DNA from: Legionella cherrii
GTDB lineage: Bacteria; Pseudomonadota; Gammaproteobacteria; Legionellales; Legionellaceae
Assembly (NCBI RefSeq): GCF_900635815.1
Contig: NZ_LR134173.1
Span: 3,318,001-3,382,000 of the forward strand
Length of the DNA stretch: 64,000 nt
Reading direction: 5' to 3'
The number at the start of each line of letters is the position of its first letter. Positions within the stretch are counted from its first letter, which is position 1. A program made the position numbers and the translations under genes. Shown here in pieces: positions 1 to 64,000 of this stretch. The notes beneath the pieces were generated by a model. That model saw only the letters and a list, made by a program, of their open reading frames with translations, had not been told where the DNA came from and did no database searches.

Positions 1-32
1 TTATAATTAGTGTTTGGGATAAATGGAGGAGT

Positions 33-132
33 CCCTCATCCGCCCTAGCGGGCACCTTCTCCCCTATGGGGAGAAAGGATTCAAAAACAGATTCCCCTCT
101 CCCAGCGATGGGAGAGGGGCCAGGGGTGAGGG
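33..132. repeat. Family A palindromic repeat, copy 1
   Basis: Two hairpin modules lie side by side. The first starts CCCTCATCCGCCCT and carries CTCCCC/GGGGAG arms. The second has the core CCCCTCTCCC, a 6-nt loop, GGGAGAGGGG, and ends in GGGGTGAGGG. The same two modules recur at 7630-7723 and 14357-14467, with a decayed copy near 37847. The element lies just beyond the stop of the GDSL lipase gene and could act as its terminator. No transposase is associated with it. Confidence 0.75.
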
Positions 133-137
133 TTAAG

Positions 138-1238
138 TTATGCCCATTGTCGGATTTTATTTTCCACTTCCAACGATAATGCTCGGTGAGCCATATCAGT
201 AGGATGAACTGAATCGGCAAAAAGATAATTGTTTGAAGTTTGCTGACATAAAATAGCCAATGGAGCAGTACAAACTGGATCTGTAACATTCTGAAATAAG
301 AAAGGTACACCACTTACGACTGTTGGCTCTCCTGCTTCCGCATTTAGGATTAGATTGTCCAAAGCCATATAAGTATCAAAATATAAAATCTTGACTTCAT
401 GACGCTTATAACGCTTCACAATAGCACCCAGCTTTTGATTTAACAGTGAATCAAACATATAGCTGAGATTTTTTATATTTCCAGGAAGCGATGGATCCCC
501 TATTGTTACAGCCAGTCGAGTGATAAATGGGGTAACACCGATGTTAGGCAAAGATAGGACTACAATTCTTTTTGCACCCCTTGCTGCAAGTGCTTCAACC
601 TGTTGGACAATCTGGGTTGTGGTCACGTCGATCAACTGCATAAACGCAATGGGATTAAGTTGTGACGAAATACCAAAAAGCATGTCATTTGCACCGGACC
701 AAATGAAGTACATTGCTTTAGGATCCAGTACTTTTGGTGCGGTAGATAAATAATTTTGAACTTGTCGTTGAACGGATGGAGCCCAATAAAAATTAATGCC
801 AGGTTCCGCTACAGTTCTAGCTCCCCCACATGCATAATTAAACCCATTAAGCGGCACAACTGGTGGTGCTGGAGGACGGGTTGGATCAACAAAGATAGGC
901 GTTGTATTGTTGGTCATCTTATCATCAAGTGATGGGAATAAAGTACCAGGGGGAAGAAGAGGAACACCCAAGATATCATGAGCAACATACTGAGACCAGG
1001 TATAGCCGTCAAAGGTTGTGAAGGTAGGTGCTTTATCAGGAATTCCATTTATAAGCGTAAATGTATTATTAAAGCCGCTATCCGTTAAACTATCACCAAA
1101 AAACACCATTTGGCTAATTTCATTAAATGGAACTGCCTGCGCGATATTGGACAAAGTACAGCATAACGAAAACATACCAACCAGCACCGTCAATTTTGTT
1201 TTGGCATGTAATATCATTTTTCTAATTTTGGCTAACAT
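138..1238 (-). CDS. Secreted GDSL-family lipase/phospholipase (PlaA/PlaC/PlaD-like)
   Basis: Probable exported SGNH/GDSL esterase acting on lipids or lysophospholipids. Residues 1 to about 35 form a signal peptide (basic start, hydrophobic core, AQA before VPF). Block I, FFGDSLTDSG, places the nucleophile at Ser50. Block III is SGANDM, near residue 183. Block V, DSVHPTD, gives Asp342 and His345, so the catalytic set is complete. At 366 aa it is in the range of Legionella GDSL phospholipases. The start has a good ribosome binding site (AAGGAGA about 8 nt upstream). It is the second gene of a pair with the upstream FadL-type gene, 22 nt away, which suggests release and uptake of fatty acids as a unit. 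Which Pla paralogue it is cannot be told from the sequence alone. Confidence 0.85.
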   Translation of the reverse strand: MLAKIRKMILHAKTKLTVLVGMFSLCCTLSNIAQAVPFNEISQMVFFGDSLTDSGFNNTFTLINGIPDKAPTFTTFDGYTWSQYVAHDILGVPLLPPGTLFPSLDDKMTNNTTPIFVDPTRPPAPPVVPLNGFNYACGGARTVAEPGINFYWAPSVQRQVQNYLSTAPKVLDPKAMYFIWSGANDMLFGISSQLNPIAFMQLIDVTTTQIVQQVEALAARGAKRIVVLSLPNIGVTPFITRLAVTIGDPSLPGNIKNLSYMFDSLLNQKLGAIVKRYKRHEVKILYFDTYMALDNLILNAEAGEPTVVSGVPFLFQNVTDPVCTAPLAILCQQTSNNYLFADSVHPTDMAHRALSLEVENKIRQWA

Positions 1239-1260
1239 TAAATTATCTCCTTATATGGCC

Positions 1261-2649
1261 TTAGCAACTGTAACGTAGTCCCAGTGATACGATATTATTG
1301 GTTCCTTTATAATCAGCGCTGACCTGATTAATTTCTAATGGTGCGACCAAGCCAGGAACACCTTCATTAACCTGAGTGATGTTCACAGATTGCTTGTGAA
1401 TAAAAATGTGCGAATAAGCTCCATCAATAGAGAAATGGTCATTTACCAAATAACTCAATCCAAAATTTAACCAATATTGATCGGAGTCAGGCATAAGTGG
1501 AGTACGGTTTTGAGAATCTATCGGCGACTGATCCCAGGCAAATCCGCCACGCAGCGTCAAAGCAGAGTTGTAACGATAATCAGCACCTAACGATCCGAAA
1601 AAGGTATTGTGCCATTTCATCGGAACAACATAAACGGTCTCAAAGGCATCTGGGGTTGAAACAACAATATCACCTAAATAATCCCAGAAGTTCACTTGTG
1701 CTGTTGCTTTAAGCGTCCACTCATTGATATCACGAGCAAGACCAATGATTAATACACCGGGAGTTCTCAGCGTATTGCTCACAGAGGTTTCAGTATTAAA
1801 CAAAAAAGTCGTTGCAGGCGAAGGAACAATATCACCAATAATCGTATATTGTTCGCCATGACCACTCAGTTTGGTAGAGATTTCTGAACGATAGCTCAAC
1901 CCGATACGAGTAAATTGGTCCATCTGATATAAGGCACCCACGGTATAGCCATAACCCCAGCCATCACTCTTCAAATGAGTTGGTTCTGTGGCTGCAATCA
2001 ACGCATCAATGGGAGGAACTCCAGTGTTAATTCCATCAAAGTGAGAAAAAATTGTTTTTAAATACTGAGCTTGAAAACCAGCGCCCACAGACAGTTTTTC
2101 ATTAAGTTGGTAAGACAGAGAAGGATTAATATCAACAGAATTAATCTCAGTCTTGACCGATGCATAGCGTAAAACGGAGTCTTCCGAATATTTGTTATAG
2201 AGGTAGAATGGTTCAACAACTGCTAAACCTAAGGTTAACTTATCGATAGGAGTTCGCCAACCAACATAACCTTGAGGAATAAACACCGCATTACTAATGT
2301 TATGTTCTGATGCATCTCCTTGTACGCCGCCAACAATGCTTGATGGTGGCGTGCCGGGCACATTAAATGTATGAGTAGCGGCTCCATCATACATACTAAT
2401 TTGAGGAATAAATTCGCTCGCTCCAACATATATCTGGTTTTGCTGTAATGTAGATAATGTTGCAGGGTTGTTAAATAATGCAGAAACATCATTATTAGCC
2501 GCAGCAGAACCGGCCATTGCCGAACCCTGCAAGCTAGGGCTAGTCTCATTTAACTGAAAGCCACCTGCAAATACGGGCAAGCCAACAAAAAATTGACCCA
2601 TTACAAGAGCAACCGCAAATTCCTTATTTAATAAACGTGAATTACTCAC
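1261..2649 (-). CDS. FadL/OMPP1-type outer-membrane fatty-acid transporter
   Basis: Predicted outer-membrane beta-barrel that takes up long-chain fatty acids or other hydrophobic compounds. A signal peptide ends near residue 28 (VFAGG). The mature N-terminus, GFQLNETSPS with a nearby NNPATL, matches the FadL hatch region, where a GFQLNE start and a YNPAGL-like motif are usual. The rest alternates as expected for barrel strands. Length (462 aa) is typical. The start is GTG, chosen because AAGGAG lies 6 nt upstream. It ends in Cys rather than the aromatic residue common at barrel C-termini. It is the first gene of a two-gene operon with the GDSL lipase. Confidence 0.85.
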   Translation of the reverse strand: MSNSRLLNKEFAVALVMGQFFVGLPVFAGGFQLNETSPSLQGSAMAGSAAANNDVSALFNNPATLSTLQQNQIYVGASEFIPQISMYDGAATHTFNVPGTPPSSIVGGVQGDASEHNISNAVFIPQGYVGWRTPIDKLTLGLAVVEPFYLYNKYSEDSVLRYASVKTEINSVDINPSLSYQLNEKLSVGAGFQAQYLKTIFSHFDGINTGVPPIDALIAATEPTHLKSDGWGYGYTVGALYQMDQFTRIGLSYRSEISTKLSGHGEQYTIIGDIVPSPATTFLFNTETSVSNTLRTPGVLIIGLARDINEWTLKATAQVNFWDYLGDIVVSTPDAFETVYVVPMKWHNTFFGSLGADYRYNSALTLRGGFAWDQSPIDSQNRTPLMPDSDQYWLNFGLSYLVNDHFSIDGAYSHIFIHKQSVNITQVNEGVPGLVAPLEINQVSADYKGTNNIVSLGLRYSC

Positions 2650-2915
2650 CTTAGACTCCTTTCTTCATTTCAGTGCGCTTCATTTTTAAAACTCAGCAAT
2701 TACCTTGTCAGATTTATGCGAAAAGTTCAAATTTATTTTTATTTTTCTTGCCCAAAATTAAATGCTTTCTATGATCTATTGCCAAAACGCTCCGCCTTGT
2801 CATTTCGATATAGAGAAGAATTTTTTGTGATAAGGGGCATCAATAACACTGGATTGCTGACTGTCTTTAGTCCGGTTACTATAGATAGAATGTAACAATC
2901 TAAAGGACTGGATTG

Positions 2916-4610
2916 ATGAGTGATTTTTTCCAAACTCCCCCCCGTTTGGGTAATCAATATGATGAAGATCGGGTTTTAAAAACATACCTAGAGTGGAAGC
3001 TTCCTTCCTCCATGCTGACCGAAATTCAACCTGAATTGCATCACCTCGGCCAACGAGTCATTGAAGATATCTATAAATTAGGACAAGAAGCGGAAGCATA
3101 TCCACCTCGACATATACCCTATGATCCATGGGGAAAGCGCATTGATCACATAGAGGTTTCTCAAGCATGGAAAGAACTCGACCGAATTTCGGCGGAAGAA
3201 AAATTAATTGCCCTAGGTTATGAGCGCCAACATGGCGCTTTATCGCGTATACATCAATTTGCCAAATTGTATTTATTTCATCCTTCATCAGCAATTTATA
3301 CATGTCCTCTCGCTATGACCGATGGCGCTGCGCGGGCATTGGAACTGTATGCTGATGAATCTTTAAAAAAACACGCGCTTTCCCATTTAATTTCTGCAGA
3401 TCCGAACTACTTCTGGACTTCCGGTCAATGGATGACTGAACGTACAGGCGGCTCTGATGTCAGTGGCACATCAACCATTGCCAGACCAGATGGCAACCAG
3501 TTTCGTCTTAGCGGGGTCAAATGGTTTACTTCTGCCACCACCTCCCAAATCGCCATGACCCTTGCCCGTATTGAGGGCGATCCTGAAGGAAGTAAAGGTT
3601 TAAGTTTGTTTTACGTGGAGCTTAGGGATCAAATGGGTAGACTGAATGGAATTCGTATCAATCGCTTAAAAGACAAGTTAGGTACTCGTGCCCTACCTAC
3701 TGCAGAATTAACTCTGGAAAATGCGCCTGCCTTACTGGTTGGTACAGCGGGTGATGGAGTTAAAAAAATTTCATCCTTATTTAATATTACACGCATTTAC
3801 AATGCCTGTTGTGCTGTTGGTTATATGAGACGCGCTATCGCACTGGCCCGTGATTATGCAACAAAACGTGTCGCATTTGGCCACACCTTGTCAAACCATG
3901 TGCTCCATCTAGAAACATTGGCGAATATGCAAATAGAATTTACTGCATCGTTCCATCTGGTTTTTCATGCCATTGAACTATTGGGAAAAGACGAGTTAGG
4001 TCAAGCAACAAAGGCCGAACAGGCTGTGTTGAGGCTTTTGACCCCTCTTGCAAAACTTTATACAGCAAAACAGGCAATCGCCCTGACAAGCGAAGCCTTG
4101 GAAGCTTTTGGTGGAGCAGGTTATATCGAAGATACTGGTCTACCTCAATTACTAAGAAATGCGCAAGTACTCTCTATCTGGGAAGGAACAACAAATATTC
4201 TAAGTCTTGATGCCTTGCGAGCAATACATAAAGAGAATGCAGCAGAATTTTTTCTTGACGACATGCAACAACGACTGAGTCATATCCATCACAAGGAGCT
4301 CATACAATCTAAAGTGAAAACTCAGAACACCACACAAAAAATAAAAAACTACATTGATTCTATGCCTAAGATGAGTATTGAGGAACAACAAACTGGTGCA
4401 CGACAACTTGCGTATGCATTAACACAAACTTATGCAGCCAGCCTATTGTTGGAACATGCTCAATGGTCTTTGCAAAACAATAAGGATACTTTACCTGCAA
4501 TTACAGCGATTCGCTGGTGTGAAAAAAATCTATCTGAACTGATTTCATTTTCGCAAAACTACAACAAAGAATCACAATTACTGGCTATGGATTACAATGA
4601 GTTCCACTAG
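2916..4610 (+). CDS. Acyl-CoA dehydrogenase, AidB-like
   Basis: FAD-dependent acyl-CoA dehydrogenase-fold protein. MTERTGGSDVSGT is the flavin-binding strand motif of the family (AidB has MTEKQGGSDV). RLKDKLGTRALPTAE and the C-terminal SIWEGTTNILSLD also follow AidB and ACAD11-like proteins. At 564 aa it has the extended C-terminal region of that group. The ATG at 2916 is preferred over a TTG one codon earlier because AAAGGA sits about 8 nt upstream. The substrate is unknown. AidB itself is linked to the alkylation response, but fatty-acyl oxidation is equally possible here, since a FadL-type gene is transcribed divergently next door. Confidence 0.85.
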   Translation: MSDFFQTPPRLGNQYDEDRVLKTYLEWKLPSSMLTEIQPELHHLGQRVIEDIYKLGQEAEAYPPRHIPYDPWGKRIDHIEVSQAWKELDRISAEEKLIALGYERQHGALSRIHQFAKLYLFHPSSAIYTCPLAMTDGAARALELYADESLKKHALSHLISADPNYFWTSGQWMTERTGGSDVSGTSTIARPDGNQFRLSGVKWFTSATTSQIAMTLARIEGDPEGSKGLSLFYVELRDQMGRLNGIRINRLKDKLGTRALPTAELTLENAPALLVGTAGDGVKKISSLFNITRIYNACCAVGYMRRAIALARDYATKRVAFGHTLSNHVLHLETLANMQIEFTASFHLVFHAIELLGKDELGQATKAEQAVLRLLTPLAKLYTAKQAIALTSEALEAFGGAGYIEDTGLPQLLRNAQVLSIWEGTTNILSLDALRAIHKENAAEFFLDDMQQRLSHIHHKELIQSKVKTQNTTQKIKNYIDSMPKMSIEEQQTGARQLAYALTQTYAASLLLEHAQWSLQNNKDTLPAITAIRWCEKNLSELISFSQNYNKESQLLAMDYNEFH

Positions 4611-4672
4611 AACACTTGCTCTTTTGGTTCTGACTGTATTTTCAGATAATTCAATACAAGGAGTTATAAAAT

Positions 4673-5131
4673 ATGAACCTTTTACATTCGCGCATTTTCC
4701 CTTTTTTCTTTTTATTTTTTTTATTACCCTTTTCTGCAAAAGCTGCGACAGATAGTTCAATCAGCCTGGTTGGGGATCAAGGCTATGACCTTGTCTCCTA
4801 TCAACAAAAAAATGGGCCTGTACGAGGAAGTGGAAATCATGTCGTCATGTATCATGGTATTGCTTACATTTTTGCAACCCAGGAAAATAAAAAAGCATTT
4901 GCAGCAAATCCTGAAAAATATTTACCTGCCTATGGTGGTTATTGTGCTTATGGAGTTGCCTCGGGACATAAAGTAATCAGCGATCCTTTAGCATGGAAAA
5001 TTGTTGAGGGGAAACTCTATCTTAATCTGAATAAGCAAATTCAGGCTATTTGGGTAAAAGATATTCCTGGCAACATTAAAAAAGCAGATGAACAATGGTC
5101 TCAAATAAAAGATAAAGACGCTTCCATTTAA
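4673..5131 (+). CDS. Exported YHS-domain protein
   Basis: Small periplasmic protein of 152 aa. Residues 1 to about 25 form a strongly hydrophobic signal peptide ending in AKA. The rest is a YHS domain: GYDLVSY, then YHGIAYIFAT, then FAANPEKYLPAYGGYCAYG. YHS domains are thought to bind metal or assist metal enzymes, and the Cys in GGYCAYG is the conserved one. The exact role is unknown. Its own ribosome binding site (AAGGAG) precedes it and a clear terminator follows, so it is probably a single-gene unit. Confidence 0.8.
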   Translation: MNLLHSRIFPFFFLFFLLPFSAKAATDSSISLVGDQGYDLVSYQQKNGPVRGSGNHVVMYHGIAYIFATQENKKAFAANPEKYLPAYGGYCAYGVASGHKVISDPLAWKIVEGKLYLNLNKQIQAIWVKDIPGNIKKADEQWSQIKDKDASI

Positions 5132-5169
5132 ATCAGTAACAACTGTTTTTTTAGAATGAAATGATGAGA

Positions 5170-5196
5170 AAAGCACAGCCTTAGCTGTGCTTTTTT
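5170..5196 (+). terminator. Rho-independent terminator after YHS gene
   Basis: AAGCACAG, loop CCTTAG, CTGTGCTT, followed directly by a T run. It lies 40 nt after the YHS gene stop and before the chitinase gene. Confidence 0.85.
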
Positions 5197-5282
5197 ATTA
5201 CCAAAAAATTCTTGCATTAAATCTTAAAGCTCTTTATTGTTTAAACCCCAAATCACTAATTTTATGAAAATTAAGGGAATTT

Positions 5283-7616
5283 ATGAAAAAAATAGGACTA
5301 TTAGTTGGTTTCTTGTTTTTCTTAAATGATGGTTTTGCCAAAACGCCCATTATTGCCCCACAACCCACTTCTTGTATTACAGGCAGCTTCAGCTCAACTG
5401 GTACAAGTAGCTGGCAAACCGTTTCATTGAAAATAACCAACAATTGCAATCAAACTGTAGACTTTCAAAACTCGACCATAACTTTTTCTAATGGCAGTAA
5501 TTTGAATACCTCTTTTTGGGGAAATTTTTCGCCATTATCTTATCCAGTCAATACGTTGCAAATCACGTCACAACCTCAAAGCGGCACCTATTTATCCTCG
5601 CTCTCATTACAATTTCCCACCTATCAAGGAGCCAACAGTAAACTTCCCAAAGGAAGTTCTTTTACCATTATTTACGGGGAACCAACCGCAGATTATATAG
5701 CCAATAGCGTCTCTGTTTATTTAAATTCTCCAGTATCTACTGGCACTATCAATTTAATTAACGCTACAGCAAAACCTGCTAATGTAACACAAACTTATGC
5801 ACTGGTTAATTTAACTTTAAACGGTCAAACAGTGAGTGCACAGGTGCCTTGGTCAGGACAACAACAGATATCTGGCCTTGCTGCGGGAACTTATACCGTT
5901 TCGCCTACTAATATAACGGATAGTAATGGAGTCGTGTATCAAGGAGTAGCAAATCCTGCAAGCTTAACCGTTTCAGCAGGCACTAATGTTTCTTCTACAA
6001 TTAACTATGCTGCAATGCAAACAACAGGAAACATCAACATCAATTTAGCTGCATTGCCTTCTCAATTATCGGGTTATACAGGCAATCCAACCGTAACCTT
6101 AACCCGCATGGACACTCAAAGTTCAACCAATGCTCAAGTGAGTTGGAGCACAATTAACGTAATCAGCCAGTTATCCAACGGGGTCAGCTATGCATTCTCT
6201 ACTCCAGTAATTACCTATAATGGATACAACTGTACTCCGACCTTTACACCGACATCAGCTGTTGCTGCAGTGACTGCTCCCACAGTACAACTCAGTTATA
6301 ATTGCGTTCAAGTAGCCCAAGACAGTATTCCCGTTACCATAACAGGAGCACCTGCGGCTCTTTCCTCCATTAATGTAACCTTTACTCCGAGCGGCAATGG
6401 CACACCAGTTAATGAAACCATTTCATTAAGCAACGGAACTGGAACAGCTCATGTGAGCCTGACGGATGGAATGGTTTACACGGTAAGCGCAACATCAGTA
6501 AATGGTTATGCGGTAACTTATGCTCCCCAACCTTTAACTGCATCATCCTCTGCTACTGAAACCATTACTTATACTCAAAACACAACTACCGGAGGCAGAA
6601 TTATAGGTTACTTGCCTGGTTGGGAGACTCCACCATCTGCTACTGCTTTGGCAAATGCGGGTTATACTCACATCCTCGTAGCATTTGGAGTCTTTAGTAC
6701 CACCAATCCTGGCCAAATCACTTCTGCATTCGATACCGTCTCAGCAAGTTACATTCAGTCATTGCACAATGCGGGCATTAAAGTGTTACTGTCCTTAGGT
6801 GGAGCATCATCCAGTATTGCGAATACTACGGTAGATTTTCATCAAGTATTATCAGCAGCCTCTTCACCTGCAGCATTTGAACAAACTTTTATTAGTTCCT
6901 TAGAAAACCTACTCACTCAGTATAATTTTGATGGATTTGATTTTGATATTGAAAGTGGATTAAATGCGAGTGGAACTTTTAGCAATCCTACCGGTGATAT
7001 CGCTGTTCTAGCGAATATTATCAATACAATGCATGCGAATCATCCTAATTTGCTTCTTACTTTAGTACCACAAACTGCGAATATCGCCGCTACCTCAGGT
7101 TTTGATGCAACGTGGGGTAATTATGCTTCTTTGGTGATGCAAACCCATCAATCTTTAGCATGGGTCGGTATTCAAATGTATAATGCCGGCTGTACGTATG
7201 GCATTGACCTGATTTGTTATGATCCGAACAATACAAGCAGTCCAAATGCTTCAGTAGCTATGGCCACCGATTTACTTGAAAATTGGCCTGCGGTCACCAG
7301 TTCTGGACAGCAAACTGGGTTCCAACCTTACATTAGTTATCTAACCCCTTCTCAAGTGGTATTAGGCTATCCTGCACCTAATGCATCAGGACAAAGCGAT
7401 GGCTCACCTGCAGCAGTTATTGGTACAATCAAACGAGCCATACAATGTTTACGTACTGGAGTTGCCGGCGCATCCAGTTGTGATACCTACATTCCACCAC
7501 GGACTTATCCAGGATTTGGAGGGGTGTTTGACTGGGAAGTTATTCATGACGAAAGCAACAATTATCACTTTGCCACCAGTTTGGTAAACTGTGTAATTAA
7601 TGGGAATTGTAATTAA
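5283..7616 (+). CDS. chiA: Secreted multidomain chitinase, GH18 (ChiA-type)
   Basis: Predicted chitin hydrolase exported by Sec, and in Legionella the ChiA homologue is a type II secretion substrate. The signal peptide is cleaved after about Ala19. Residues 25-135 resemble a carbohydrate-binding module (two Cys, many Ser/Thr/Asn and aromatic residues). About 150-435 form three immunoglobulin/fibronectin-like repeats. The GH18 barrel starts near residue 439 (IIGYLPGW) and contains FDGFDFDIE, with the proton donor Glu557. The C-terminal region holds several Cys residues. Total length, 777 aa, is close to that of L. pneumophila ChiA. The start follows AAGGGAA. It stands alone, with a terminator upstream and a family A repeat downstream. 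Confidence 0.88.
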   Translation: MKKIGLLVGFLFFLNDGFAKTPIIAPQPTSCITGSFSSTGTSSWQTVSLKITNNCNQTVDFQNSTITFSNGSNLNTSFWGNFSPLSYPVNTLQITSQPQSGTYLSSLSLQFPTYQGANSKLPKGSSFTIIYGEPTADYIANSVSVYLNSPVSTGTINLINATAKPANVTQTYALVNLTLNGQTVSAQVPWSGQQQISGLAAGTYTVSPTNITDSNGVVYQGVANPASLTVSAGTNVSSTINYAAMQTTGNININLAALPSQLSGYTGNPTVTLTRMDTQSSTNAQVSWSTINVISQLSNGVSYAFSTPVITYNGYNCTPTFTPTSAVAAVTAPTVQLSYNCVQVAQDSIPVTITGAPAALSSINVTFTPSGNGTPVNETISLSNGTGTAHVSLTDGMVYTVSATSVNGYAVTYAPQPLTASSSATETITYTQNTTTGGRIIGYLPGWETPPSATALANAGYTHILVAFGVFSTTNPGQITSAFDTVSASYIQSLHNAGIKVLLSLGGASSSIANTTVDFHQVLSAASSPAAFEQTFISSLENLLTQYNFDGFDFDIESGLNASGTFSNPTGDIAVLANIINTMHANHPNLLLTLVPQTANIAATSGFDATWGNYASLVMQTHQSLAWVGIQMYNAGCTYGIDLICYDPNNTSSPNASVAMATDLLENWPAVTSSGQQTGFQPYISYLTPSQVVLGYPAPNASGQSDGSPAAVIGTIKRAIQCLRTGVAGASSCDTYIPPRTYPGFGGVFDWEVIHDESNNYHFATSLVNCVINGNCN

Positions 7617-7629
7617 ATTAAATGTAACA

Positions 7630-7723
7630 TCTCCCTTATAGTGAGATGGTGCCCGTAAGGGCGGATGAGGGTAACTGACTAAAACCCTCACCCCTACCCC
7701 TCTCCCATTCGTGGGAAAGGGGA
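7630..7723. repeat. Family A palindromic repeat, copy 2
   Basis: Same two modules as at 33-132 but in the opposite order. GTGCCCGTAAGGGCGGATGAGGG comes first in part, then CCCTCACCCC and the CCCCTCTCCC/GGGAAAGGGG hairpin followed by a T-rich run. It separates chiA from the hydrogenase locus and could act as a terminator for chiA. Confidence 0.75.
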
Positions 7724-7762
7724 TTTTTTTTATTTCGAAGTAGCAAAACTAGAGAATACACC

Positions 7763-8443
7763 ATGGAAAATACCGGATTATTTTTAATCGCAATGGCCTT
7801 TTTGCTAGGTATCCGCCATGGTTTTGATTTGGATCATCTGGCAACCATAGATTCCGTCGCACGAATAGTCAGTGGACGTCGAACTCTAGCAAAACTTGTA
7901 GGATTTTTATTTTCCCTCGGACATGGTTTAGTAGTCATTTTAATCAGCTTAATTATTGGCAATGGGGTTAAGCCAGTACTCGTTCCCCAATGGCTCGATG
8001 GGCTTGGCAATGGTATATCCATTACATTTTTATTGATTTTTGGATTACTCAATTTTTGGAATATTTTCCGAGATCCAGCCCAATCTCCTTTTCCAACCAG
8101 TTTCAAAAACTATTTCTCAAAAAAATTAATCCGCGGTCAGGCTAACCCTTTTATTATCGTATTGATTGGCGCCCTCTTTGCCCTGTCCTTTGATACAGTA
8201 AGCCAAGTGGTCTTATTTTCCCTTTCTGCTCGGGCGATGGCAGGATGGCTATTCTCAGGGATGCTTGGCCTCATTTTTATGTTTGGGATGATGGTTTCAG
8301 ACGGATTAAATGGATTACTTGTTTCAACTTTAATCCAACGTGCCGATTCAGTATCTCTTATATTTTCCCGGCTGGCCGGCTTTATGATTGCATCATTTAG
8401 TCTGATTATTGGTATGATTAATTTTATCAAAATGTATAATTAG
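7763..8443 (+). CDS. Nickel/cobalt transporter, NiCoT-like (HoxN/HupN/NixA family)
   Basis: Probable inner-membrane importer of Ni2+ for the hydrogenase. The first membrane segment contains RHGFDLDHLATID, a variant of the NiCoT signature HAxDADHI that binds the metal. About six hydrophobic segments can be seen, including a conserved-looking FALSFDTVSQ segment. At 226 aa it is shorter than typical NiCoT proteins (about 330-350 aa), so it belongs to a compact branch. It starts the hydrogenase gene run, 9 nt before hypA. The assignment rests on the signature and on this neighbourhood. Confidence 0.78.
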   Translation: MENTGLFLIAMAFLLGIRHGFDLDHLATIDSVARIVSGRRTLAKLVGFLFSLGHGLVVILISLIIGNGVKPVLVPQWLDGLGNGISITFLLIFGLLNFWNIFRDPAQSPFPTSFKNYFSKKLIRGQANPFIIVLIGALFALSFDTVSQVVLFSLSARAMAGWLFSGMLGLIFMFGMMVSDGLNGLLVSTLIQRADSVSLIFSRLAGFMIASFSLIIGMINFIKMYN

Positions 8444-8452
8444 AGTCGTTTG

Positions 8453-8794
8453 ATGCATGAATTATGGGTATGTAAAAGTATTCTCGAGATTATTAAGCAG
8501 AAAGCAGCTGCAACACAGTGTACTCGTGTAAAAAAAATCATTTTAGAGATTGGCCAGCTTGCAGCAATTGAGAAAGACGCCCTGACTTTTGGTTTCAAAG
8601 TGATTACAGAAGGAACCATCGCGGAGAATGCAGAACTTTACATCATCGATATTCCAGGTGAAGGACTTTGCGAATCGTGCCAAAACCGAAGCCCTTTACA
8701 GCAATATTACGATGCATGCCAGGTCTGTGGAGGTCATCAATTAAAGGTCATTCAAGGTGAAGAATTACAAATTAAATCAATGGTGGTTGAATAA
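8453..8794 (+). CDS. hypA: Hydrogenase nickel chaperone HypA
   Basis: Delivers Ni to the hydrogenase large-subunit precursor together with HypB. The protein starts MHELW; the N-terminal Met-His-Glu binds nickel, and this fixes the start at the ATG at 8453 rather than the TTG one codon earlier. The zinc site is formed by CESC (about residues 73-76) and CQVC (about 90-93). Length (113 aa) is normal. It is followed 2 nt later by hypB. Confidence 0.93.
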   Translation: MHELWVCKSILEIIKQKAAATQCTRVKKIILEIGQLAAIEKDALTFGFKVITEGTIAENAELYIIDIPGEGLCESCQNRSPLQQYYDACQVCGGHQLKVIQGEELQIKSMVVE

Positions 8795-8796
8795 AA

Positions 8797-9558
8797 ATGT
8801 GTGGAATATGCGGTTGTACTGAAGAACATAATGAAATGGAGCATCATGAACATCATCATGAGTCGATGCATCACAGCCATGATGAACATCTAATCCAGGT
8901 GGAGCAAAATATTTTAGCCAAGAACCAACAATTTGCTCGCGCCAATAAAAATTTTTTAACCGGTAAAACTATTTTGGCCTTGAATATCATGTCAAGCCCA
9001 GGTTCTGGTAAAACAACCCTTTTAGCAAAAACCATTCTGGATTTAAAAAATGAAGTGGAAATTGCCGTTGTGGTTGGCGATCAACAAACAAATCATGATG
9101 CAGAATTAATTAAAGCCAGTGGGGGTAATGCCTTACAAATCAATACAGGAAAAGTGTGTCATTTGGATGCGCATATGGTGGGGCATGCCTTAGAAGATCT
9201 CCCTTTAAAAGAAAATTCACTCTTGTTTATTGAAAATATAGGCAATCTTGTTTGTCCTGCTTTATTCGACTTAGGAGAACAATTTAAAGTGGTTATTCTT
9301 TCAGTGACCGAAGGGGACAATAAACCACTAAAATATCCCGATATGTTCCGTTGTGCGGACTTAATGCTCATCACCAAAATGGACCTACTGCCTTATGTGA
9401 ATTTTGATCTGGACCAATGTATTGAATACGCACGTCGAATTAAGCCCTCCATTGAGACACTGACCCTCTCAACGGTGAATGGCAATGGTTTAGAAGCTTG
9501 GTACGAATGGCTCAGGAAAAAACAAATGGACACCCGTGTGAATCAATGGACCGTTTAA
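8797..9558 (+). CDS. hypB: Hydrogenase nickel-insertion GTPase HypB
   Basis: GTP-dependent Ni insertion partner of HypA. The N-terminus MCGICGC is a CxxCGC-type high-affinity nickel site, followed by a His-rich stretch (residues 11-31, about ten His) for Ni storage. The P-loop SSPGSGKTTLL is at residues 66-76, and the specificity motif TKMDLL and switch residues are present. Length (253 aa) is normal. The 3' end overlaps hypF by 13 nt, indicating translational coupling. Confidence 0.95.
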   Translation: MCGICGCTEEHNEMEHHEHHHESMHHSHDEHLIQVEQNILAKNQQFARANKNFLTGKTILALNIMSSPGSGKTTLLAKTILDLKNEVEIAVVVGDQQTNHDAELIKASGGNALQINTGKVCHLDAHMVGHALEDLPLKENSLLFIENIGNLVCPALFDLGEQFKVVILSVTEGDNKPLKYPDMFRCADLMLITKMDLLPYVNFDLDQCIEYARRIKPSIETLTLSTVNGNGLEAWYEWLRKKQMDTRVNQWTV

Positions 9559-11768
9559 GAATAATCATTCAAGGACAAGTCCAAGGTGTTGGCTTTAGAC
9601 CTTGTGTGTACCGAATCGCCAAACATCTTGCGCTCACAGGTTGGATCCAAAATAATGCTGAGGGGGTATTGATTGAAGTACAAGGGGTTTTGGCCTATCA
9701 ATTTATTGCTCATTTACAAGAACATCTACCCCCGCTTGCCAAAGTATATCAAATTCAATCTGAAACGATTCCCTTAAAACACAATGAAAAAGTCTTTGAA
9801 ATTATTGAAAGTCAAAAAGGTAAAGTAAATACCCTTATTACCCCTGATGCGAGCATTTGCACCCAATGCTTAGACGAACTGTTTGATCCTCAAAGCCGCT
9901 ATTTCCGCTACCCTTTCTTGAATTGTACGCATTGCGGCCCCCGGTTCACAATCACCCGAAGTCTTCCCTATGATCGCCATCAAACCTCGATGGATTTGTT
10001 TCCTTTATGTCTGGATTGCCAAGCAGATTACAACGACCCTGAAAACCGACGCTACCATGCCCAACCGACAGCCTGTATGCATTGTGGTCCTCAACTTTCA
10101 TTACCCGTGGAGGAAATTGCCCAATCTATTACACAAGGCGAAATCATTGCGCTCAAAGGTTTGGGCGGATATCAACTCATTTGTGATGCGCGTAATGAAG
10201 AAGCGGTAGCCAAGTTGCGCATAAGAAAGAACCGAGACGAGAAACCTTTTGCCCTTATGGTCGCCAACAGCTTCAGTGCGGAACGGCTTGTCACAATGAA
10301 TCAGCAAGAACGTGATTTATTAGAGAGTATTGCGCGTCCCATTGTATTGCTCAAAAAAAATGATGTATTGAATACGTACAGTCCTGCAATTGCTCCAGGA
10401 TTAAATACCTTGGGTATTATGCTTCCATATACTCCATTACATTATTTACTGTTCAATGCTCTTGCTGGAAATAAAAACGGTTGTGCGTGGTTAAATGAGT
10501 ATCAAAATACCTTATTAGTAATCACCAGTGCCAACTTAGGCGGCGACCCCCTAATTATTGAAGACCATAGTGCCGAACAGCAACTCAATCACATCGCCGA
10601 TAAAATAATTTCCTATAACCGCCAAATTATCACTCGTGTCGATGATTCGGTCATTCGCGTAGTAAGTCATGGTCCTCAATTTATTCGCCGCTCTCGAGGT
10701 TTTGTACCAACTCCCATCCAGCTCTCGCATGAAATTCCACCCACTTTGGCAGTAGGCGGACATTTAAAAAATACCTTCTGTATTACTCGTGGTGATGAAG
10801 CATTTGTTTCTCAACATATTGGCAGTTTAAACAATAAAGCAACTATTGAGTTCTTTCATGAATCATTAAAGCATTTGCTGCGTTTTCTCGATCTAACCCC
10901 AGAACGAATTGCTCATGATTTGCACCCTGATTTTTACACCACCCATTTTGCCCAACATTATGGAATTCCTGCTTTTGCCATTCAACACCATCATGCCCAT
11001 TTAGCTTCAGTTATTGCGGAGCACGGGATTAAACAAAAGGCCTTAGGACTTGCGCTTGATGGGTATGGATACGGTATCCATGGTGAAGCTTGGGGGGGAG
11101 AACTTTTTCTATTAGAACATTCAACCTGTACTCGGTTAGGATCTTTTTTACCTCTTTTACAACCCGGTGGAGAAATTGCAGCACGGGAGCCCTGGCGAAT
11201 GGCAGCCAGCGTTTTGCATCATTTGGGCCGTAGCAATGAAATTAGCGAACGATTTTCAAATCATCCCCAAGCGCACATTATCCATCAACTGCTGAATAGA
11301 AGAATAAATAGCCCGAGCACAAGCAGTTGTGGTCGCTTGTTTGATGCAGTAAGTGCCTTATTGGGAATTCAATTGATTTCGCACTATGAAGGTCAGGCTG
11401 CAATGCGTTTAGAAAGCATGGTCACTCAAGTACAAATACTCCCCAATGGATGGCAAATAAAAGAGGGTTTTTTTGATATGATGCCTACCCTAAACGTATT
11501 AGCTAATCGATGTGAGCCGATAACTGGTGCGAATCTTTTTCATGGAACACTCATTGCTGGTCTTGCAGCATGGATTACGGGAATCTGTCGAGAAAGAAAA
11601 ATTGATGTGGTAATATTAAGCGGAGGTTGTTTTTTAAATCCAATATTAGCCGAAGGATTAATCACCACGTTAAGTGAATCAGATATCACCTCTTTTTTAC
11701 CACGTGCTCTTCCACCCAATGATGGAGGAATTTCCCTCGGACAAGCGTGGATTGCTGGGAATTTATAA
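9546..11768 (+). CDS. hypF: Carbamoyltransferase HypF
   Basis: Makes the carbamoyl group that becomes the CN ligands of the NiFe site. Domains in order: acylphosphatase (about 1-90, GQVQGVGFRPCVYRIA), two zinc fingers (CTQC, CTHCG, CLDC and CMHCG, about 105-185), a YrdC-like domain (about 195-380) and a Kae1-like carbamoyltransferase domain with HHHAH (about 480) and a C-terminal LSGGCF. Length is about 740 aa. The start at 9546 was chosen because the acylphosphatase fold begins there; an earlier in-frame start would lie inside hypB. All key motifs are intact. A family B repeat follows, separating it from hypC. Confidence 0.94.
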   Translation: MDRLRIIIQGQVQGVGFRPCVYRIAKHLALTGWIQNNAEGVLIEVQGVLAYQFIAHLQEHLPPLAKVYQIQSETIPLKHNEKVFEIIESQKGKVNTLITPDASICTQCLDELFDPQSRYFRYPFLNCTHCGPRFTITRSLPYDRHQTSMDLFPLCLDCQADYNDPENRRYHAQPTACMHCGPQLSLPVEEIAQSITQGEIIALKGLGGYQLICDARNEEAVAKLRIRKNRDEKPFALMVANSFSAERLVTMNQQERDLLESIARPIVLLKKNDVLNTYSPAIAPGLNTLGIMLPYTPLHYLLFNALAGNKNGCAWLNEYQNTLLVITSANLGGDPLIIEDHSAEQQLNHIADKIISYNRQIITRVDDSVIRVVSHGPQFIRRSRGFVPTPIQLSHEIPPTLAVGGHLKNTFCITRGDEAFVSQHIGSLNNKATIEFFHESLKHLLRFLDLTPERIAHDLHPDFYTTHFAQHYGIPAFAIQHHHAHLASVIAEHGIKQKALGLALDGYGYGIHGEAWGGELFLLEHSTCTRLGSFLPLLQPGGEIAAREPWRMAASVLHHLGRSNEISERFSNHPQAHIIHQLLNRRINSPSTSSCGRLFDAVSALLGIQLISHYEGQAAMRLESMVTQVQILPNGWQIKEGFFDMMPTLNVLANRCEPITGANLFHGTLIAGLAAWITGICRERKIDVVILSGGCFLNPILAEGLITTLSESDITSFLPRALPPNDGGISLGQAWIAGNL

Positions 11769-11810
11769 CCATAACAGGGCTCTATGAGCTTTTCCCTTCT
11801 CCTTTATCCT

Positions 11811-11892
11811 CGTCATCCCGAGCGTAGCCAGGGATCTCCTTCGGAAACACTGTGCCAAAGCAAGGGATCCCTGGCTACGCTCGGGATGACGA
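11811..11892. repeat. Family B palindromic repeat, copy 1
   Basis: Long, nearly perfect inverted repeat: CGTCATCCCGAGCGTAGCC and AGGGATC at one end, mirrored by GGGATCC and GGCTACGCTCGGGATGACG at the other, with a short central loop. It lies between hypF and hypC inside the hydrogenase locus. Related copies are at 30326-30410 and 52644-52726, with fragments at 44212 and near 58309. Confidence 0.8.
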
Positions 11893-11957
11893 AGATTGAG
11901 GAGTAGCTGCCCGCCGGGCAGATGAAGGTTAAGATATTATAAAAAAAAGGATAACTT

Positions 11958-12185
11958 ATGTGTTTGGCGTTACCTGCACGAATTACTCAAATTCTTGATG
12001 ATGACAAAGTCCTGGTGAATATAGGTGGCATCACTAAAGAAATCTCAACTGCATTATTAGACAAAGTCGTTCTGGGAGATTATGTCATTATTCATGTTGG
12101 CTACGCTTTAACACGACTCGATGAGCATGAAGCTCAGAACACTTTAAATTTATTTGCGCAAATGGCGAAGGATGAATCCTTATGA
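11958..12185 (+). CDS. hypC: Hydrogenase maturation chaperone HypC
   Basis: Small chaperone (75 aa) that carries the Fe(CN)2CO unit with HypD and hands it to the large subunit. It starts MCLALP, whose Cys2 is the essential ligand. The rest matches the HupF/HypC family (GDYVIIHVGYAL). The ribosome binding site is AAGGATA. Its end overlaps hypD by the 4-nt ATGA type of coupling. Confidence 0.95.
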   Translation: MCLALPARITQILDDDKVLVNIGGITKEISTALLDKVVLGDYVIIHVGYALTRLDEHEAQNTLNLFAQMAKDESL

Positions 12186-13285
12186 AATATATCGAAGAAT
12201 TCAGGAATGCCGATTTTGCAAAAGCACTAGCCAGAGAAATTGCTGCACACGTTGCTCCGGATCGACATTATCAGTTTATGGAGTTTTGCGGGGGGCATAC
12301 CCACGCCATTCATCGGTATGGAATACCCAGTTTGTTACCAAAAAATGTGGAACTGATCCATGGCCCAGGATGTCCAGTCTGCATATTACCAATGGCAATC
12401 ACAGACAAAGCCATGGCATTGGCATCATTACCCCATGTTATTCTCTGCAGTTATGCAGACATGTTGCGAGTCCCGGGTTCAGGACAAAAAAATCTATTAC
12501 ACGCCAAGGCAACGGGAGCTGATGTGCGGATGATTTATTCGGCAAGTGATGCACTTAAAATTGCCAAAGAAAATCCGCAAAAAGAAATCATATTTTTTGC
12601 TATTGGCTTTGAAACCACAACGCCCCCCACTGCCGTAATTATCCAGCAGGCGCGTAAACTGAACCTCAAAAATTTTAGCGTTTTTTGTAATCATGTTTTA
12701 ACACCGGTCCCCATGGACCACTTGCTGCAATCGAATGACGTCACACTCGATGGATTTGTTGGCCCAGCTCATGTCAGCATTATCATTGGCAGTCAATCTT
12801 ATGAATCAGTGTGCAAAAAATACAATAAGCCCATCGTGATTTCCGGCTTTGAACCTCTGGATTTACTGCACTCCATTTTAATGTTAATTCAACAAATCAA
12901 TGAAAAAAGGTGTGAGGTAGAAATTCAATATACTCGTGCCGTAAATCGCGAAGGAAATTTACTTTCGCAACAAATAATGGCTGACGTATTTGAATTACGT
13001 GATCAATTTGAGTGGCGTGGTTTAGGATTTATTCCTCAAAGTGCTTTAAAAATCAGAGCAGAATATGCTGAATTCGATGCGGAGCAACGTTTTGATATCC
13101 CTGATTTTGTCTCTCAAGAACACAAACAGTGTATTTGTGGTGACGTACTTCGCGGTGTAAAGAAACCCATGGAATGTAAATTATTTGCCAAAGTATGTGC
13201 CCCTGAGAATCCACTGGGCTCCTGTATGGTGTCTTCGGAAGGTGCATGTGCCGCAGTATATGCTTATGGACGGATGAATGGATGA
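12182..13285 (+). CDS. hypD: Hydrogenase maturation protein HypD
   Basis: Iron-sulfur scaffold on which the Fe(CN)2CO group is assembled with HypC and HypE. FCGGHTHAI (about residue 40) and GPGCPVC (about 67-73) are the conserved Cys motifs. A Cys-rich C-terminal part (CICGDV, CKLFAKVC and CMVSSEGAC) binds the 4Fe-4S cluster. Length 367 aa is typical. It overlaps hypC and hypE at both ends by 4 nt. Confidence 0.95.
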   Translation: MKYIEEFRNADFAKALAREIAAHVAPDRHYQFMEFCGGHTHAIHRYGIPSLLPKNVELIHGPGCPVCILPMAITDKAMALASLPHVILCSYADMLRVPGSGQKNLLHAKATGADVRMIYSASDALKIAKENPQKEIIFFAIGFETTTPPTAVIIQQARKLNLKNFSVFCNHVLTPVPMDHLLQSNDVTLDGFVGPAHVSIIIGSQSYESVCKKYNKPIVISGFEPLDLLHSILMLIQQINEKRCEVEIQYTRAVNREGNLLSQQIMADVFELRDQFEWRGLGFIPQSALKIRAEYAEFDAEQRFDIPDFVSQEHKQCICGDVLRGVKKPMECKLFAKVCAPENPLGSCMVSSEGACAAVYAYGRMNG

Positions 13286-14340
13286 CTGAAGCAATCATAA
13301 CGAATATACCAAAAACACCGAAACTTAATGTTCGAGAAGGAGTTATTAATTTAACTCATGGTAGCGGTGGACGTGCTATGACTCAATTAATCGAGCAAAT
13401 GTTTTTAGCTGCTTTCGATAATCAGTGGCTTGCTGCAAGAAATGATCAAGCCTGTTTTTCAATATCTGCAGGTCGAATGGTCATGACTACAGATGCCCAT
13501 GTCATTTCTCCTTTATTTTTTCCAGGCGGCAATATTGGCTCTTTATCGGTGCATGGAACAGTGAACGACGTTGTGATGTCCGGTGCCAAACCCTTATACT
13601 TATCTGCCAGTTTTATCCTCGAAGAAGGATTTCCATTAGCGGATTTACAAAAGATCGTCGAAGCGATGGCTGTGGCAGCACAACAAGCGAATGTTGCCAT
13701 CATTACAGGCGATACAAAAGTAGTCGAACGAGGGAAAGGAGACGGTGTATTTATAACCACTACGGGAATAGGCATAGTTCCTGAGGGAGTTCATATTTCC
13801 GGAGACAAGGCCAAACCAGGTGATCGGGTCTTGATTAGCGGGTTCATGGGCGATCATGGAGTTGCGATTATGGCCCATCGAAATAACTTGCAATTTCAAA
13901 CCGAAATTCAATCGGATACTGCGTCACTTCATGATTTGGTCTCTTGCATGGTGGATGCAGTACCTGACATTCATTGTTTACGTGATCCTACACGCGGGGG
14001 TCTGGCAACCACATTAAATGAATTGGCGATACAATCCAAAGTTGGATTTATGATTGAAGAAAATAAAATCCCTATTCGCACTGAAGTTGCCGGTGCATGC
14101 GAGTTATTAGGGCTTGATGCGTTATATGTCGCAAATGAAGGGAAATTAGTTGCCGTGTGCGCTGCTCATGATGCCGATAGATTATTGGCTGTAATGCGAG
14201 CACATCCTTTGGGAGTACATGCAGAAATCATAGGGGAAGTGATTGAAGATCCACACCATTTTGTGCAGCTTAAAACAAAACTTGGAGGCATGAGAATTGT
14301 CGATTGGTTGGCGGGTGAACAATTACCACGAATTTGTTAA
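13282..14340 (+). CDS. hypE: Hydrogenase maturation protein HypE
   Basis: Dehydrates the carbamoyl group supplied by HypF to a thiocyanate bound to its C-terminal Cys. The protein ends PRIC, the conserved terminal motif with that Cys. The PurM-like ATP-binding motif LTHGSGGRAM lies near the N-terminus, and TRGGLATTLNELA in the second half. The ATG at 13282 overlaps the hypD stop (ATGA) and gives about 352 aa, the usual size. It closes the hyp run; a family A repeat follows. Confidence 0.95.
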   Translation: MTEAIITNIPKTPKLNVREGVINLTHGSGGRAMTQLIEQMFLAAFDNQWLAARNDQACFSISAGRMVMTTDAHVISPLFFPGGNIGSLSVHGTVNDVVMSGAKPLYLSASFILEEGFPLADLQKIVEAMAVAAQQANVAIITGDTKVVERGKGDGVFITTTGIGIVPEGVHISGDKAKPGDRVLISGFMGDHGVAIMAHRNNLQFQTEIQSDTASLHDLVSCMVDAVPDIHCLRDPTRGGLATTLNELAIQSKVGFMIEENKIPIRTEVAGACELLGLDALYVANEGKLVAVCAAHDADRLLAVMRAHPLGVHAEIIGEVIEDPHHFVQLKTKLGGMRIVDWLAGEQLPRIC

Positions 14341-14356
14341 TGTTAACTAATTTAGG

Positions 14357-14467
14357 GAATATCCCTTCTCCCCAAGGGAAAAGGTGCCCTTTAGGGCGGA
14401 TGAGGACATTAATTGCGATTAAATGAACCCTCACCCCCGCCCCTCTCCCACAAGCGGGAGAGGGGAT
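14357..14467. repeat. Family A palindromic repeat, copy 3
   Basis: The module CTTCTCCCC with GGTGCCC, TAGGGC and GGATGAGG is followed by CCCTCACCCCCGCCCCTCTC and its mirror GGGAGAGGGG. It sits between hypE and hydB, so it splits the accessory and structural parts of the hydrogenase locus and may lower readthrough. Confidence 0.75.
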
Positions 14468-14520
14468 CTCTTCAACTTAATGGCAGTGACATGGTGCTGC
14501 ACCCAGGTTAAAGGAATTTT

Positions 14521-15663
14521 ATGACAGCAAATAAAATAAGCTATTTCATGCCTTATTTGACATTGCAGAAGTTATTGGACTCACTGCACGATGCAGGATA
14601 CTCCTGTGTAGGCCCTCAAGTACGCGATGGAGCGATTGTTTATGATGTGTTACAACATGTCGATCAATTACCTTGGGGCATCCGTGAACACCAAAACCCT
14701 GGAAGTTATCAATTAGAAAAAATTAAGGAACATAAAGCATTTGCCTTTGCAAATGGTCCGCAAGCAATTAAACCACTTCTATTCAAGCCCCAAGAAACCG
14801 TATGGAAAGTAGAACGTAACCAGGAAGGAAAATTAATTTTTCAACCCCATCAAGCAGAAGAACAACCGATTGCGATTATTGGCGCTCGTTCTTGTGATTT
14901 AGCGGCAATGAGTATTCAAGATAAAGTGTTTATTGAGAGTGCGCATCCCGATCCTCGTTATAAAAAGCGTCGTGAGCAGTTATTGGTTATTGCGGTCAAT
15001 TGTTCTTATTCTTCAAATAATTGTTTTTGTGTTTCCGCAGGAACTGGACCCGAAGTCAGAAATCCTTTTGATATTCTGCTGACTGAAATCGATGATGGAT
15101 TCGTGATCCAAACTGGCAGCGAACGGGGTCAAGCAATCATTTCCAATTTACATTTACCCAAAGCGAAAGCCGAACAAAGTAAAAAAGCCAGTCACAATGT
15201 GGAACAGGCGGCAGCAATGCAAACTAAAAGAATTCCCTTAGATAATAAGCAGGGTTTACGGGATTTATTATTTGCCAATTTAAATCACTCAAGATGGGAC
15301 GATGTAGCACAAAGATGTTTATCATGTGGTAATTGCACCTCTGTGTGTCCTACCTGTTTTTGTCATAGTGAGGTAGAAAAGCCCAGTTTAGATGGTACAA
15401 GCAGCGAACATCAGCGCGAATGGGATTCTTGTTTTACCGCAGGCCATAGCTATTTAAGCGGTAAAGTCATTCGTGACGATACCCATAAACGCTACAGACA
15501 ATGGTTGACTCATAAGGTAGGTAGTTGGTTTGATCAGTTTGATACGAGTGGTTGTGTAGGCTGTGGCCGTTGTGTTACCTGGTGTCCTGTCGGTATTGAT
15601 ATTACCGAAGAACTCGCAGCGATTTCTGGTGAATCCAATATAAGGATTAAAGAAAGTGACTAA
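14521..15663 (+). CDS. hydB: Group 3b hydrogenase beta subunit (4Fe-4S electron transfer)
   Basis: Iron-sulfur subunit of a cytoplasmic sulfhydrogenase-type [NiFe] hydrogenase that passes electrons between the small subunit and the flavin subunit. Two ferredoxin-like motifs can be seen: [14 protein letters not shown] from about residue 266 and [12 protein letters not shown] from about residue 345, plus an upstream Cys cluster ([11 protein letters not shown]). It is related to anaerobic sulfite reductase subunit A. Length is 380 aa. The gene order beta-gamma-delta-alpha matches the hydBGDA order known from Pyrococcus. It overlaps hydG by 8 nt. Confidence 0.88.
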
Positions 15664-16501
15664 ACTCATTCCCGATCCCTATGTTCCACTTGAAGCGATC
15701 ATTGTAGAAAAAACGGAGGAATCTTCTTCAATTTTTACCCTGCATTTGCGTTTTCTTGACCCAGTCCATCAGGAACGATTTCTGTTTTACCCAGGTCAAT
15801 TTAATATGCTCTATCTGTATGGCGTCGGGGAAGTCGCAATTTCCATTGTCTCTGATCCGGAAAAAAAGAATATTTTAACGCATACCATTCGTGCTATAGG
15901 CAGAGTGACCAAAGCATTACAAAAACTTCAACCCGGAGATCGAATAGGAATTCGAGGACCCTATGGACGAGGTTGGCCACTTGCTCAAGCAGAAGGCAAA
16001 GATGTTGTGGTACTTACAGGGGGGCTAGGTTGTGCTCCCTCTGTTTCCATTATTGAATTCATTCTGGCTCGCCGAGAACAATACGGCCATTTAAGCATCC
16101 TGCAAGGCGTGAAGCACAGCGATGATTTTATTTTTAGAAAACAGTATGCAATTTGGCAAAAATCACCTAATACTGTAATTCATATCGCTGCAGATCAGGC
16201 CGGACCTAAATGGCCATGGGCTATAGGTTATGTTACGGATATGATTAATCAACTTAATCTAAATCCAGTAAATACCCTCGTGATGATGTGTGGGCCGGAA
16301 ATGATGATGAATAATGCAGTCAAGATACTCACACAACGAGGAATTTCAGAACATGACATTTATCTAAGCATGGAACGAAATATGGAGTGTGGTATCGGGC
16401 AATGCGGCCATTGCCAATATGGAGGGTTTTTTATTTGTAAAGATGGCCCTGTATTTGCCTATTCAGAAATCAAAGAATTATTTAATGAACCAGGGTTTTA
16501 G
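15656..16501 (+). CDS. hydG: Group 3b hydrogenase gamma subunit (FAD/NAD(P)H reductase)
   Basis: Flavin subunit that reduces or oxidises NAD(P)(H). Residues 1-110 form the FAD-binding barrel (YPGQFNMLY and GPYGRGW), 115-230 the nucleotide-binding domain ([15 protein letters not shown] and MMCGPEMMM), and the C-terminal part binds a 2Fe-2S cluster through Cys245, Cys250, Cys253 and Cys261. It resembles dihydroorotate dehydrogenase electron-transfer subunits and AsrB, but the context fixes it as hydrogenase gamma. It begins with GTG inside the end of hydB, implying coupled translation. Length 281 aa is typical. Confidence 0.88.
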
Positions 16502-16503
16502 CG

Positions 16504-17226
16504 ATGATGAAACCACGATTGGCGGTACATAAATTTACATCCTGCGATGGATGCCAATTGGCCTTTTTAAATGCCGGAGAGGCCTTACTCACTCTATCTG
16601 AATTAGTGGATATGGTGCATTTTTCGGAAGCTGGAGCCGTTGATCTTGAAGCAAAAGTAGATATTGCCTTCGTTGAAGGCAGCATTTCCACTCCAGATGA
16701 AGAACTACGTATTAAAAAAATTCGTGAACAGAGCCAATTCATCATTACCATTGGTGCTTGTGCTACCGCAGGAGGCATTCAGGCTTTACGTCATTTTGCG
16801 GATTCCAAAGAATGGGTCAGTAGTATTTATGCATCTCCCGAATACATTCAAAGCTTAAGCACTTCCACACCCATTTCACATCATGTGAAAGTGGATTGGG
16901 AGTTATGGGGCTGCCCGGTAAATAGCAATCAAGTATTAGAAGCAATTCGTTTTTTATTATCCAATACGACACCACGCATCAAACAAGATTCTGAATGTAT
17001 GGAATGCAAACGCAAAGGGAATGTTTGTGTTTTGGTTACCCAAAAACAACCCTGTATGGGCCCTGTAACCCAATTAGGCTGCGGTTCTCTTTGTCCCTCA
17101 GTAGGACGAGGCTGTTATGCGTGCTATGGCCCAAAAGAAAATCCAAATCCCCACTCCTTGGGTAACTGGTTTGAACAGCTTGGTTTAATCCAAGGAAGCC
17201 ATTGCGCAAAAATTTTTGCATATTAA
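16504..17226 (+). CDS. hydD: Group 3b hydrogenase small (delta) subunit
   Basis: Small [NiFe]-hydrogenase subunit with the proximal iron-sulfur cluster. FTSCDGCQL (Cys14 and Cys17), IGACATAGG, WGCPVN and a C-terminal Cys-rich segment (CMECKRKGNVC, CMGP, LGCGSLCP and GCYACYGP) provide ligands for up to three clusters. Length 240 aa fits soluble group 3 small subunits, and there is no Tat signal. It begins 2 nt after the hydG stop. The frame is fully intact, unlike hydA just downstream. Confidence 0.9.
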   Translation: MMKPRLAVHKFTSCDGCQLAFLNAGEALLTLSELVDMVHFSEAGAVDLEAKVDIAFVEGSISTPDEELRIKKIREQSQFIITIGACATAGGIQALRHFADSKEWVSSIYASPEYIQSLSTSTPISHHVKVDWELWGCPVNSNQVLEAIRFLLSNTTPRIKQDSECMECKRKGNVCVLVTQKQPCMGPVTQLGCGSLCPSVGRGCYACYGPKENPNPHSLGNWFEQLGLIQGSHCAKIFAY

Positions 17227-17285
17227 TAATCAAGCCCCTGCATTTAACAAAGCAGGAGCTTATTTTAAGGGAATTAAAATCAGCA

Positions 17286-18579
17286 ATGAGTAACACCATT
17301 TCCATTAATGTTCCTATTTTGGCGGCGCGTTGAAGGTGAAGGAGCACTTGAACTGCACATTCGTAACAGTAAAATCAGCAAACTCCAATTAAAAATTTAT
17401 GAACCGCCAAGATTGTTTGAAAAATTTCTCGAAGGTAGAAGTTATGCTGAGGTTCTGGATCTTGTAGCACGGATCTGTGGTATATGTCCTGTTGCTTATC
17501 AAATGAGCGCAACCCAAGCAATCGAACAGTGTTTTGGTCTACAACCCTCCCTTGGGTACGGGAGATGCGCCGCCTCTTTTACTGCGGTGAATGGCTGGAA
17601 AGCCATAGCATGCACATTCATTTTTTAGCATTACCCGATTTTTTGGGGTTTAAATCAGCACCTGAAATGGCAAAAAGTTATCCTGAAGAGGTACGACGGG
17701 GAATTCGTTTGCAATCATTTGGTAATGATTTGATCAAATTATTTGGTGGTCGTTCGGTTCATCCAGTGGGAGCTTGTGTAGGCGGATTTTATAAAGCACC
17801 CTCTCCGATGCAAATCAATGCTCTATTGGAAAAAGCAAAAGCACGCATTGAAGATTGGCGACGCATTAATTCGCTGGCTGGCAGAACGTTCCTTTCCAGA
17901 TAATTCTCATGAGTTTACCTATGTCTCACTTTATCATCCTACAGAATATCCATTCAACGAGGGCAGACTAGTCTCCAATCATGGCTTAAATATCAGCATC
18001 GAGGAATTTGATGCCTACTTCAAGGAAAGCCAAGTCCCCTACTCTACCGCCTTGCATTGTTTATTACAAAATAAGCCTTACTTGGTAGGACCTCTAGCAC
18101 GAGTGAACAATTGTTTTGGTCACCTGCCTGCTCCTATTCATCTTCTTTTACAGGAATTAAAAATAAACTTCCCTTCCCGTAATATGTACCACAGTATTTT
18201 TGCTCGCGCCGTTGAAATCTATTTTTGTGTTTTAGAATCCATACGCATTATGGAACAGTATGAGCTCCCCAAAGAATCACATCCTGAAATTAAACCGCGT
18301 GCCGGAACAGGATTTGGGTGTACTGAAGCGCCTAGAGGTACTTTGTGGCAACATATTCAATTAGATGCCCAGGGACAAGTAAAATCTGCGCGTATCGTGC
18401 CACCAACCAGCCAAAATCAGGCACGGATTGAAGAGGATTTACATCGTTCCCTGGTACAATATGGCCTTGACCAAAATGAAGAGTCATTACGTGCTTACAG
18501 TGAAATGATCATTCGCAATTATGATCCTTGTATTTCCTGTTCCACTCATTTTTTAACGATTAAAGTGAATCGAGAATGA
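17286..18579 (+). pseudogene. hydA: Group 3b hydrogenase large (catalytic) subunit, three frameshifts
   Basis: NiFe active-site subunit. The reading starts at the ATG at 17286 ([13 protein letters not shown]), but an extra G near 17323-17326 ends it after 15 codons. The frame continuing from about 17326 reads [10 protein letters not shown] and RICGICP (the N-terminal CxxC). A one-base loss near 17548-17556 moves it again ([16 protein letters not shown]), and one extra base near 17857-17861 restores the third frame (LIRWLAER, then DPCISCSTH). The corrected gene would encode about 430 aa, the normal size. Both CxxC motifs and the C-terminal tail after His, to be removed by the protease, are kept, and there are no other stops. 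Either it is a young pseudogene or the assembly has indel errors. Confidence 0.85.
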
Positions 18580-19049
18580 AGGTCATCAAAGTACTAGGAA
18601 TTGGTTCCCCTTTTGGTGATGATCAGGCAGGTTGGAAGGTAGCAAATGCTTTAAAACACCAGCTATCAAAACATCCTCATCTTGCTCCCTTTTTACTCAT
18701 TGAAAACCATGATCGGCCAGGTGTGCGACTCATTGAGCTAATGAGTGGATTCAATACTGTTTTTATCATTGATGCAGTCAAATCAGGGAGTGCCATTGGC
18801 TCCATTCATCGATTTAAAAATGAATCGATCCTCGATTCAGAAAATAGGTTCTCAACCCATGGTATCAGCATCCTCCAAACACTTCATTTAGCCCGTGCTC
18901 TTGATGAGTTACCTGCAGACCTTTTATTTTATGGAATCGAAATTGATGCAATTACGCTGGATGAAACACTTTCCCCTCAGATAGAAAAAGCAATTGCCGA
19001 GGTGACGCGCCGATTGATAAATGACCTAGTTACTGCTTATGAAGCCTAG
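18576..19049 (+). CDS. Hydrogenase maturation protease (HyaD/HybD/HoxW-like)
   Basis: Endopeptidase that trims the C-terminal tail of the large subunit once Ni is inserted. GIGSPFGDDQAGW at the N-terminus, ENHDRPGVRL and IDAVKSG in the middle, and STHGISILQTL follow the family, with acidic residues in the places that sense Ni. Length is 157 aa. The start overlaps the hydA stop (ATGA), so expression is coupled to the large subunit it processes. Its frame is intact, which argues that loss of hydA, if real, is recent. Confidence 0.9.
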   Translation: MKVIKVLGIGSPFGDDQAGWKVANALKHQLSKHPHLAPFLLIENHDRPGVRLIELMSGFNTVFIIDAVKSGSAIGSIHRFKNESILDSENRFSTHGISILQTLHLARALDELPADLLFYGIEIDAITLDETLSPQIEKAIAEVTRRLINDLVTAYEA

Positions 19050-19098
19050 CATGAAACCCTTATCAAGCTCGATACGGGATCTTTTTTAATCTGTTTAT

Positions 19099-19344
19099 TT
19101 AGTGCTTTGTTTTTTCTTTAGCAGCGTCGCCAAACAGCCAATCCGTGCTCACCTCAAGTTCATCAGCAATTCTTTGCATCGTGTTGTCATCGAATGCCAC
19201 AACACCATGCAGGAGCGCTTCAATTTTAAACTTGGGTAACTGAAACATCTTTGAACATGCTTGAACACGCTCTGTCATTAATTCAGGAACACCCAATTCA
19301 TCAAGCTCATAGTTCAAACGTTCAGTTAATTTTTTGTTTGACAT
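19099..19344 (-). CDS. Small HTH protein, XRE-like
   Basis: An 81-aa protein whose second half fits a Cro/cI-type helix-turn-helix: KFKIEALLHG, then DDNTMQRIADELEVSTDWLFG. The N-terminal half looks helical and may help dimerisation. A good ribosome binding site (AAGGAGAC) precedes the start. It faces the end of the hydrogenase locus and is divergent from the calpain-like gene, so either could be its target, but nothing in the sequence shows which. Confidence 0.7.
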   Translation of the reverse strand: MSNKKLTERLNYELDELGVPELMTERVQACSKMFQLPKFKIEALLHGVVAFDDNTMQRIADELEVSTDWLFGDAAKEKTKH

Positions 19345-19569
19345 GGTCGTCTCCTTTTTCGCTTTTTATCAGTGTAAAACAAGCAAGCTTAAGGATTGAT
19401 TAACAAAAAGATTTTTTTAAAAATTATTTTCCTGACAAGCTGGATGAGGCTAATAGACAAATATTTGGAACAAGAGGATAGCTCAAATATGGAGCTAATG
19501 TGCGGAAATGCTGATGGTATATGGCCACCGCCCCCTTAATGTATTCTTAATATTCATTGAGTATAATTT

Positions 19570-22335
19570 ATGGATATTGCCTTCATTGGAGACAGCATGT
19601 TGCCACTTAATTTTAAAACTCGTGGAAGTCTTGTGGTTCCAGCCAACATTGCCGTTCCTTTAGTTTTCCCTGGAGTTCGAGGAAAAATCAAAAAAACAAT
19701 TCAATTACCTAATGATAAATCATTAGAAGAGAATAGCTTGGCAATAATACAGCCACTGAATTTAGATAAGCCAGAAGAAGTGCAGAGATTTAGATTAACT
19801 CCTTATCTACCAATCGGTGCGAGTCGTGATGACTTACCTGAAAATCAAAGAAACATTACCATTGATGAGAAAGCTAGTTGTGAAGTTGAACTTGATAATC
19901 CAGAGCAGTATTTAGGATATAACATCGAACAATATCAGCAATCCAACGCTCCTTTATTTGGTGAGGGCTCACCCTCCATAGAAGATGTTAAGCAATACAA
20001 GGTTCCTGATTGCTTTTTTTTAGCCTCACTGGCAGCTATTTTAAGTCAACCTGATGGAGCAAGCTACATTCGTAGTATGCTGAGACAAAATGATGATGGC
20101 ACAACAACCGTTCGTTTATTCAATCCTAAAACGTTAGAACCAGTTTATGTTCGAGTACAAAATTCCTATATTGTTGACCAGCAAGGTAGCTTAAATAAGC
20201 ATACGGGCTTATGGGTCGATATACTCGAAAAAGCAGCAGCGTCTGTTCCTGAGCTCTTTGGAAACACTAATCCCTCCATGAGTGGTGCTCTGAAAGGCGG
20301 TTCAGAGTCTACTGCGTTGAAAATATTAACGGGTTGTAATGCTAAAGAAGAATATATTAATTATGATAAATTTTTTGCTTGGGATATAGGTAACTTTTTT
20401 GCTGATGAGCTTGAACAACTAACCGTGTTAAATCAACAGAAAAAAATCATGCAAGAGGAATTAGGGGCAGAGCACCAATCAGGAACGGATGAAATTATTA
20501 CAGAAATGTTATCAACAAGAATTCGAGCATTTGAAGAAATTTTTGGTCAGGAGGACGCACAGGAAAACTGCCTGAAATTAATCGATTTTTATTCAGAAAA
20601 CAAGGAAGAGTGGGAAAGAATATACTCTCAATATGCTAATGGTCAACAGCGCCTTGAACACCTAATAGCGCATTTTTCACAAGATGAGAAAAACATCCAA
20701 ATAATTGATATCTTACAAAAATTATTTATTTATTATCATGAAGATGTAGAAAAAGGGGTAAGGCGCGATAATCAAGAAATATTTAGTGGAATTTATTCAC
20801 CTGAAGAGCTGAGTATTTTTAACGACATAAAATTGAAAATCGCCAAGGGTGAATCTTTAACAGCCGGCACGCCCCAAAGATACGATGAAAAAGTACCAGG
20901 CTTAAGAGCGATGCATGCTTATACCATTGTTGATGTTGTTGAAACAATCCGTCCTGTAGATCAGGATACTGATGAAAGGCGTCCAATTAAAATGATACGC
21001 ATTAGAAACCCATGGGGTTTCACTGGACGGCTTTATTTACCAAATATGGAGAATCCTAATCAAATTGACATCAAAGAAGAACGTGTTGCGGGTACTTTTG
21101 ATTTAGAACTCAAAGATTTTTGCCGTTATTACGAAAGTTATACCAGCACACAACAACTCTCTAAAGTTCGAGAACTGACTACCAAAAGGGAGCGCTTGGC
21201 ATTAAAAATGCAAGATCTCTTAAAAGGAGATGATGCTATAGCAGGTAAGGATTCTCAGCATGATTTATTGCCAAAAATAGATGCTTATTTTGAATGTAAG
21301 GCTGATTTAATTAATATCCAAATCACTGCTGTTCAACTATTAGATGATAATATTCATGAACAAATCAAAGAAGCATTAAGCCATGAGGATAAAGATTCAT
21401 TAAATAGAATTATTGAAGCAAACAAAGTAACAATGATGAATATTTTTCAAACTTCAGATTGCGAATTAATTGCTGCATCCATTAACTATTGGTGGAAAGA
21501 TTCGAACCAACAGCTTTCCAAAGAGGATGAAAAAACTTATCAACACCAATTGATTCAGTCTTTTAGTAAAAATGATTTGCTGTGGAGTAAATTTATTGAA
21601 AATTATCAGATCAATGCTTCTCTAGCTCTTAGACCATTCAATAAATCGCAAAAATTAATTGATGAGTTATTAGAAAGTATTGAGGAATCAAAACAAACAC
21701 TACAATCATTACTTCCAAATGATGAAGGTTATGAACAACTTCTAAAAGCCCTATTTCTCCAAACAGATTTGCTAAAGCAACATTTTAGTTATCTAGAAAA
21801 AAATGAAAAACTTCTACAGCGATGGGGTATTGAATTAGATTCATATCGTGAAAAATTAGCAAACCTTAAGGCTTATATTGAAGATTTGGTAGAACAAAAT
21901 CCAATTGCCGAGCGGGTTAAAACGGAACTAGAAAAAGAGTTACCTCAGCAAAGTTCATCAATAGATGATTTTACACGTGATACTGAAAGCCTTTTACGGA
22001 ATATGGCTGGAATGGAATTGATTTTAAATAAATATAAAGAAATAAAATCAAGCCAACCTGCATCAAGTCAACAAAATGAAATTGAACAACACAAATCAAA
22101 ACACTTTCCTCAATGGCTAATTTCTTTAGGAAGAATATTAGATCGAGTTCTTGAGGCAATAACGAGATGGAAAAGCCCCAATAATACGAATCAAGAACAA
22201 CTGCCTGGGTATAATCGAAGACCGGCATCTGATTCAAAATATCCCGGTCTGGATACATTTGGCTTTTTTGAGCGCGTCAATCCTGAAGAATCTGTTCCTT
22301 CTGGTCCTCAAGACAAACCCACAAATAAATGGTAA
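19570..22335 (+). CDS. Calpain-like cysteine protease, putative effector
   Basis: Large protein (921 aa) without signal peptide. Residues about 130-500 fit a calpain (C2) catalytic core: DCFFLASLAAIL with Cys148, LWVDILEKAAA, a GGSEST segment, LRAMHAYTIVDVV with His449, and IRNPWGFTGR with Asn480. These three residues form the Cys-His-Asn triad. About 260-430 between Cys and His is an insertion, and 540-860 is mostly charged helix and coiled coil. Calpains are mainly eukaryotic, so a Dot/Icm-translocated effector is a reasonable inference. The C-terminus has acidic residues (NPEESV) as in several effectors. No good ribosome binding site is seen. Confidence 0.75.
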   Translation: MDIAFIGDSMLPLNFKTRGSLVVPANIAVPLVFPGVRGKIKKTIQLPNDKSLEENSLAIIQPLNLDKPEEVQRFRLTPYLPIGASRDDLPENQRNITIDEKASCEVELDNPEQYLGYNIEQYQQSNAPLFGEGSPSIEDVKQYKVPDCFFLASLAAILSQPDGASYIRSMLRQNDDGTTTVRLFNPKTLEPVYVRVQNSYIVDQQGSLNKHTGLWVDILEKAAASVPELFGNTNPSMSGALKGGSESTALKILTGCNAKEEYINYDKFFAWDIGNFFADELEQLTVLNQQKKIMQEELGAEHQSGTDEIITEMLSTRIRAFEEIFGQEDAQENCLKLIDFYSENKEEWERIYSQYANGQQRLEHLIAHFSQDEKNIQIIDILQKLFIYYHEDVEKGVRRDNQEIFSGIYSPEELSIFNDIKLKIAKGESLTAGTPQRYDEKVPGLRAMHAYTIVDVVETIRPVDQDTDERRPIKMIRIRNPWGFTGRLYLPNMENPNQIDIKEERVAGTFDLELKDFCRYYESYTSTQQLSKVRELTTKRERLALKMQDLLKGDDAIAGKDSQHDLLPKIDAYFECKADLINIQITAVQLLDDNIHEQIKEALSHEDKDSLNRIIEANKVTMMNIFQTSDCELIAASINYWWKDSNQQLSKEDEKTYQHQLIQSFSKNDLLWSKFIENYQINASLALRPFNKSQKLIDELLESIEESKQTLQSLLPNDEGYEQLLKALFLQTDLLKQHFSYLEKNEKLLQRWGIELDSYREKLANLKAYIEDLVEQNPIAERVKTELEKELPQQSSSIDDFTRDTESLLRNMAGMELILNKYKEIKSSQPASSQQNEIEQHKSKHFPQWLISLGRILDRVLEAITRWKSPNNTNQEQLPGYNRRPASDSKYPGLDTFGFFERVNPEESVPSGPQDKPTNKW

Positions 22336-22357
22336 TAGGTAAAAAGGGTTGAGTCAC

Positions 22358-22393
22358 AAGCGGCTAAAATTTAAAGATTTGCCGCTTTATTTA
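22358..22393 (+). terminator. Likely terminator after calpain-like gene
   Basis: AAGCGGC and GCCGCTT pair across a 16-nt AT-rich loop, followed by TATTTATT. It begins 22 nt after the gene end. Confidence 0.6.
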
Positions 22394-22519
22394 TTGATTG
22401 ATTAACTCATTCGTTCAAAATGAATCAAACTCAATAAACCCCTTACCATTAAAGTGAAAATTACATTCAGCAATGTTATGATTTGCGCCACACGTTGAAC
22501 CAATGGATTGATAAAAATT

Positions 22520-22981
22520 ATGCCCAACTCAAGAGAAATGTTATTAAAAATTTTAAATAAAACAAAAAATTCACTCCAAAATAAAGTTCCGCCCTTTCAA
22601 ATAGAGTGTCTTGATATGTTTCAAAAAAAGATTCAAGCCATTCAAGTGGATGAAATTTCTGAAATGGATCTGCAAGTTTGTGATGTGCTTCTAGATAAGT
22701 GTTTTTGTGACTTAGATGATATGGTCCCAAGAGAACATAGGATTATCGGTCTTATAAATAAAGCAAATCTTACGAATGATGATTTTTATACTAAAGTTGC
22801 TAAGATTTTTGATAATGAAATTAAAAGAATAAATAACTTATCGAGAAATGGCTTTTACGACCAGACAGTTACACATGTAAAAAAGATAGTCATTGATATG
22901 AAAACCGAATTGACCAATATAAAAAATGAATTAAATCCACAATATCATAATATGAAAACTCACCATGGTTTCTTATGTTAA
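22520..22981 (+). CDS. Hypothetical protein, helical
   Basis: Not recognised. About 153 aa, rich in Lys, Asn and Ile, with predicted long helices, no signal peptide and no membrane segment. Cys residues occur in a central cluster (VCDVLLDKCFCDLDD), where metal binding is possible but unproven. The ATG at 22520 is preferred to a TTG four codons earlier, but neither has a strong ribosome binding site. It follows the calpain-like gene in the same direction beyond a likely terminator, so it is probably transcribed separately. Confidence 0.55.
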   Translation: MPNSREMLLKILNKTKNSLQNKVPPFQIECLDMFQKKIQAIQVDEISEMDLQVCDVLLDKCFCDLDDMVPREHRIIGLINKANLTNDDFYTKVAKIFDNEIKRINNLSRNGFYDQTVTHVKKIVIDMKTELTNIKNELNPQYHNMKTHHGFLC

Positions 22982-23025
22982 GAATTAAGGATTTTTTTAA
23001 TTTAATTCAAGTGATGGAGCATTAA

Positions 23026-23799
23026 ATGTCACCAATTGCTGTGATTACTGGAGCGAGCAGTGGTATCGGGCATGCATTAACTTTAGAATTGGCCTCTCAG
23101 GGCATCACCGTAATTGCGATTGCCAGAAATAATACGGAGTTGCTTAAATTAAAAGAGAAACACCCGGATACAATCAAGACCTTACCTGCAGATATTACTA
23201 CTGATGAAGGGTTAAAAAGAATTGCCAATGAAATTAAATCATTGCATATCAATTATTTGATTCATAATGCAGGCATTATTTCCCCTCTGGGCCTTTTACA
23301 TGAAGCGACAGCTGCTGATATAAAAAAAATAATTGAAACCAATCTTATTGCGCCCATATTACTCACCCAAAGTGTGCTTCCCTTTTTCTCAAAGCAAGGT
23401 GGCCGCATTTTAAATATCACTTCCGTAGCGGGAGAAAAAGCGGTTACCGGAGCCGGCGCTTACTGTATTTCCAAATCAGCATTCAACATGTGGACGAACG
23501 TCTTACGGGCTGAATTACCCCAGGGAATAGTAGCGACTGATGTTATTCCAGGTGAAGTAGATACGGGCATGCAAAAAAATTTACGGGAATGTCCTGTAGA
23601 ATTATTTCCATTAGCTGACGAATTTAAGAAAGCATATCAAGAAAAAACCTTGCTACCACCTAAAGTCTGCGCTGAATTTTTAGCGTTCCTCTTATTAAAA
23701 ACGACTCCAAAAGAGTTTTCGGAGAAAAGGTGGAACATTTATAAACACTATACCAAGCCAATTCCTCTTCCCTTAAATAAAGACAAACTCGATGATTAG
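23026..23799 (+). CDS. Short-chain dehydrogenase/reductase
   Basis: NAD(P)-dependent oxidoreductase of the classical SDR family, 257 aa. TGASSGIGHAL at residues 7-17 is the dinucleotide-binding motif, HNAGI is the NNAG-type motif, ITSVAG contributes the catalytic Ser, and YCISKSA is the YxxxK active site. The substrate is unknown. A GGAG ribosome binding site lies 7 nt before the ATG. It converges with the acetyltransferase gene. Confidence 0.88.
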   Translation: MSPIAVITGASSGIGHALTLELASQGITVIAIARNNTELLKLKEKHPDTIKTLPADITTDEGLKRIANEIKSLHINYLIHNAGIISPLGLLHEATAADIKKIIETNLIAPILLTQSVLPFFSKQGGRILNITSVAGEKAVTGAGAYCISKSAFNMWTNVLRAELPQGIVATDVIPGEVDTGMQKNLRECPVELFPLADEFKKAYQEKTLLPPKVCAEFLAFLLLKTTPKEFSEKRWNIYKHYTKPIPLPLNKDKLDD

Positions 23800-23912
23800 A
23801 CTCACATCATTGCGAGCCTAGCGAGGGATGACTTGGTAGTGAGTAGCACTGTACGTCAAATTACAGCATTGAGGCTTGCGACCTGTAACTGACACTCATT
23901 AAATAGCAATCG

Positions 23913-24407
23913 TTATTCAAAGAGTAATGCCATAAAAATATGATTTTCATATACTCCATCAATACGGACCGCATTTTTATGGACTCCTTCTTTGACGAAA
24001 CCATATTTTTCATACAATGAGATTGCCGCTTTATTATGTTCGCGCACTGTAAGCTCTATACGTGTTAACCCCTTTAATTTTGCCATTTGCAATGCCGTGC
24101 TTAATAATTTCTCTCCTATTCCCTGTCCTCTATAGGGTGCAAGCACACCAATCCCTAAAGCACCCACATGCGCAAAAACAGGTCGATCAAGCGGGCTGAT
24201 ATCACACCAACCAATCACCTGTTCCTCATGCATCGCGACCACTTGAGGCCACCCCTCTTTAATGTGCTCTAAAACAAAATCTCGTGTTAATTTGATGGGA
24301 GGCCCTTCTAAAAAAGCTAGAAATTTACGTTCACGAGCCACGCTGTCCACAGCGCTCCAAAAAGCTTCAATATGTTTTTCTTGGATGGGAACAATAGTAA
24401 ATTGCAT
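23913..24407 (-). CDS. GNAT-family N-acetyltransferase
   Basis: Transfers an acetyl group from acetyl-CoA. The acetyl-CoA loop is VLAPYRGQGIGEKLL, followed by ARIxLTVREHN-like sequence and SLYEKYGFVKEGV, all typical of GNAT/RimI-like enzymes. The start at 24407 gives 164 aa beginning MQFTIVPI; a longer reading from a TTG at 24467 adds 20 unlikely residues. The substrate is unknown. Confidence 0.82.
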   Translation of the reverse strand: MQFTIVPIQEKHIEAFWSAVDSVARERKFLAFLEGPPIKLTRDFVLEHIKEGWPQVVAMHEEQVIGWCDISPLDRPVFAHVGALGIGVLAPYRGQGIGEKLLSTALQMAKLKGLTRIELTVREHNKAAISLYEKYGFVKEGVHKNAVRIDGVYENHIFMALLFE

Positions 24408-24573
24408 AAGAATCGATTCAATAATTAACCTTGAGCTAAGTAAAAAGGAGATTCTTTCCTGAGTCAATAAACAATTGCCCTAGGTCTGTAAAGCGGACAG
24501 CCAAATCTAAAGATAAAGTACTAAGAACATGTTATAGTGCACAATCGAATCTCAGTAACAATGAGAAAAAAAT

Positions 24574-24915
24574 ATGCAAGAAATGACTATTTATCATAAT
24601 CCTCGATGTTCCAAATCACGACAAACTTTGGCACTTCTGGAAAGTAAAGGTTTTAAACCGGTTATCATTGAATACCTTAAAACTCCTCTTATTTTGAAGC
24701 AGTTAAACGCATTAAAGAGCCACTTTGCTCTTAAGGATTTTGTTCGTACCGATGAGCACGTTTTTAAAGAACTGGGATTATCTCTAGATAATGAAACTCA
24801 AGTCTTAAGTGCGATGGTCAAAGAACCCATATTAATGCAACGTCCCATTGTCACTTACAAAAACAAAGCAGTTATTGGTCGCCCTCCTGAGAAAGTCCTG
24901 GAATTACTTGATTAA
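24574..24915 (+). CDS. arsC: ArsC-family reductase (YfgD-like)
   Basis: Thioredoxin-fold protein of 113 aa from the glutaredoxin-dependent arsenate reductase family. YHNPRCSKSR holds the single active-site Cys (residue 12), and RPIVTYKNKAVIGRPPE is the conserved C-terminal part with arsenate-binding Arg. There are no other ars genes nearby, so it may be the chromosomal YfgD-type version rather than a true resistance gene. A strong hairpin terminator follows at 25045. Confidence 0.85.
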   Translation: MQEMTIYHNPRCSKSRQTLALLESKGFKPVIIEYLKTPLILKQLNALKSHFALKDFVRTDEHVFKELGLSLDNETQVLSAMVKEPILMQRPIVTYKNKAVIGRPPEKVLELLD

Positions 24916-25044
24916 TATTTAATCATCAGCCTGAATTTATGCCTGCTCGCTATAAGGAAGGTGCACAACAAGGACTATGAGGAAATTACACTCAACTCCC
25001 AAGTGGGTCCCGTTATAGCCTGGAAGAATAAGAATATTGTCACA

Positions 25045-25087
25045 CTGGATGTCATTGCTGCTAAGGCAGCAATGACATCCAGTTTTT
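25045..25087 (+). terminator. Perfect 17-bp hairpin terminator
   Basis: CTGGATGTCATTGCTGC, loop TAAG, then the exact reverse complement, followed by five T. It lies between the convergent arsC-like gene and the small secreted-protein gene and reads as a terminator for the plus strand. Confidence 0.85.
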
Positions 25088-25147
25088 CAAAAGCATCACC
25101 AATGAGCTAGGCGATTATTGATGAGGGTCAGTGTTTTGAGCATCCTG

Positions 25148-25507
25148 CTAATTGGAAGTCAATTGATTAGGGCAGCCCGATTGATGGTAAGAAACTAATG
25201 CACTATATATTCCCTGATAATCTGCAAATGCATTCCTATTCTCTTTAACATCGTCAAAAACTGAATTGGTTCGCCCACAAGAGCCGAATTCGGTGAGATT
25301 TAAATGATCACCATTTGCTTTTTTGTAGGCAATAAAGGTTTCACCGCAATGTAAATGGGGTCGTTTGTTCCCTGCATTCCCTACATATTCCACATTACCA
25401 CAATAGGTTTTCTTAAAGTTAATCTTGAAATTGGGTATCTGTGCAAAAGAGTTGATAGAAATAAACGCGATAACGCTGGCTGTTGCAATTGAAATTTTAT
25501 TCATCAT
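25148..25507 (-). CDS. Hypothetical secreted protein, four Cys
   Basis: Not recognised. 119 aa, with a signal peptide ending near residue 22 (SFAQ). The mature part has four Cys (TYCGN, LHCGE, GSCGR, SGCPN), suggesting two disulfide bonds after export. Aromatic and Gly residues are common, as in small secreted enzymes or inhibitors, but no active-site motif is certain. Two adjacent ATG codons serve as possible starts and no clear ribosome binding site is visible. Confidence 0.6.
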   Translation of the reverse strand: MMNKISIATASVIAFISINSFAQIPNFKINFKKTYCGNVEYVGNAGNKRPHLHCGETFIAYKKANGDHLNLTEFGSCGRTNSVFDDVKENRNAFADYQGIYSALVSYHQSGCPNQLTSN

Positions 25508-25592
25508 AGAGCATTATAAAAAGTGTTAAAAAGCAAATTTAGCACACTCCATTCCAACAACCAAGACCTGTTTGCAAGTTTTTGATGTGACT

Positions 25593-27381
25593 TTATTTTT
25601 GCAGCACATAAGTTCCTGGTGCGGAGGGCAACGAAGAATCAAGTTCAGGAGGTGAAACAAGCCTTTTCGAACTGTTGTTAACCAACCATTGATGCCATGC
25701 AATCCACCAAGAACCCTCTCTTCTTTTTGCTTTACTGAGCCATTTTTTTGGTCCTATATAAGGCATTTTCTTTTTGCTTTCCAGAATAGAATAATAACGT
25801 CCCGGATGATTGGGTTCACTGACAATTCCTGCGTTGTGACCGCCGCTGGTCAATACAAAGGTAATATCCGAATGCATCATCAGGTGGATTTTGTATACCG
25901 ATTCCCAAGGAGCAATATGGTCATGTTCTGTGCTTACTGCAAAAATAGGTAAATGAACATTTTTGGGCGCTACTACTTCATCTTCGACCTTAAAATGTCC
26001 CTCAGCAAAATCATTTTGCAGAAATAATTTTTCAAGATATTCCGTATGCATTTTATAGGGCATTCGAGTTGAATCGGCATTCCAGGCAAGTAAATCAATC
26101 ATACCCCGTTTTTTGCCCGTCATGTAATCATCAATCATTTTTGACCAAATGAGATCATAAGTCCTTAACATTTGAAAAGAACCGGCCATATGTTTGGGAT
26201 CTAGATAACCTTTTTCCCACATCATATTTTTGAGAAATGCTATTTCACTCTCGGTAATGAACAGCATCAACTCGCCTGCTTTGGTAAAATCCCTTGGGCA
26301 GCCAAAAGCGAAAGGGTTTTAAGGCGATAATCTTTATTTCGTGCCATCGCGGCAGCAGTAATCATCGCTAAAGTTCCTCCCAGGCAATATCCCATTAAAT
26401 GAATTTTAGTATTAGGTAAAATAGTACTCACTGCATCGATTGCTGCCATTGCACCTAGACGATAATAATCATCCATTCCTAAATCCCGATCCTTCTCATC
26501 TGGATTACGCCATGAAACGATAAATACCGTATGTCCTTGCTTCACAAGCCATTTAACTAAAGAATTTCCTGGAGATAAATCTAAAATATAATATTTCATT
26601 ATCCATGCTGGTAATATCAGTATTGGCTCTTTAAAAACCGTTTCTGTTGTGGTTCATATTGAATTAATTCAATCAAATGGTTAGTAAACACGATTTTACC
26701 AGGGGTAATTGCAACATTTTTTCCGGGTTTGAACTTCCCTGCCCCCGGGGGAGGCAAACCGGCTAATCTTCTTAAACTATGTTCAATCGCAAGCTCTGTA
26801 CCCTGAATCAAATTGGCACCACCGGAGCGAATCGTTTCATAAAAAAGATCCGGATTGGTCATTACAAAATTGGAAGGCGATAAGGCATCATGTAACTGAC
26901 GAATATAAAATGAAACGGTGCGCTCTGCTCGACCTGAAAGACCAGGAACTTTTCGCGTTGCAAATCGCCACCACTCCTCACTCTGAAGAAAAACTTCTGC
27001 ATAAAATCGCCAAGGCATCAATTGCCAATTCTCTTTATGAAAACGAACGTCAGTTCCTTGTGCTGGTTGCTTATCACACAGCAGATGCGTAAGAAATTCA
27101 TCGGAATGGATGATGTGAAAAAAAGCCAGTGCCAACAAATGCCCAGGTGATTGGGCTAATTGTAAAAGCCAAGCACAATGAGAAGTTCCGATTACTGCGG
27201 GACTCATTCCCATAGTAAACTTGCCAAGATTCGCCTGATATAATTTATTAATATAATAAAAAAAATCATCCAACTGATTCTTAAATATTTCGTACTGAGG
27301 TTTAGCCCCACTCTCGGCTGGAGAAGTAGATTGAATCTTTAGGTGTCGAGTCGAAGCGTTTGTTTTCTCAGTTCCTTTCAT
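25593..27381 (-). pseudogene. phaC: Poly(3-hydroxyalkanoate) synthase, two frameshifts
   Basis: Polymerises hydroxyacyl-CoA into PHA storage granules. The gene is in three frames. The N-terminal part (start 27381) covers about 250 residues of the PhaC N domain and stops at 26617. A base appears missing near 26638-26641, after which the frame gives WIMKYYILDLSPGNS, VSWRNPDE and the lipase-like box GYCLGGT. Another base is missing near 26291-26296; the last part reads MLFITESEIAFLKNMMW, STEHDHIAPWES and GGHNAG. The catalytic Cys, Asp and His are all present but in different frames. Corrected length is about 596 aa, as expected for class I. Either a young pseudogene or a sequence error. Confidence 0.85.
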
Positions 27382-27562
27382 AGTCAATATCCTTGGGGAC
27401 TTTCCAGCATTGATTGGGTGAAAAATAAGGTTTTGATATAAATTATAGTATTATTTTAAAATAGCGTGCGTGAATTACAAAAATAGAAAAAGGAAACAAG
27501 GAAATCTTGAGTAGTTGCGATATTAGAGTATGCTTTAAGGAATGAACCAAATAAGGAAAAAA

Positions 27563-27931
27563 ATGAAAAAACTATGGATTATTTTATTGTATGCCATTCA
27601 TACTGCGTCATTTGCTGAAGATTTGGGTAAAACAACTTATCAGATATCATGTCAAAATTGTCATGCAGCTCAATTTGCAGTTGGAATGAAAGCCCCTGCC
27701 GCCTTTGATAAAAAAGCATGGAGTGTACGTTTTAAAAACGCAGAGCTGGAAGCGAAACAAAATCCTACAGAATATAAAACCGCTATGGATTATTTATTAT
27801 ACAGCATGAAGCGGGGTAAAGGGCTAATGCCTCATAGTGGTTTATGTAAGGAAGTGGATGCACCCCAGAAAAATTGTTCTGATGAAGCATTCATTCAGGC
27901 CATTCAGTATATGTCACAAAACAAAATATAG
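27563..27931 (+). CDS. c-type cytochrome, small monoheme
   Basis: Periplasmic electron-transfer protein of about 122 aa. The signal peptide ends near FAED. One heme motif, CQNCH, is present, and a Met in MPHSGLC could be the axial ligand. It resembles c5-type cytochromes. The ATG at 27563 is preferred because AAGGAA lies 6 nt before it; an in-frame ATG seven codons earlier sits too close to its own upstream AAGGA. Its partner is unknown. Confidence 0.75.
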   Translation: MKKLWIILLYAIHTASFAEDLGKTTYQISCQNCHAAQFAVGMKAPAAFDKKAWSVRFKNAELEAKQNPTEYKTAMDYLLYSMKRGKGLMPHSGLCKEVDAPQKNCSDEAFIQAIQYMSQNKI

Positions 27932-28007
27932 ATTCTAAAAATGCCAGGGATCTGTCTACAATTCGCTAGATTGAGCTAAGGGGCATGATTTTATAACGTA
28001 TTCAATT

Positions 28008-28325
28008 ATGACAAATGACGCACATAATAAAGGCATTAGTTTGCTGTTTCTGATTTTATTTACCGTAATGGGTGGAGCCGTCCTCGTACTTTCAGGAGGT
28101 GGAGTGGGATTTATGCTAGCTCCTATGGCTTGCGATACTCCATCTTCGTGTAATGGCATACTAAGCTCTCTAGCCGTATTGATGCTCATGCTGTTTCCAA
28201 TTGAACTGATAGTCAGTTTAATTGCCGGATGGGTATGTTTCTTTACTCAAAGATATAATCGATCCATGTGGTTAACTTGGGGTTGTACTCTTGCATGGGT
28301 GTCATTTCTTTTCATTAATATCTAA
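28008..28325 (+). CDS. Hypothetical small membrane protein
   Basis: Not recognised. 105 aa with three hydrophobic segments (about residues 10-35, 48-75 and 85-104), so an inner-membrane protein is likely. Two Cys in the loop CDTPSSC could form a periplasmic disulfide. The ribosome binding site is weak. It converges with, and slightly overlaps, the truncated GTPase remnant on the other strand. Confidence 0.5.
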   Translation: MTNDAHNKGISLLFLILFTVMGGAVLVLSGGGVGFMLAPMACDTPSSCNGILSSLAVLMLMLFPIELIVSLIAGWVCFFTQRYNRSMWLTWGCTLAWVSFLFINI

Positions 28326-28470
28326 TCGTCGATCTGACTCTAATTCCAACTGAACTATCCTTAAAACCATCCCCGATCAACACATTAACAAGTTGGGTCT
28401 TCCCGCTCCCTACCTCCCCAAAAAATCCAACTGTAACTTCTTTCTTTTGTTGTAATCTTTGTGTAGTCAT
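28315..28470 (-). pseudogene. Remnant of a small (Ras/Rab-like) GTPase gene
   Basis: A 51-codon reading frame starts at the ATG at 28470. It contains VGFFGEVGSGKTQLV (G1/P-loop, GxxxxGKT) followed by NVLIGDGF and SSVGIRV, in the order and spacing of the first strand, P-loop and switch I of Rab/Ras-type GTPases. It then stops; G3 (DxxG) and NKxD motifs are absent. No continuation in other frames was found before the cytochrome/membrane genes. It looks like a 5' fragment left by deletion. Small GTPases of this type are often acquired from eukaryotes in Legionella. Confidence 0.6.
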
Positions 28471-28697
28471 AATTATTCTCACCATTATTTCGCTCTATGT
28501 GATTTGATATATATTGGTCTTTTTGTGCGTACAATGAATTTATTGACTTGATATTAAACTAATAAATTGAGATGAAAAATCTCTCTTCTGTAACTATAAC
28601 CTAGGAGTGATATGCAAAGATTGCCGAATAGGGTGTGTTGGTCAGGACTACAAAAACACCTAGGTTACAATTGGAAGTTCATTTTTAACAGCCATGA

Positions 28698-29465
28698 TCA
28701 TGGCTTATCATGATATAAAACAATCAACTCCTTACTGGAAGAACAACCTAATAATTCCATTGTCTTAGCTAAAGTCCCTTCTACAGTTCGGTAAGAGATA
28801 TTCATATCCCGGGCGATTTCTTTGGAGCTTTTTCCCTGAGCCAGTAATCGAAGACAGACTGCTTGTTGTTCAGATAACCGAATAGGTAAATGGGACGATT
28901 TATGAAACAGCACCATATCCTTTTCATTTAATGAGACCGGTTTGGCTTTTTCTGTTTCGTTTTCAGCAACACACTTAAGAGTATTAAATACATGTTCTTC
29001 CAAGGCATTATCATCCGTATCAAGAGAGATACTCGCTACATTTTCGAATAGGTGATCACGCTCGCTATGCAGCGAATCAAAAAAAGTTTTGAGGTCAGTC
29101 GTTAATAATGGCATAGGATTTCGTGAAATTCGTCCTATTTGTACGGCAGTACTGACTTGCAAAAATACGACAAACTCTGAGGACAACAATTCTCGAATTG
29201 CATCATCACAAATAATGCTGGCATCTGTGGTTGCTACTATATTTTCTTTAGCGTGTAACCCCATCAGTACTTCTTTTTGGCATTGGTAAAAATTTTTTTG
29301 TCCCTCTGCGCCCAAAATCTCATGCAAAGTACGCCCCACATGATATTCGATTCCAAGATCCGCATCGATAAACTCCCAGCCCAGTTTTTCAGCCAGAAGC
29401 TTTGCGAATAAGCTTTTGCCAGCACCAGGTAGACCGACAATAAAAATACGTTTAGGTTGATTCAT
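28698..29465 (-). CDS. Shikimate-kinase-like / LuxR-HTH fusion regulator
   Basis: Two domains. Residues about 5-165 resemble shikimate kinase: P-loop GLPGAGKS, then FIDADLGIEYHVGRTLHEIL, as in the enzyme's substrate-binding DxD region. Residues about 195-254 are a LuxR/GerE helix-turn-helix (LSEQQAVCLRLLAQGKSSKE, NISYRTVEGTLAKTMELLG). A small-molecule kinase fold joined to a DNA-binding domain suggests ligand-sensing transcription control. The start at 29465 is supported by AGGAG 7 nt upstream; another ATG lies one codon earlier. A good promoter with repeated boxes lies upstream at 29513-29541. Targets are unknown. Confidence 0.8.
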   Translation of the reverse strand: MNQPKRIFIVGLPGAGKSLFAKLLAEKLGWEFIDADLGIEYHVGRTLHEILGAEGQKNFYQCQKEVLMGLHAKENIVATTDASIICDDAIRELLSSEFVVFLQVSTAVQIGRISRNPMPLLTTDLKTFFDSLHSERDHLFENVASISLDTDDNALEEHVFNTLKCVAENETEKAKPVSLNEKDMVLFHKSSHLPIRLSEQQAVCLRLLAQGKSSKEIARDMNISYRTVEGTLAKTMELLGCSSSKELIVLYHDKP

Positions 29466-29512
29466 CATTTTTCTCCTATGCGTGGCTTCCAATAAGCTTT
29501 GAATCTACTCAT

Positions 29513-29541
29513 AGTATAAAAACGTATTCAAATTACATCAA
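29513..29541 (-). promoter_or_regulatory. Promoter of the shikimate-kinase-like/LuxR gene
   Basis: Read on the minus strand: -35 TTGATG (29536-29541), a 17-nt spacer, and -10 TATACT (29513-29518). The spacer contains AATACGT (29522-29528). Two further ACGTATT boxes lie at 29540-29546 (overlapping the -35 edge) and 29550-29556. The boxes may be a binding site, possibly for the gene's own product. Confidence 0.6.
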
Positions 29542-29587
29542 TACGTAAAAATACGTACCAAATATTGAATTTTTTATACAAATTATT

Positions 29588-30226
29588 TTAACCCTGCTGT
29601 TTTATTAACAGGTGTTTTACAGTTAATAAATCAAGATATGCTTTTTTCTTATCGGCTGGATTTCGTAAAAGATAAGCAGGATGATAGCTGACGATAAAAG
29701 GAATATTATTGTAATGATGGAGTGTATTTCGCAATTGTTTCAGCGGCAGTGATTGATTAAGTAAAAATTGACCAGCAAAGCGTCCTAAAGCCAAGATCAA
29801 ATGCGGCTGAATCAGCTCAATTTGCTGTGCGAGATAAGAACTGCATTGAGTAATTTCCTCCATCTGAGGATCTCTATTATTAGGTGGCCTACATTTCAAA
29901 ACATTGGCGATGTACACATCTTGTTCTTGCATTTCAATGCTCTGTAACATTTGATTCAATAAACTTCCTGCTTTACCTACAAAAGGTAATCCTTGCTGAT
30001 CCTCATAAAAGCCTGGAGCTTCACCAATAATCATTAATTTTGCGTTCGGACTGCCACGGAAAAAAACAGTTTGCGTGCGAGTTTTATGTAAAGGACATCG
30101 AGTGCATGCAGCCACTTCTTTAGCCAAGGTAGATAATCCTTGTTCACAGGAAGGATGCGAGCTACGTAGCTCCCAGAGATCGATTCCCATAGCCTGTAGA
30201 TAATAACGATTTAAAGGGTCTGACAT
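29588..30226 (-). CDS. Uracil-DNA glycosylase, family 4 (iron-sulfur)
   Basis: Removes uracil from DNA. GEAPGFYEDQQGLPFVGKAG is the active-site region of family 4 enzymes, and SYHPAYLLRNP is the second conserved motif. Cys residues in CTRCPLHKTR, NVLKCRPPNN and ITQC are placed to bind a 4Fe-4S cluster. Length is 212 aa. It lies upstream of, and in the same direction as, the fusion-regulator gene, but a promoter between them suggests separate transcription. Confidence 0.88.
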   Translation of the reverse strand: MSDPLNRYYLQAMGIDLWELRSSHPSCEQGLSTLAKEVAACTRCPLHKTRTQTVFFRGSPNAKLMIIGEAPGFYEDQQGLPFVGKAGSLLNQMLQSIEMQEQDVYIANVLKCRPPNNRDPQMEEITQCSSYLAQQIELIQPHLILALGRFAGQFLLNQSLPLKQLRNTLHHYNNIPFIVSYHPAYLLRNPADKKKAYLDLLTVKHLLIKQQG

Positions 30227-30325
30227 AGAAGACTCATTTCACACAATAATTGCTCGAGAAAAGTTGGATGGTTATTTTCGTTTTTAATTTTTGATAAATC
30301 AATGCTTCCATAATTAAAAAAATCC

Positions 30326-30410
30326 CCTCATTCCGAGCCTGGCGAGGGATCTTCATATCGTAGAAGAGTGCTATTGGATGGGAGATCCCTTGCTACGCTC
30401 GGGATGACGT
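30326..30410. repeat. Family B palindromic repeat, copy 2
   Basis: CTCATTCCGAGCCTGGCGAG and GGATCT at one end, mirrored by GAGATCCCTTGCTACGCTCG and GGATGACG at the other, with a central loop. It overlaps the 3' end of the next gene and supplies that gene's last codons and stop. Confidence 0.75.
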
Positions 30411-31796
30411 TGGAAATAATTTAGCCGATTCTATAAGTATCATTTTGCGAGTATTTATAAATTGCGTCTCATTCCAAATGTTTTCTACGAGTAATGTTCC
30501 CTTATCGAGACCTTCTTGATAAGCAGCTAATCCAATTAATAAATGGGAGAATTTAATTTTTCTAAATTTGCTCAACGCCTCAAATAAAGTCAATCGCTCA
30601 ATTTCAGATCCAGATAGATCATCCCCGCATTCTCCATCAAAGCCTTTAAATTTTGCCGCAAACCAATCCTCTAAAGGCTTTCCTCTCAGAATAAAGCTAT
30701 GGGAGATTTGTGAACCGCCAAGTACTCGAGTATCTAAATATTGCTGAATATCAACACAAATTGAGTTTTTCTTTATGTATTCCAATGCTTCAGTAAATAA
30801 TGGACTTAATTCGAAAGTTTTCACCTGAACCATAGCACGTAATTCCATCAATGATTTAAGTCTATTTTGTTGTTTTACTTGATTTTCTGCAGTCTTATTT
30901 CGCGAAGTATGTGCCTCTTTTTTCATCGCCTCCATTTGATTATCGAGTTCAACTACAATGTTGTGCAGACGAACAGAATTTTTTCCTTTCGTAACCATTT
31001 GATCTTGCAACCAACTGCATAACTCTGGAGATAAAGATTGAGTTTGTTTGCTCGAAAATACTTTGGTTAATGCAGCATTGAAATCATCTGGGGTTAATCG
31101 ATCATAGAGTTCAGCTGCTTTTAAATAAAGATTCGCATGCTCTTCCTCCAGATGCTCCTCCAACATTTTTTGCTCCCAATCATCCATTTTGGCGGCGTTG
31201 CTTAATTCAATCATCCCGCCCCCAGGTAAAAGATAATAACCGTGATGTTTTGCAAAACGAATTCGCCCCTGTGCATCGACATGAATTCTATCCACCGCTT
31301 CATTTTTAAGCGAACTACCCATTTGAATCTGAATTGGATAGAGTTGATTCGCGGGGGGATGAGCAATATTAAGCTGATCCAAATTAAAAAGATGAGCTTT
31401 ATTCGTTTTCCTTAAGTGGGCTTTTTGAGCTTCACGAAATTTTTCCCAAATTTCTGGCGTATACTCAGGGATTGGTAGTTTCAATCTCATCTGCCCCGGG
31501 GTACTACCAAACTCAAACCAGGCGTTTAATTCGTCATCCATCTCCATATTATAAAAATCGAATAAAATTTCAAAATAGTTCTGATTTTCCATGCGTTGCA
31601 AAACATCAGCATAATTAATGAATGTTGCAGCATATGCTAACTCTTTATAATGTGCCTTCACTTGGCTCTTATCAGTCACTTTACCCACAAGTTTTTTGAT
31701 GTCTGCCATTTTATCCAACATTATGGCTTGTCGACTTTGGATGTTCGCTTCTTTATATCGAATCAACATGGGGACAATATCAGTAAATAACTGCAC
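30393..31796 (-). CDS. Hypothetical protein, effector-like
   Basis: Not recognised. 467 aa, no signal peptide or membrane segment, largely helical and charged, with a Glu-rich stretch (about 210-220, EEHLEEEHANL) and a likely coiled coil near residues 285-315. The GTG start at 31796 follows AAGGAAAAG. The last residues, PTSSRA, and the stop are encoded by a family B repeat, so the original C-terminus may have been longer. It is divergent from a kinase-like gene, 117 nt apart, which with the absence of homology suggests a translocated substrate; this is inference only. Confidence 0.55.
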   Translation of the reverse strand: MQLFTDIVPMLIRYKEANIQSRQAIMLDKMADIKKLVGKVTDKSQVKAHYKELAYAATFINYADVLQRMENQNYFEILFDFYNMEMDDELNAWFEFGSTPGQMRLKLPIPEYTPEIWEKFREAQKAHLRKTNKAHLFNLDQLNIAHPPANQLYPIQIQMGSSLKNEAVDRIHVDAQGRIRFAKHHGYYLLPGGGMIELSNAAKMDDWEQKMLEEHLEEEHANLYLKAAELYDRLTPDDFNAALTKVFSSKQTQSLSPELCSWLQDQMVTKGKNSVRLHNIVVELDNQMEAMKKEAHTSRNKTAENQVKQQNRLKSLMELRAMVQVKTFELSPLFTEALEYIKKNSICVDIQQYLDTRVLGGSQISHSFILRGKPLEDWFAAKFKGFDGECGDDLSGSEIERLTLFEALSKFRKIKFSHLLIGLAAYQEGLDKGTLLVENIWNETQFINTRKMILIESAKLFPTSSRA

Positions 31797-31913
31797 GATG
31801 ACTTTTCCTTATCAGATGTTCATCCAAGTCAATTTATAATAAAAATGAAAAATCTTAATACATCTTGTAAGAATTAAATTATAATACAATCTGGACATAT
31901 TTATTCCTTTATT

Positions 31914-33398
31914 ATGCCTCTTGTTATCGATTTGCAAAATATTGCACAAAATAAATGGATTTGGGATTTTCTGGAAAACCAACGTCTCCACGGGAAGGAG
32001 GTTTGGAAGCCGAATGAAGTATATACCTATAACGGCTCTTCTTTTACATTTCAGCAACCTGTTTTTGCAAGAAAAAGAAAAAATCCTGCTCAGGGGTACG
32101 CTTATGAAATGCCATCCTCAAAACGTCTCGGCTTAGGAAAATATGGAGCAGTATACCGCATTTCCTGCACAATCAGTCGGGGTAAAACAGATACCTTCCA
32201 GGTTCAAGACAAACATCGAGTTGTAAAGTTTCTAGATCCTAATGATGCCTTGCGCGAGTATAACGTCGGACATTATACCGAACATTTACATATGAAAGCG
32301 CCAACCCAGTCTTACCTGGTAATGAGGGAAATGCAGGGGCAAACGTTCACAAGTTTTTTACATCAATATTATCGAACTCTAAGCCGAAAGAAAAAATTAG
32401 AATTAACTAAAGCAATAATCCATGCAATCAAAGAACAGCTTATTGATAGAAAACTCATTCATAAGGATCTTCATGGAAGAAACATTTTAATACATTATGA
32501 TCCCTTGTCATCACAAAACCATTTTACCGTAAATGTTATTGACTACGGTATGGCATATTATTCCCCGGGATTAAATATCGGTTTGCTCAATTCTGATGTT
32601 GGGTCATTGTGGAATTTCCTCTACGCGATATGGTCGAATGAACCGGATAGACCTGAAGTCATCAATGCATTAATCAATATGCGATCTTTTCGTTTCAGCG
32701 ATTACTTACTGCTTGATGAAGTAGTTATGGCCCCCACACTAAAATCCCAAAAACCATTGGATCGCATGCTTGCCTACCTAAGGCAATTGGCAGAAACACA
32801 CGACGGATTAGCAAAAGAATTGCGACATGATTTATTGCGTGCAGTAAAACAATCTGATGCGAGTAATTTGACGCCAATGAAACTGGCTGTCGAACAATGC
32901 AAAGAGTCTCTAATCAAACACAATATTGATCTTTGCAGTTTTCCTTATCCAGTTTTTACGGAAAACGCAGAGAAACAAAAACAGTTAAATGAAATTTATG
33001 CCTATCTCAGGCATCTCGAAAATAAAGGAAAATTCCTGATATTCTATGACCAGGAAAATGAAGGAAATGAACTTTGTGAGCTGGCACACAACTTAAGACA
33101 AAAAACGTATCAAGCGGCTATGATGTCTCCTCTACAACAAAGAGACGCTTTCGCTGCATGCAGCATACAGTGCAAGGAAATCTTAGACAAAAATCGAGAA
33201 TTACTTAATATTCATCGAGACTCCAATTACATTTGGGCTGAAATTGGGGTAGTCCTGTGTTCTCTTATTGTTTTCTACCCCATAGTCGGCTTTATTCATT
33301 ATCTTGCAACGGATCGGTTTAGATTTTTTAATCAAACAGAATCAGCTGCAGGAGCCTCCAAAATGGAAAAGAATTTTAATCAATTATGTGATATTTAA
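31914..33398 (+). CDS. Ser/Thr protein-kinase-like protein, putative effector
   Basis: Kinase fold in residues about 70-300: Gly-rich loop GLGKYGAV (73-80), VVKF with likely catalytic Lys105, catalytic loop HKDLHGRN (His183, Asp185, Asn190) and IDYG with Asp210 in place of DFG. All key residues are kept, so activity is plausible. Residues 330-440 are helical, and a hydrophobic segment at about 440-465 could anchor the protein in a membrane. There is no signal peptide. Length is 494 aa. It resembles LegK-type effectors in layout, but the substrate is unknown. No strong ribosome binding site is seen. Confidence 0.75.
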   Translation: MPLVIDLQNIAQNKWIWDFLENQRLHGKEVWKPNEVYTYNGSSFTFQQPVFARKRKNPAQGYAYEMPSSKRLGLGKYGAVYRISCTISRGKTDTFQVQDKHRVVKFLDPNDALREYNVGHYTEHLHMKAPTQSYLVMREMQGQTFTSFLHQYYRTLSRKKKLELTKAIIHAIKEQLIDRKLIHKDLHGRNILIHYDPLSSQNHFTVNVIDYGMAYYSPGLNIGLLNSDVGSLWNFLYAIWSNEPDRPEVINALINMRSFRFSDYLLLDEVVMAPTLKSQKPLDRMLAYLRQLAETHDGLAKELRHDLLRAVKQSDASNLTPMKLAVEQCKESLIKHNIDLCSFPYPVFTENAEKQKQLNEIYAYLRHLENKGKFLIFYDQENEGNELCELAHNLRQKTYQAAMMSPLQQRDAFAACSIQCKEILDKNRELLNIHRDSNYIWAEIGVVLCSLIVFYPIVGFIHYLATDRFRFFNQTESAAGASKMEKNFNQLCDI

Positions 33399-33538
33399 TG
33401 CCTAGTGACAGTTTTTTTACAATTTACTTTAATCTCAATGTCTTAAACCAATACCTATAAATTTTTTCTCATAATAGTTAATGATTCAAAATTATTTTGC
33501 TAATATAGCTGCCGTTGTCATTATAAGAAGAATAATTT

Positions 33539-34396
33539 ATGACATTAGCAAAAAATTCAAATCCCTATTCAGCAGATACTGCATTTCAAGATGGCCGATT
33601 ACGCCAAGCGCAGCTAAAAATGCTTACTATGCTGGAAGTCGTAGACTCTATCTGCAGAAAACATGGTTTGGATTATTGGCTTGATGCGGGTACTCTTTTA
33701 GGTGCTGTCCGCCATCAAGGATTTATTCCCTGGGATGATGATGTGGATATTGCCATGCCCCGCTCCAGCTATGAACAATTTCTACGTGTTGCTCCATCAG
33801 AAATTCCAAACTGGATGTGGTTGCAAACAATCCATAGTGACCCAGGCTATTTTAATATGGCTACTCCCTTAAAAATCAGAGATCGTGCCAGTCGTTTTAT
33901 TGAAAAACACGAAAAAGGGAATGAGCCGTACGTTCAAGGTATCTTTATTGATGTATTTGTCTATGACAGGATGCCCGTAGACCCAAAACAACGAAAGCGT
34001 TACAAATTCTATGCTAAAAAGCTCTCCCGTTTATTATGCACTAAATACAGTAAAGTAAAAATAGGACACTATCCTACCTTCTATAAATTGATCGCCTCAT
34101 TTTTTCCTAAACCTCTACTTGAATGGGGTTTGCAAAAAATCATCCATCAAGCAAATGCCAGTCATAGCCCATATATAGGACGAGGATATAATTGCGTAGG
34201 CAAAAATTTAATTAAAAATGAAGAAATTTATCCTTTGCAACGCGTCTCTTTTGAAACCAAAGAATTTAATATCCCTCGTAACGCAGAAGCCTTCCTGATT
34301 CAACAATATGGTGATTATTTGCAGTTACCTCCAGAAGAACAACGAGTCATGAGACATTGTAAGGAACTGATTCCCCATCTGGAAGAAACAATATAG
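33539..34396 (+). CDS. LicD-family phosphotransferase
   Basis: Member of the LicD/Fukutin-related family, which moves phosphocholine or similar phospho-groups to sugars. DYWLDAGTLLGAVRHQGFIP followed by WDDDVDI (Asp66-68, Asp70) is the nucleotidyltransferase-like metal site. Length 285 aa is typical. Legionella has LicD-type genes for surface or host glycan modification; whether this one acts on LPS or a host target is not visible. A promoter-like site for the next gene lies right after its stop. Confidence 0.82.
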   Translation: MTLAKNSNPYSADTAFQDGRLRQAQLKMLTMLEVVDSICRKHGLDYWLDAGTLLGAVRHQGFIPWDDDVDIAMPRSSYEQFLRVAPSEIPNWMWLQTIHSDPGYFNMATPLKIRDRASRFIEKHEKGNEPYVQGIFIDVFVYDRMPVDPKQRKRYKFYAKKLSRLLCTKYSKVKIGHYPTFYKLIASFFPKPLLEWGLQKIIHQANASHSPYIGRGYNCVGKNLIKNEEIYPLQRVSFETKEFNIPRNAEAFLIQQYGDYLQLPPEEQRVMRHCKELIPHLEETI

Positions 34397-34413
34397 CCTC
34401 CTTCTCCTGAGGA

Positions 34414-34443
34414 TTGACAGATAATCATGCAATCGGATACAAT
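34414..34443 (+). promoter_or_regulatory. Strong sigma-70 promoter upstream of ABC-F gene
   Basis: -35 TTGACA (perfect, 34414-34419), 18-nt spacer, -10 TACAAT (34438-34443). Start of transcription is expected near 34450, leaving a leader of about 130 nt before the ABC-F start codon. Confidence 0.7.
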
Positions 34444-34489
34444 TGTACCCAATATCTAAAAAGCACATCTCTAAGAGGCTTAAACTATC

Positions 34490-34580
34490 ATGGACATTAT
34501 TTCTTAAGTACGCCCTTTATTTCGGGCGATGACGGAAGCAGTAAAAATCACTGCCCATTTAGAATACTTAAGAGAGTTAC
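34490..34580 (+). promoter_or_regulatory. Structured leader with 5-codon ORF, candidate attenuator of ABC-F
   Basis: A short ORF encodes MDIIS and ends with TAA at 34505-34507; AAGAGG upstream could be its ribosome site. An 11-bp stem pairs 34500-34510 with 34565-34575 (one GU). Inside it lie two hairpins: CGCCC/GGGCG (34511-34528) and GCAGT/ACTGC (34538-34554). The 3' arm overlaps AAGAGAG (34570-34576), the ribosome binding site of the ABC-F gene at 34581. A ribosome stalled on MDIIS would melt the 5' arm and free the site. This layout matches leader-controlled antibiotic resistance genes; the peptide itself is not a known one to me. Confidence 0.55.
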
Positions 34581-36011
34581 ATGATGCATAAGCCTATTCG
34601 ATTTCAAGATCTTAGTCTTTCTTTCCCCCACAAAACATGTTTTGTGGACTTCAGTGGCCAAGTTTCCAACGGCAGTCGAATTGCAATTATTGGACGCAAT
34701 GGCACTGGAAAATCAACCCTGCTCAAAATACTTGCAGGAGTACTTCAACCAACCGAGGGTGACATCCATTTTCCTCAAGCATTGAATAGAGGTTATGTCC
34801 CCCAAGTCATTGAAGAATATAACTCATTAAGTGGAGGACAACGTTTTCAAAAATTATTGACGCAGGCATTGGCTTCGGATCCAAATCTTTTAATGCTCGA
34901 TGAGCCTAGTAATCACCTGGATCGTAAAAATCGACATTCTTTAATGAGAATGCTTTCTGATTATCGAGGAACCTTAATTATGGTGACCCATGATATCGAA
35001 TTATTGCAATCCACTGTGGATACGATTTGGCATATTGATCAAGGTAAGGTCAATGTTTTTACTGGATGTTATGAGGATTACTTGCGAGAAATCACGATTC
35101 AGCGCCATGCGATTGAAGGTGAACTTGCGGAACTGATACGTCAGAAAAAGCAACTTCATGTCGACATGATGAAAGAACAAGTACGAGCCAAGAGCAGTAG
35201 AGCTCAAGGTGAAAAACACATTCAGCAGCGGAAGTGGCCAACCATTGTTTCACAGAGTAAAGCGAGGAATGCACAAGAGACTTCTGGACGTAGAAAAAGC
35301 GCAATCTGTCATAAGAAACAAGAGTTAAGCCAACGTTTATCAGAACTCTACTTGCCCGAAACGATTCAACCCAAATTTGCTGTTCCTGGGGTTGTAACAA
35401 GCCAGACCTTAGTAACAATCAGCGAAGGAACTGTTGGTTATGTGGAAAATAAGTCTATTTTGCGTGAGTTGAGCTTTTCAATAAAAGCACGAGATCGGAT
35501 TGCGATTTGTGGCGATAACGGTTCAGGTAAATCCACTTTACTCAGAGCCATTTTAGGTAGTCCGTCTGTAATAAAAACAGGAAATTGGACTGTCCCGCAA
35601 GCGTATGAGATTGGCTACCTTGATCAACATTATACGACGCTGCCAGCAGAGAAAACCGTATGGGAGGCGATAAGCTGTTGCTTAATCTATAAATCCTATA
35701 CCGAAATTAGGGAGCATCTAAATGATTTTTTATTTCGAAAAAATGAAGAAGTTAATGCCTTGGTTTCAACCTTATCTGGTGGAGAAAAGGCTAGACTCTC
35801 TTTGGCACAAATTGCGGCGATTACACCCAAAATGCTGATTTTGGATGAAATGACAAACAACTTGGATAGAGAAACACGTGCTCACGTAATTCAGGTACTC
35901 AAAGTTTATCCTGGGGCCATGATTGTTATTTCCCATGATGCTGATTTTTTGAATGCTATCCAAGTAACTGATCGGTATGAAATTAAGGATGGGCTATTAA
36001 GCGCCTTATAG
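34581..36011 (+). CDS. ABC-F ATPase, antibiotic-resistance-like
   Basis: Soluble protein with two ATPase domains and no membrane segment, the ABC-F pattern of ribosome-binding proteins. Domain 1: Walker A GRNGTGKST (38-46), signature LSGGQ, Walker B LMLDEPSNHLD. Domain 2: Walker A GDNGSGKST (311-319), LSGGEKARLSLAQ, LILDEMTNNLD. The linker (about 185-270) is basic and helical. At 476 aa, with a short stretch between Walker A and signature in domain 1, it resembles Vga/Lsa/Msr-type target-protection proteins more than the EttA housekeeping group. The upstream leader and the ABC exporter gene 25 nt downstream fit a drug-response unit. Drug specificity is unknown. Confidence 0.85.
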   Translation: MMHKPIRFQDLSLSFPHKTCFVDFSGQVSNGSRIAIIGRNGTGKSTLLKILAGVLQPTEGDIHFPQALNRGYVPQVIEEYNSLSGGQRFQKLLTQALASDPNLLMLDEPSNHLDRKNRHSLMRMLSDYRGTLIMVTHDIELLQSTVDTIWHIDQGKVNVFTGCYEDYLREITIQRHAIEGELAELIRQKKQLHVDMMKEQVRAKSSRAQGEKHIQQRKWPTIVSQSKARNAQETSGRRKSAICHKKQELSQRLSELYLPETIQPKFAVPGVVTSQTLVTISEGTVGYVENKSILRELSFSIKARDRIAICGDNGSGKSTLLRAILGSPSVIKTGNWTVPQAYEIGYLDQHYTTLPAEKTVWEAISCCLIYKSYTEIREHLNDFLFRKNEEVNALVSTLSGGEKARLSLAQIAAITPKMLILDEMTNNLDRETRAHVIQVLKVYPGAMIVISHDADFLNAIQVTDRYEIKDGLLSAL

Positions 36012-36036
36012 TTGTACCCAAAACTGAGTAAAGATT

Positions 36037-37803
36037 ATGAATAAAAAAAATAGTTCGCTAAACAATTTTTTCCTGAATCTGATAAAACCATACAGTTGGT
36101 ATGTTATTGGATTGTTGCTCACTGCTGCTTATTGGGGGATTAATAATGCCCTTTCTCCTTATGTGTTAAAACTCATTATTGATAAGGTTGCAGCATTTTC
36201 GGGCAATAAATCAGCCCTATTTGATGCAATAAAACCCTATATCATCGTATACATTACGTTGTGGGTGTTAATTGCTATGGATATGCGTTTTTCAGATTGG
36301 CTCCGGTTGAAGTTATTTCCCTACTTACGATATGACCTGGTTAATAACATGTTTGCCTATTTGAATCAGCATTCACATCGTTATTTCCAAAATAACTTTG
36401 CAGGCAGTTTATCCAATAAAATCTCTGATATGACCGCGGGCACCATCTCCATTTTTACAACAATCGATGATGCTGCCGCGCAAATTGTCGGTATTATTAT
36501 TGCGATTATCAGCATGCTGCTTGTGCAGCCGATATTTGCTTTGATTTTATTTGTTTGGGCCATTACTTTTTTGGGAGTCGCAATCGTTTATTTCAAGCCG
36601 GTGCAAGATCTTTCTAATATTTTTGCGACCAGTAAAACCACTTTAGTTGGAAAAATTGTTGATAGCATAAGCAATATCACGAACCTGCGCTTGTTTTCCA
36701 GAGCAGACTTTGAGAATCAAGTGATTCGAAATGCAACCCAGGATACTACAGATAAGGATCAGACCATGCAATGGACTATCTTGAAAATGCGTATCTATTG
36801 GGATGTGAGTATTATCGTTTTGATTGCTGCTAATTTATCTATGCTGGTCGTAATGTACAGTAAGGGTCAAGTATCAATAGGTGATTTTAGTTTCGTTATC
36901 TCATTGTCACTCAGTATTTTCTATAATTTATGGTACCTGGCGAGCCAATTCGTACATTTTGCTGAAGAACTGGGAAAGTGCAGACAAGCCCTAACCTTGA
37001 TTTCAGAACCCCATGAGATCACGGATCAACCCGATGCTCAGCCACTTACAGTCTCTCAAGGTCGTATTGAATTTCAAAACGTGAGCTTTCACTATGATGA
37101 AGGAGCCCACCTTTTTAAAAATAAATCCGTTGTGATTGAACCCGGACAAAAAATTGGTCTGGTAGGTTTATCTGGCTCTGGAAAAAGTACTTTTGTCAAT
37201 TTGATTCTTCGCCTGTTTGATGTGGAGTCAGGTAAGATTTTGATTGATGGACAAAATATTCGCGAGGTAACTCAAGAATCACTACGAGAAAATATTGCAA
37301 TGATTCCTCAGGATGTAACCTTATTTCATCGCACTTTAATCGAAAACATTCGTTATGGCCGTATTGATGCAACAGATGCAGAAGTAGTTGCTGCATCAAA
37401 GAAAGCACATTGCCATGAATTCATTTCCAAACTTCCTGAGCAATATGATGCGTTAGTTGGTGAGCGTGGAATTAAATTATCGGGTGGACAACGACAAAGA
37501 ATTGCCATCGCACGAGCTATGTTGAAAAATGCACCGATTCTAATCCTAGATGAAGCAACCTCAGCCCTGGATTCGTTGACTGAAAAATTGATTCAGGATG
37601 GCTTACATGTGTTAATGCAAAACAGAACAACCATTGTAATTGCGCACCGACTCTCCACCTTATCTGAAATGGATCGCATCTTGGTTTTTGAAAAAGGCCG
37701 TATCATTGAAGATGGTTCTCACGAGGAACTGCTCAAAATACCGAGTCATTACAGTCGTATGTGGAAAATGCAAGCCGGGGGATTTTTACCTGATGCGTTG
37801 TAA
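36037..37803 (+). CDS. ABC exporter, fused membrane and ATPase domains
   Basis: Half-transporter of 588 aa, working as a dimer in the inner membrane. About 320 residues hold six membrane segments. The ATPase domain has Walker A LSGSGKST, Q-loop PQDVTLF, signature KLSGGQRQRIAIAR, Walker B LILDEATSALD and the His switch IAHRL. Similar to MsbA/multidrug exporters. It follows the ABC-F gene by 25 nt and is probably cotranscribed, so a shared substrate such as an antibiotic is likely but unproven. Confidence 0.88.
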   Translation: MNKKNSSLNNFFLNLIKPYSWYVIGLLLTAAYWGINNALSPYVLKLIIDKVAAFSGNKSALFDAIKPYIIVYITLWVLIAMDMRFSDWLRLKLFPYLRYDLVNNMFAYLNQHSHRYFQNNFAGSLSNKISDMTAGTISIFTTIDDAAAQIVGIIIAIISMLLVQPIFALILFVWAITFLGVAIVYFKPVQDLSNIFATSKTTLVGKIVDSISNITNLRLFSRADFENQVIRNATQDTTDKDQTMQWTILKMRIYWDVSIIVLIAANLSMLVVMYSKGQVSIGDFSFVISLSLSIFYNLWYLASQFVHFAEELGKCRQALTLISEPHEITDQPDAQPLTVSQGRIEFQNVSFHYDEGAHLFKNKSVVIEPGQKIGLVGLSGSGKSTFVNLILRLFDVESGKILIDGQNIREVTQESLRENIAMIPQDVTLFHRTLIENIRYGRIDATDAEVVAASKKAHCHEFISKLPEQYDALVGERGIKLSGGQRQRIAIARAMLKNAPILILDEATSALDSLTEKLIQDGLHVLMQNRTTIVIAHRLSTLSEMDRILVFEKGRIIEDGSHEELLKIPSHYSRMWKMQAGGFLPDAL

Positions 37804-37846
37804 CGATCATTAGTGCGGCGAAAATTGGGATTTTTTGTAACTATAC

Positions 37847-37926
37847 CCTCACCCTATCCCTCTCCCCAAAGGGGCGAGGGATAAAAAACAGTCCATAAAA
37901 AAACCTCTCGCGCTTCAGGAGAGGGT
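37847..37926. repeat. Family A-like palindromic repeat, decayed
   Basis: ACCCTCACCCTATCCCTCTC and GGGGCGAGGG form one hairpin, and CCTCTC with GAGAGG another. It resembles the CCCCTCTCCC module of family A but lacks the full first module. It lies after the ABC exporter gene and may terminate it. Confidence 0.55.
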
Positions 37927-38032
37927 AAGAGTGTTACAATAGCTTTTTCCTTAGATCAGATACTTTTTCACCCTGAGATATACACAAACCGATTACGCTA
38001 TGCTCATCAGAACCACTGAAACAATGAAACAA

Positions 38033-38503
38033 CTATTGTGTTAATTCAGTGGCCGCTTTTTTACTCTGCTCATACTGAATGATCATTTCAGAAAGTGCTT
38101 CTGGTGAGGCGTCCATTTTGGGGTCAATTGCTTGCTCACTCCATTTAGGAATTCGTACTGGCTTAAAATAATGACCTTCGGCTGGTTCAGAGCGTTTATC
38201 ATAGTCAACTGTATAAAGCGTTCCAAATCCTGTGATTTTTCCCTCATCATCTGCCTCTAATTCTACAATAGCCTTTTGGATTGCAGTTTTGGCATCTATT
38301 TTTTTACCCTTTATTCCATCCTCCAGGATTTTCTTAGCATCTTCTATCGTTTCATAAAACAAGACTTCATGGCCTAATGAATACCCACAAACTTGCTCAA
38401 AGGCTAATGTATAAAGAGGGGAAACGAAATAAGAAGCCAAATCAGAAAAACTATCACCAATTTTGGTATATGGAGGTTTCACTATTGCGTATATTTTTTT
38501 CAT
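38033..38503 (-). CDS. Hypothetical protein
   Basis: Not recognised. 156 aa, soluble, no signal peptide. The sequence is acidic overall, with a predicted alpha/beta N-terminal half (KKIYAIVKPPY, HEVLFYETIEDA) and a Lys-rich helix near residues 62-85. The ribosome binding site AGGGAA supports the start. The neighbours do not suggest a role. Confidence 0.6.
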   Translation of the reverse strand: MKKIYAIVKPPYTKIGDSFSDLASYFVSPLYTLAFEQVCGYSLGHEVLFYETIEDAKKILEDGIKGKKIDAKTAIQKAIVELEADDEGKITGFGTLYTVDYDKRSEPAEGHYFKPVRIPKWSEQAIDPKMDASPEALSEMIIQYEQSKKAATELTQ

Positions 38504-38940
38504 TTTATTCCCTAAAAATTTAAAATATATAAAAAGACAGTTCTTGAATAGGAACTAATCACAAGTCTCCGTTGCGCTTTAACCTAAAAAAAGCAGTGAA
38601 TCAACCTATAAGTGTTTCTTATATCCAGTACAGTAAACACGTGCAGTAGCATTGCAACCATTTTTTTCAGGTTAAATATTATCACACTTGTTCTATTTGT
38701 ATATAAGTTTCTGCCCCCACTTTTTATGATGAATCCATGGCATTTATTTTGCGCCAGAGTAAAAAAGTTCGGTAAAAATTTCGGTACAGATTTGATGCAA
38801 ACTCCTTTAGACAATCTCCTCTGAATATAAATGAACAAGGAGAATAATTTTCACCCACTCAACTATACTCAAAATAACCCAGTCGAAAAATTGAGAACTT
38901 GCAAGATGCAATACTGGGCTGACTAAAAAGGAGTTTTTTT
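38504..38940. other. Intergenic region, no supported gene
   Basis: 437 bases between a divergent pair. Short open frames on both strands (38584-38838 minus and 38612-38824 plus) overlap each other, lack ribosome binding sites and have no recognisable content. The end (38931-38936, GGAGTT) holds the ribosome site of the next gene. Promoters for both flanking genes must lie here, but none is clear. Confidence 0.5.
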
Positions 38941-39843
38941 ATGAAAGTTAATTATTTGCTCGCCCCTTTTATTTTAATGCCGCTATGTGTTTTCAGTCAG
39001 ACTCATGATGATGTGACCACCTTAACGATTTCACAAAACCCGGAGAATAAAAACAGCCAAACCCTCACTTATTCAAATGAAATGGATAACTTAAAAAAAA
39101 ACAAATCACTTAACCGCAATCTTGATTATCCAACTCAAATCATTCGTATGGATCAAAAAATAGAAAGTCAACAACTCACCTGTGATGAGGTAAATAACCA
39201 AATTGATAAAATCTTAGTGCAAAAAATAGTGAATGAACAATTTACTTATGCAATCTATATTAGTTGTATCTATAACCCAGAAACTAAATTAGCAACTCAA
39301 TTTATTATTAGCAGTTATTTTGATCCTTTAAGCGATGAAGCAGTGACCTACTTGGAATCCTATCTCAGCGAATACAATGGCACTGATTTATTTGGAACGA
39401 AATATAAAATTGAGTCTGCCAAAGGTCTCATCATTTCATTAGAAGTTGCTGCGGGAATGAAAAAAAAGCCGAATAGACCTCCTTTTGTCGAGTATCACAA
39501 AGACCGTAGTAATTTCTACTTCAAAAGCAACTATGAAATGAAAAATAAGTTATTCACTGATATCTATCAAAATTTCTTTACTCCTGATCCTAATAAAATA
39601 CTCCCCTTCCTCGATAAATGGGTTTCATCTCATGCAAGCTCCATTTATAAAGCGGTCTTAAGAGATTCTAATTATGTTGAGTTACAGCCGGAAAAAATTT
39701 TTCTTATGGAGAATGAAGAACTATTTGTATCTAACTTTAAACAGTATTTTGCGCATTATTGCGAGCCTTATGAAAACCATCGATGCTTGAATCCTGGTGG
39801 CAAAATAGATAATGAAGAAAATCTTTCGAAAGTAGCTTTGTAA
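38941..39843 (+). CDS. Hypothetical exported protein
   Basis: Not recognised. 300 aa, with a signal peptide (about 1-20, ending FSQ) and no other hydrophobic segment. The mature part is polar, rich in Asn, Lys and Tyr, with Cys pairs (LTCDE with ISCIY, and HYCEP with HRCLN) that may form two disulfides. GGAGTT precedes the start by about 7 nt. It is probably periplasmic or secreted. Confidence 0.65.
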   Translation: MKVNYLLAPFILMPLCVFSQTHDDVTTLTISQNPENKNSQTLTYSNEMDNLKKNKSLNRNLDYPTQIIRMDQKIESQQLTCDEVNNQIDKILVQKIVNEQFTYAIYISCIYNPETKLATQFIISSYFDPLSDEAVTYLESYLSEYNGTDLFGTKYKIESAKGLIISLEVAAGMKKKPNRPPFVEYHKDRSNFYFKSNYEMKNKLFTDIYQNFFTPDPNKILPFLDKWVSSHASSIYKAVLRDSNYVELQPEKIFLMENEELFVSNFKQYFAHYCEPYENHRCLNPGGKIDNEENLSKVAL

Positions 39844-39871
39844 TTTATGAAATGAGTCATGCAACAAAACT

Positions 39872-39906
39872 CCCCCTCATCCCTCTTTATACACAGGATG
39901 AAGGGG
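39872..39906. terminator. Hairpin between convergent genes
   Basis: CCCCCTCATCC and GGATGAAGGGG pair with one mismatch around a 13-nt loop. It lies between the stops of the exported-protein gene and the symporter gene. The T tail is weak, so termination in both directions is only likely. Confidence 0.5.
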
Positions 39907-39913
39907 ATTCTAT

Positions 39914-41191
39914 TTAACCCAATTCGGCTTCATAGGAAGGTATTTTTGTCGGTTTTAATTCGCCTTGCTCCTCGGCAATTGCTTTATCATTGACGATCTT
40001 AGTGACACAAGCATCAGACCATACATTTAAAGCAGTTTCTAACATATCAATTAAACCATAGAAAGGTAAAATAACCCCCATGAGCACGATAGGAACGTTC
40101 ATACTGGATAATAGGCTAATGCTCAGGAAGAAACATCCCATAGGTACCCCAGCATTGCCAATAGCAGCAACTGTAGCAACGAATATCCACAAAACCATGG
40201 TACCGTAGGAAATGGGCATGCCATGATTCTGCATTAAATAAATTACCGTAGCAAAAATAAAGGCGGCACAACCATTCATGTTAATGCTGGTGCATAAAGG
40301 TAAAACAAAACGGCTTACTGCTGGCTTTACCTGCAAATTCTTTTCTATAGTATTCATGGTGACCGGTAAAGTCCCTACGGAAGACTTAGAAAAAAAAGCG
40401 ACTGATAAAGCAGGAAGCATAGAACGCATTGCGGCAAAGGGTTGAATATTATTCTTTTTTAGCCATAAAGGTAAGACGACAAAACCTTGGACTAAATTGG
40501 CTAAAACAACGATCAGTAAATACTCACCAATCCCTTTGATATCCATACCGGAACGCAACTGAACTACTGTTGAGGTAATAAAGCCGAACAAGCCTAAAGG
40601 AATTACTGCGATAATCCAACGCGTCATCACTAAAAACATACCGTGCGCGCCTCGGAAAAAGCGCGTGATGGTATCACGTGCTTCTTCATCAGGTATTTGA
40701 CGCACCGCAATACCGATAATAATACTTAAGAACAATACCCCCATAACTTGTTGTTCAAGAAAAGGAGATAATAGATTAGTGGGTATAATATTCGCCAGAT
40801 ATCCCAAATAACCTAAACTGCTCGTTGATGTGGTTGTTTGCGCATCCAAATTGACTTGCACCGAACTGGGTTGAATGATGAGATAAAGCAAACAACTGAT
40901 CACCGCAGCCACTACCGTAGTAGAAAAAGTATACTTTATTGTACGTTGCCATATTTTTTTCATATACCCATCAGTTTTGTAGTTTGCTAAAGTGACGATG
41001 ATGGATAAAGAAATAATGGGTAAACTGATGCACTTAAAAAGTTTAATAAATAAATCAGAAATCAATAGACCTGTTTCTTTCAAAACAGCAACATTAGACA
41101 TTCCACTGGCAATACCCAAACCAATCATTAAAGCATAAATCACAGGGGTGCTGAAAATGAGTTTTTTCTGTTGTTGATGTGCTGCACACAT
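39914..41191 (-). CDS. Dicarboxylate/amino acid:cation symporter (DAACS family)
   Basis: Inner-membrane Na+ or H+ coupled carrier for C4-dicarboxylates or acidic amino acids, 425 aa. FFSKSSVGTLPVT is the serine-rich hairpin of the family (SSSATLP in GltP), and TSINMNGCAAF the NMDGT-type substrate region, here with NMNG. Eight or so hydrophobic segments are visible. Amino acids are the main carbon source of Legionella, so glutamate, Ser or similar uptake is plausible. The start follows AAGGA. A weak promoter-like site lies upstream near 41323-41353. Confidence 0.85.
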   Translation of the reverse strand: MCAAHQQQKKLIFSTPVIYALMIGLGIASGMSNVAVLKETGLLISDLFIKLFKCISLPIISLSIIVTLANYKTDGYMKKIWQRTIKYTFSTTVVAAVISCLLYLIIQPSSVQVNLDAQTTTSTSSLGYLGYLANIIPTNLLSPFLEQQVMGVLFLSIIIGIAVRQIPDEEARDTITRFFRGAHGMFLVMTRWIIAVIPLGLFGFITSTVVQLRSGMDIKGIGEYLLIVVLANLVQGFVVLPLWLKKNNIQPFAAMRSMLPALSVAFFSKSSVGTLPVTMNTIEKNLQVKPAVSRFVLPLCTSINMNGCAAFIFATVIYLMQNHGMPISYGTMVLWIFVATVAAIGNAGVPMGCFFLSISLLSSMNVPIVLMGVILPFYGLIDMLETALNVWSDACVTKIVNDKAIAEEQGELKPTKIPSYEAELG

Positions 41192-41494
41192 GTTGGGGAT
41201 CCTTAAAAAATCAAAAAAATGAACATAAAGAGATTAAGTTAGCAGCAACAACAAGAAACAAGTTTAAAATGAGCGAGGGTTGAACGGTGCATTGTTTGGT
41301 TCGAGTGAGTTAACATAAAAACCTTATACTCTGTCTGATTAAAATATGTACAATGAGAAATATTCTAACACATCTAGCCTGTTCGTCAAGAGATTTTAAA
41401 ACCTTAACCCCTATAATTTATCAATAAATCTGGGTCAAAAAACTGTAATCTCTTTAGGTGAACGTATGCGTACCAGGAGAAGTGTTATGAGTTC
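41192..41494. other. Intergenic region upstream of the symporter gene
   Basis: 303 AT-rich bases. On the minus strand TTGTAC (41348-41353) and TATAAG (41323-41328), 19 nt apart, could be a weak promoter for the symporter. No gene, RNA or repeat was recognised. Confidence 0.4.
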
Positions 41495-42568
41495 TTAATC
41501 AACTAACTCAATGGATTTGATTTGGTGCTTTAAACGCATGATTCGACGGTAGGCATCTTCGATACGTTGTTGCTCTATTTTTTGCTCAAAAACAAGTCGC
41601 TCAATCACTTCAATCACTTCTGGAGCGGTAATTTTTGCTAATTGATTCGCGAAAATGAGCATATCAGCCCCTGCGTTGATTGTCATACATAGGGCATCCT
41701 CAAGTGAGTAATGATCGGTAATTGCCTGCATTTGTAAATCATCAGCGATGATGACTCCATCATAGCCAATAGTCTCACGCAATAAGCCTGTTAAGATAGC
41801 ATGGGATAAAGTGGCAGGTAAGCCTTGCTTATCCAACTGTTTATTCACCACATGCGCGGTCATAATCAAAGTAGGTTTATAAGCCTCTTTTGCTAATTGA
41901 TAATAAGGAATCAACTCTTCCTTATGAAATGTATTCGTAACATCCACAAATCCTTTATGAGTATCACCCAATGCACTACCATGACCTGGGAAATGTTTAT
42001 AACAACACGCGATACCATAATGAGAAAAGACATCAACAAATTTTCTGGCCAAATGAACTACATCATCAGGATTGGTTGAAAAACTACGTTGTAAACTGCC
42101 AATAATTCCTTGCTCTTCTTGGAGATGCAAATCAACAACTGGGCTGAAATTAAGATTAAACCCTAAAGACTTTAGGGTAAATGCCATTTGTGTCAGTTCA
42201 GCCTGTAACGCTTCAGGAGATAATTGTGCCATAGTGTAGGCACTCATAGTGGGCATACATCCTTCAATTCGTGACAAACGATCTATGGCTCCCCCTTCAT
42301 AATCTAGCGCAATTAATAAAGGCAATTCATTGTTTTTATAATTTATTTCAGAAGAATAATAATTAAGTTGATGTGTTAAGCGTTTGATTTGTGCCTGATT
42401 TTTTAAATTTCTACCATATAAATCTGTAGAAATATCGTAATCGAATAACAGAACGCCACCTAATCCATCTGACGATAGCCATTCAGCAACAGGGCTTTTG
42501 TTGTGAATATCACAGCCATCAAACCCCATGACTAACATCTGACCAATTTTATTTCTAAGAGTAATCAT
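41495..42568 (-). CDS. nagZ: Beta-N-acetylhexosaminidase NagZ (GH3)
   Basis: Cytoplasmic glycoside hydrolase that removes GlcNAc from muropeptides during cell-wall recycling. KHFPGHGSALGDTHKG is the family motif with the catalytic His/Asp pair, and IIADDLQM carries the nucleophile Asp. The N-terminal IGQMLVMGFDG also fits. The ATG at 42568, preceded by CGGAGCG, gives 357 aa; an earlier in-frame TTG is less likely. Confidence 0.88.
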   Translation of the reverse strand: MITLRNKIGQMLVMGFDGCDIHNKSPVAEWLSSDGLGGVLLFDYDISTDLYGRNLKNQAQIKRLTHQLNYYSSEINYKNNELPLLIALDYEGGAIDRLSRIEGCMPTMSAYTMAQLSPEALQAELTQMAFTLKSLGFNLNFSPVVDLHLQEEQGIIGSLQRSFSTNPDDVVHLARKFVDVFSHYGIACCYKHFPGHGSALGDTHKGFVDVTNTFHKEELIPYYQLAKEAYKPTLIMTAHVVNKQLDKQGLPATLSHAILTGLLRETIGYDGVIIADDLQMQAITDHYSLEDALCMTINAGADMLIFANQLAKITAPEVIEVIERLVFEQKIEQQRIEDAYRRIMRLKHQIKSIELVD

Positions 42569-42663
42569 CAGTCGCTCCGTCAACAAATTAGGAAAAAATC
42601 CTTCCTAAAAAATTAGTTTATGTTGTGACGAGAATCATACACAAAGATAAAAATTAATGCCAT

Positions 42664-43122
42664 TTATATCTTTTTTGGTGGTATCGCCGGGATATCATTA
42701 AAACTGCAACTGCAATTTCCTGATGCATCGGGAGGCAGCGGGACCAGTGAAAAATCACTCGGATAACAAACAGTGACATTCCAAGCTGAATCTCCAGGAT
42801 TTACGCTATTGGGCAAAGACCAATAATTTTTAGCAATATAAGTTTTCCCTTTATCACTTTCCCAAAAAACTGGTGAAAACTGAGCTCGATACATGAGTTT
42901 TTGCCCAGGTTCGCAAGGGAAAGTCTGACGCATCCAAGATTTTCCAGAAGGGACTGCTACCGTTGTTAGAGTTTTACCTGATGCAGCATCCATGATTTCG
43001 ACAGATACATCATATTTAGTCCAACAATTATCCTTAACTAAAGTGTAATAACAGGTAATAGCCGCCCAAAGAGAACTTGATGAAATAAGGCTTAAAATAA
43101 TAATAAAAATTCTTGCTAACAT
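42664..43122 (-). CDS. Hypothetical exported protein, Cys-rich
   Basis: Not recognised. 152 aa, signal peptide to about residue 20 (LWA/AIT), then a small domain with six Cys (ITCYY, DNCWT, FPCEP, VCYPS, CSCSF) and many Trp/Tyr. The paired Cys suggest disulfides in the periplasm. The C-terminal end is Pro-rich (AIPPKK). The ribosome binding site AAAAGGA supports the start. Upstream is an unusual set of inverted repeats. Confidence 0.65.
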   Translation of the reverse strand: MLARIFIIILSLISSSSLWAAITCYYTLVKDNCWTKYDVSVEIMDAASGKTLTTVAVPSGKSWMRQTFPCEPGQKLMYRAQFSPVFWESDKGKTYIAKNYWSLPNSVNPGDSAWNVTVCYPSDFSLVPLPPDASGNCSCSFNDIPAIPPKKI

Positions 43123-43148
43123 AATTTAATCCTTTTTAAAGGGTGCGT

Positions 43149-43199
43149 GTTAACAATTTGCTTGGTCTAAAAAAAAAACAATTAAAATGAATTGTTAAC
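43149..43199. promoter_or_regulatory. Nested inverted repeats upstream of exported-protein gene
   Basis: GTTAACAATT (43149-43158) is mirrored by AATTGTTAAC (43190-43199). Inside, AACAATT and AATTGTT (43178-43196) form a second AT-only hairpin that, read on the minus strand, is followed by about ten T. It could be an operator or a weak attenuator for the gene at 42664-43122. Confidence 0.4.
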
Positions 43200-43321
43200 A
43201 GGCTTTAGAGCCATTATTTATAGTATATACAATATCAATTATAAATTATGTAGATAAGTTATCAATTTAGGCCCGTACAGGGTTGATTTTATTATCCGAC
43301 CTGTATAAGCTTGCCCGAATT

Positions 43322-43409
43322 GGAGAGATGGCCGAGCGGTCGAAGGCGCACGCCTGGAAAGTGTGTATACGGCAACGTATCGAGGGTTCGAATCCCTCTC
43401 TCTCCGCCA
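43322..43409 (+). tRNA. tRNA-Ser (GGA)
   Basis: 88 nt including an encoded CCA. Acceptor GGAGAGA/TCTCTCC with discriminator G, D arm GCCGAGCGGT, anticodon stem CACGC/GTGTG with loop CTGGAAA (anticodon GGA, reads UCC/UCU), a long variable arm TATACGGCAACGTATC as in class II tRNAs, and T arm GAGGG TTCGAAT CCCTC. A promoter-like TATAAG with a GC-rich discriminator precedes it at 43304. Confidence 0.96.
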
Positions 43410-43572
43410 AATTCAATAAAAAAGCGGTTGTATTATGCTCAAAGTGCCTACCGTTTTTTTATGTTTACTATTCCCATAGGTACTTTTGCAGTGATGGAAC
43501 TAGGGGCTAAAAAATTCAAATTATTGGCATGCAAAAGTATGATTATGAACAATTCATTTAGGGATATGGCAT

Positions 43573-44205
43573 ATGAAATTAACTATAATAGGAATTTTAT
43601 TATCATTTAATGCAATCGCTGGTGATTATTTCCCTAAACTAACATCACAAGATCAACCATGGTCTGTTTCTGCGAGTGCAGGTACAGGCAATTACCAAAT
43701 CGCTTCCAGAGACAAAAATGCTCCAATAGGACGATTAGCCCTCGCTAATGAAATGATGCTTGCAGGAAATATTGCATTAGGCTTGGAATTAGGACTGCAA
43801 ACTGGGACTCGGATAAAATTAAACATGACCCGAGAAACACTCCATGCACTTAAAAAATGGATACCCATGCAAACTACTCTTGCTCCTACGCTGGATTTAT
43901 TAATTACCACCAAAAGCGATCCCCTGGGAAATAGTTCTTTTTTTGCTCAATTAAAAGGGGGGCTGGCTTATCGGCATTGGCGTGATGATCGTGTTCCTCT
44001 TAATGACATCTCTCAATTAGCAGGCGAAATACAAGCAGGTTTTGGCTATCCAATTACTGCCTTGGCTAGCCTAAATTTATTGTATCAAGGAATATTTAGT
44101 GGCAATGGGCCAAATTTTCATTTGGAAACTTATTCTAAAAAAGAGCAGTTATCTAACATTCCTACATTACACGCTGTGCTCCTAGGTTTATCGGTTAACC
44201 TTTAA
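43573..44205 (+). CDS. Hypothetical outer-membrane-like protein
   Basis: Not recognised by name. 210 aa with a signal peptide (about 1-16, ending AIAG). The mature part has alternating hydrophobic strands (SVSASAGTGNYQIA, NIALGLELGLQTG, FAQLKGGLAYRHW, EIQAGFGYPI, LNLLYQGIF) and ends VLLGLSVNL, as a small eight-strand beta-barrel would. Outer-membrane location is inferred. AGGGAT precedes the start. Confidence 0.6.
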   Translation: MKLTIIGILLSFNAIAGDYFPKLTSQDQPWSVSASAGTGNYQIASRDKNAPIGRLALANEMMLAGNIALGLELGLQTGTRIKLNMTRETLHALKKWIPMQTTLAPTLDLLITTKSDPLGNSSFFAQLKGGLAYRHWRDDRVPLNDISQLAGEIQAGFGYPITALASLNLLYQGIFSGNGPNFHLETYSKKEQLSNIPTLHAVLLGLSVNL

Positions 44206-44211
44206 AAATCC

Positions 44212-44253
44212 CCGTCATCCCGGGAGATCTCTCGATGCGTTCGGGTTGACGGC
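44212..44253. repeat. Family B fragment
   Basis: CCCGTCATCCCGGGAGATCT, then CGATGCGTTCGGG and TTGACGG. It is a shortened, mutated form of family B with the centre missing. It lies just after the barrel-like protein gene. Confidence 0.5.
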
Positions 44254-44390
44254 AAAAAATTACCGATAAAAGTCAGATGGTGTGCAGATTGAGAGTCCTT
44301 TTCACGCAAGATGGGCCAAATGTGGCTTTTCGTAGACTATAATGTAAGCAAATAGGTCCTCTTCTCCATTGATTTTCAGGGAGTATTATC

Positions 44391-44660
44391 ATGAAAGAAC
44401 AACATTATGCCTATAAAATAACGCACGGCGCATCAGGTCTTAATTGCCCACATTCTGCATTGGAAAATGATAAAATGGTGGACTTGCTAAAAGAAATAGA
44501 AAACCAGCATAGCGATGGAGTATTTTGGGTATTTAAACAATTTGGCGATCAACCCCAAGAACCACTTTGCATCATAGACTGTTCAAAAAAACGTATTTAC
44601 TTTCATTATTCCGGTGAGGTTGAAGATTTAAAGGATGCAATAGCCAATTTAAGCCATTAA
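44391..44660 (+). CDS. Hypothetical small protein
   Basis: Not recognised. 89 aa, soluble, with Cys in LNCPHS and in LCIIDCSK. GGGAG lies 9 nt before the ATG. A TATAAT box at 44338-44343 could be its -10 element, although no matching -35 was seen. Confidence 0.55.
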   Translation: MKEQHYAYKITHGASGLNCPHSALENDKMVDLLKEIENQHSDGVFWVFKQFGDQPQEPLCIIDCSKKRIYFHYSGEVEDLKDAIANLSH

Positions 44661-44805
44661 CTTTATGTTCTCAAATAATTGCTTTTTTAAATCAAAATGA
44701 ATTTTATTTTTTTATTTTGACTTTATTTAGCCCACACCAAGTCTAGACAAATGGATTTTTTTTAGTCACCATTCCCTTCCTTTATTCCAGTTGAAGAGAA
44801 TACCT

Positions 44806-45360
44806 ATGTCTTTAAAAACCAAAATAATGATTTTAAGCGCGCTTTTTTTTAATTTATTTACTTGTGCTTATGCAACCTCTGCAGCAAAGCCTGTCGAAAA
44901 TGATACCGCCATTCAAAACGCTGTTTTATTCTATATTAACCAATACCGGCAGCAACACGGCTTATCTAAGCTTACAATGGATAATAAGATTGTAATCCAA
45001 GCCAAACAACACTCTCAGGATATGGCCAACCATCGTATGCCTTTTGGCCATCAGGACTTTGGAAAGCGTATTGCCAAACTGCGTTCACAAATTAAAAATA
45101 CTGGCGGCGGCGCCGAGAATGTCGCATACAACTACAAAACGGCTCAAATCGTAGTCAGCCAATGGGTTCGTAGCCCAGGACATCGAAGAAATATCATGGG
45201 TAATTATAACATCACTGGGGTCGGTGTTGCTCGTGACAAACAAGGCAAACTTTATTATACCCAAATTTTTCTACAAACCAGCAAGAATCCACCGCAAAGA
45301 CACGCAGCAAGAAGAACTTACGTTGGTGTCCCCTTTTTTGGTATTCAGCGTCGTAGTTAA
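44806..45360 (+). CDS. Exported CAP/SCP-domain protein
   Basis: CAP-superfamily (SCP/PR-1/YkwD-like) protein. The signal peptide ends near residue 25 (AYA). The domain reads VLFYINQYRQQHGLSKL, QHSQDMANHRMPFGHQ (with the His/Glu-type cavity residues), GAENVAYN, VSQWVRSPGHRRNIMG and TGVGVARD, all typical. The basic tail (QRHAARRTY) is unusual. Length is 184 aa from the ATG at 44806, which is preceded by GAAGAGA. Function in bacteria is poorly known; cell-wall or secreted roles are possible. Confidence 0.85.
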   Translation: MSLKTKIMILSALFFNLFTCAYATSAAKPVENDTAIQNAVLFYINQYRQQHGLSKLTMDNKIVIQAKQHSQDMANHRMPFGHQDFGKRIAKLRSQIKNTGGGAENVAYNYKTAQIVVSQWVRSPGHRRNIMGNYNITGVGVARDKQGKLYYTQIFLQTSKNPPQRHAARRTYVGVPFFGIQRRS

Positions 45361-45518
45361 AGATTGGGTAGCCTGGGTGCAGCGCAGCGAAAATCCAGGC
45401 TAAATTTTCTTCATTAATTCAACACATTAACAAATACCTGTTCAATTTTAACGAAATCTTTGCAAAAAACCAGCAAAATCAAGTGGCAATAGAACTTATA
45501 TTGGCCTATCATAGAATC

Positions 45519-45667
45519 ATAGACAGTACACATTGTTCAGCCAACATTATTACTTTGGGAGCCAGAGTGAGAGTGTGGTGTGCAAGCTTAGCATGTACTA
45601 AGAAGCCTGAAACACTCCAGAGGAGTCCACCTTGGTAAAAAGGACTGTACTCAATCTTACTGTCTAT
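45519..45667 (+). ncRNA. ssrS: Probable 6S RNA
   Basis: A 149-nt transcript closed by a 10-bp stem (ATAGACAGTA with TACTGTCTAT). The apical hairpin CTTAG-CATGTA-CTAAG followed by AAGCCTGAAAC matches, position for position, E. coli 6S CTCGG-loop-CCGAG followed by AAGCCTTAAAAC. CACCTTGG further down also has a counterpart. The unpaired middle fits the open-promoter mimic that binds sigma-70 polymerase. A TAGAAT -10 box (45512-45517) and a strong terminator (45681) frame it. No ygfA-like gene follows. Confidence 0.7.
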
Positions 45668-45680
45668 CCCAAATTTCATA

Positions 45681-45710
45681 AAAGGGCGTTTTAAAATACG
45701 CCCTTTTTTA
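45681..45710 (+). terminator. Terminator of the 6S-like RNA
   Basis: AAAGGGCGT and ACGCCCTTT pair around TTTAAAAT, followed by TTTTA. The run of nucleotides to about 45940 after it holds no supported gene; the part at 45770-45840 is GC-richer but unrecognised. Confidence 0.85.
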
Positions 45711-45943
45711 TTTCTATGTCCTTGTGTCCATTATGATTATGAATTTTGGTGCAGTCCAGCAGCTTCCTATTATCCCTCGCTGCGCGGGTCATAAAGAGGT
45801 TCTGAGGGTACTACACCCAGAATATTAGACCACTCATTGTGTTCGATTGTTTTTTTTAATGTATAACCACTATAATCAAACAGTTAAAACCTGAGTTAGA
45901 ATTATAATTAAATACATACTTTCTATTATGGACACTCGAGCAA

Positions 45944-46039
45944 ATGGATATTTTATTAATTTTTCTTATCCTATTCTTTTTTAGTTTATCCTTTGGGCTA
46001 ATCCGATTCTTTGATTATCTAGCAAGGAGTGAATCATGA
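45944..46039 (+). CDS. 31-aa membrane protein upstream of kdpF
   Basis: Encodes a single hydrophobic helix (MDILLIFLILFFFSLSF) followed by LIRFFDYLARSES. Its stop overlaps the kdpF start (ATGA), so it belongs to the kdp transcript. Very small membrane proteins at this position are seen before some kdp operons, but I know no function. No strong ribosome binding site is visible. Confidence 0.55.
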   Translation: MDILLIFLILFFFSLSFGLIRFFDYLARSES

Positions 46040-46122
46040 GTTTGTATTTAAGCTGCGGAATAATTGCTTTATGTTTGTTAATTTATTTGCTAATTGTGTT
46101 ATTCAAACCTGAGTTATTCTAG
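46036..46122 (+). CDS. kdpF: KdpF, small subunit of the K+-transporting ATPase
   Basis: 28 aa: one membrane helix, then FKPELF, matching the LRPEKF end of E. coli KdpF (29 aa). AAGGAG lies 8 nt before the ATG. It stabilises the KdpABC complex. kdpA starts 37 nt downstream. Confidence 0.85.
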   Translation: MSLYLSCGIIALCLLIYLLIVLFKPELF

Positions 46123-46159
46123 GCTAACCGATTTAATTTAAAATGGGAATGGACCCCTT

Positions 46160-47977
46160 ATGACAAAAGTTGGTTTTCTGCAAATTGCATTTTATTTGAT
46201 CTTCCTATTACTGCTAGTAAAACCATTAGGTTGGTATATGGCCCAAGTCTATCAAGGACGTCGCTGTTTACTCGATGCTGTTTTAAGACCGTTTGAACAA
46301 TTCATCTACAGGATTTGTGGAATTCATACTCAAGAAGAAATGGGATGGAAAACCTATTTATCAACCATGCTCTTCGTTAATTTGGTTGGATTACTGTTCG
46401 TTTACCTCATACAACGTATTCAATTTTATCTTCCACTGAATCCTCAGGAGTTTACTGCTCCATCGCCTGATCTTGCATTTAATACTGCGGCAAGCTTTGC
46501 CACCAATTCCAATTGGCAAGCCTATAGTGGTGAAACCACGATGAGTTATTTTACACAAATGGTTGCACTAACCGTACAAAATTTTATCTCGGCAGCGACA
46601 GGCATGTCGTTACTCATTGCACTAATACGAGGTATCGTAAAAAATGAAAGGAACACCCTGGGAAATTTCTGGGTAGATACAGTACGTGGAATACTTTATA
46701 TCTTATTGCCGTTATCTTTGATTTTTGCACTTATTCTGTGTTCTCAGGGAGTCATTCAGAATTTTAAACCCTATCAAAAAATCAGCTTACCGTACGCCTT
46801 TACCTACAAACAGCCAATAACAGATGCGACAGGTACAACGGTATTAGATAACCAGGGCAACCCTGAAACAACACCCGTAAAAATAACCGAACAAATCATT
46901 CCCATGGGGCCGGTAGCGTCACAAGTTGCCATTAAACAACTGGGTACAAATGGTGGTGGTTTTTTTAATACTAACTCTGCTCACCCATTTGAAAATCCTA
47001 CTCCGTTGACCAATTTTCTGGAAATGGTAGCAATCTTGCTCATTCCTGCCGCTTTTTGTTTTACGTTTGGCGCTATGGCTCGCGATAAAAGGCAAGGCTG
47101 GGCGATATTAATTGCCATGTCCATTCTTTTTGTACCATGGGTGATATTCGAAGTTGCAGTCGAGCAAGCAGGAAATCCCTCATTTCAACAAATGGGGATC
47201 GACCCTATCGTCCAATCTGAAGTTTATCCTGCCGGTAATATGGAGGGTAAGGAAACACGTTTTGGTATTGTCAACTCAGCAATTTGGACAACAGCTACAA
47301 CAGCAGCCTCTAACGGTTCAGTAAACTCCATGCTCGATTCATTTACTCCTCTCGGAGGATTAGTTCCTTTATGGATGATGCATTTAGGAGAAGTCAGCTT
47401 TGGCGGCGTTGGTTCCGGGCTATATGGAATGTTAATGCTGGTTATTCTCACTGTATTTATTGCAGGACTTATGGTTGGCAGAACCCCTGAGTATCTAGGT
47501 AAAAAAATTGAGCCTTTTGAGATGAAAATGGCCTCCATCGCTGTTTTAATTATGCCTTTAATTGTCCTCATTACAACAGCCTATGCTTCAGTAACCTCTG
47601 CTGGAAAAAGCTCCATCGCAAATCCTGGGGCACATGGCTTTACAGAAATACTTTATGCATTTACATCTATGGGAAATAATAATGGGAGTGCTTTTGCGGG
47701 TTTGGATGCCAATACCCCTTTTTATAATATTATCGGTGGCATGCTGATGTTGATCAGTCGATATTGGCTCGCTATTCCTGCACTCGCAATTGCAGGTTCG
47801 CTCGTTAGAAAGAAAAGAATTCCTAGCAGTTTGGGCACTTTAGCCACTCATACCCCCCTTTTTGTTACTTTACTGGTTTGTATTGTCATTGTTATTGGCG
47901 CATTGTCCTTTTTACCAGCGCTTGCTCTTGGTCCTATTGTGGAGCATTTGATGCTTTGGGGGAAATATGGCTACTAA
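46160..47977 (+). CDS. kdpA: K+-transporting ATPase subunit KdpA
   Basis: Potassium-binding and channel-like subunit of the high-affinity KdpFABC pump. 605 aa with about ten membrane helices. Selectivity-filter-like segments are [42 protein letters not shown] and [14 protein letters not shown], in the four expected places. Its 3' end overlaps kdpB by 11 nt. Confidence 0.95.
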
Positions 47978-50036
47978 ATCACATTCTATTTGGGATTTTA
48001 GTATTATTAGAGGCGCCCTACTGGATTCATTTTTAAAATTAGCCCCTCACAACCAAATAAAAAACCCGGTCATGTTTACCGTTTACGTGAGTTCAATTAT
48101 CACCACTTTTCTTTTTATACAAGCACTGATAGGGCATGGAGAAGCTGCGCCGTGGTTTATTCTAGCTATTAGTTTATGGCTTTGGTTTACACTCCTGTTT
48201 GCTAATTTTGCAGAGGCTATGGCAGAGGGTCGAGGTAAGGCGCAGGCAGAAGAGTTACGTCGCGCACGACAAGAAATTCAAGCTAAAAAATTAGCAAAAG
48301 CATCTAAAAGTGCAAAGTTCACGATAATTCCGTCTGTGCAATTACGTTCAGGGGATTTGGTTTTGGTTGAAGCAGGTGATTTTATTCCCAGTGACGGAGA
48401 GATTATTGAAGGAATTGCTTCAGTTAATGAGAGTGCCATCACCGGTGAGAGCGCCCCGGTAATTCGTGAAAGCGGCGGGGATCGCAGTGCTGTAACTGGA
48501 GGTACTCAAATTATCTCAGATTGGCTTATCATCCGCATTACATCCAATCCGGGTGAAACCTTCTTGGATCGAATGATAGTTCTAGTAGAAGGCGCTAAAA
48601 GGCAAAAAACACCGAATGAACTGGCATTAACGATCTTACTGGCTGCATTAACTATCGTGTTCTTGGTCGTTTGTAGTACCCTGCTCTCTTTTTCAATGTT
48701 TAGTGTGTCTGTCACTAAAGCAGGTTCAGCAATTTCAATCACAGTGCTTGTTGCCCTCTTTGTTTGTTTGGCACCAACAACGATTGGCGGGCTCCTCTCA
48801 GCAATTGGTATTTCCGGCATGGATCGCATGATTCAAGCCAATGTCATTGCCCTATCTGGACGCGCGGTTGAAGCGGCTGGAGATATTGACGTTTTATTGC
48901 TGGATAAAACCGGAACGATTACTTTAGGGAACCGACAGGCAACGGAATTTATTCCCGCAGAAGGCGTTGATGTCAAGGATTTAGCTGACGCGGCTCAACT
49001 CGCTTCTCTTGCGGATGAAACACCCGAAGGTCGAAGTATTGTTATTCTTGCCAAAAGAAAATATAAGTTACGCGGGAGAGCACTTTCCCAACTGGATGCA
49101 ACGTTTATTCCCTTTACAGCACAAACCCGTATGAGTGGCGCGAATCTTGGATCCCGGCAAATTCGTAAAGGTTCCTCCGAAGCCATCGAAGAATACATCA
49201 AGGAGCTGGGAGGTAACGTTCCTGAGAATGTGAAAACTAATGTGGAAATTATTTCACGCCAAGGAGGCACAGCGCTGGTTGTCGCAGAAGGAAAAAACGT
49301 CTTAGGAATTGTTCGCCTTAAAGACATCATTAAGGGGGGAATTCATGAACGATTTGCCCAACTAAGACAAATGGGGATTAAAACCATCATGGTAACCGGC
49401 GATAATCCTCTAACGGCTGCCTCAATCGCCGGTGAAGCGGGCGTAGATGATTTTCTAGCCAATGCAAAACCCGAAGATAAACTTAAATTGATTCGTGACT
49501 TACAAGCTCAAGGCCATTTAGTGGCAATGACCGGTGATGGGACCAACGATGCACCAGCACTGGCACAAGCTGACGTTGCGGTAGCCATGAATTCAGGAAC
49601 ACAAGCCGCAAAAGAAGCCGGTAATTTGGTTGATCTGGATTCAAATCCTACCAAGTTAATTGAGGTAGTTGAAATAGGTAAGCAGTTACTCATGACCCGC
49701 GGCGCCCTAACGACTTTTAGCATTGCGAATGACATTGCCAAATATTTTGCCATCTTACCCGCTGCATTTGCCAGTACTTATCCCGCACTGAGTGTACTTA
49801 ATATCATGCATCTTGAAACACCACAAACTGCAGTGCTTTCCACAGTAATTTTTAATGCGCTTATCATTATTTTCCTCATCCCTTTAGCTTTACATGGAGT
49901 AAAATACCGTCGACTTCCTGCGGCACAACTCCTTAGAAATAATGTCATTATCTATGGGTTAGGTGGATTAATCGTCCCTTTTATCGGTATTAAATTGATT
50001 GATTTGCTCTTAACAGTGTTGGGTTTAACAGGATAA
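47967..50036 (+). CDS. kdpB: K+-transporting ATPase subunit KdpB (P-type ATPase)
   Basis: ATP-hydrolysing subunit, 689 aa. [14 protein letters not shown] carries the phosphorylated Asp313. Other motifs: ITGESAPV in the actuator domain, [13 protein letters not shown] in the membrane part, and [10 protein letters not shown] and [14 protein letters not shown] in the hinge. All intact and of normal length. The start overlaps kdpA. Confidence 0.96.
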
Positions 50037-50040
50037 AAAA

Positions 50041-50646
50041 ATGGTTCTAGAAGCTCTAAAACGAATAAAAACTGCCTTAATATTTCTACTTCTCTTTTCA
50101 ATTCTGACTGGCTTAATTTACCCAGCACTGGTTACCGCATTAGCTCAGCTATTTTTCCCTTATCAAGCAAATGGCAGTTTGTTATGGAACAATGGCCATC
50201 CGATTGGTTCGGCACTCATTGGACAATATTTTGATGCACCCCATTATTTTTGGGGACACCCTTCCGCCACTACCCCATTTCCCTATAATGCAACGAATTC
50301 TTCCGGTTCAAATATGGGACCTTCTAACCCCGAATTTTTGGATACGGTAAAAAAACGAATCGCTGCACTTCGGCAATATACTTTGACAGATCAAAATGAG
50401 ACCAGACAATTAGTGCCAGTAGATTTAGTTACTGCATCTGCTAGTGGATTGGATCCTGAAATTAGTCCGCTTGCAGCCTTATACCAGATTCCTCGTATTG
50501 CCAAAGCACGCCATATTTCAGAACAAGAAATTCAAAAATTAGTAAATCAGTTAATAAAAAAACGTACCCTGCATCTTTTAGGAGAGCCACGAATCAATGT
50601 ATTGGAGCTTAATTTAGCTCTGGATCATCTAAGGACAACAAAATGA
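50041..50646 (+). CDS. kdpC: K+-transporting ATPase subunit KdpC
   Basis: 201 aa with one N-terminal membrane helix (about 12-34) and a periplasmic domain containing GSALIGQYFDAPHYFWGHPS, SSGSNMGPSNP, PVDLVTASASGLDPEISPLA and AAxYQIPRIA-like sequence, all family motifs. It lies 4 nt after kdpB and overlaps kdpD by 4 nt. Confidence 0.95.
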   Translation: MVLEALKRIKTALIFLLLFSILTGLIYPALVTALAQLFFPYQANGSLLWNNGHPIGSALIGQYFDAPHYFWGHPSATTPFPYNATNSSGSNMGPSNPEFLDTVKKRIAALRQYTLTDQNETRQLVPVDLVTASASGLDPEISPLAALYQIPRIAKARHISEQEIQKLVNQLIKKRTLHLLGEPRINVLELNLALDHLRTTK

Positions 50647-52613
50647 CCGACAAACGCCCTGATCCTAATGCATTACTACAACAAGTATTAGAAGAAGAAC
50701 AACAAAAACAACGTGGTAAACTCAAAATTTATCTTGGTGCCGCACCAGGAGTTGGAAAAACACATTCCATGCTTCATGAAGCAATGCAAGAACAAGCTAA
50801 GGGTTTAGATATCGTAGTCGGTATTGTCGAATCTCATGGACGGATTGAAATTGAGGAAATACTTAAAAATTTCGTCATCTTACCTAAAGTAACCATTGAT
50901 TATCACGGAAAAAGATTACAAGAATTTGATTTGGATGCCGCCCTGAAAAGAAATCCAGGATTAATTCTCATGGATGAAATGGCACATACCAATGTTAGTG
51001 GGGTACGGCATAAAAAACGTTGGCAAGATATTAAAGAACTTTTAGACCGTGGAATTGATGTGTGTACTACCCTCAATGTTCAACACATAGAAAGCCTCAA
51101 TGATGATGTCTCGCAAATCATTCATGCCCCTGTTCAAGAGACAGTCCCGGACGCAATGATAGAAAGGGCGAATACGATTGAGTTAGTTGACTTAGCCCCA
51201 GAAGATTTATTAAAACGCCTGTCCGAAGGTAAAGTCTACGTCCCCAAACAAGCCCGTCTCGCTGCAGAGTTTTATTTTCGCAAAGGTAATCTAATGGCTT
51301 TACGCGAATTGGCATTACGTACTCTGGCAAAGCGGGTGAATACGCAGGTGCTTTTATACAGACAAGGTCAAGGTATTAAACACATTTGGCCCATTATGGA
51401 AAAAATACTCGTTTGCGTGGGACCAGGTCCTGAGTCACATAAATTGATTCGAGCAGCCAAAAGAATGGCGACCAGTCTGCAAGCAGATTGGATTGCCGTA
51501 TATGTAGATTCCACGCGAATTCAATTATCTAGAACACAACGTAATCAAGCCATAAAGAATTTATTTTTTGCAGAACAATTAGGTGCTGAAACGCATATTT
51601 TAATGGCTTATGACCTTGTTAAAGAAGTCATCAATTTTTCCCGTGATCAAAATGTCACCCTCATTATGATCTGCAAACAAATTCGTACTCGATGGAGAAA
51701 TTTTTTCTTTCGCAGTTTGGCCGATGAAATTTTACGCTATAGTGGTGAAATTGATGTCTATACCATGACCATAGCATCAAAGAAATCAAAGGGAAAAAAC
51801 CTTCTCAAACCAAAGACTCCATGGTTCTATTACCTTTTATCCACCAGCATTGTCGCAGTCACGACACTGATTAATTATTTAATTTATCCTCTGGTCAACG
51901 AAACCAGTTTAACTCTAGTTTATTTAATAGGAATGATTTGCATTGCCTTATTAGGACGTACAGGACCTGCGATTTCAGGAATTATTCTCAGCATTTTAAT
52001 CTATGATTATGTGTTTATCCCACCCTATTACAGCTTTTCCATCGCACAATCTGATTATTTCTTCACTTTGATTATGATGTTCATTATGGCGCTCATTATT
52101 TGCCAGTTAACTTTAGTCACCCGCCGTCAAACAGAAATTGCACGGCTTGCAGAATACCAAACCTCTGCCTTATATACCCTAAGTCGGCGATTATCGAGAA
52201 CACGGGGGATAGTCAGATTACTGAGAACCGGGGTTAATTATATTTCAGAAATTTTTCATTGCGAGATTATCGCGTTGTTACCAAAAAATGGAAAACTCGT
52301 TATTCAGGCGAGAGCCAAATCACATCAAGAATTGGATGAAAAAGAGTACAGCATTGCTCAATGGGTGTTTGAATTAGGACAAAAAGCAGGATGGGGAACT
52401 GATACCCTCTCCTTTTCTAATGCCTTATTTATTCCGTTACTTGGTGCACGCGGTACCATGGGAGTTCTAAGAGTCCAACCCACCAAGAATAATGATTGTA
52501 CAACACCTGAAAAAATACAGCTTCTGGAATCATGCGCCAATCAAATTGCACTGGCTATAGAAGTAGATAGTTTGCAAGAAGAACCCAATAAGTCAGGTCA
52601 TACTTCTGTTTAA
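50643..52613 (+). CDS. kdpD: Truncated KdpD: sensor part only, no histidine kinase
   Basis: 656 aa instead of about 890. Domains in order: KdpD N-domain with Walker A GAAPGVGKTHSM (about 30-42) and DEMAHTN; a USP-like domain (about 250-375); four membrane segments (about 395-495, DUF4118); a GAF domain (about 515-640). It then ends QEEPNKSGHTSV. The HisKA and HATPase domains, with the phospho-His, are missing, and no kdpE follows. A family B repeat begins 30 nt after the stop. It may still sense K+ or a nucleotide, but it cannot phosphorylate a regulator by itself. Confidence 0.88.
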   Translation: MTDKRPDPNALLQQVLEEEQQKQRGKLKIYLGAAPGVGKTHSMLHEAMQEQAKGLDIVVGIVESHGRIEIEEILKNFVILPKVTIDYHGKRLQEFDLDAALKRNPGLILMDEMAHTNVSGVRHKKRWQDIKELLDRGIDVCTTLNVQHIESLNDDVSQIIHAPVQETVPDAMIERANTIELVDLAPEDLLKRLSEGKVYVPKQARLAAEFYFRKGNLMALRELALRTLAKRVNTQVLLYRQGQGIKHIWPIMEKILVCVGPGPESHKLIRAAKRMATSLQADWIAVYVDSTRIQLSRTQRNQAIKNLFFAEQLGAETHILMAYDLVKEVINFSRDQNVTLIMICKQIRTRWRNFFFRSLADEILRYSGEIDVYTMTIASKKSKGKNLLKPKTPWFYYLLSTSIVAVTTLINYLIYPLVNETSLTLVYLIGMICIALLGRTGPAISGIILSILIYDYVFIPPYYSFSIAQSDYFFTLIMMFIMALIICQLTLVTRRQTEIARLAEYQTSALYTLSRRLSRTRGIVRLLRTGVNYISEIFHCEIIALLPKNGKLVIQARAKSHQELDEKEYSIAQWVFELGQKAGWGTDTLSFSNALFIPLLGARGTMGVLRVQPTKNNDCTTPEKIQLLESCANQIALAIEVDSLQEEPNKSGHTSV

Positions 52614-52643
52614 CTACTTAGATTGCCTAGCCTGCTGAACACA

Positions 52644-52726
52644 CCGTCATCCCGACCGTAACGAGTGAACTCCATGATCTGGCACAATGTTGCGATTGGG
52701 AGATCCCTCGTTACGGTCGGGATGCC
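52644..52726. repeat. Family B palindromic repeat, copy 3
   Basis: CCGTCATCCCGACCGTAACG and AGTGAACTCC, mirrored by GGGAGATCCCTCGTTACGGT and CGGGATG. The arms differ from copy 1 in the CGACCGTAACG segment on both sides, so base changes are compensated and pairing is kept. It lies just after the shortened kdpD. Confidence 0.75.
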
Positions 52727-52829
52727 CCAATCTCCTCTTATCAGATTTTGCCAAATTCTGATCCTTACTATGGAAAATTATTCTAAATTACAATAGGATA
52801 ATTAATATTTAGGTAAAAAGGATTTACCC

Positions 52830-53960
52830 ATGATGATCGCAACCTTACTAGCACCAGGTAATGAAACCCGAGTTGCCATTACCCCTAACTCAGCGAAGCA
52901 CTTTATTAAATCAGGCTTTGAAGTCGCTATAGAAAAAAATGCTGGAGTCGCCTCACGTTTTAGAGATCAGGATTACGAACAAGTTGGCGTATCGATTCAG
53001 AGTAAAAAAAGCATATTAGAAAAAACCAACATTCTTCTTTGCATTAATGAACCAGATCCCAAAGAGCTGGAGGGTTTATCCGCAGGCGCCCTAATCATCG
53101 GACATATCGATAATGAACCAGAAAGTAAATTAATCACCTGGTGCAAGGAAAAACAAATTACCTTATTTTCAATGAACCTGATACCACGCATCAGTCGCGC
53201 CCAAAGCATGGATAGTCTCTCCTCACAAGCAAATTTAGCAGGCTATAGGGCGGTCTTAGAGGCATGTACCCAGTTTCATCGTGCAATTCCCATGATGATG
53301 ACGGCTGCAGGAATGATTCAGCCGGCTAAAGTACTCATTCTGGGCGCAGGAGTCGCAGGCTTACAGGCAATAGCAACAGCCAAACGTTTGGGTGCGGTAG
53401 TTTATGCGTTTGACGTTCGGCGTGCAGCAAAGGAACAAGTTGAAAGTTTAGGCGCAGAATTTATTGAAGTAAGCCAGGATCAAGACAGTGAAACCAAGGG
53501 AGGATATGCTTCCGAAATGAGTGAAGAATATAAAAAACTTCAAGCAGAACTGATTGATCAATACGCGAAATTAGCAGATATCATTATTTCCACAGCCTTA
53601 ATCCCCGGTAGAAAAGCGCCTATTTTATTGTATAAAAAAACGATAGAACAGATGAAACCCGGTTCGGTTGTCGTTGATCTTGCAACCTCACGAGGTGGTA
53701 ATTGTGAGGTGAGTGTTCCTGATAAAACAATAAAGCATGGAGAAGTAACTGTCATTGGTTTAAGTAACATGGCCGGCTTGGTTCCAGCCACTGCAAGTGA
53801 GCTTTATGCCAATAATCTGGTACATTTAATCAACCTCCTAGCACAAAACCCACCCGAAATTACGTTAAATCCTAATGATGAAATCATTCAGCAAGCAGTA
53901 CTTTGTCATCAGAATCAATATCTACCCTTCCAGGTAACCAAGGAGACACAAAATGCATGA
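52830..53960 (+). CDS. pntAA: NAD(P) transhydrogenase subunit alpha part 1 (PntAA)
   Basis: NAD(H)-binding soluble domain I of the proton-pumping transhydrogenase, 376 aa. [20 protein letters not shown] (about 166-185) is the NAD-binding fold and [18 protein letters not shown] its extension. [19 protein letters not shown] is the conserved loop. In E. coli this is fused to part 2; here they are split as in Rhodospirillum. The 3' end overlaps pntAB by 8 nt. A K-rich spacer and AAAAGGAT precede the start. Confidence 0.93.
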
Positions 53961-54249
53961 GATGAACTCCCTAGGAAATCCATACATTGCCATACTGACC
54001 ATTTTTGTTTTGGCCTGCTTTGTCGGATATTATGTGGTTTGGAAAGTCACCCCAGCCCTTCATACACCATTAATGTCAGTAACCAACGCCATATCCAGTA
54101 TTATTGTTTTAGGAGCTCTCATTGCTGCAGGTACTCAGCTAACAGGGAAAATCACATGGATAGGCGGCCTAGCAATATTTATCACCTCAATTAACATTTT
54201 TGGTGGATTTGTTGTAACCCAACGCATGTTGCGTATGTATAAAAAATAA
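53953..54249 (+). CDS. pntAB: NAD(P) transhydrogenase subunit alpha part 2 (PntAB)
   Basis: 98-aa membrane part of the alpha subunit with three hydrophobic segments. [20 protein letters not shown] is the typical loop, with SSIIVLGAL and [10 protein letters not shown] later. It begins inside the end of pntAA. 130 nt without a gene separate it from pntB. Confidence 0.92.
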
Positions 54250-54379
54250 TGACATGCATTAAAACCATTCACCACTCGTTTAAAACCGTGGGGAAAAGTC
54301 ATATTTTAATCCTAGATGGAACCCATATGGCTTTTCGATGAACCGTAGTGAATCGTTACAAAAATAAGGATGATTTCTC

Positions 54380-55777
54380 ATGACAACCCTGGTCCCGTTA
54401 TTTTATCTATTATCTGCCGTGTGTTTTATATTGGCGCTAAAAGGCTTAGCCAGTCCCGCCTCGGCAAGAAGAGGAAATCTTTTGGGTATTGCCGGCATGA
54501 TCCTTGCGGTAGGTTCTACCTTGATGATGCCAACAACATTCCATCAACCCCTACTCATTAGTTTAATCATCGCAGGCGGCATAATAGGTACTTTCATTGC
54601 CTTCAAAATCAATATGACGGCTATACCGCAGCTCGTCGCAGCATTCCACTCATTGGTAGGTATGGCCGCCGTTTTAGTTGCTTTCTGCGCTTTCTTATCC
54701 CCTACCTCTTTTCATATTGGCGTTCCAGGAGCAATTGCCAAAGCAAGCCTTATCGAAATGAGTCTTGGTTTAATTATAGGTGCCATCACTTTTTCAGGTT
54801 CAGTCATTGCTTTTCTCAAATTGCAGGGCATTATGTCGGGTGTCCCGATTAAACTCTCAGGTCATAACACGATTAATCTGATTACCGCGCTAGTCATCCT
54901 TGTTTTATTTGCCTTGTTTTTAATTAATCAAACACTGACGCTGTTTAGTGTCATGGCAGGACTCGCATTTTTACTGGGCGTATTACTCATCATCCCTATT
55001 GGTGGTGCAGACATGCCCGTCGTCATTTCTATGCTTAACTCTTACTCAGGATGGGCAGCCGCAGGTATTGGATTTACACTAAGCAACCATTTGCTTGTCA
55101 TTACTGGAGCTTTGGTCGGTGCGAGCGGAGCCATTCTCAGCTATATCATGTGTGTTGGCATGAACCGATCCATTTTTAATGTCATTTTTGGAGGTATCCA
55201 GTCATCCGGGAGTCACTCACAAGCGAATGCAACAAATGAATCACGCACAGTACGTCAAGGTAATGGCGAAGATGCAGCATTTCTATTAAGTAATGCTAAA
55301 GATGTAATTATTGTTCCTGGATATGGTATGGCCGTAGCGCATGCGCAACATGCAGTGAAAGAATTAGTTGATGCCCTAGAACGTCGCAATATCAAAGTTC
55401 GCTTTGCAATCCACCCGGTTGCTGGTCGTATGCCTGGGCATATGAATGTATTACTTGCTGAAGCCAATATTCCTTATGATAGAGTATTTGAACAAAGTGA
55501 AATTAACCGTGATTTTACAAGTTGTGATGTAGCTTATGTTATTGGAGCAAATGACATCACCAATCCGGCAGCAAAAACAGATCCGGGCTCGCCAATTTAT
55601 GGCATGCCAGTCTTGGAAGTGGAGAAAGCTAGAAATGTATTATTTGTCAAAAGAAGTTTGGCCCCAGGCTATGCCGGTGTCGAAAACGATTTATTTTATC
55701 ATGATAATACCTACATGCTTTTTGGAGATGCTAAAGCGATGACTGAGTCGATTGCTAAGGCTTTGGAAGCATTATAA
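54380..55777 (+). CDS. pntB: NAD(P) transhydrogenase subunit beta (PntB)
   Basis: Membrane domain plus NADP(H)-binding domain III, 465 aa. About nine membrane helices fill residues 1-265. The C-terminal part has [58 protein letters not shown] and [16 protein letters not shown]. The complex uses the proton gradient to make NADPH from NADH. Note that the nearby group 3b hydrogenase is also NADP-linked, but no direct link is shown. Confidence 0.95.
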
Positions 55778-56046
55778 AAAAGCCCACAAAATCTTCTGCA
55801 CATCGCCTGAAAAGCCCCGAGAAATTCTCAAAAATTACAATCAATTTTCCTACGTACCGCGCTTGATGCGCGGTATCCATGAGACTTTGTAGCGCTTTTA
55901 CAATTTTTATCCTTTATGGAGCTATGGATACTGCGTAGGTATTTTTGAAAAAAATTTTAGCAGTTAGTTGTCAATAATTTATCCAACGTTTGCCATGCAT
56001 ACAAAATACGGGTATCTTAGGTCGTTTACAATTATGGAGTTATATA

Positions 56047-56433
56047 ATGCTACAAAAATTTGGACTTGGCTTACTGTGTGTCGCCGCGTCTTTAAGTACA
56101 AGCGCGAATGCAGTGGAAAGTTTGCCGGCTAAGACTATGGGAGCCACAATTGAATACATATTGCAAAGCAATGTTCCCGAACCAGTGGCTAATTTTTTTA
56201 TGTGGACGATAGAAGCTGAATGTAAAATTGTGTCTGAAGATCCAAGTAATGATATTTTATTTGTAGCTCTAGCAAAAAAAGGAAAAGTTAATAACATGGA
56301 TTTAATTGCTGGACAATCTTTACGGATTACTGTTCACCCGAATGACATTGTGAAATTAAGCGCAGACTCAGGTGCGCGAGTTGATATCACTAATTTTGGG
56401 CCACATACAGTTAAAGCAATTTGTACTGCTTAA
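56047..56433 (+). CDS. Hypothetical exported protein
   Basis: Not recognised. 128 aa from the ATG at 56047, with GGAG about 7 nt upstream and a signal peptide ending SANA. The mature part has two Cys (EAECKI and KAICTA) and ends in a beta-rich region (ADSGARVDITNFGPHTVKA). Probably periplasmic. An earlier in-frame start at 55990 would add an unlikely extension. Confidence 0.6.
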   Translation: MLQKFGLGLLCVAASLSTSANAVESLPAKTMGATIEYILQSNVPEPVANFFMWTIEAECKIVSEDPSNDILFVALAKKGKVNNMDLIAGQSLRITVHPNDIVKLSADSGARVDITNFGPHTVKAICTA

Positions 56434-56495
56434 TAGAAATTTTTAATTCTAATACAGAGTCGCAACGCTCGGGATGGCGAGGGAAGCGCCCTTCC

Positions 56496-58076
56496 CTAAT
56501 GTTCCCGAGTTGCATGAAATTTAATTTTAGGATACCGTTCCTCAGCCATTGTTAAATTAACACGGGTTGGAGCAAGATACATCAATGCATCGCTTCCGTC
56601 CAAAGCCAAATAATCATGCGCTTTTGTTCGAAATTCACTCATTGCTTTATCATCATCAGAATAAACCCAGCGAGCGCAGGCAACATTCACAGTTTCATAA
56701 ATACAATCTACTTTATATTCATGTTTTAAACGATGCGCTACTACGTCAAACTGCAACACCCCCACAGCTCCCAGAATTAACTGATTACTATTTAATGGTC
56801 GAAATACTTGGGTTGCACCCTCTTCCGATAACTCGATTAAACCTTTTAATAAAGCCTTACTCTTTAAAGGGTCTTTTAAACGCACTAACCGAAACAATTC
56901 AGGAGCAAAATTGGGAATACCAGTGAATTTGAGTTGCTCCCCTTGAGTAAAGGTATCACCTATGCGAATTGTTCCATGATTATGCAGACCAATAATATCA
57001 CCAGGCAAAGCAACTTCTGTGTGTGAACGATCACCTGCCATAAAAGTTAAAGCATTAGCAATTTGCACTTCTTTGCCAATACGCAGGTGATTGATTTTCA
57101 TTCCTTTTCGATAAGCTCCAGAGCAAATTCGTAAAAAAGCAATTCTATCCCGATGTTTTGGATCCATATTAGCCTGGATTTTAAACACAAATCCGGTAAA
57201 AGCATCTTCATTAGCAGATACAATACGCTCTTGGGCTGTCCGAGGTTGTGGACCTGGAGCATAACGTACGTAATCATCCAATAACTCTTTGATACCAAAA
57301 TTATTAATTGCAGAACCAAAATAAACTGGCGTCATTTTACCCGCTAAATAATCCTCCAAATTGAATTCATGTGAAGCCCCCTTCACTAAATCAATTTCCT
57401 CACGTAATTCCTGGGCGCTTTCCCCCAAGAGCTCATCCAGTTGAGGGTTGTCCAAACCTTTAATTTGCATTGCCTCTTGCTTTTGGGCGTTCTTACCGGG
57501 TTGATAGAGATAAACAATGTCTTCATAACGATGATAGATGCCTTTAAATCGTTTACCCATACCTACAGGCCAGGTCACTGGTGCACATTGAATACCTAAA
57601 ACAGATTCAACTTCATCCAACAAATCAATAGGATCACGACCCTCGCGATCCAGTTTATTAATAAATGTCATAATCGGTGTATCACGCAAACGACACACTT
57701 CCATTAATTTAACCGTTCGCTCCTCGACCCCTTTAGCGACGTCAATAACCATCAGCGCTGAATCTACTGCGGTCAGAGTACGGTAGGTATCTTCAGAAAA
57801 GTCCTCATGCCCTGGGGTATCTAACAAGTTCATGACATGCTGATTATGTACAAACTGCATCACTGAGGTAGTAATAGAAATACCACGCTCTTTTTCCATC
57901 TCCATCCAATCTGAGGTCGCATGCCGATCGGCTTTACGTCCTTTTACAGTTCCTGCCAATTGAATTGCACCTCCGAACAACAGTAATTTCTCGGTTACTG
58001 TTGTTTTACCTGCATCAGGGTGAGAGATAATTGCAAAGGTTCGTCGTGTATTAAAATCCTGATAAAAATCGGACAT
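56496..58076 (-). CDS. prfC: Peptide chain release factor 3
   Basis: GTPase that recycles RF1/RF2 from the ribosome after termination. [15 protein letters not shown] (G1), [16 protein letters not shown] (switch I), [13 protein letters not shown] (G3) and NKLDREGRD (G4) are all present. Length is 526 aa as usual. The start has AGAGAAC upstream. It is followed by a GC-rich spacer with a family B-like fragment (56458-56485). Confidence 0.96.
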
Positions 58077-58394
58077 GAAGTTCTCTAAATAAATATAATG
58101 TTAACGTATGTAGTGAATTTTAAGACATTCCTGAACAAATACAAGACGAAGCCGTTGTTTCTAGGTAAACACCGCTCGAAAAAGGGAGATTACACTGATA
58201 AAACGGGATTTGAATAGTCTTTAGCTCATAAAAACGCTATGATTAAAAAGGATTATGAAATCGGTGAACTGTATATCTGCTTTCACTCATCAATGCAGCA
58301 CAGAACTACATCATCCCGAGCGCTGTGCCCTGAATGACGGCACAATAGCCACCTAAAATCACTCAATAAAATTTATAGGAGATAAGTGTTCATT
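58077..58394. other. Intergenic region with family B remnant
   Basis: 318 bases between divergent genes prfC and tag. A short family B remnant (CATCCCGAGCGCTGTGCCCT and GAATGACGG, about 58311-58341) lies here, followed by AGGAG (58377-58381), the ribosome site of tag. No gene or clear promoter was found. Confidence 0.5.
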
Positions 58395-58964
58395 ATGAAA
58401 CGTTGCCCTTGGGTTGGTACTGGCAAACCTTATTATGAAGAGTACCATGATAAGGAATGGGGTGTTCCCGTACATGATGATCAAAAACACTTTGAAATGC
58501 TTATTCTTGAAGGAGCACAGGCAGGTTTGAGCTGGGAAACAATACTCAAACGGCGGGAAGCATACCGAAAAGCATTCAAACAGTTTGACCCTCATGCTGT
58601 AGCAAAGATGAGCGATGAGGAATTAAATAACTTGCTTGATGATTCGGGGATTATCCGTAATCGTCTTAAAATTTTTTCGGCGCGCAAAAATGCGATCGTG
58701 TTTCTTAAGATCGCGCAAGAATTTAGATCTTTTGACAACTATATTTGGCAATTTGTGAATGGAAGTCCCAAAATAAATTACCCCAAAACACTTCAAGAAG
58801 TCCCTGCCCGTACTGCTGAATCTGACGCGTTATCCAAAGATTTGAAAAAAAGAGGCATGAGTTTTGTCGGTTCAACGATTATGTATGCCCACATGCAAGC
58901 AGTAGGCCTGGTGGATGATCATCTTGTCGATTGTTTTTGCAAAAATCGAAACCATGGTGCATAG
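58395..58964 (+). CDS. tag: DNA-3-methyladenine glycosylase I (Tag)
   Basis: Removes 3-methyladenine from DNA. CPWVGTGKPYYEEYHDKEWG at the start, GLSWETILKRREAYRKAF and MQAVGLVDDH later are the family motifs, and His/Cys residues at the ends (Cys4, His17 and a C-terminal HLVDCFC) bind zinc. The ATG at 58395 matches family starts; a GTG three codons earlier sits closer to AGGAG and is possible. Length is about 189 aa. Confidence 0.92.
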   Translation: MKRCPWVGTGKPYYEEYHDKEWGVPVHDDQKHFEMLILEGAQAGLSWETILKRREAYRKAFKQFDPHAVAKMSDEELNNLLDDSGIIRNRLKIFSARKNAIVFLKIAQEFRSFDNYIWQFVNGSPKINYPKTLQEVPARTAESDALSKDLKKRGMSFVGSTIMYAHMQAVGLVDDHLVDCFCKNRNHGA

Positions 58965-59029
58965 AATCTGTTATTTTAAGCCTAAATGAAAGGTAGAAAA
59001 CCCGGGTTTCAATGCTTTTTGAGCGAGCG

Positions 59030-59177
59030 ATTTCAAAATTTAACCAGTAACGATTCAGTAGTGACTGTAACCCTTCGGCCCGAGGAGGGGACAAAAGCCC
59101 CTTCTTGAAGGCTCTGCGCCAAGAATTCGAGGACAGCGCCGCGCTTTTTGACCACGGGTTGAAAAGAATTTTGAAAT
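59030..59177. repeat. Inverted-repeat-flanked 148-bp element
   Basis: ATTTCAAAATT (59030-59040) and its exact reverse complement AATTTTGAAAT (59167-59177) enclose 126 bp that is richer in GC than the surroundings and contains GAGGAGGGGACAAAAGCCCC-type hairpin sequence. No gene is inside. It could be a non-autonomous mobile element or a structured RNA. Function unknown. Confidence 0.45.
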
Positions 59178-59204
59178 ATGCCTCAGCACTTCATTTCACC
59201 CAGA

Positions 59205-59786
59205 TTAAGATGCAATTTTTTTCAAAATTTCCTCAATAGGTAAACCCATGACATTATAATAAGAACCTTTTATTTCTTTAACAAACGTGTCATAAACATT
59301 TTGAATACCATACCCTCCCGCTTTATCAAAGGGATCCCCTGAATCAACATAATTTTGAATTTGTTGCTCTGTAAGCGAGTGGAATGTAATGCGGGTTGTT
59401 ACGCAATCAACCCACCACTTTTGTTCGGGTAGAAAAATTAGCGCATAACCGGTATAGACCTCATGGGAGCTGCCGCTGAGCATACGCAGCATTCTATAAG
59501 CATCTTCAGGGTCGCGAGGTTTTTCTAAAATATGGTTCTGATAAGCCACGGTAGTATCGGCCGCCAGAATGAAATCTGCTGCACCTACTTCAACCTGAGA
59601 CAAAATTGTTTGCGCTTTTTCTCTGGCCAGTCGAGTCACATATATTTTGGCTTGCTCATCTTTTTGCAGAACTTCTTCAATATTGGCAGGCATAACAACA
59701 GCAGCCAATCCGTGCTCTTGCAATATTTGCAATCGTCTTGGAGAGGCGCTGGCCAAGATGAGTTTTAATGGATGCTTAGGATTCAT
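59205..59786 (-). CDS. maf: Maf-family nucleotide pyrophosphatase (YhdE-like)
   Basis: Hydrolyses non-canonical or surplus nucleoside triphosphates. LASASPRRLQIL is the N-terminal motif, ILAADTTVA the central one with catalytic Asp, EKPRDPEDAYRMLRMLSG and SGDPFDKAGGYGIQ the rest. The DKAGGYGIQ form is that of the YhdE (dTTP/UTP) group rather than YceF. Length 193 aa. Confidence 0.9.
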   Translation of the reverse strand: MNPKHPLKLILASASPRRLQILQEHGLAAVVMPANIEEVLQKDEQAKIYVTRLAREKAQTILSQVEVGAADFILAADTTVAYQNHILEKPRDPEDAYRMLRMLSGSSHEVYTGYALIFLPEQKWWVDCVTTRITFHSLTEQQIQNYVDSGDPFDKAGGYGIQNVYDTFVKEIKGSYYNVMGLPIEEILKKIAS

Positions 59787-59828
59787 GAGTTTTGTTTCTG
59801 AAAATAGGATTAGATGAATTATCCGCCC

Positions 59829-60680
59829 CTATTTAATTCCATGCAATATTGACGCGTGATACATTAAATGATCTTCGATAAAACTAGTGATAAAATAATA
59901 GCTGTGATCATAATCCTCATGCATTCGTAGTTTTAGTTCGACTCCAGCCTTCAAGCATGCTGCCTGAAATAATTCGGGTTTGAGTTGCTCCTTTAAATAA
60001 GGATCCTGTGAACCCTGATCAATGAGAATGTGTTGATGTGGCCATCCTTTAGCTAAGATGAGTTCGCAAGCATCATATTCTTTCCACTGCTCTTTATCGT
60101 CCCCCAGATATCCTGTGAATGCTTTTTGACCCCATGGACATTGTGATGGGGCACAAATGGGTGCGAATGCAGAAACCGAACGATACTGCTTGGGATAAGT
60201 CAATGCCAAAATAAGCGCACCATGCCCTCCCATTGAATGGCCAAAGATACCACATGCTTGATGATCAAGCGGGAAATGGTATTGCAGTAGATGGGGTAAT
60301 TCTTCATGGACATAAGTGAACATTTTATAATATTTTGACCACGGAGATTGTTTGGCATCCACATATAATCCGGCACCCATACCAAAATCATAACTCTCCT
60401 GAGCGCCTGGCAAATTATCTCCGCGAGGACTTGTATCCGGAACAACTAATGCTAAACCTAATTGGGCAGCAATCCGTTGCGCCCCCGCTTTCGTAATAAA
60501 ATTTTGCTCCGTACAGGTTAGTCCGGAAAGCCAATACACTAGAGGTACGCTCTGTTTCCTTGCCTGAGGTGGTAAAAAAAGACCAAAGCGCATAGTACAA
60601 TGGGTTGAATCGGCTTGATGGGCATAAACCCGTTGAATCCCTCCAAAACAGTAATGTTCTTCAATGAGTTCGATGACCAT
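59829..60680 (-). CDS. fghA: S-formylglutathione hydrolase
   Basis: Second step of glutathione-dependent formaldehyde detoxification, giving formate and glutathione. The serine nucleophile is in GHSMGGHGAL, and YWLSGLTCTEQNF, DTSPRG and DYDHSYYFI with the catalytic His are typical. Length 283 aa. It begins 26 nt after the upstream dehydrogenase stop, so both are one operon; GGGAG is its ribosome site. Confidence 0.94.
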   Translation of the reverse strand: MVIELIEEHYCFGGIQRVYAHQADSTHCTMRFGLFLPPQARKQSVPLVYWLSGLTCTEQNFITKAGAQRIAAQLGLALVVPDTSPRGDNLPGAQESYDFGMGAGLYVDAKQSPWSKYYKMFTYVHEELPHLLQYHFPLDHQACGIFGHSMGGHGALILALTYPKQYRSVSAFAPICAPSQCPWGQKAFTGYLGDDKEQWKEYDACELILAKGWPHQHILIDQGSQDPYLKEQLKPELFQAACLKAGVELKLRMHEDYDHSYYFITSFIEDHLMYHASILHGIK

Positions 60681-60706
60681 TTAAATTCACTCCCTGAAAC
60701 AGGCTT

Positions 60707-61816
60707 TTAAAAAGTGAGCACCGTGCGGATTGATTGACCAAGGTGCATTAAATCAAAGGCTTGATTAATCTGCTCAACCGGGAGAACTTGGGTAATTAAA
60801 TCATCCACATTGATTTTACCATCCATGTACCAATCAACAATTTTAGGTACATCAGAACGTCCACGTGCACCTCCAAATGCAGATCCCTTCCATACTCTGC
60901 CCGTGATCAACTGGAAAGGTCTAGCAGAAATCTCTTGACCTGCTCCTGCAACCCCAACCACAGTACAAACGCCCCACCCTTTATGGCAACACTCCAATGC
61001 CTGACGCATCAGTTTTACATTCCCTACGCACTCAAAACTGTAATCAGCGCCCCCCTTAGTCAGCTCTACAAGATAGGCAACCAGATCGTCACTGATTTCC
61101 GAAGGATTAACAAAATCGGTCATTCCCATTTTTTCTGCCAAAACCCTCCGTTGAGGATTAATGTCCACCCCGACAATCTGTTCGGCACCCACCATACGAG
61201 CACCCTGGATCACATTAAGCCCGATACCTCCTAAACCAAAGACAACAACTCGAGATCCTGGCGTCACTTTTGCAGTATAAATCACGGCTCCCAGGCCTGT
61301 AGTTACGCCACAACCGATGTAACAGACTTTGTCAAAAGGTGCATCTTTACGAATTGCCGCAACAGCGATTTCAGGCAATACAATATAATTAGCAAACGTG
61401 GATGTCCCCATGTAATGGAATATTTTTTTTCCATTAAGGCTGAAACGACTTGTCCCATCAGGCATAACCCCTTGACCTTGCGTTGTTCGAATGGCCTGAC
61501 ACAGGTTGGTTTTTTGGGAAAGACAGTATTCACATTGACGGCATTCAGGGGTATATAAGGGGATCACATGATCGCCTGGCTTAACGGAAGTCACTCCCGC
61601 GCCTACATCCACAATAATACCGGCACCCTCATGTCCTAAAATGACTGGGAAAAGGCCTTCAGGATCATCACCAGATAAAGTAAATGCATCCGTATGGCAA
61701 ACACCTGTAGCCTTAATTTCAACAAGCACCTCCCCCTTTTTGGGGCCTTCCAATTCAACCGTTTCAATGACTAATGGCTTCCCAGCCTCATAAGCTACTG
61801 CTGCCTTTACTTGCAT
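60707..61816 (-). CDS. frmA: S-(hydroxymethyl)glutathione dehydrogenase / class III alcohol dehydrogenase
   Basis: First step of formaldehyde detoxification, oxidising S-hydroxymethylglutathione with NAD. The catalytic zinc site is TGVCHTDAF with [12 protein letters not shown]; the structural zinc site is [28 protein letters not shown] binds NAD. Length is 369 aa from the ATG at 61816, preceded by GGAGG. No FrmR-type regulator is next to it. Confidence 0.95.
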
Positions 61817-62048
61817 CAAACCTCCGGTAATGAAAAAAACATCAACTTAAGCAATCCCTTCATTTAATTGAAAAAAGATCTATCTAAATAGGATAATGTA
61901 AATGCAGATGATCGCTTTAGCAATGAAAAGTGTAGCTTAACTACAACTTATCAATTCGCATTTTTTTCTATTTAGTATTATTTTATACTTAGAGACTAAA
62001 GTAGCACTAAAAAGCTTAAATAAATCTCAATTCATGGGGTACTAGAGT

Positions 62049-63050
62049 ATGATCATTCATAGCGAATTTAAGCCTGCCTGGTGGTTAACCAATGCGCATG
62101 GACAAACTCTGTATCGAACGTTAACTCATCGCATGAATGTCTTTGTTGACTCTTATGAGCGGCTTGAATTGCCTGATGGCGATTTTATAGATTTAGCCTG
62201 GAGAGTGAATGGATTAAACGAGGATGCTCCTTTAATTATTTTGTTGCATGGATTGGGGGGCAATGAGAATTCAGCTTATGTTTCGACCTTATTCAATGCA
62301 TTCAATCAATCAGGTTATCGAGCGGTTTTGATGAACTTCCGGGGTGCAAGTGGCCAACCAAACCGTTTACCCCGCTTTTATCATGGTGGCGATACTGCAG
62401 ACTTGGCCTTTTTGCTCCAGGTAATAAAACTGCGAGAGCCCACAACAAAAATAGGGGTAGTGGGTATTTCCTTAGGTGGCAATGTGCTCCTTAAATGGTT
62501 AGGAGAAACAGGGTCCCAATCTCTAATTGATGTTGCTGTTGCAGTTTCTGTACCCTTTCAATCGCAAAACGTGGTTGAAAAAATAAATAAAGGATTTTCT
62601 CGTGTGTATCAGAAACATTTGTTAAAAAAATTGCGTAGGGTTTTCCTCCAAAAATTGGATATTATTAATGACCAATTGCCGCTGTCTCAACAAAAACTTT
62701 ATTCAATAAAATCTCTCTATGAATTTGATGAACAAATAACTGCTCCATTACACGGATTTACTAGTGCAAGTGAATATTATCAAAAATCCAGTTCGCGGCA
62801 GTATCTATCTCAAATCAAAACCCCTACTTTAATTATTCATGCTTTAGATGATCCTTTTATGACATCAGACATTCTTCCAACCTCCAGGGAGTTATCTTCC
62901 GATATTCTCTTGGAATTAAGTCAACATGGAGGCCATGTAGGATTTATCGCTGCGAGAGGACACCATTGGTTGGAGCAACGCATCCCTAATTTTTTAAAGG
63001 ATTACTTTCCGCACCCTTCTTATCTACATGAATTTGCAAAGATTAATTAA
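62049..63050 (+). CDS. Alpha/beta hydrolase, YheT family
   Basis: Predicted esterase of 333 aa. FKPAWWLTNAHGQTLYRTL at the N-terminus is the YheT signature. LLHGLGGNENS is the oxyanion region, GISLGGNVLLKW holds the nucleophile Ser, and LDDPFM and HGGHVGF carry the Asp and His. The substrate is unknown. It is divergent from the frmA operon. Confidence 0.88.
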   Translation: MIIHSEFKPAWWLTNAHGQTLYRTLTHRMNVFVDSYERLELPDGDFIDLAWRVNGLNEDAPLIILLHGLGGNENSAYVSTLFNAFNQSGYRAVLMNFRGASGQPNRLPRFYHGGDTADLAFLLQVIKLREPTTKIGVVGISLGGNVLLKWLGETGSQSLIDVAVAVSVPFQSQNVVEKINKGFSRVYQKHLLKKLRRVFLQKLDIINDQLPLSQQKLYSIKSLYEFDEQITAPLHGFTSASEYYQKSSSRQYLSQIKTPTLIIHALDDPFMTSDILPTSRELSSDILLELSQHGGHVGFIAARGHHWLEQRIPNFLKDYFPHPSYLHEFAKIN

Positions 63051-63225
63051 TTACGCACTGATTACAAAGCGAACACCCAGCACTCTCGACTCAAAACCAA
63101 CACGCTTTGTTCCGCATATTTATTTGATGAAGTTGACACTTATCCAGTTCGACTTTAGATTAAATGGCTAAAATTAAACCATTATGTTCTATAATTAAAA
63201 ATAGAGTTTTTTTAGAGCCTAGATA

Positions 63226-63834
63226 ATGATTAGAACAAAAATAATTAGGAGTGAGAGCTTACTTAAAATCTATGCAAGCAATTACTCGTCTTTGGCCCAT
63301 AATCGCGCTGATCTGGAATACTTTAAAGAATCTAAAGTGCGAATATTTTTTAGAGAATCAGAGGAAAAAATGCTGGCAGGTTTTTGCATCAATTCAGGTC
63401 CTAACTATCGTACATTTCTTCCTTTAAATCCATCTCAATTACAGAAACTATATCATGATCATCGCTTTGATCGAAAGAAACCTCATGAAATTACATGCCT
63501 TTGGATTGAAAAAAAGTCACAGCATGCCACATGGATCATATTTCTTTATTTTATATTATTTCTAGATGTGCTGTGCCTGCATCCAGGCCCCCTTATTTTT
63601 GGAACGCATGGAAAAAATATTAGTACCTTTTTTTCCATACCGTTTCCTAAAACTATTTTCAATGAAAAGTTATTTGTACCTACAAAAGGAGAGGAATGCG
63701 ATTTTTGGATTAGAAAAGGTTCAAAATTGCAATTTCTAAAAGGTTTTATGGTCCTTGCAACCATCAGATTTTTTGGGGGGAATAAAACTTTAGCTCGCTT
63801 TCGCTTGTGGCTTGATAAAAAAAAGGCAAGTTAA
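63226..63834 (+). CDS. Hypothetical protein
   Basis: Not recognised. 202 aa, basic, with one hydrophobic segment near residues 104-118 (TWIIFLYFILFLDVL), which could sit in a membrane. No signal peptide. Thirty-three bases separate it from the aminotransferase gene, so the two may be cotranscribed and share a pathway. No function is proposed. Confidence 0.55.
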   Translation: MIRTKIIRSESLLKIYASNYSSLAHNRADLEYFKESKVRIFFRESEEKMLAGFCINSGPNYRTFLPLNPSQLQKLYHDHRFDRKKPHEITCLWIEKKSQHATWIIFLYFILFLDVLCLHPGPLIFGTHGKNISTFFSIPFPKTIFNEKLFVPTKGEECDFWIRKGSKLQFLKGFMVLATIRFFGGNKTLARFRLWLDKKKAS

Positions 63835-63867
63835 ACTAAATTCCTGAGCAATAGCATGGAGAGTTGT

Positions 63868-64000
63868 ATGAGTAGTATGAAAAGAGAATATTCTTCTTTG
63901 AGTCAATTGGCGTTATATGGAGGGTCTCCCATTCGCCAAAAACCATGGCCTACCTATGACAAAGGAAATGTGATCATTGATGAGGAGGACACTGAACTTA
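63868..64000 (+). CDS. DegT/DnrJ/EryC1-type aminotransferase, 5' end only
   Basis: 44 codons are visible before the window edge. LALYGGSPIRQKPWPTYDKG matches the start of PLP-dependent sugar aminotransferases of the DegT family (usual form LAxxGGxPxR..PWP). GGAGAG lies 4 nt or so before the ATG. The active-site Lys and the rest lie outside the window, so the assignment is tentative. Confidence 0.6.
   Translation, partial: MSSMKREYSSLSQLALYGGSPIRQKPWPTYDKGNVIIDEEDTEL

What the first reader, a model, noticed from the sequence alone, without database searches (positions are those of the whole stretch)
34414..34581. Candidate ribosome-stalling leader controlling an ABC-F resistance-like gene
A perfect -35 and good -10 give a leader of about 130 nt. 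It contains a 5-codon ORF (MDIIS) whose stop lies in the 5' arm of an 11-bp stem. The 3' arm of that stem covers the ribosome binding site of the ABC-F gene. Two internal hairpins make a three-way junction. Leader-peptide control is established for several ABC-F and Erm-type resistance genes in Gram-positives; a Legionella example would be new to me. The downstream ABC exporter would be controlled with it.
Basis: partly seen in the sequence, partly recalled or inferred. Interest (0 to 1): 0.72.

Follow-up and report, generated by a model that had tools for sequence, protein, structure and literature searches.

The report
Tiny-ORF RNA switch before ABC-F operon
In Legionella and some other Gram-negative bacteria, a five- or six-codon mini-gene folds against the start site of a resistance-like gene, so a ribosome stuck on the mini-gene, for instance by an antibiotic, would be expected to switch that gene on.

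Summary
Window 34414-34595 holds a strong promoter, a 5-codon ORF (MDIIS) with its own Shine-Dalgarno (SD) sequence, and an 11-bp stem pairing its last codons and stop with the SD of the ABC-F gene. An outer helix pairs the mini-ORF's SD and start codon with the start of the ABC-F gene. Of 54 distinct upstream regions of ABC-F relatives, 53 carry such a mini-ORF; the stem keeps pairing through compensatory changes. A covariance model found the element in 72 of 143 genomes of the order (104 places), and only the window in 398 genomes sampled across the phylum. Of the 104 places, 83 precede ABC-F (one cut by a contig end), 3 a shortened ABC-F, 17 an ABC exporter after loss of ABC-F, 1 nothing recognisable. 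In 11 of the 17 the exporter is read from the leader's own start codon. No Rfam family matches; no terminator was found. Best reading: a uORF-controlled translational attenuator, like those of Gram-positive ABC-F resistance genes and E. coli toiL, but a separate, portable proteobacterial family. Antibiotic stalling is untested; bench tests with Legionella genes are referred.

The parts
34414..34443 (+). sigma-70-like promoter TTGACA-18-TACAAT
   Evidence: Consensus scan 11 of 12; in relatives the best promoter-like pair before the uORF scores 8-12 of 12 (best match without a control)
34475..34478 (+). SD (GAGG) of the mini-ORF
   Evidence: Sequence; one of six purine-rich motifs tried precedes the uORF in 68 of 71 leaders
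34490..34507 (+). mini-ORF MDIIS-stop (uORF)
   Evidence: 5 codons in 57 and 6 in 14 of 71 leaders, UAA in 70 of 71; synonymous changes in codons 2-4 exceed expectation
34500..34510 (+). P1 5' arm: last codons and stop of the uORF
   Evidence: compensatory changes at 7 of 11 pairs
34565..34575 (+). P1 3' arm, covering the SD of the ABC-F gene
34476..34482 (+). P0b 5' arm: uORF SD region, pairs with 34589-34595
   Evidence: outer helix: cognate pairing stronger than non-cognate
34589..34595 (+). P0b 3' arm: within the first codons of the ABC-F gene
34486..34492 (+). P0a 5' arm: uORF start codon region, pairs with 34580-34586
34580..34586 (+). P0a 3' arm: ABC-F start codon region
34511..34528 (+). 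internal hairpin P2 (CGCCC/GGGCG)
   Evidence: its four counted pairs form in 81.4% of cells over 52 leaders
34534..34556 (+). internal hairpin P3, variable in relatives
   Evidence: alignment
34553..34556 (+). GCCC, possible alternative partner of the P2 GGGC
   Evidence: Such a partner in 48 of the 66 leaders in which the script found P2, 15.2 expected from base shuffles
34570..34576 (+). SD (AAGAGAG) of the ABC-F gene
   Evidence: Sequence; predicted unpaired fraction of the SD region 0.04 in the free RNA
34581..36011 (+). ABC-F gene, 476 aa, VgaL/VmlR-like
36037..37803 (+). ABC exporter gene, 588 aa, 25 nt after ABC-F
   Evidence: no promoter-like or terminator-like site between the two genes

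Best explanation
This is a cis-acting translational attenuator. In free mRNA a long hairpin pairs the uORF's last codons and stop (5' arm) with the SD of the main gene (3' arm), so the main gene is off. A ribosome that pauses anywhere on the 5-6 codon uORF covers the 5' arm and frees the main SD. Because the uORF is so short, a block at initiation, early elongation or termination would all be sensed; drugs that stop ribosomes at or just after the start codon (the pleuromutilin, lincosamide and streptogramin A group) are the likeliest inducers. Shown here: anatomy, conservation, covariation, portability. Inferred: stalling, induction, drug class.
For: Fold z -3.9. 53 of 54 distinct upstream regions of ABC-F relatives have the uORF. 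P1 cells 84.9% paired; whole-structure covariation score 0.215 against 0.126 in shuffles (0 of 500) and at most 0.101 in slid controls. Cognate P1 pairing -10.2 against -6.2 +/- 0.6 kcal/mol for non-cognate (0 of 2000), outer helix -9.0 against -7.1 +/- 0.6 (1 of 2000). uORF codons 2-4: 25 of 71 changes synonymous, fraction 0.217 expected, p 0.006. A modelled ribosome on the uORF raises the median unpaired fraction of the main SD from 0.11 to 0.48; rise over 0.15 in 57 of 71, against 0 of 71 and 0 of 46 with footprints placed elsewhere. The leader is kept on the exporter in 17 places after ABC-F loss. The ABC-F model is closest to VgaL, VmlR2 and VgaA; short uORFs control or precede such genes (PMC10201436, passages).
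Against: No expression, toeprint or drug data. Part of the uORF's conservation could come from its pairing with the main SD. For single leaders the cognate test can fail: in G085 51 of 69 non-cognate P1 arms pair better than its own, in L041 22 of 68 and in G020d 24 of 70; the outer helix is weak in L046, L047, L027, L058 and G020d. Two of five measures did not clearly beat the shuffles. In 14 of 71 leaders the modelled stall raises SD exposure by 0.15 or less. There are 31 kinds of uORF peptide among 71 leaders, so no single arrest motif is visible. Two leaders have UAG instead of UAA (L091, L164) and one a GTG start (L193). Some genomes keep the leader beside a shortened ABC-F or no gene (L088, L128, L091, L131), so presence alone does not prove function.
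Confidence: 0.77

Rival explanations
1. The uORF responds to the general rate or stage of translation (slow termination, starvation, ribosome shortage) and not to antibiotics; the ABC-F and exporter serve a physiological role.
For: UAA in 70 of 71 leaders; ABC-F proteins in general act on ribosomes (recalled, and abstracts listed); no drug data. All 25 exporter families shown score below their curated cut-offs.
Against: The nearest solved relatives are antibiotic-resistance ABC-Fs. Co-oriented neighbours in some relatives are drug-modifying or efflux types: AadA-like nucleotidyltransferase, APH, aminoglycoside adenylyltransferase, MFS, TipAS regulator.
Confidence: 0.15
2. A plain SD-sequestering hairpin (thermosensor, ligand-binding RNA or constitutive damper) in which the uORF is not translated.
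For: Stem stability and conservation; the last codons of the uORF are constrained by pairing.
Against: Reading frame, 5-6 codon length, own SD, and synonymous variation at codon 3, which is unpaired in the window fold; no Rfam match; highly variable middle part, unlike a ligand pocket.
Confidence: 0.07
3. Transcriptional attenuation as in several Gram-positive ABC-F leaders.
For: Known for msrD, vmlR and cplR (PMC10314930, PMC9226507, PMC10201436, passages read).
Against: Terminator-like sites in 34300-38000: 0 found, 2.8 expected in shuffles. Only the window was scanned. Rho-dependent termination downstream is not excluded.
Confidence: 0.05

Closest known systems
uORF leaders of Gram-positive ABC-F resistance genes (cplR MR[I/M], vmlR MIN, vmlR2 MK[L/Q], lsaA MAGN; lmo0919/vgaL)
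   Same: Very short uORF before an ABC-F gene; for cplR and vmlR a hidden main SD in the uninduced RNA (PMC10201436 and PMC9226507, passages read)
   Different: cplR and vmlR combine it with an intrinsic terminator; none was found here. Here the uORF's own last codons and stop are the anti-SD, in Proteobacteria, and the leader also occurs before exporters.
msrD leader (msrDL, MYLIFM)
   Same: Short uORF ending in UAA before an ABC-F gene (PMC10314930, passages read)
   Different: msrDL acts through an intrinsic terminator and senses macrolides through the peptide; I saw no such peptide motif here. msrD itself is reported there from some Gram-negatives.
E. coli toiL-topAI
   Same: One hairpin pairs the uORF itself with the RBS of the next gene; stalls along the uORF are proposed to open it; translational, Gram-negative (PMC12121999, abstract and part 1 of 2 of the discussion read)
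   Different: toiL controls a toxin-antitoxin operon and Rho acts downstream; here ABC-F and exporter genes. I did not compare the sequences.
VgaL / VmlR2 / VgaA ABC-F proteins
   Different: About 26% identity; below the curated NCBIfam cut-offs; resistance not tested.

Membership tests
uORF-dependent translational attenuator | short ORF with its own SD, conserved as an ORF | tested here: met
   5-6 codons, SD-like motif in 68 of 71, synonymous excess
uORF-dependent translational attenuator | main SD sequestered by a conserved, covarying stem that overlaps the uORF | tested here: met
uORF-dependent translational attenuator | ribosome stalling on the uORF induces the main gene | not testable with these tools
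   Only a folding model with a blocked footprint was run
Gram-positive ABC-F transcription attenuator | intrinsic terminator in the leader | tested here: not met
   0 terminator-like sites in 34300-38000 of the window
NCBIfam NF000355 ribosomal protection-like ABC-F | score above the curated cut-off | tested here: not met
   356.5 bits, cut-off 380
antibiotic-resistance (ARE) ABC-F, VgaL/VmlR type | two ABC domains joined by a long helical hairpin | tested here: met
   AlphaFold2 model, helices 164-216 and 226-254, tip (residues 211-230) pLDDT 54-58; best chains VgaL, VmlR2, VgaA. Housekeeping ABC-Fs share this layout, so it does not single out resistance factors.
antibiotic-resistance (ARE) ABC-F, VgaL/VmlR type | confers resistance by acting on the ribosome | not testable with these tools
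   No phenotype data
any Rfam 15 family | covariance-model match | tested here: not met
   No match over the leader at gathering threshold or at E up to 1

The most novel reading that the evidence does not exclude
A new, portable family of RNA switches in Gram-negative bacteria: a 5-6 codon uORF whose own codons are the anti-SD of the next gene, with both start sites locked in one hairpin so that each mRNA takes a single decision while it is made. It senses ribosome-targeting drugs and is handed from ABC-F genes to ABC exporters, which take over the ABC-F start codon, and it heads multi-gene resistance-like operons on conjugative plasmids.
Probability: 0.45. Interest if true: 0.76.

Novelty: new variant of a known kind. 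Interest (0 to 1): 0.62.

Why it matters
The leader-peptide control of ABC-F genes that I found in print is from Gram-positives, or from genes such as msrD that also occur in some Gram-negatives (PMC10314930, passages). If this element works as inferred, a whole group of Gram-negative ABC-F and exporter genes, some on conjugative plasmids, is silent until ribosomes stall, so standard growth would hide it. The repeated loss of ABC-F with the leader kept on the exporter is a natural test that the RNA, and not the protein, carries the sensing. The element can serve as a search model for inducible resistance-like operons in Proteobacteria.

Tried and rejected
RNAalifold on the MAFFT alignment recovered only 6 of the P1 pairs, because the middle part cannot be aligned; helices were then counted as named and tested by cognate against non-cognate pairing. 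In one search two measures did not beat the shuffles clearly: pairs with a change on both sides 19 against 16.1 (40 of 500 as high), further pair types 46 against 46.6 (337 of 500). A known arrest motif in the peptides was looked for by eye and not seen. An intrinsic terminator was sought and not found. Plasmids were searched in PLSDB (E up to 1e-60): 8 records, 5 Legionella and 3 Burkholderia glumae; three regions were read (L147, L148, L149), and the Burkholderia one (L147) shows no such leader.

Rows left out: one search used 71 leaders, 53 from the ABC-F search and 18 of the 23 places; the five left out are two decayed ones (L131, L135) and three identical to leaders already in the set. 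A1 has 52 of the 53 uORF-bearing upstream regions (L091 left out); the 54th region, L044, has no leader. L056 was dropped because its 5' end is missing. In one search, 14 of the 44 places had a leader start identical to one of the 71. Genome searches with R1 over more than 40 genomes use stricter filters that lose weak matches, so the hit counts are lower bounds. uORFs were picked partly by eye, and the script kept only 5-6 codon candidates.

Literature: search listings; parts of four papers read. No report of this leader was seen in those searches; most subscription papers are not covered.

Full report
WHAT IS THERE. The window lies in a Legionella-like genome: the closest named relatives of the ABC-F protein are Legionella sp. 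PATHC038 (96%), L. steelei and L. steigerwaltii (89%). The leader runs from a promoter (34414-34443) to the ABC-F start at 34581. It holds the uORF MDIIS-stop (34490-34507), the 11-bp stem P1 (34500-34510 with 34565-34575), the outer helices P0a and P0b that pair the uORF start codon and SD with the start of the ABC-F gene, and two internal hairpins. The fold is better than all 200 shuffles (z -3.9). The element occurs once in its genome.

CONSERVATION. Relatives of the ABC-F protein were collected by protein search. Of 54 distinct upstream regions, 53 contain a 5-6 codon uORF at a similar place; L044 does not. Of the 36 genomes of the genus (own included), the 27 with a close ABC-F relative (best E below 1e-100) all have a model hit, and the 9 without have none. 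On 52 aligned leaders (A1), P1 forms standard pairs in 84.9% of cells, with double changes at 7 of 11 pairs; the whole-structure covariation score is 0.215, against 0.126 in column shuffles (0 of 500 as high) and 0.058-0.101 in slid controls. Two other measures of the same call were not clearly above shuffles (see Tried and rejected). Clear examples: UCUUAAGUA with UACUUAAGA (MDIIS group), UCUCAAUAA with UUAUUGAGA (MRIISQ group), UCUCGCGU with ACGCGAGA (Chromobacterium). With 71 leaders in 15 clusters, cognate P1 arms pair at -10.2 kcal/mol, non-cognate arms at -6.2 +/- 0.6 (0 of 2000 derangements as low); for the outer helix -9.0 against -7.1 +/- 0.6 (1 of 2000). Single leaders can fail this test (G085 for P1), and the outer helix is weak in several lineages.

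THE uORF. Among the 71 leaders 57 uORFs have five codons and 14 six; 70 end in UAA, one in UAG. Residue 2 is D, E, K, N or R in 69, residue 3 is I in 56, residue 5 is S or A in 63. Between nearest neighbours 25 of 71 base changes in codons 2-4 are synonymous against a fraction of 0.217 expected (p 0.006; neighbours are not fully independent). An SD-like motif from the list tried precedes 68 of 71.

DISTRIBUTION. Covariance model R1 hit 34 of 45 genomes of the genus in 60 places, 9 of 369 sampled genomes of the class, 1 of 398 sampled genomes of the phylum, the window's own, and 72 of 143 genomes of the order, 15 of 33 genera, all in the window's family, in 104 places. Seven of the nine class hits lie outside the family; six precede a full-length ABC-F frame and one (L094) an ABC-F frame of only 105 aa; uORFs there include MKNIA, MNTIA and MDTIS. 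Chromobacterium (Betaproteobacteria) came in by protein search. The 44 places outside the genus were fetched; 14 had a leader start identical to one of the 71, 30 were new. All 44 show a 5-6 codon uORF, one with GTG start (L193). The model contains the uORF sequence, so it favours such hits.

THE LEADER MOVES TO THE EXPORTER. Downstream of the 104 places: 82 an ABC-F frame of at least 440 aa, 1 an ABC-F gene cut by the contig end (L179), 3 a shortened ABC-F (L088 385 aa, L128 248 aa, L091 89 aa), 17 an ABC exporter with ABC-F lost or reduced to a remnant, 1 nothing recognisable (L131). In 11 of the 17 the exporter is read in frame from the leader's start codon, in several with the first residues of ABC-F (for example MNHKPIQFKDLSL) still attached (L130, L134, L139, L166, L168, L180, L183, L184, L185, L187, L188); in 5 a short remnant ORF precedes it (L132, L133, L142, L145, L165); in L135 the leader is decayed. 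On a tree of 30 exporters that includes 8 of the 17, the ABC-F-less state needs 5 changes, at least 4 forced by well supported branches. So the leader is retained without ABC-F repeatedly, which argues that it controls the exporter too.

CONTEXT. In the window the exporter starts 25 nt after ABC-F with no promoter-like site between. Many ABC-F relatives have no exporter next to them in the DNA read. On an L. longbeachae plasmid typed conjugative the order is leader, ABC-F, exporter, AadA-like nucleotidyltransferase, GrpB/GNAT, GNAT. In other relatives MFS transporters, aminoglycoside-kinase and adenylyltransferase families, a GNAT or a TipAS regulator follow. This suits drug resistance but does not show it; the NCBIfam scores are far below curated cut-offs.

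MECHANISM. In a folding model the main SD region has a median unpaired fraction of 0.11 in the free RNA and 0.48 with a 31-nt ribosome footprint at the last sense codon; a rise over 0.15 is seen in 57 of 71, against 0 of 71 with the footprint upstream and 0 of 46 with it in the middle. With the ribosome at the start codon the median is 0.46. A ribosome at the last codon would also cover the first GCCC of P2; its partner GGGC has a second possible partner, in most cases shortly before the P1 3' arm, in 48 of 66 leaders (15.2 expected from base shuffles; per cluster 7.8 of 13 against 2.4), which may help to hold the open state. Stalling and induction are inferred. PMC10201436 (passages) says that the short uORFs of Gram-positive ABC-F genes are likely stalled by pleuromutilin, lincosamide, streptogramin A and nucleoside drugs, which act after initiation; PMC12121999 (discussion part 1) argues that pairing along a uORF lets one leader sense several drug classes.

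VERDICT. A real, conserved RNA element absent from Rfam 15; a new variant of a known kind of control. What is missing is a direct test of stalling and induction.

Noticed in passing
L148 (L. longbeachae plasmid) 5001-11413; plasmid hits: Legionella plasmids (the two read, L148 and L149, are typed conjugative) carry leader, ABC-F and exporter, followed in L148 by an AadA-like nucleotidyltransferase and GNAT genes in one direction. The L148 leader recurs unchanged in 7 genomes of the genus (L082-L087 and L110), which suggests recent spread.
   Followed up: partly
window 34420-34437 and relatives L003, L032, L034, L059, L007: The spacer between -35 and -10 is nearly identical in the closest relatives while sequence further upstream has diverged; it could hold a regulator site.
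   Followed up: no
L043:4506-5267 and L045:2297-3058: A MerR-type gene lies right after ABC-F; the L043 protein carries a TipAS antibiotic-recognition domain, the L045 one looks alike by its first residues.
   Followed up: partly
L147:2492-3934 (Burkholderia glumae plasmid): A related ABC-F gene (46%) without this leader sits among methyltransferase, hydrolase, MATE and oxidoreductase genes, perhaps a biosynthetic cluster with self-protection.
   Followed up: no
L088, L091, L128, L131, L135, L094: Leaders kept beside a shortened ABC-F or beside no recognisable gene, or (L135) themselves decayed: possible stages of loss.
   Followed up: partly
L188 leader: A uORF with a changed reading end (MKITLK) that stops at a UAA just downstream, so it stays six codons long with its stop near the stem.
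   Followed up: no
window 33539-34396: A LicD-family gene lies directly upstream here; a LicD relative was also found upstream in many of the closest relatives.
   Followed up: no
window 43322-43406 and 45518-45669: A tRNA gene and a 6S RNA gene (Rfam).
   Followed up: no
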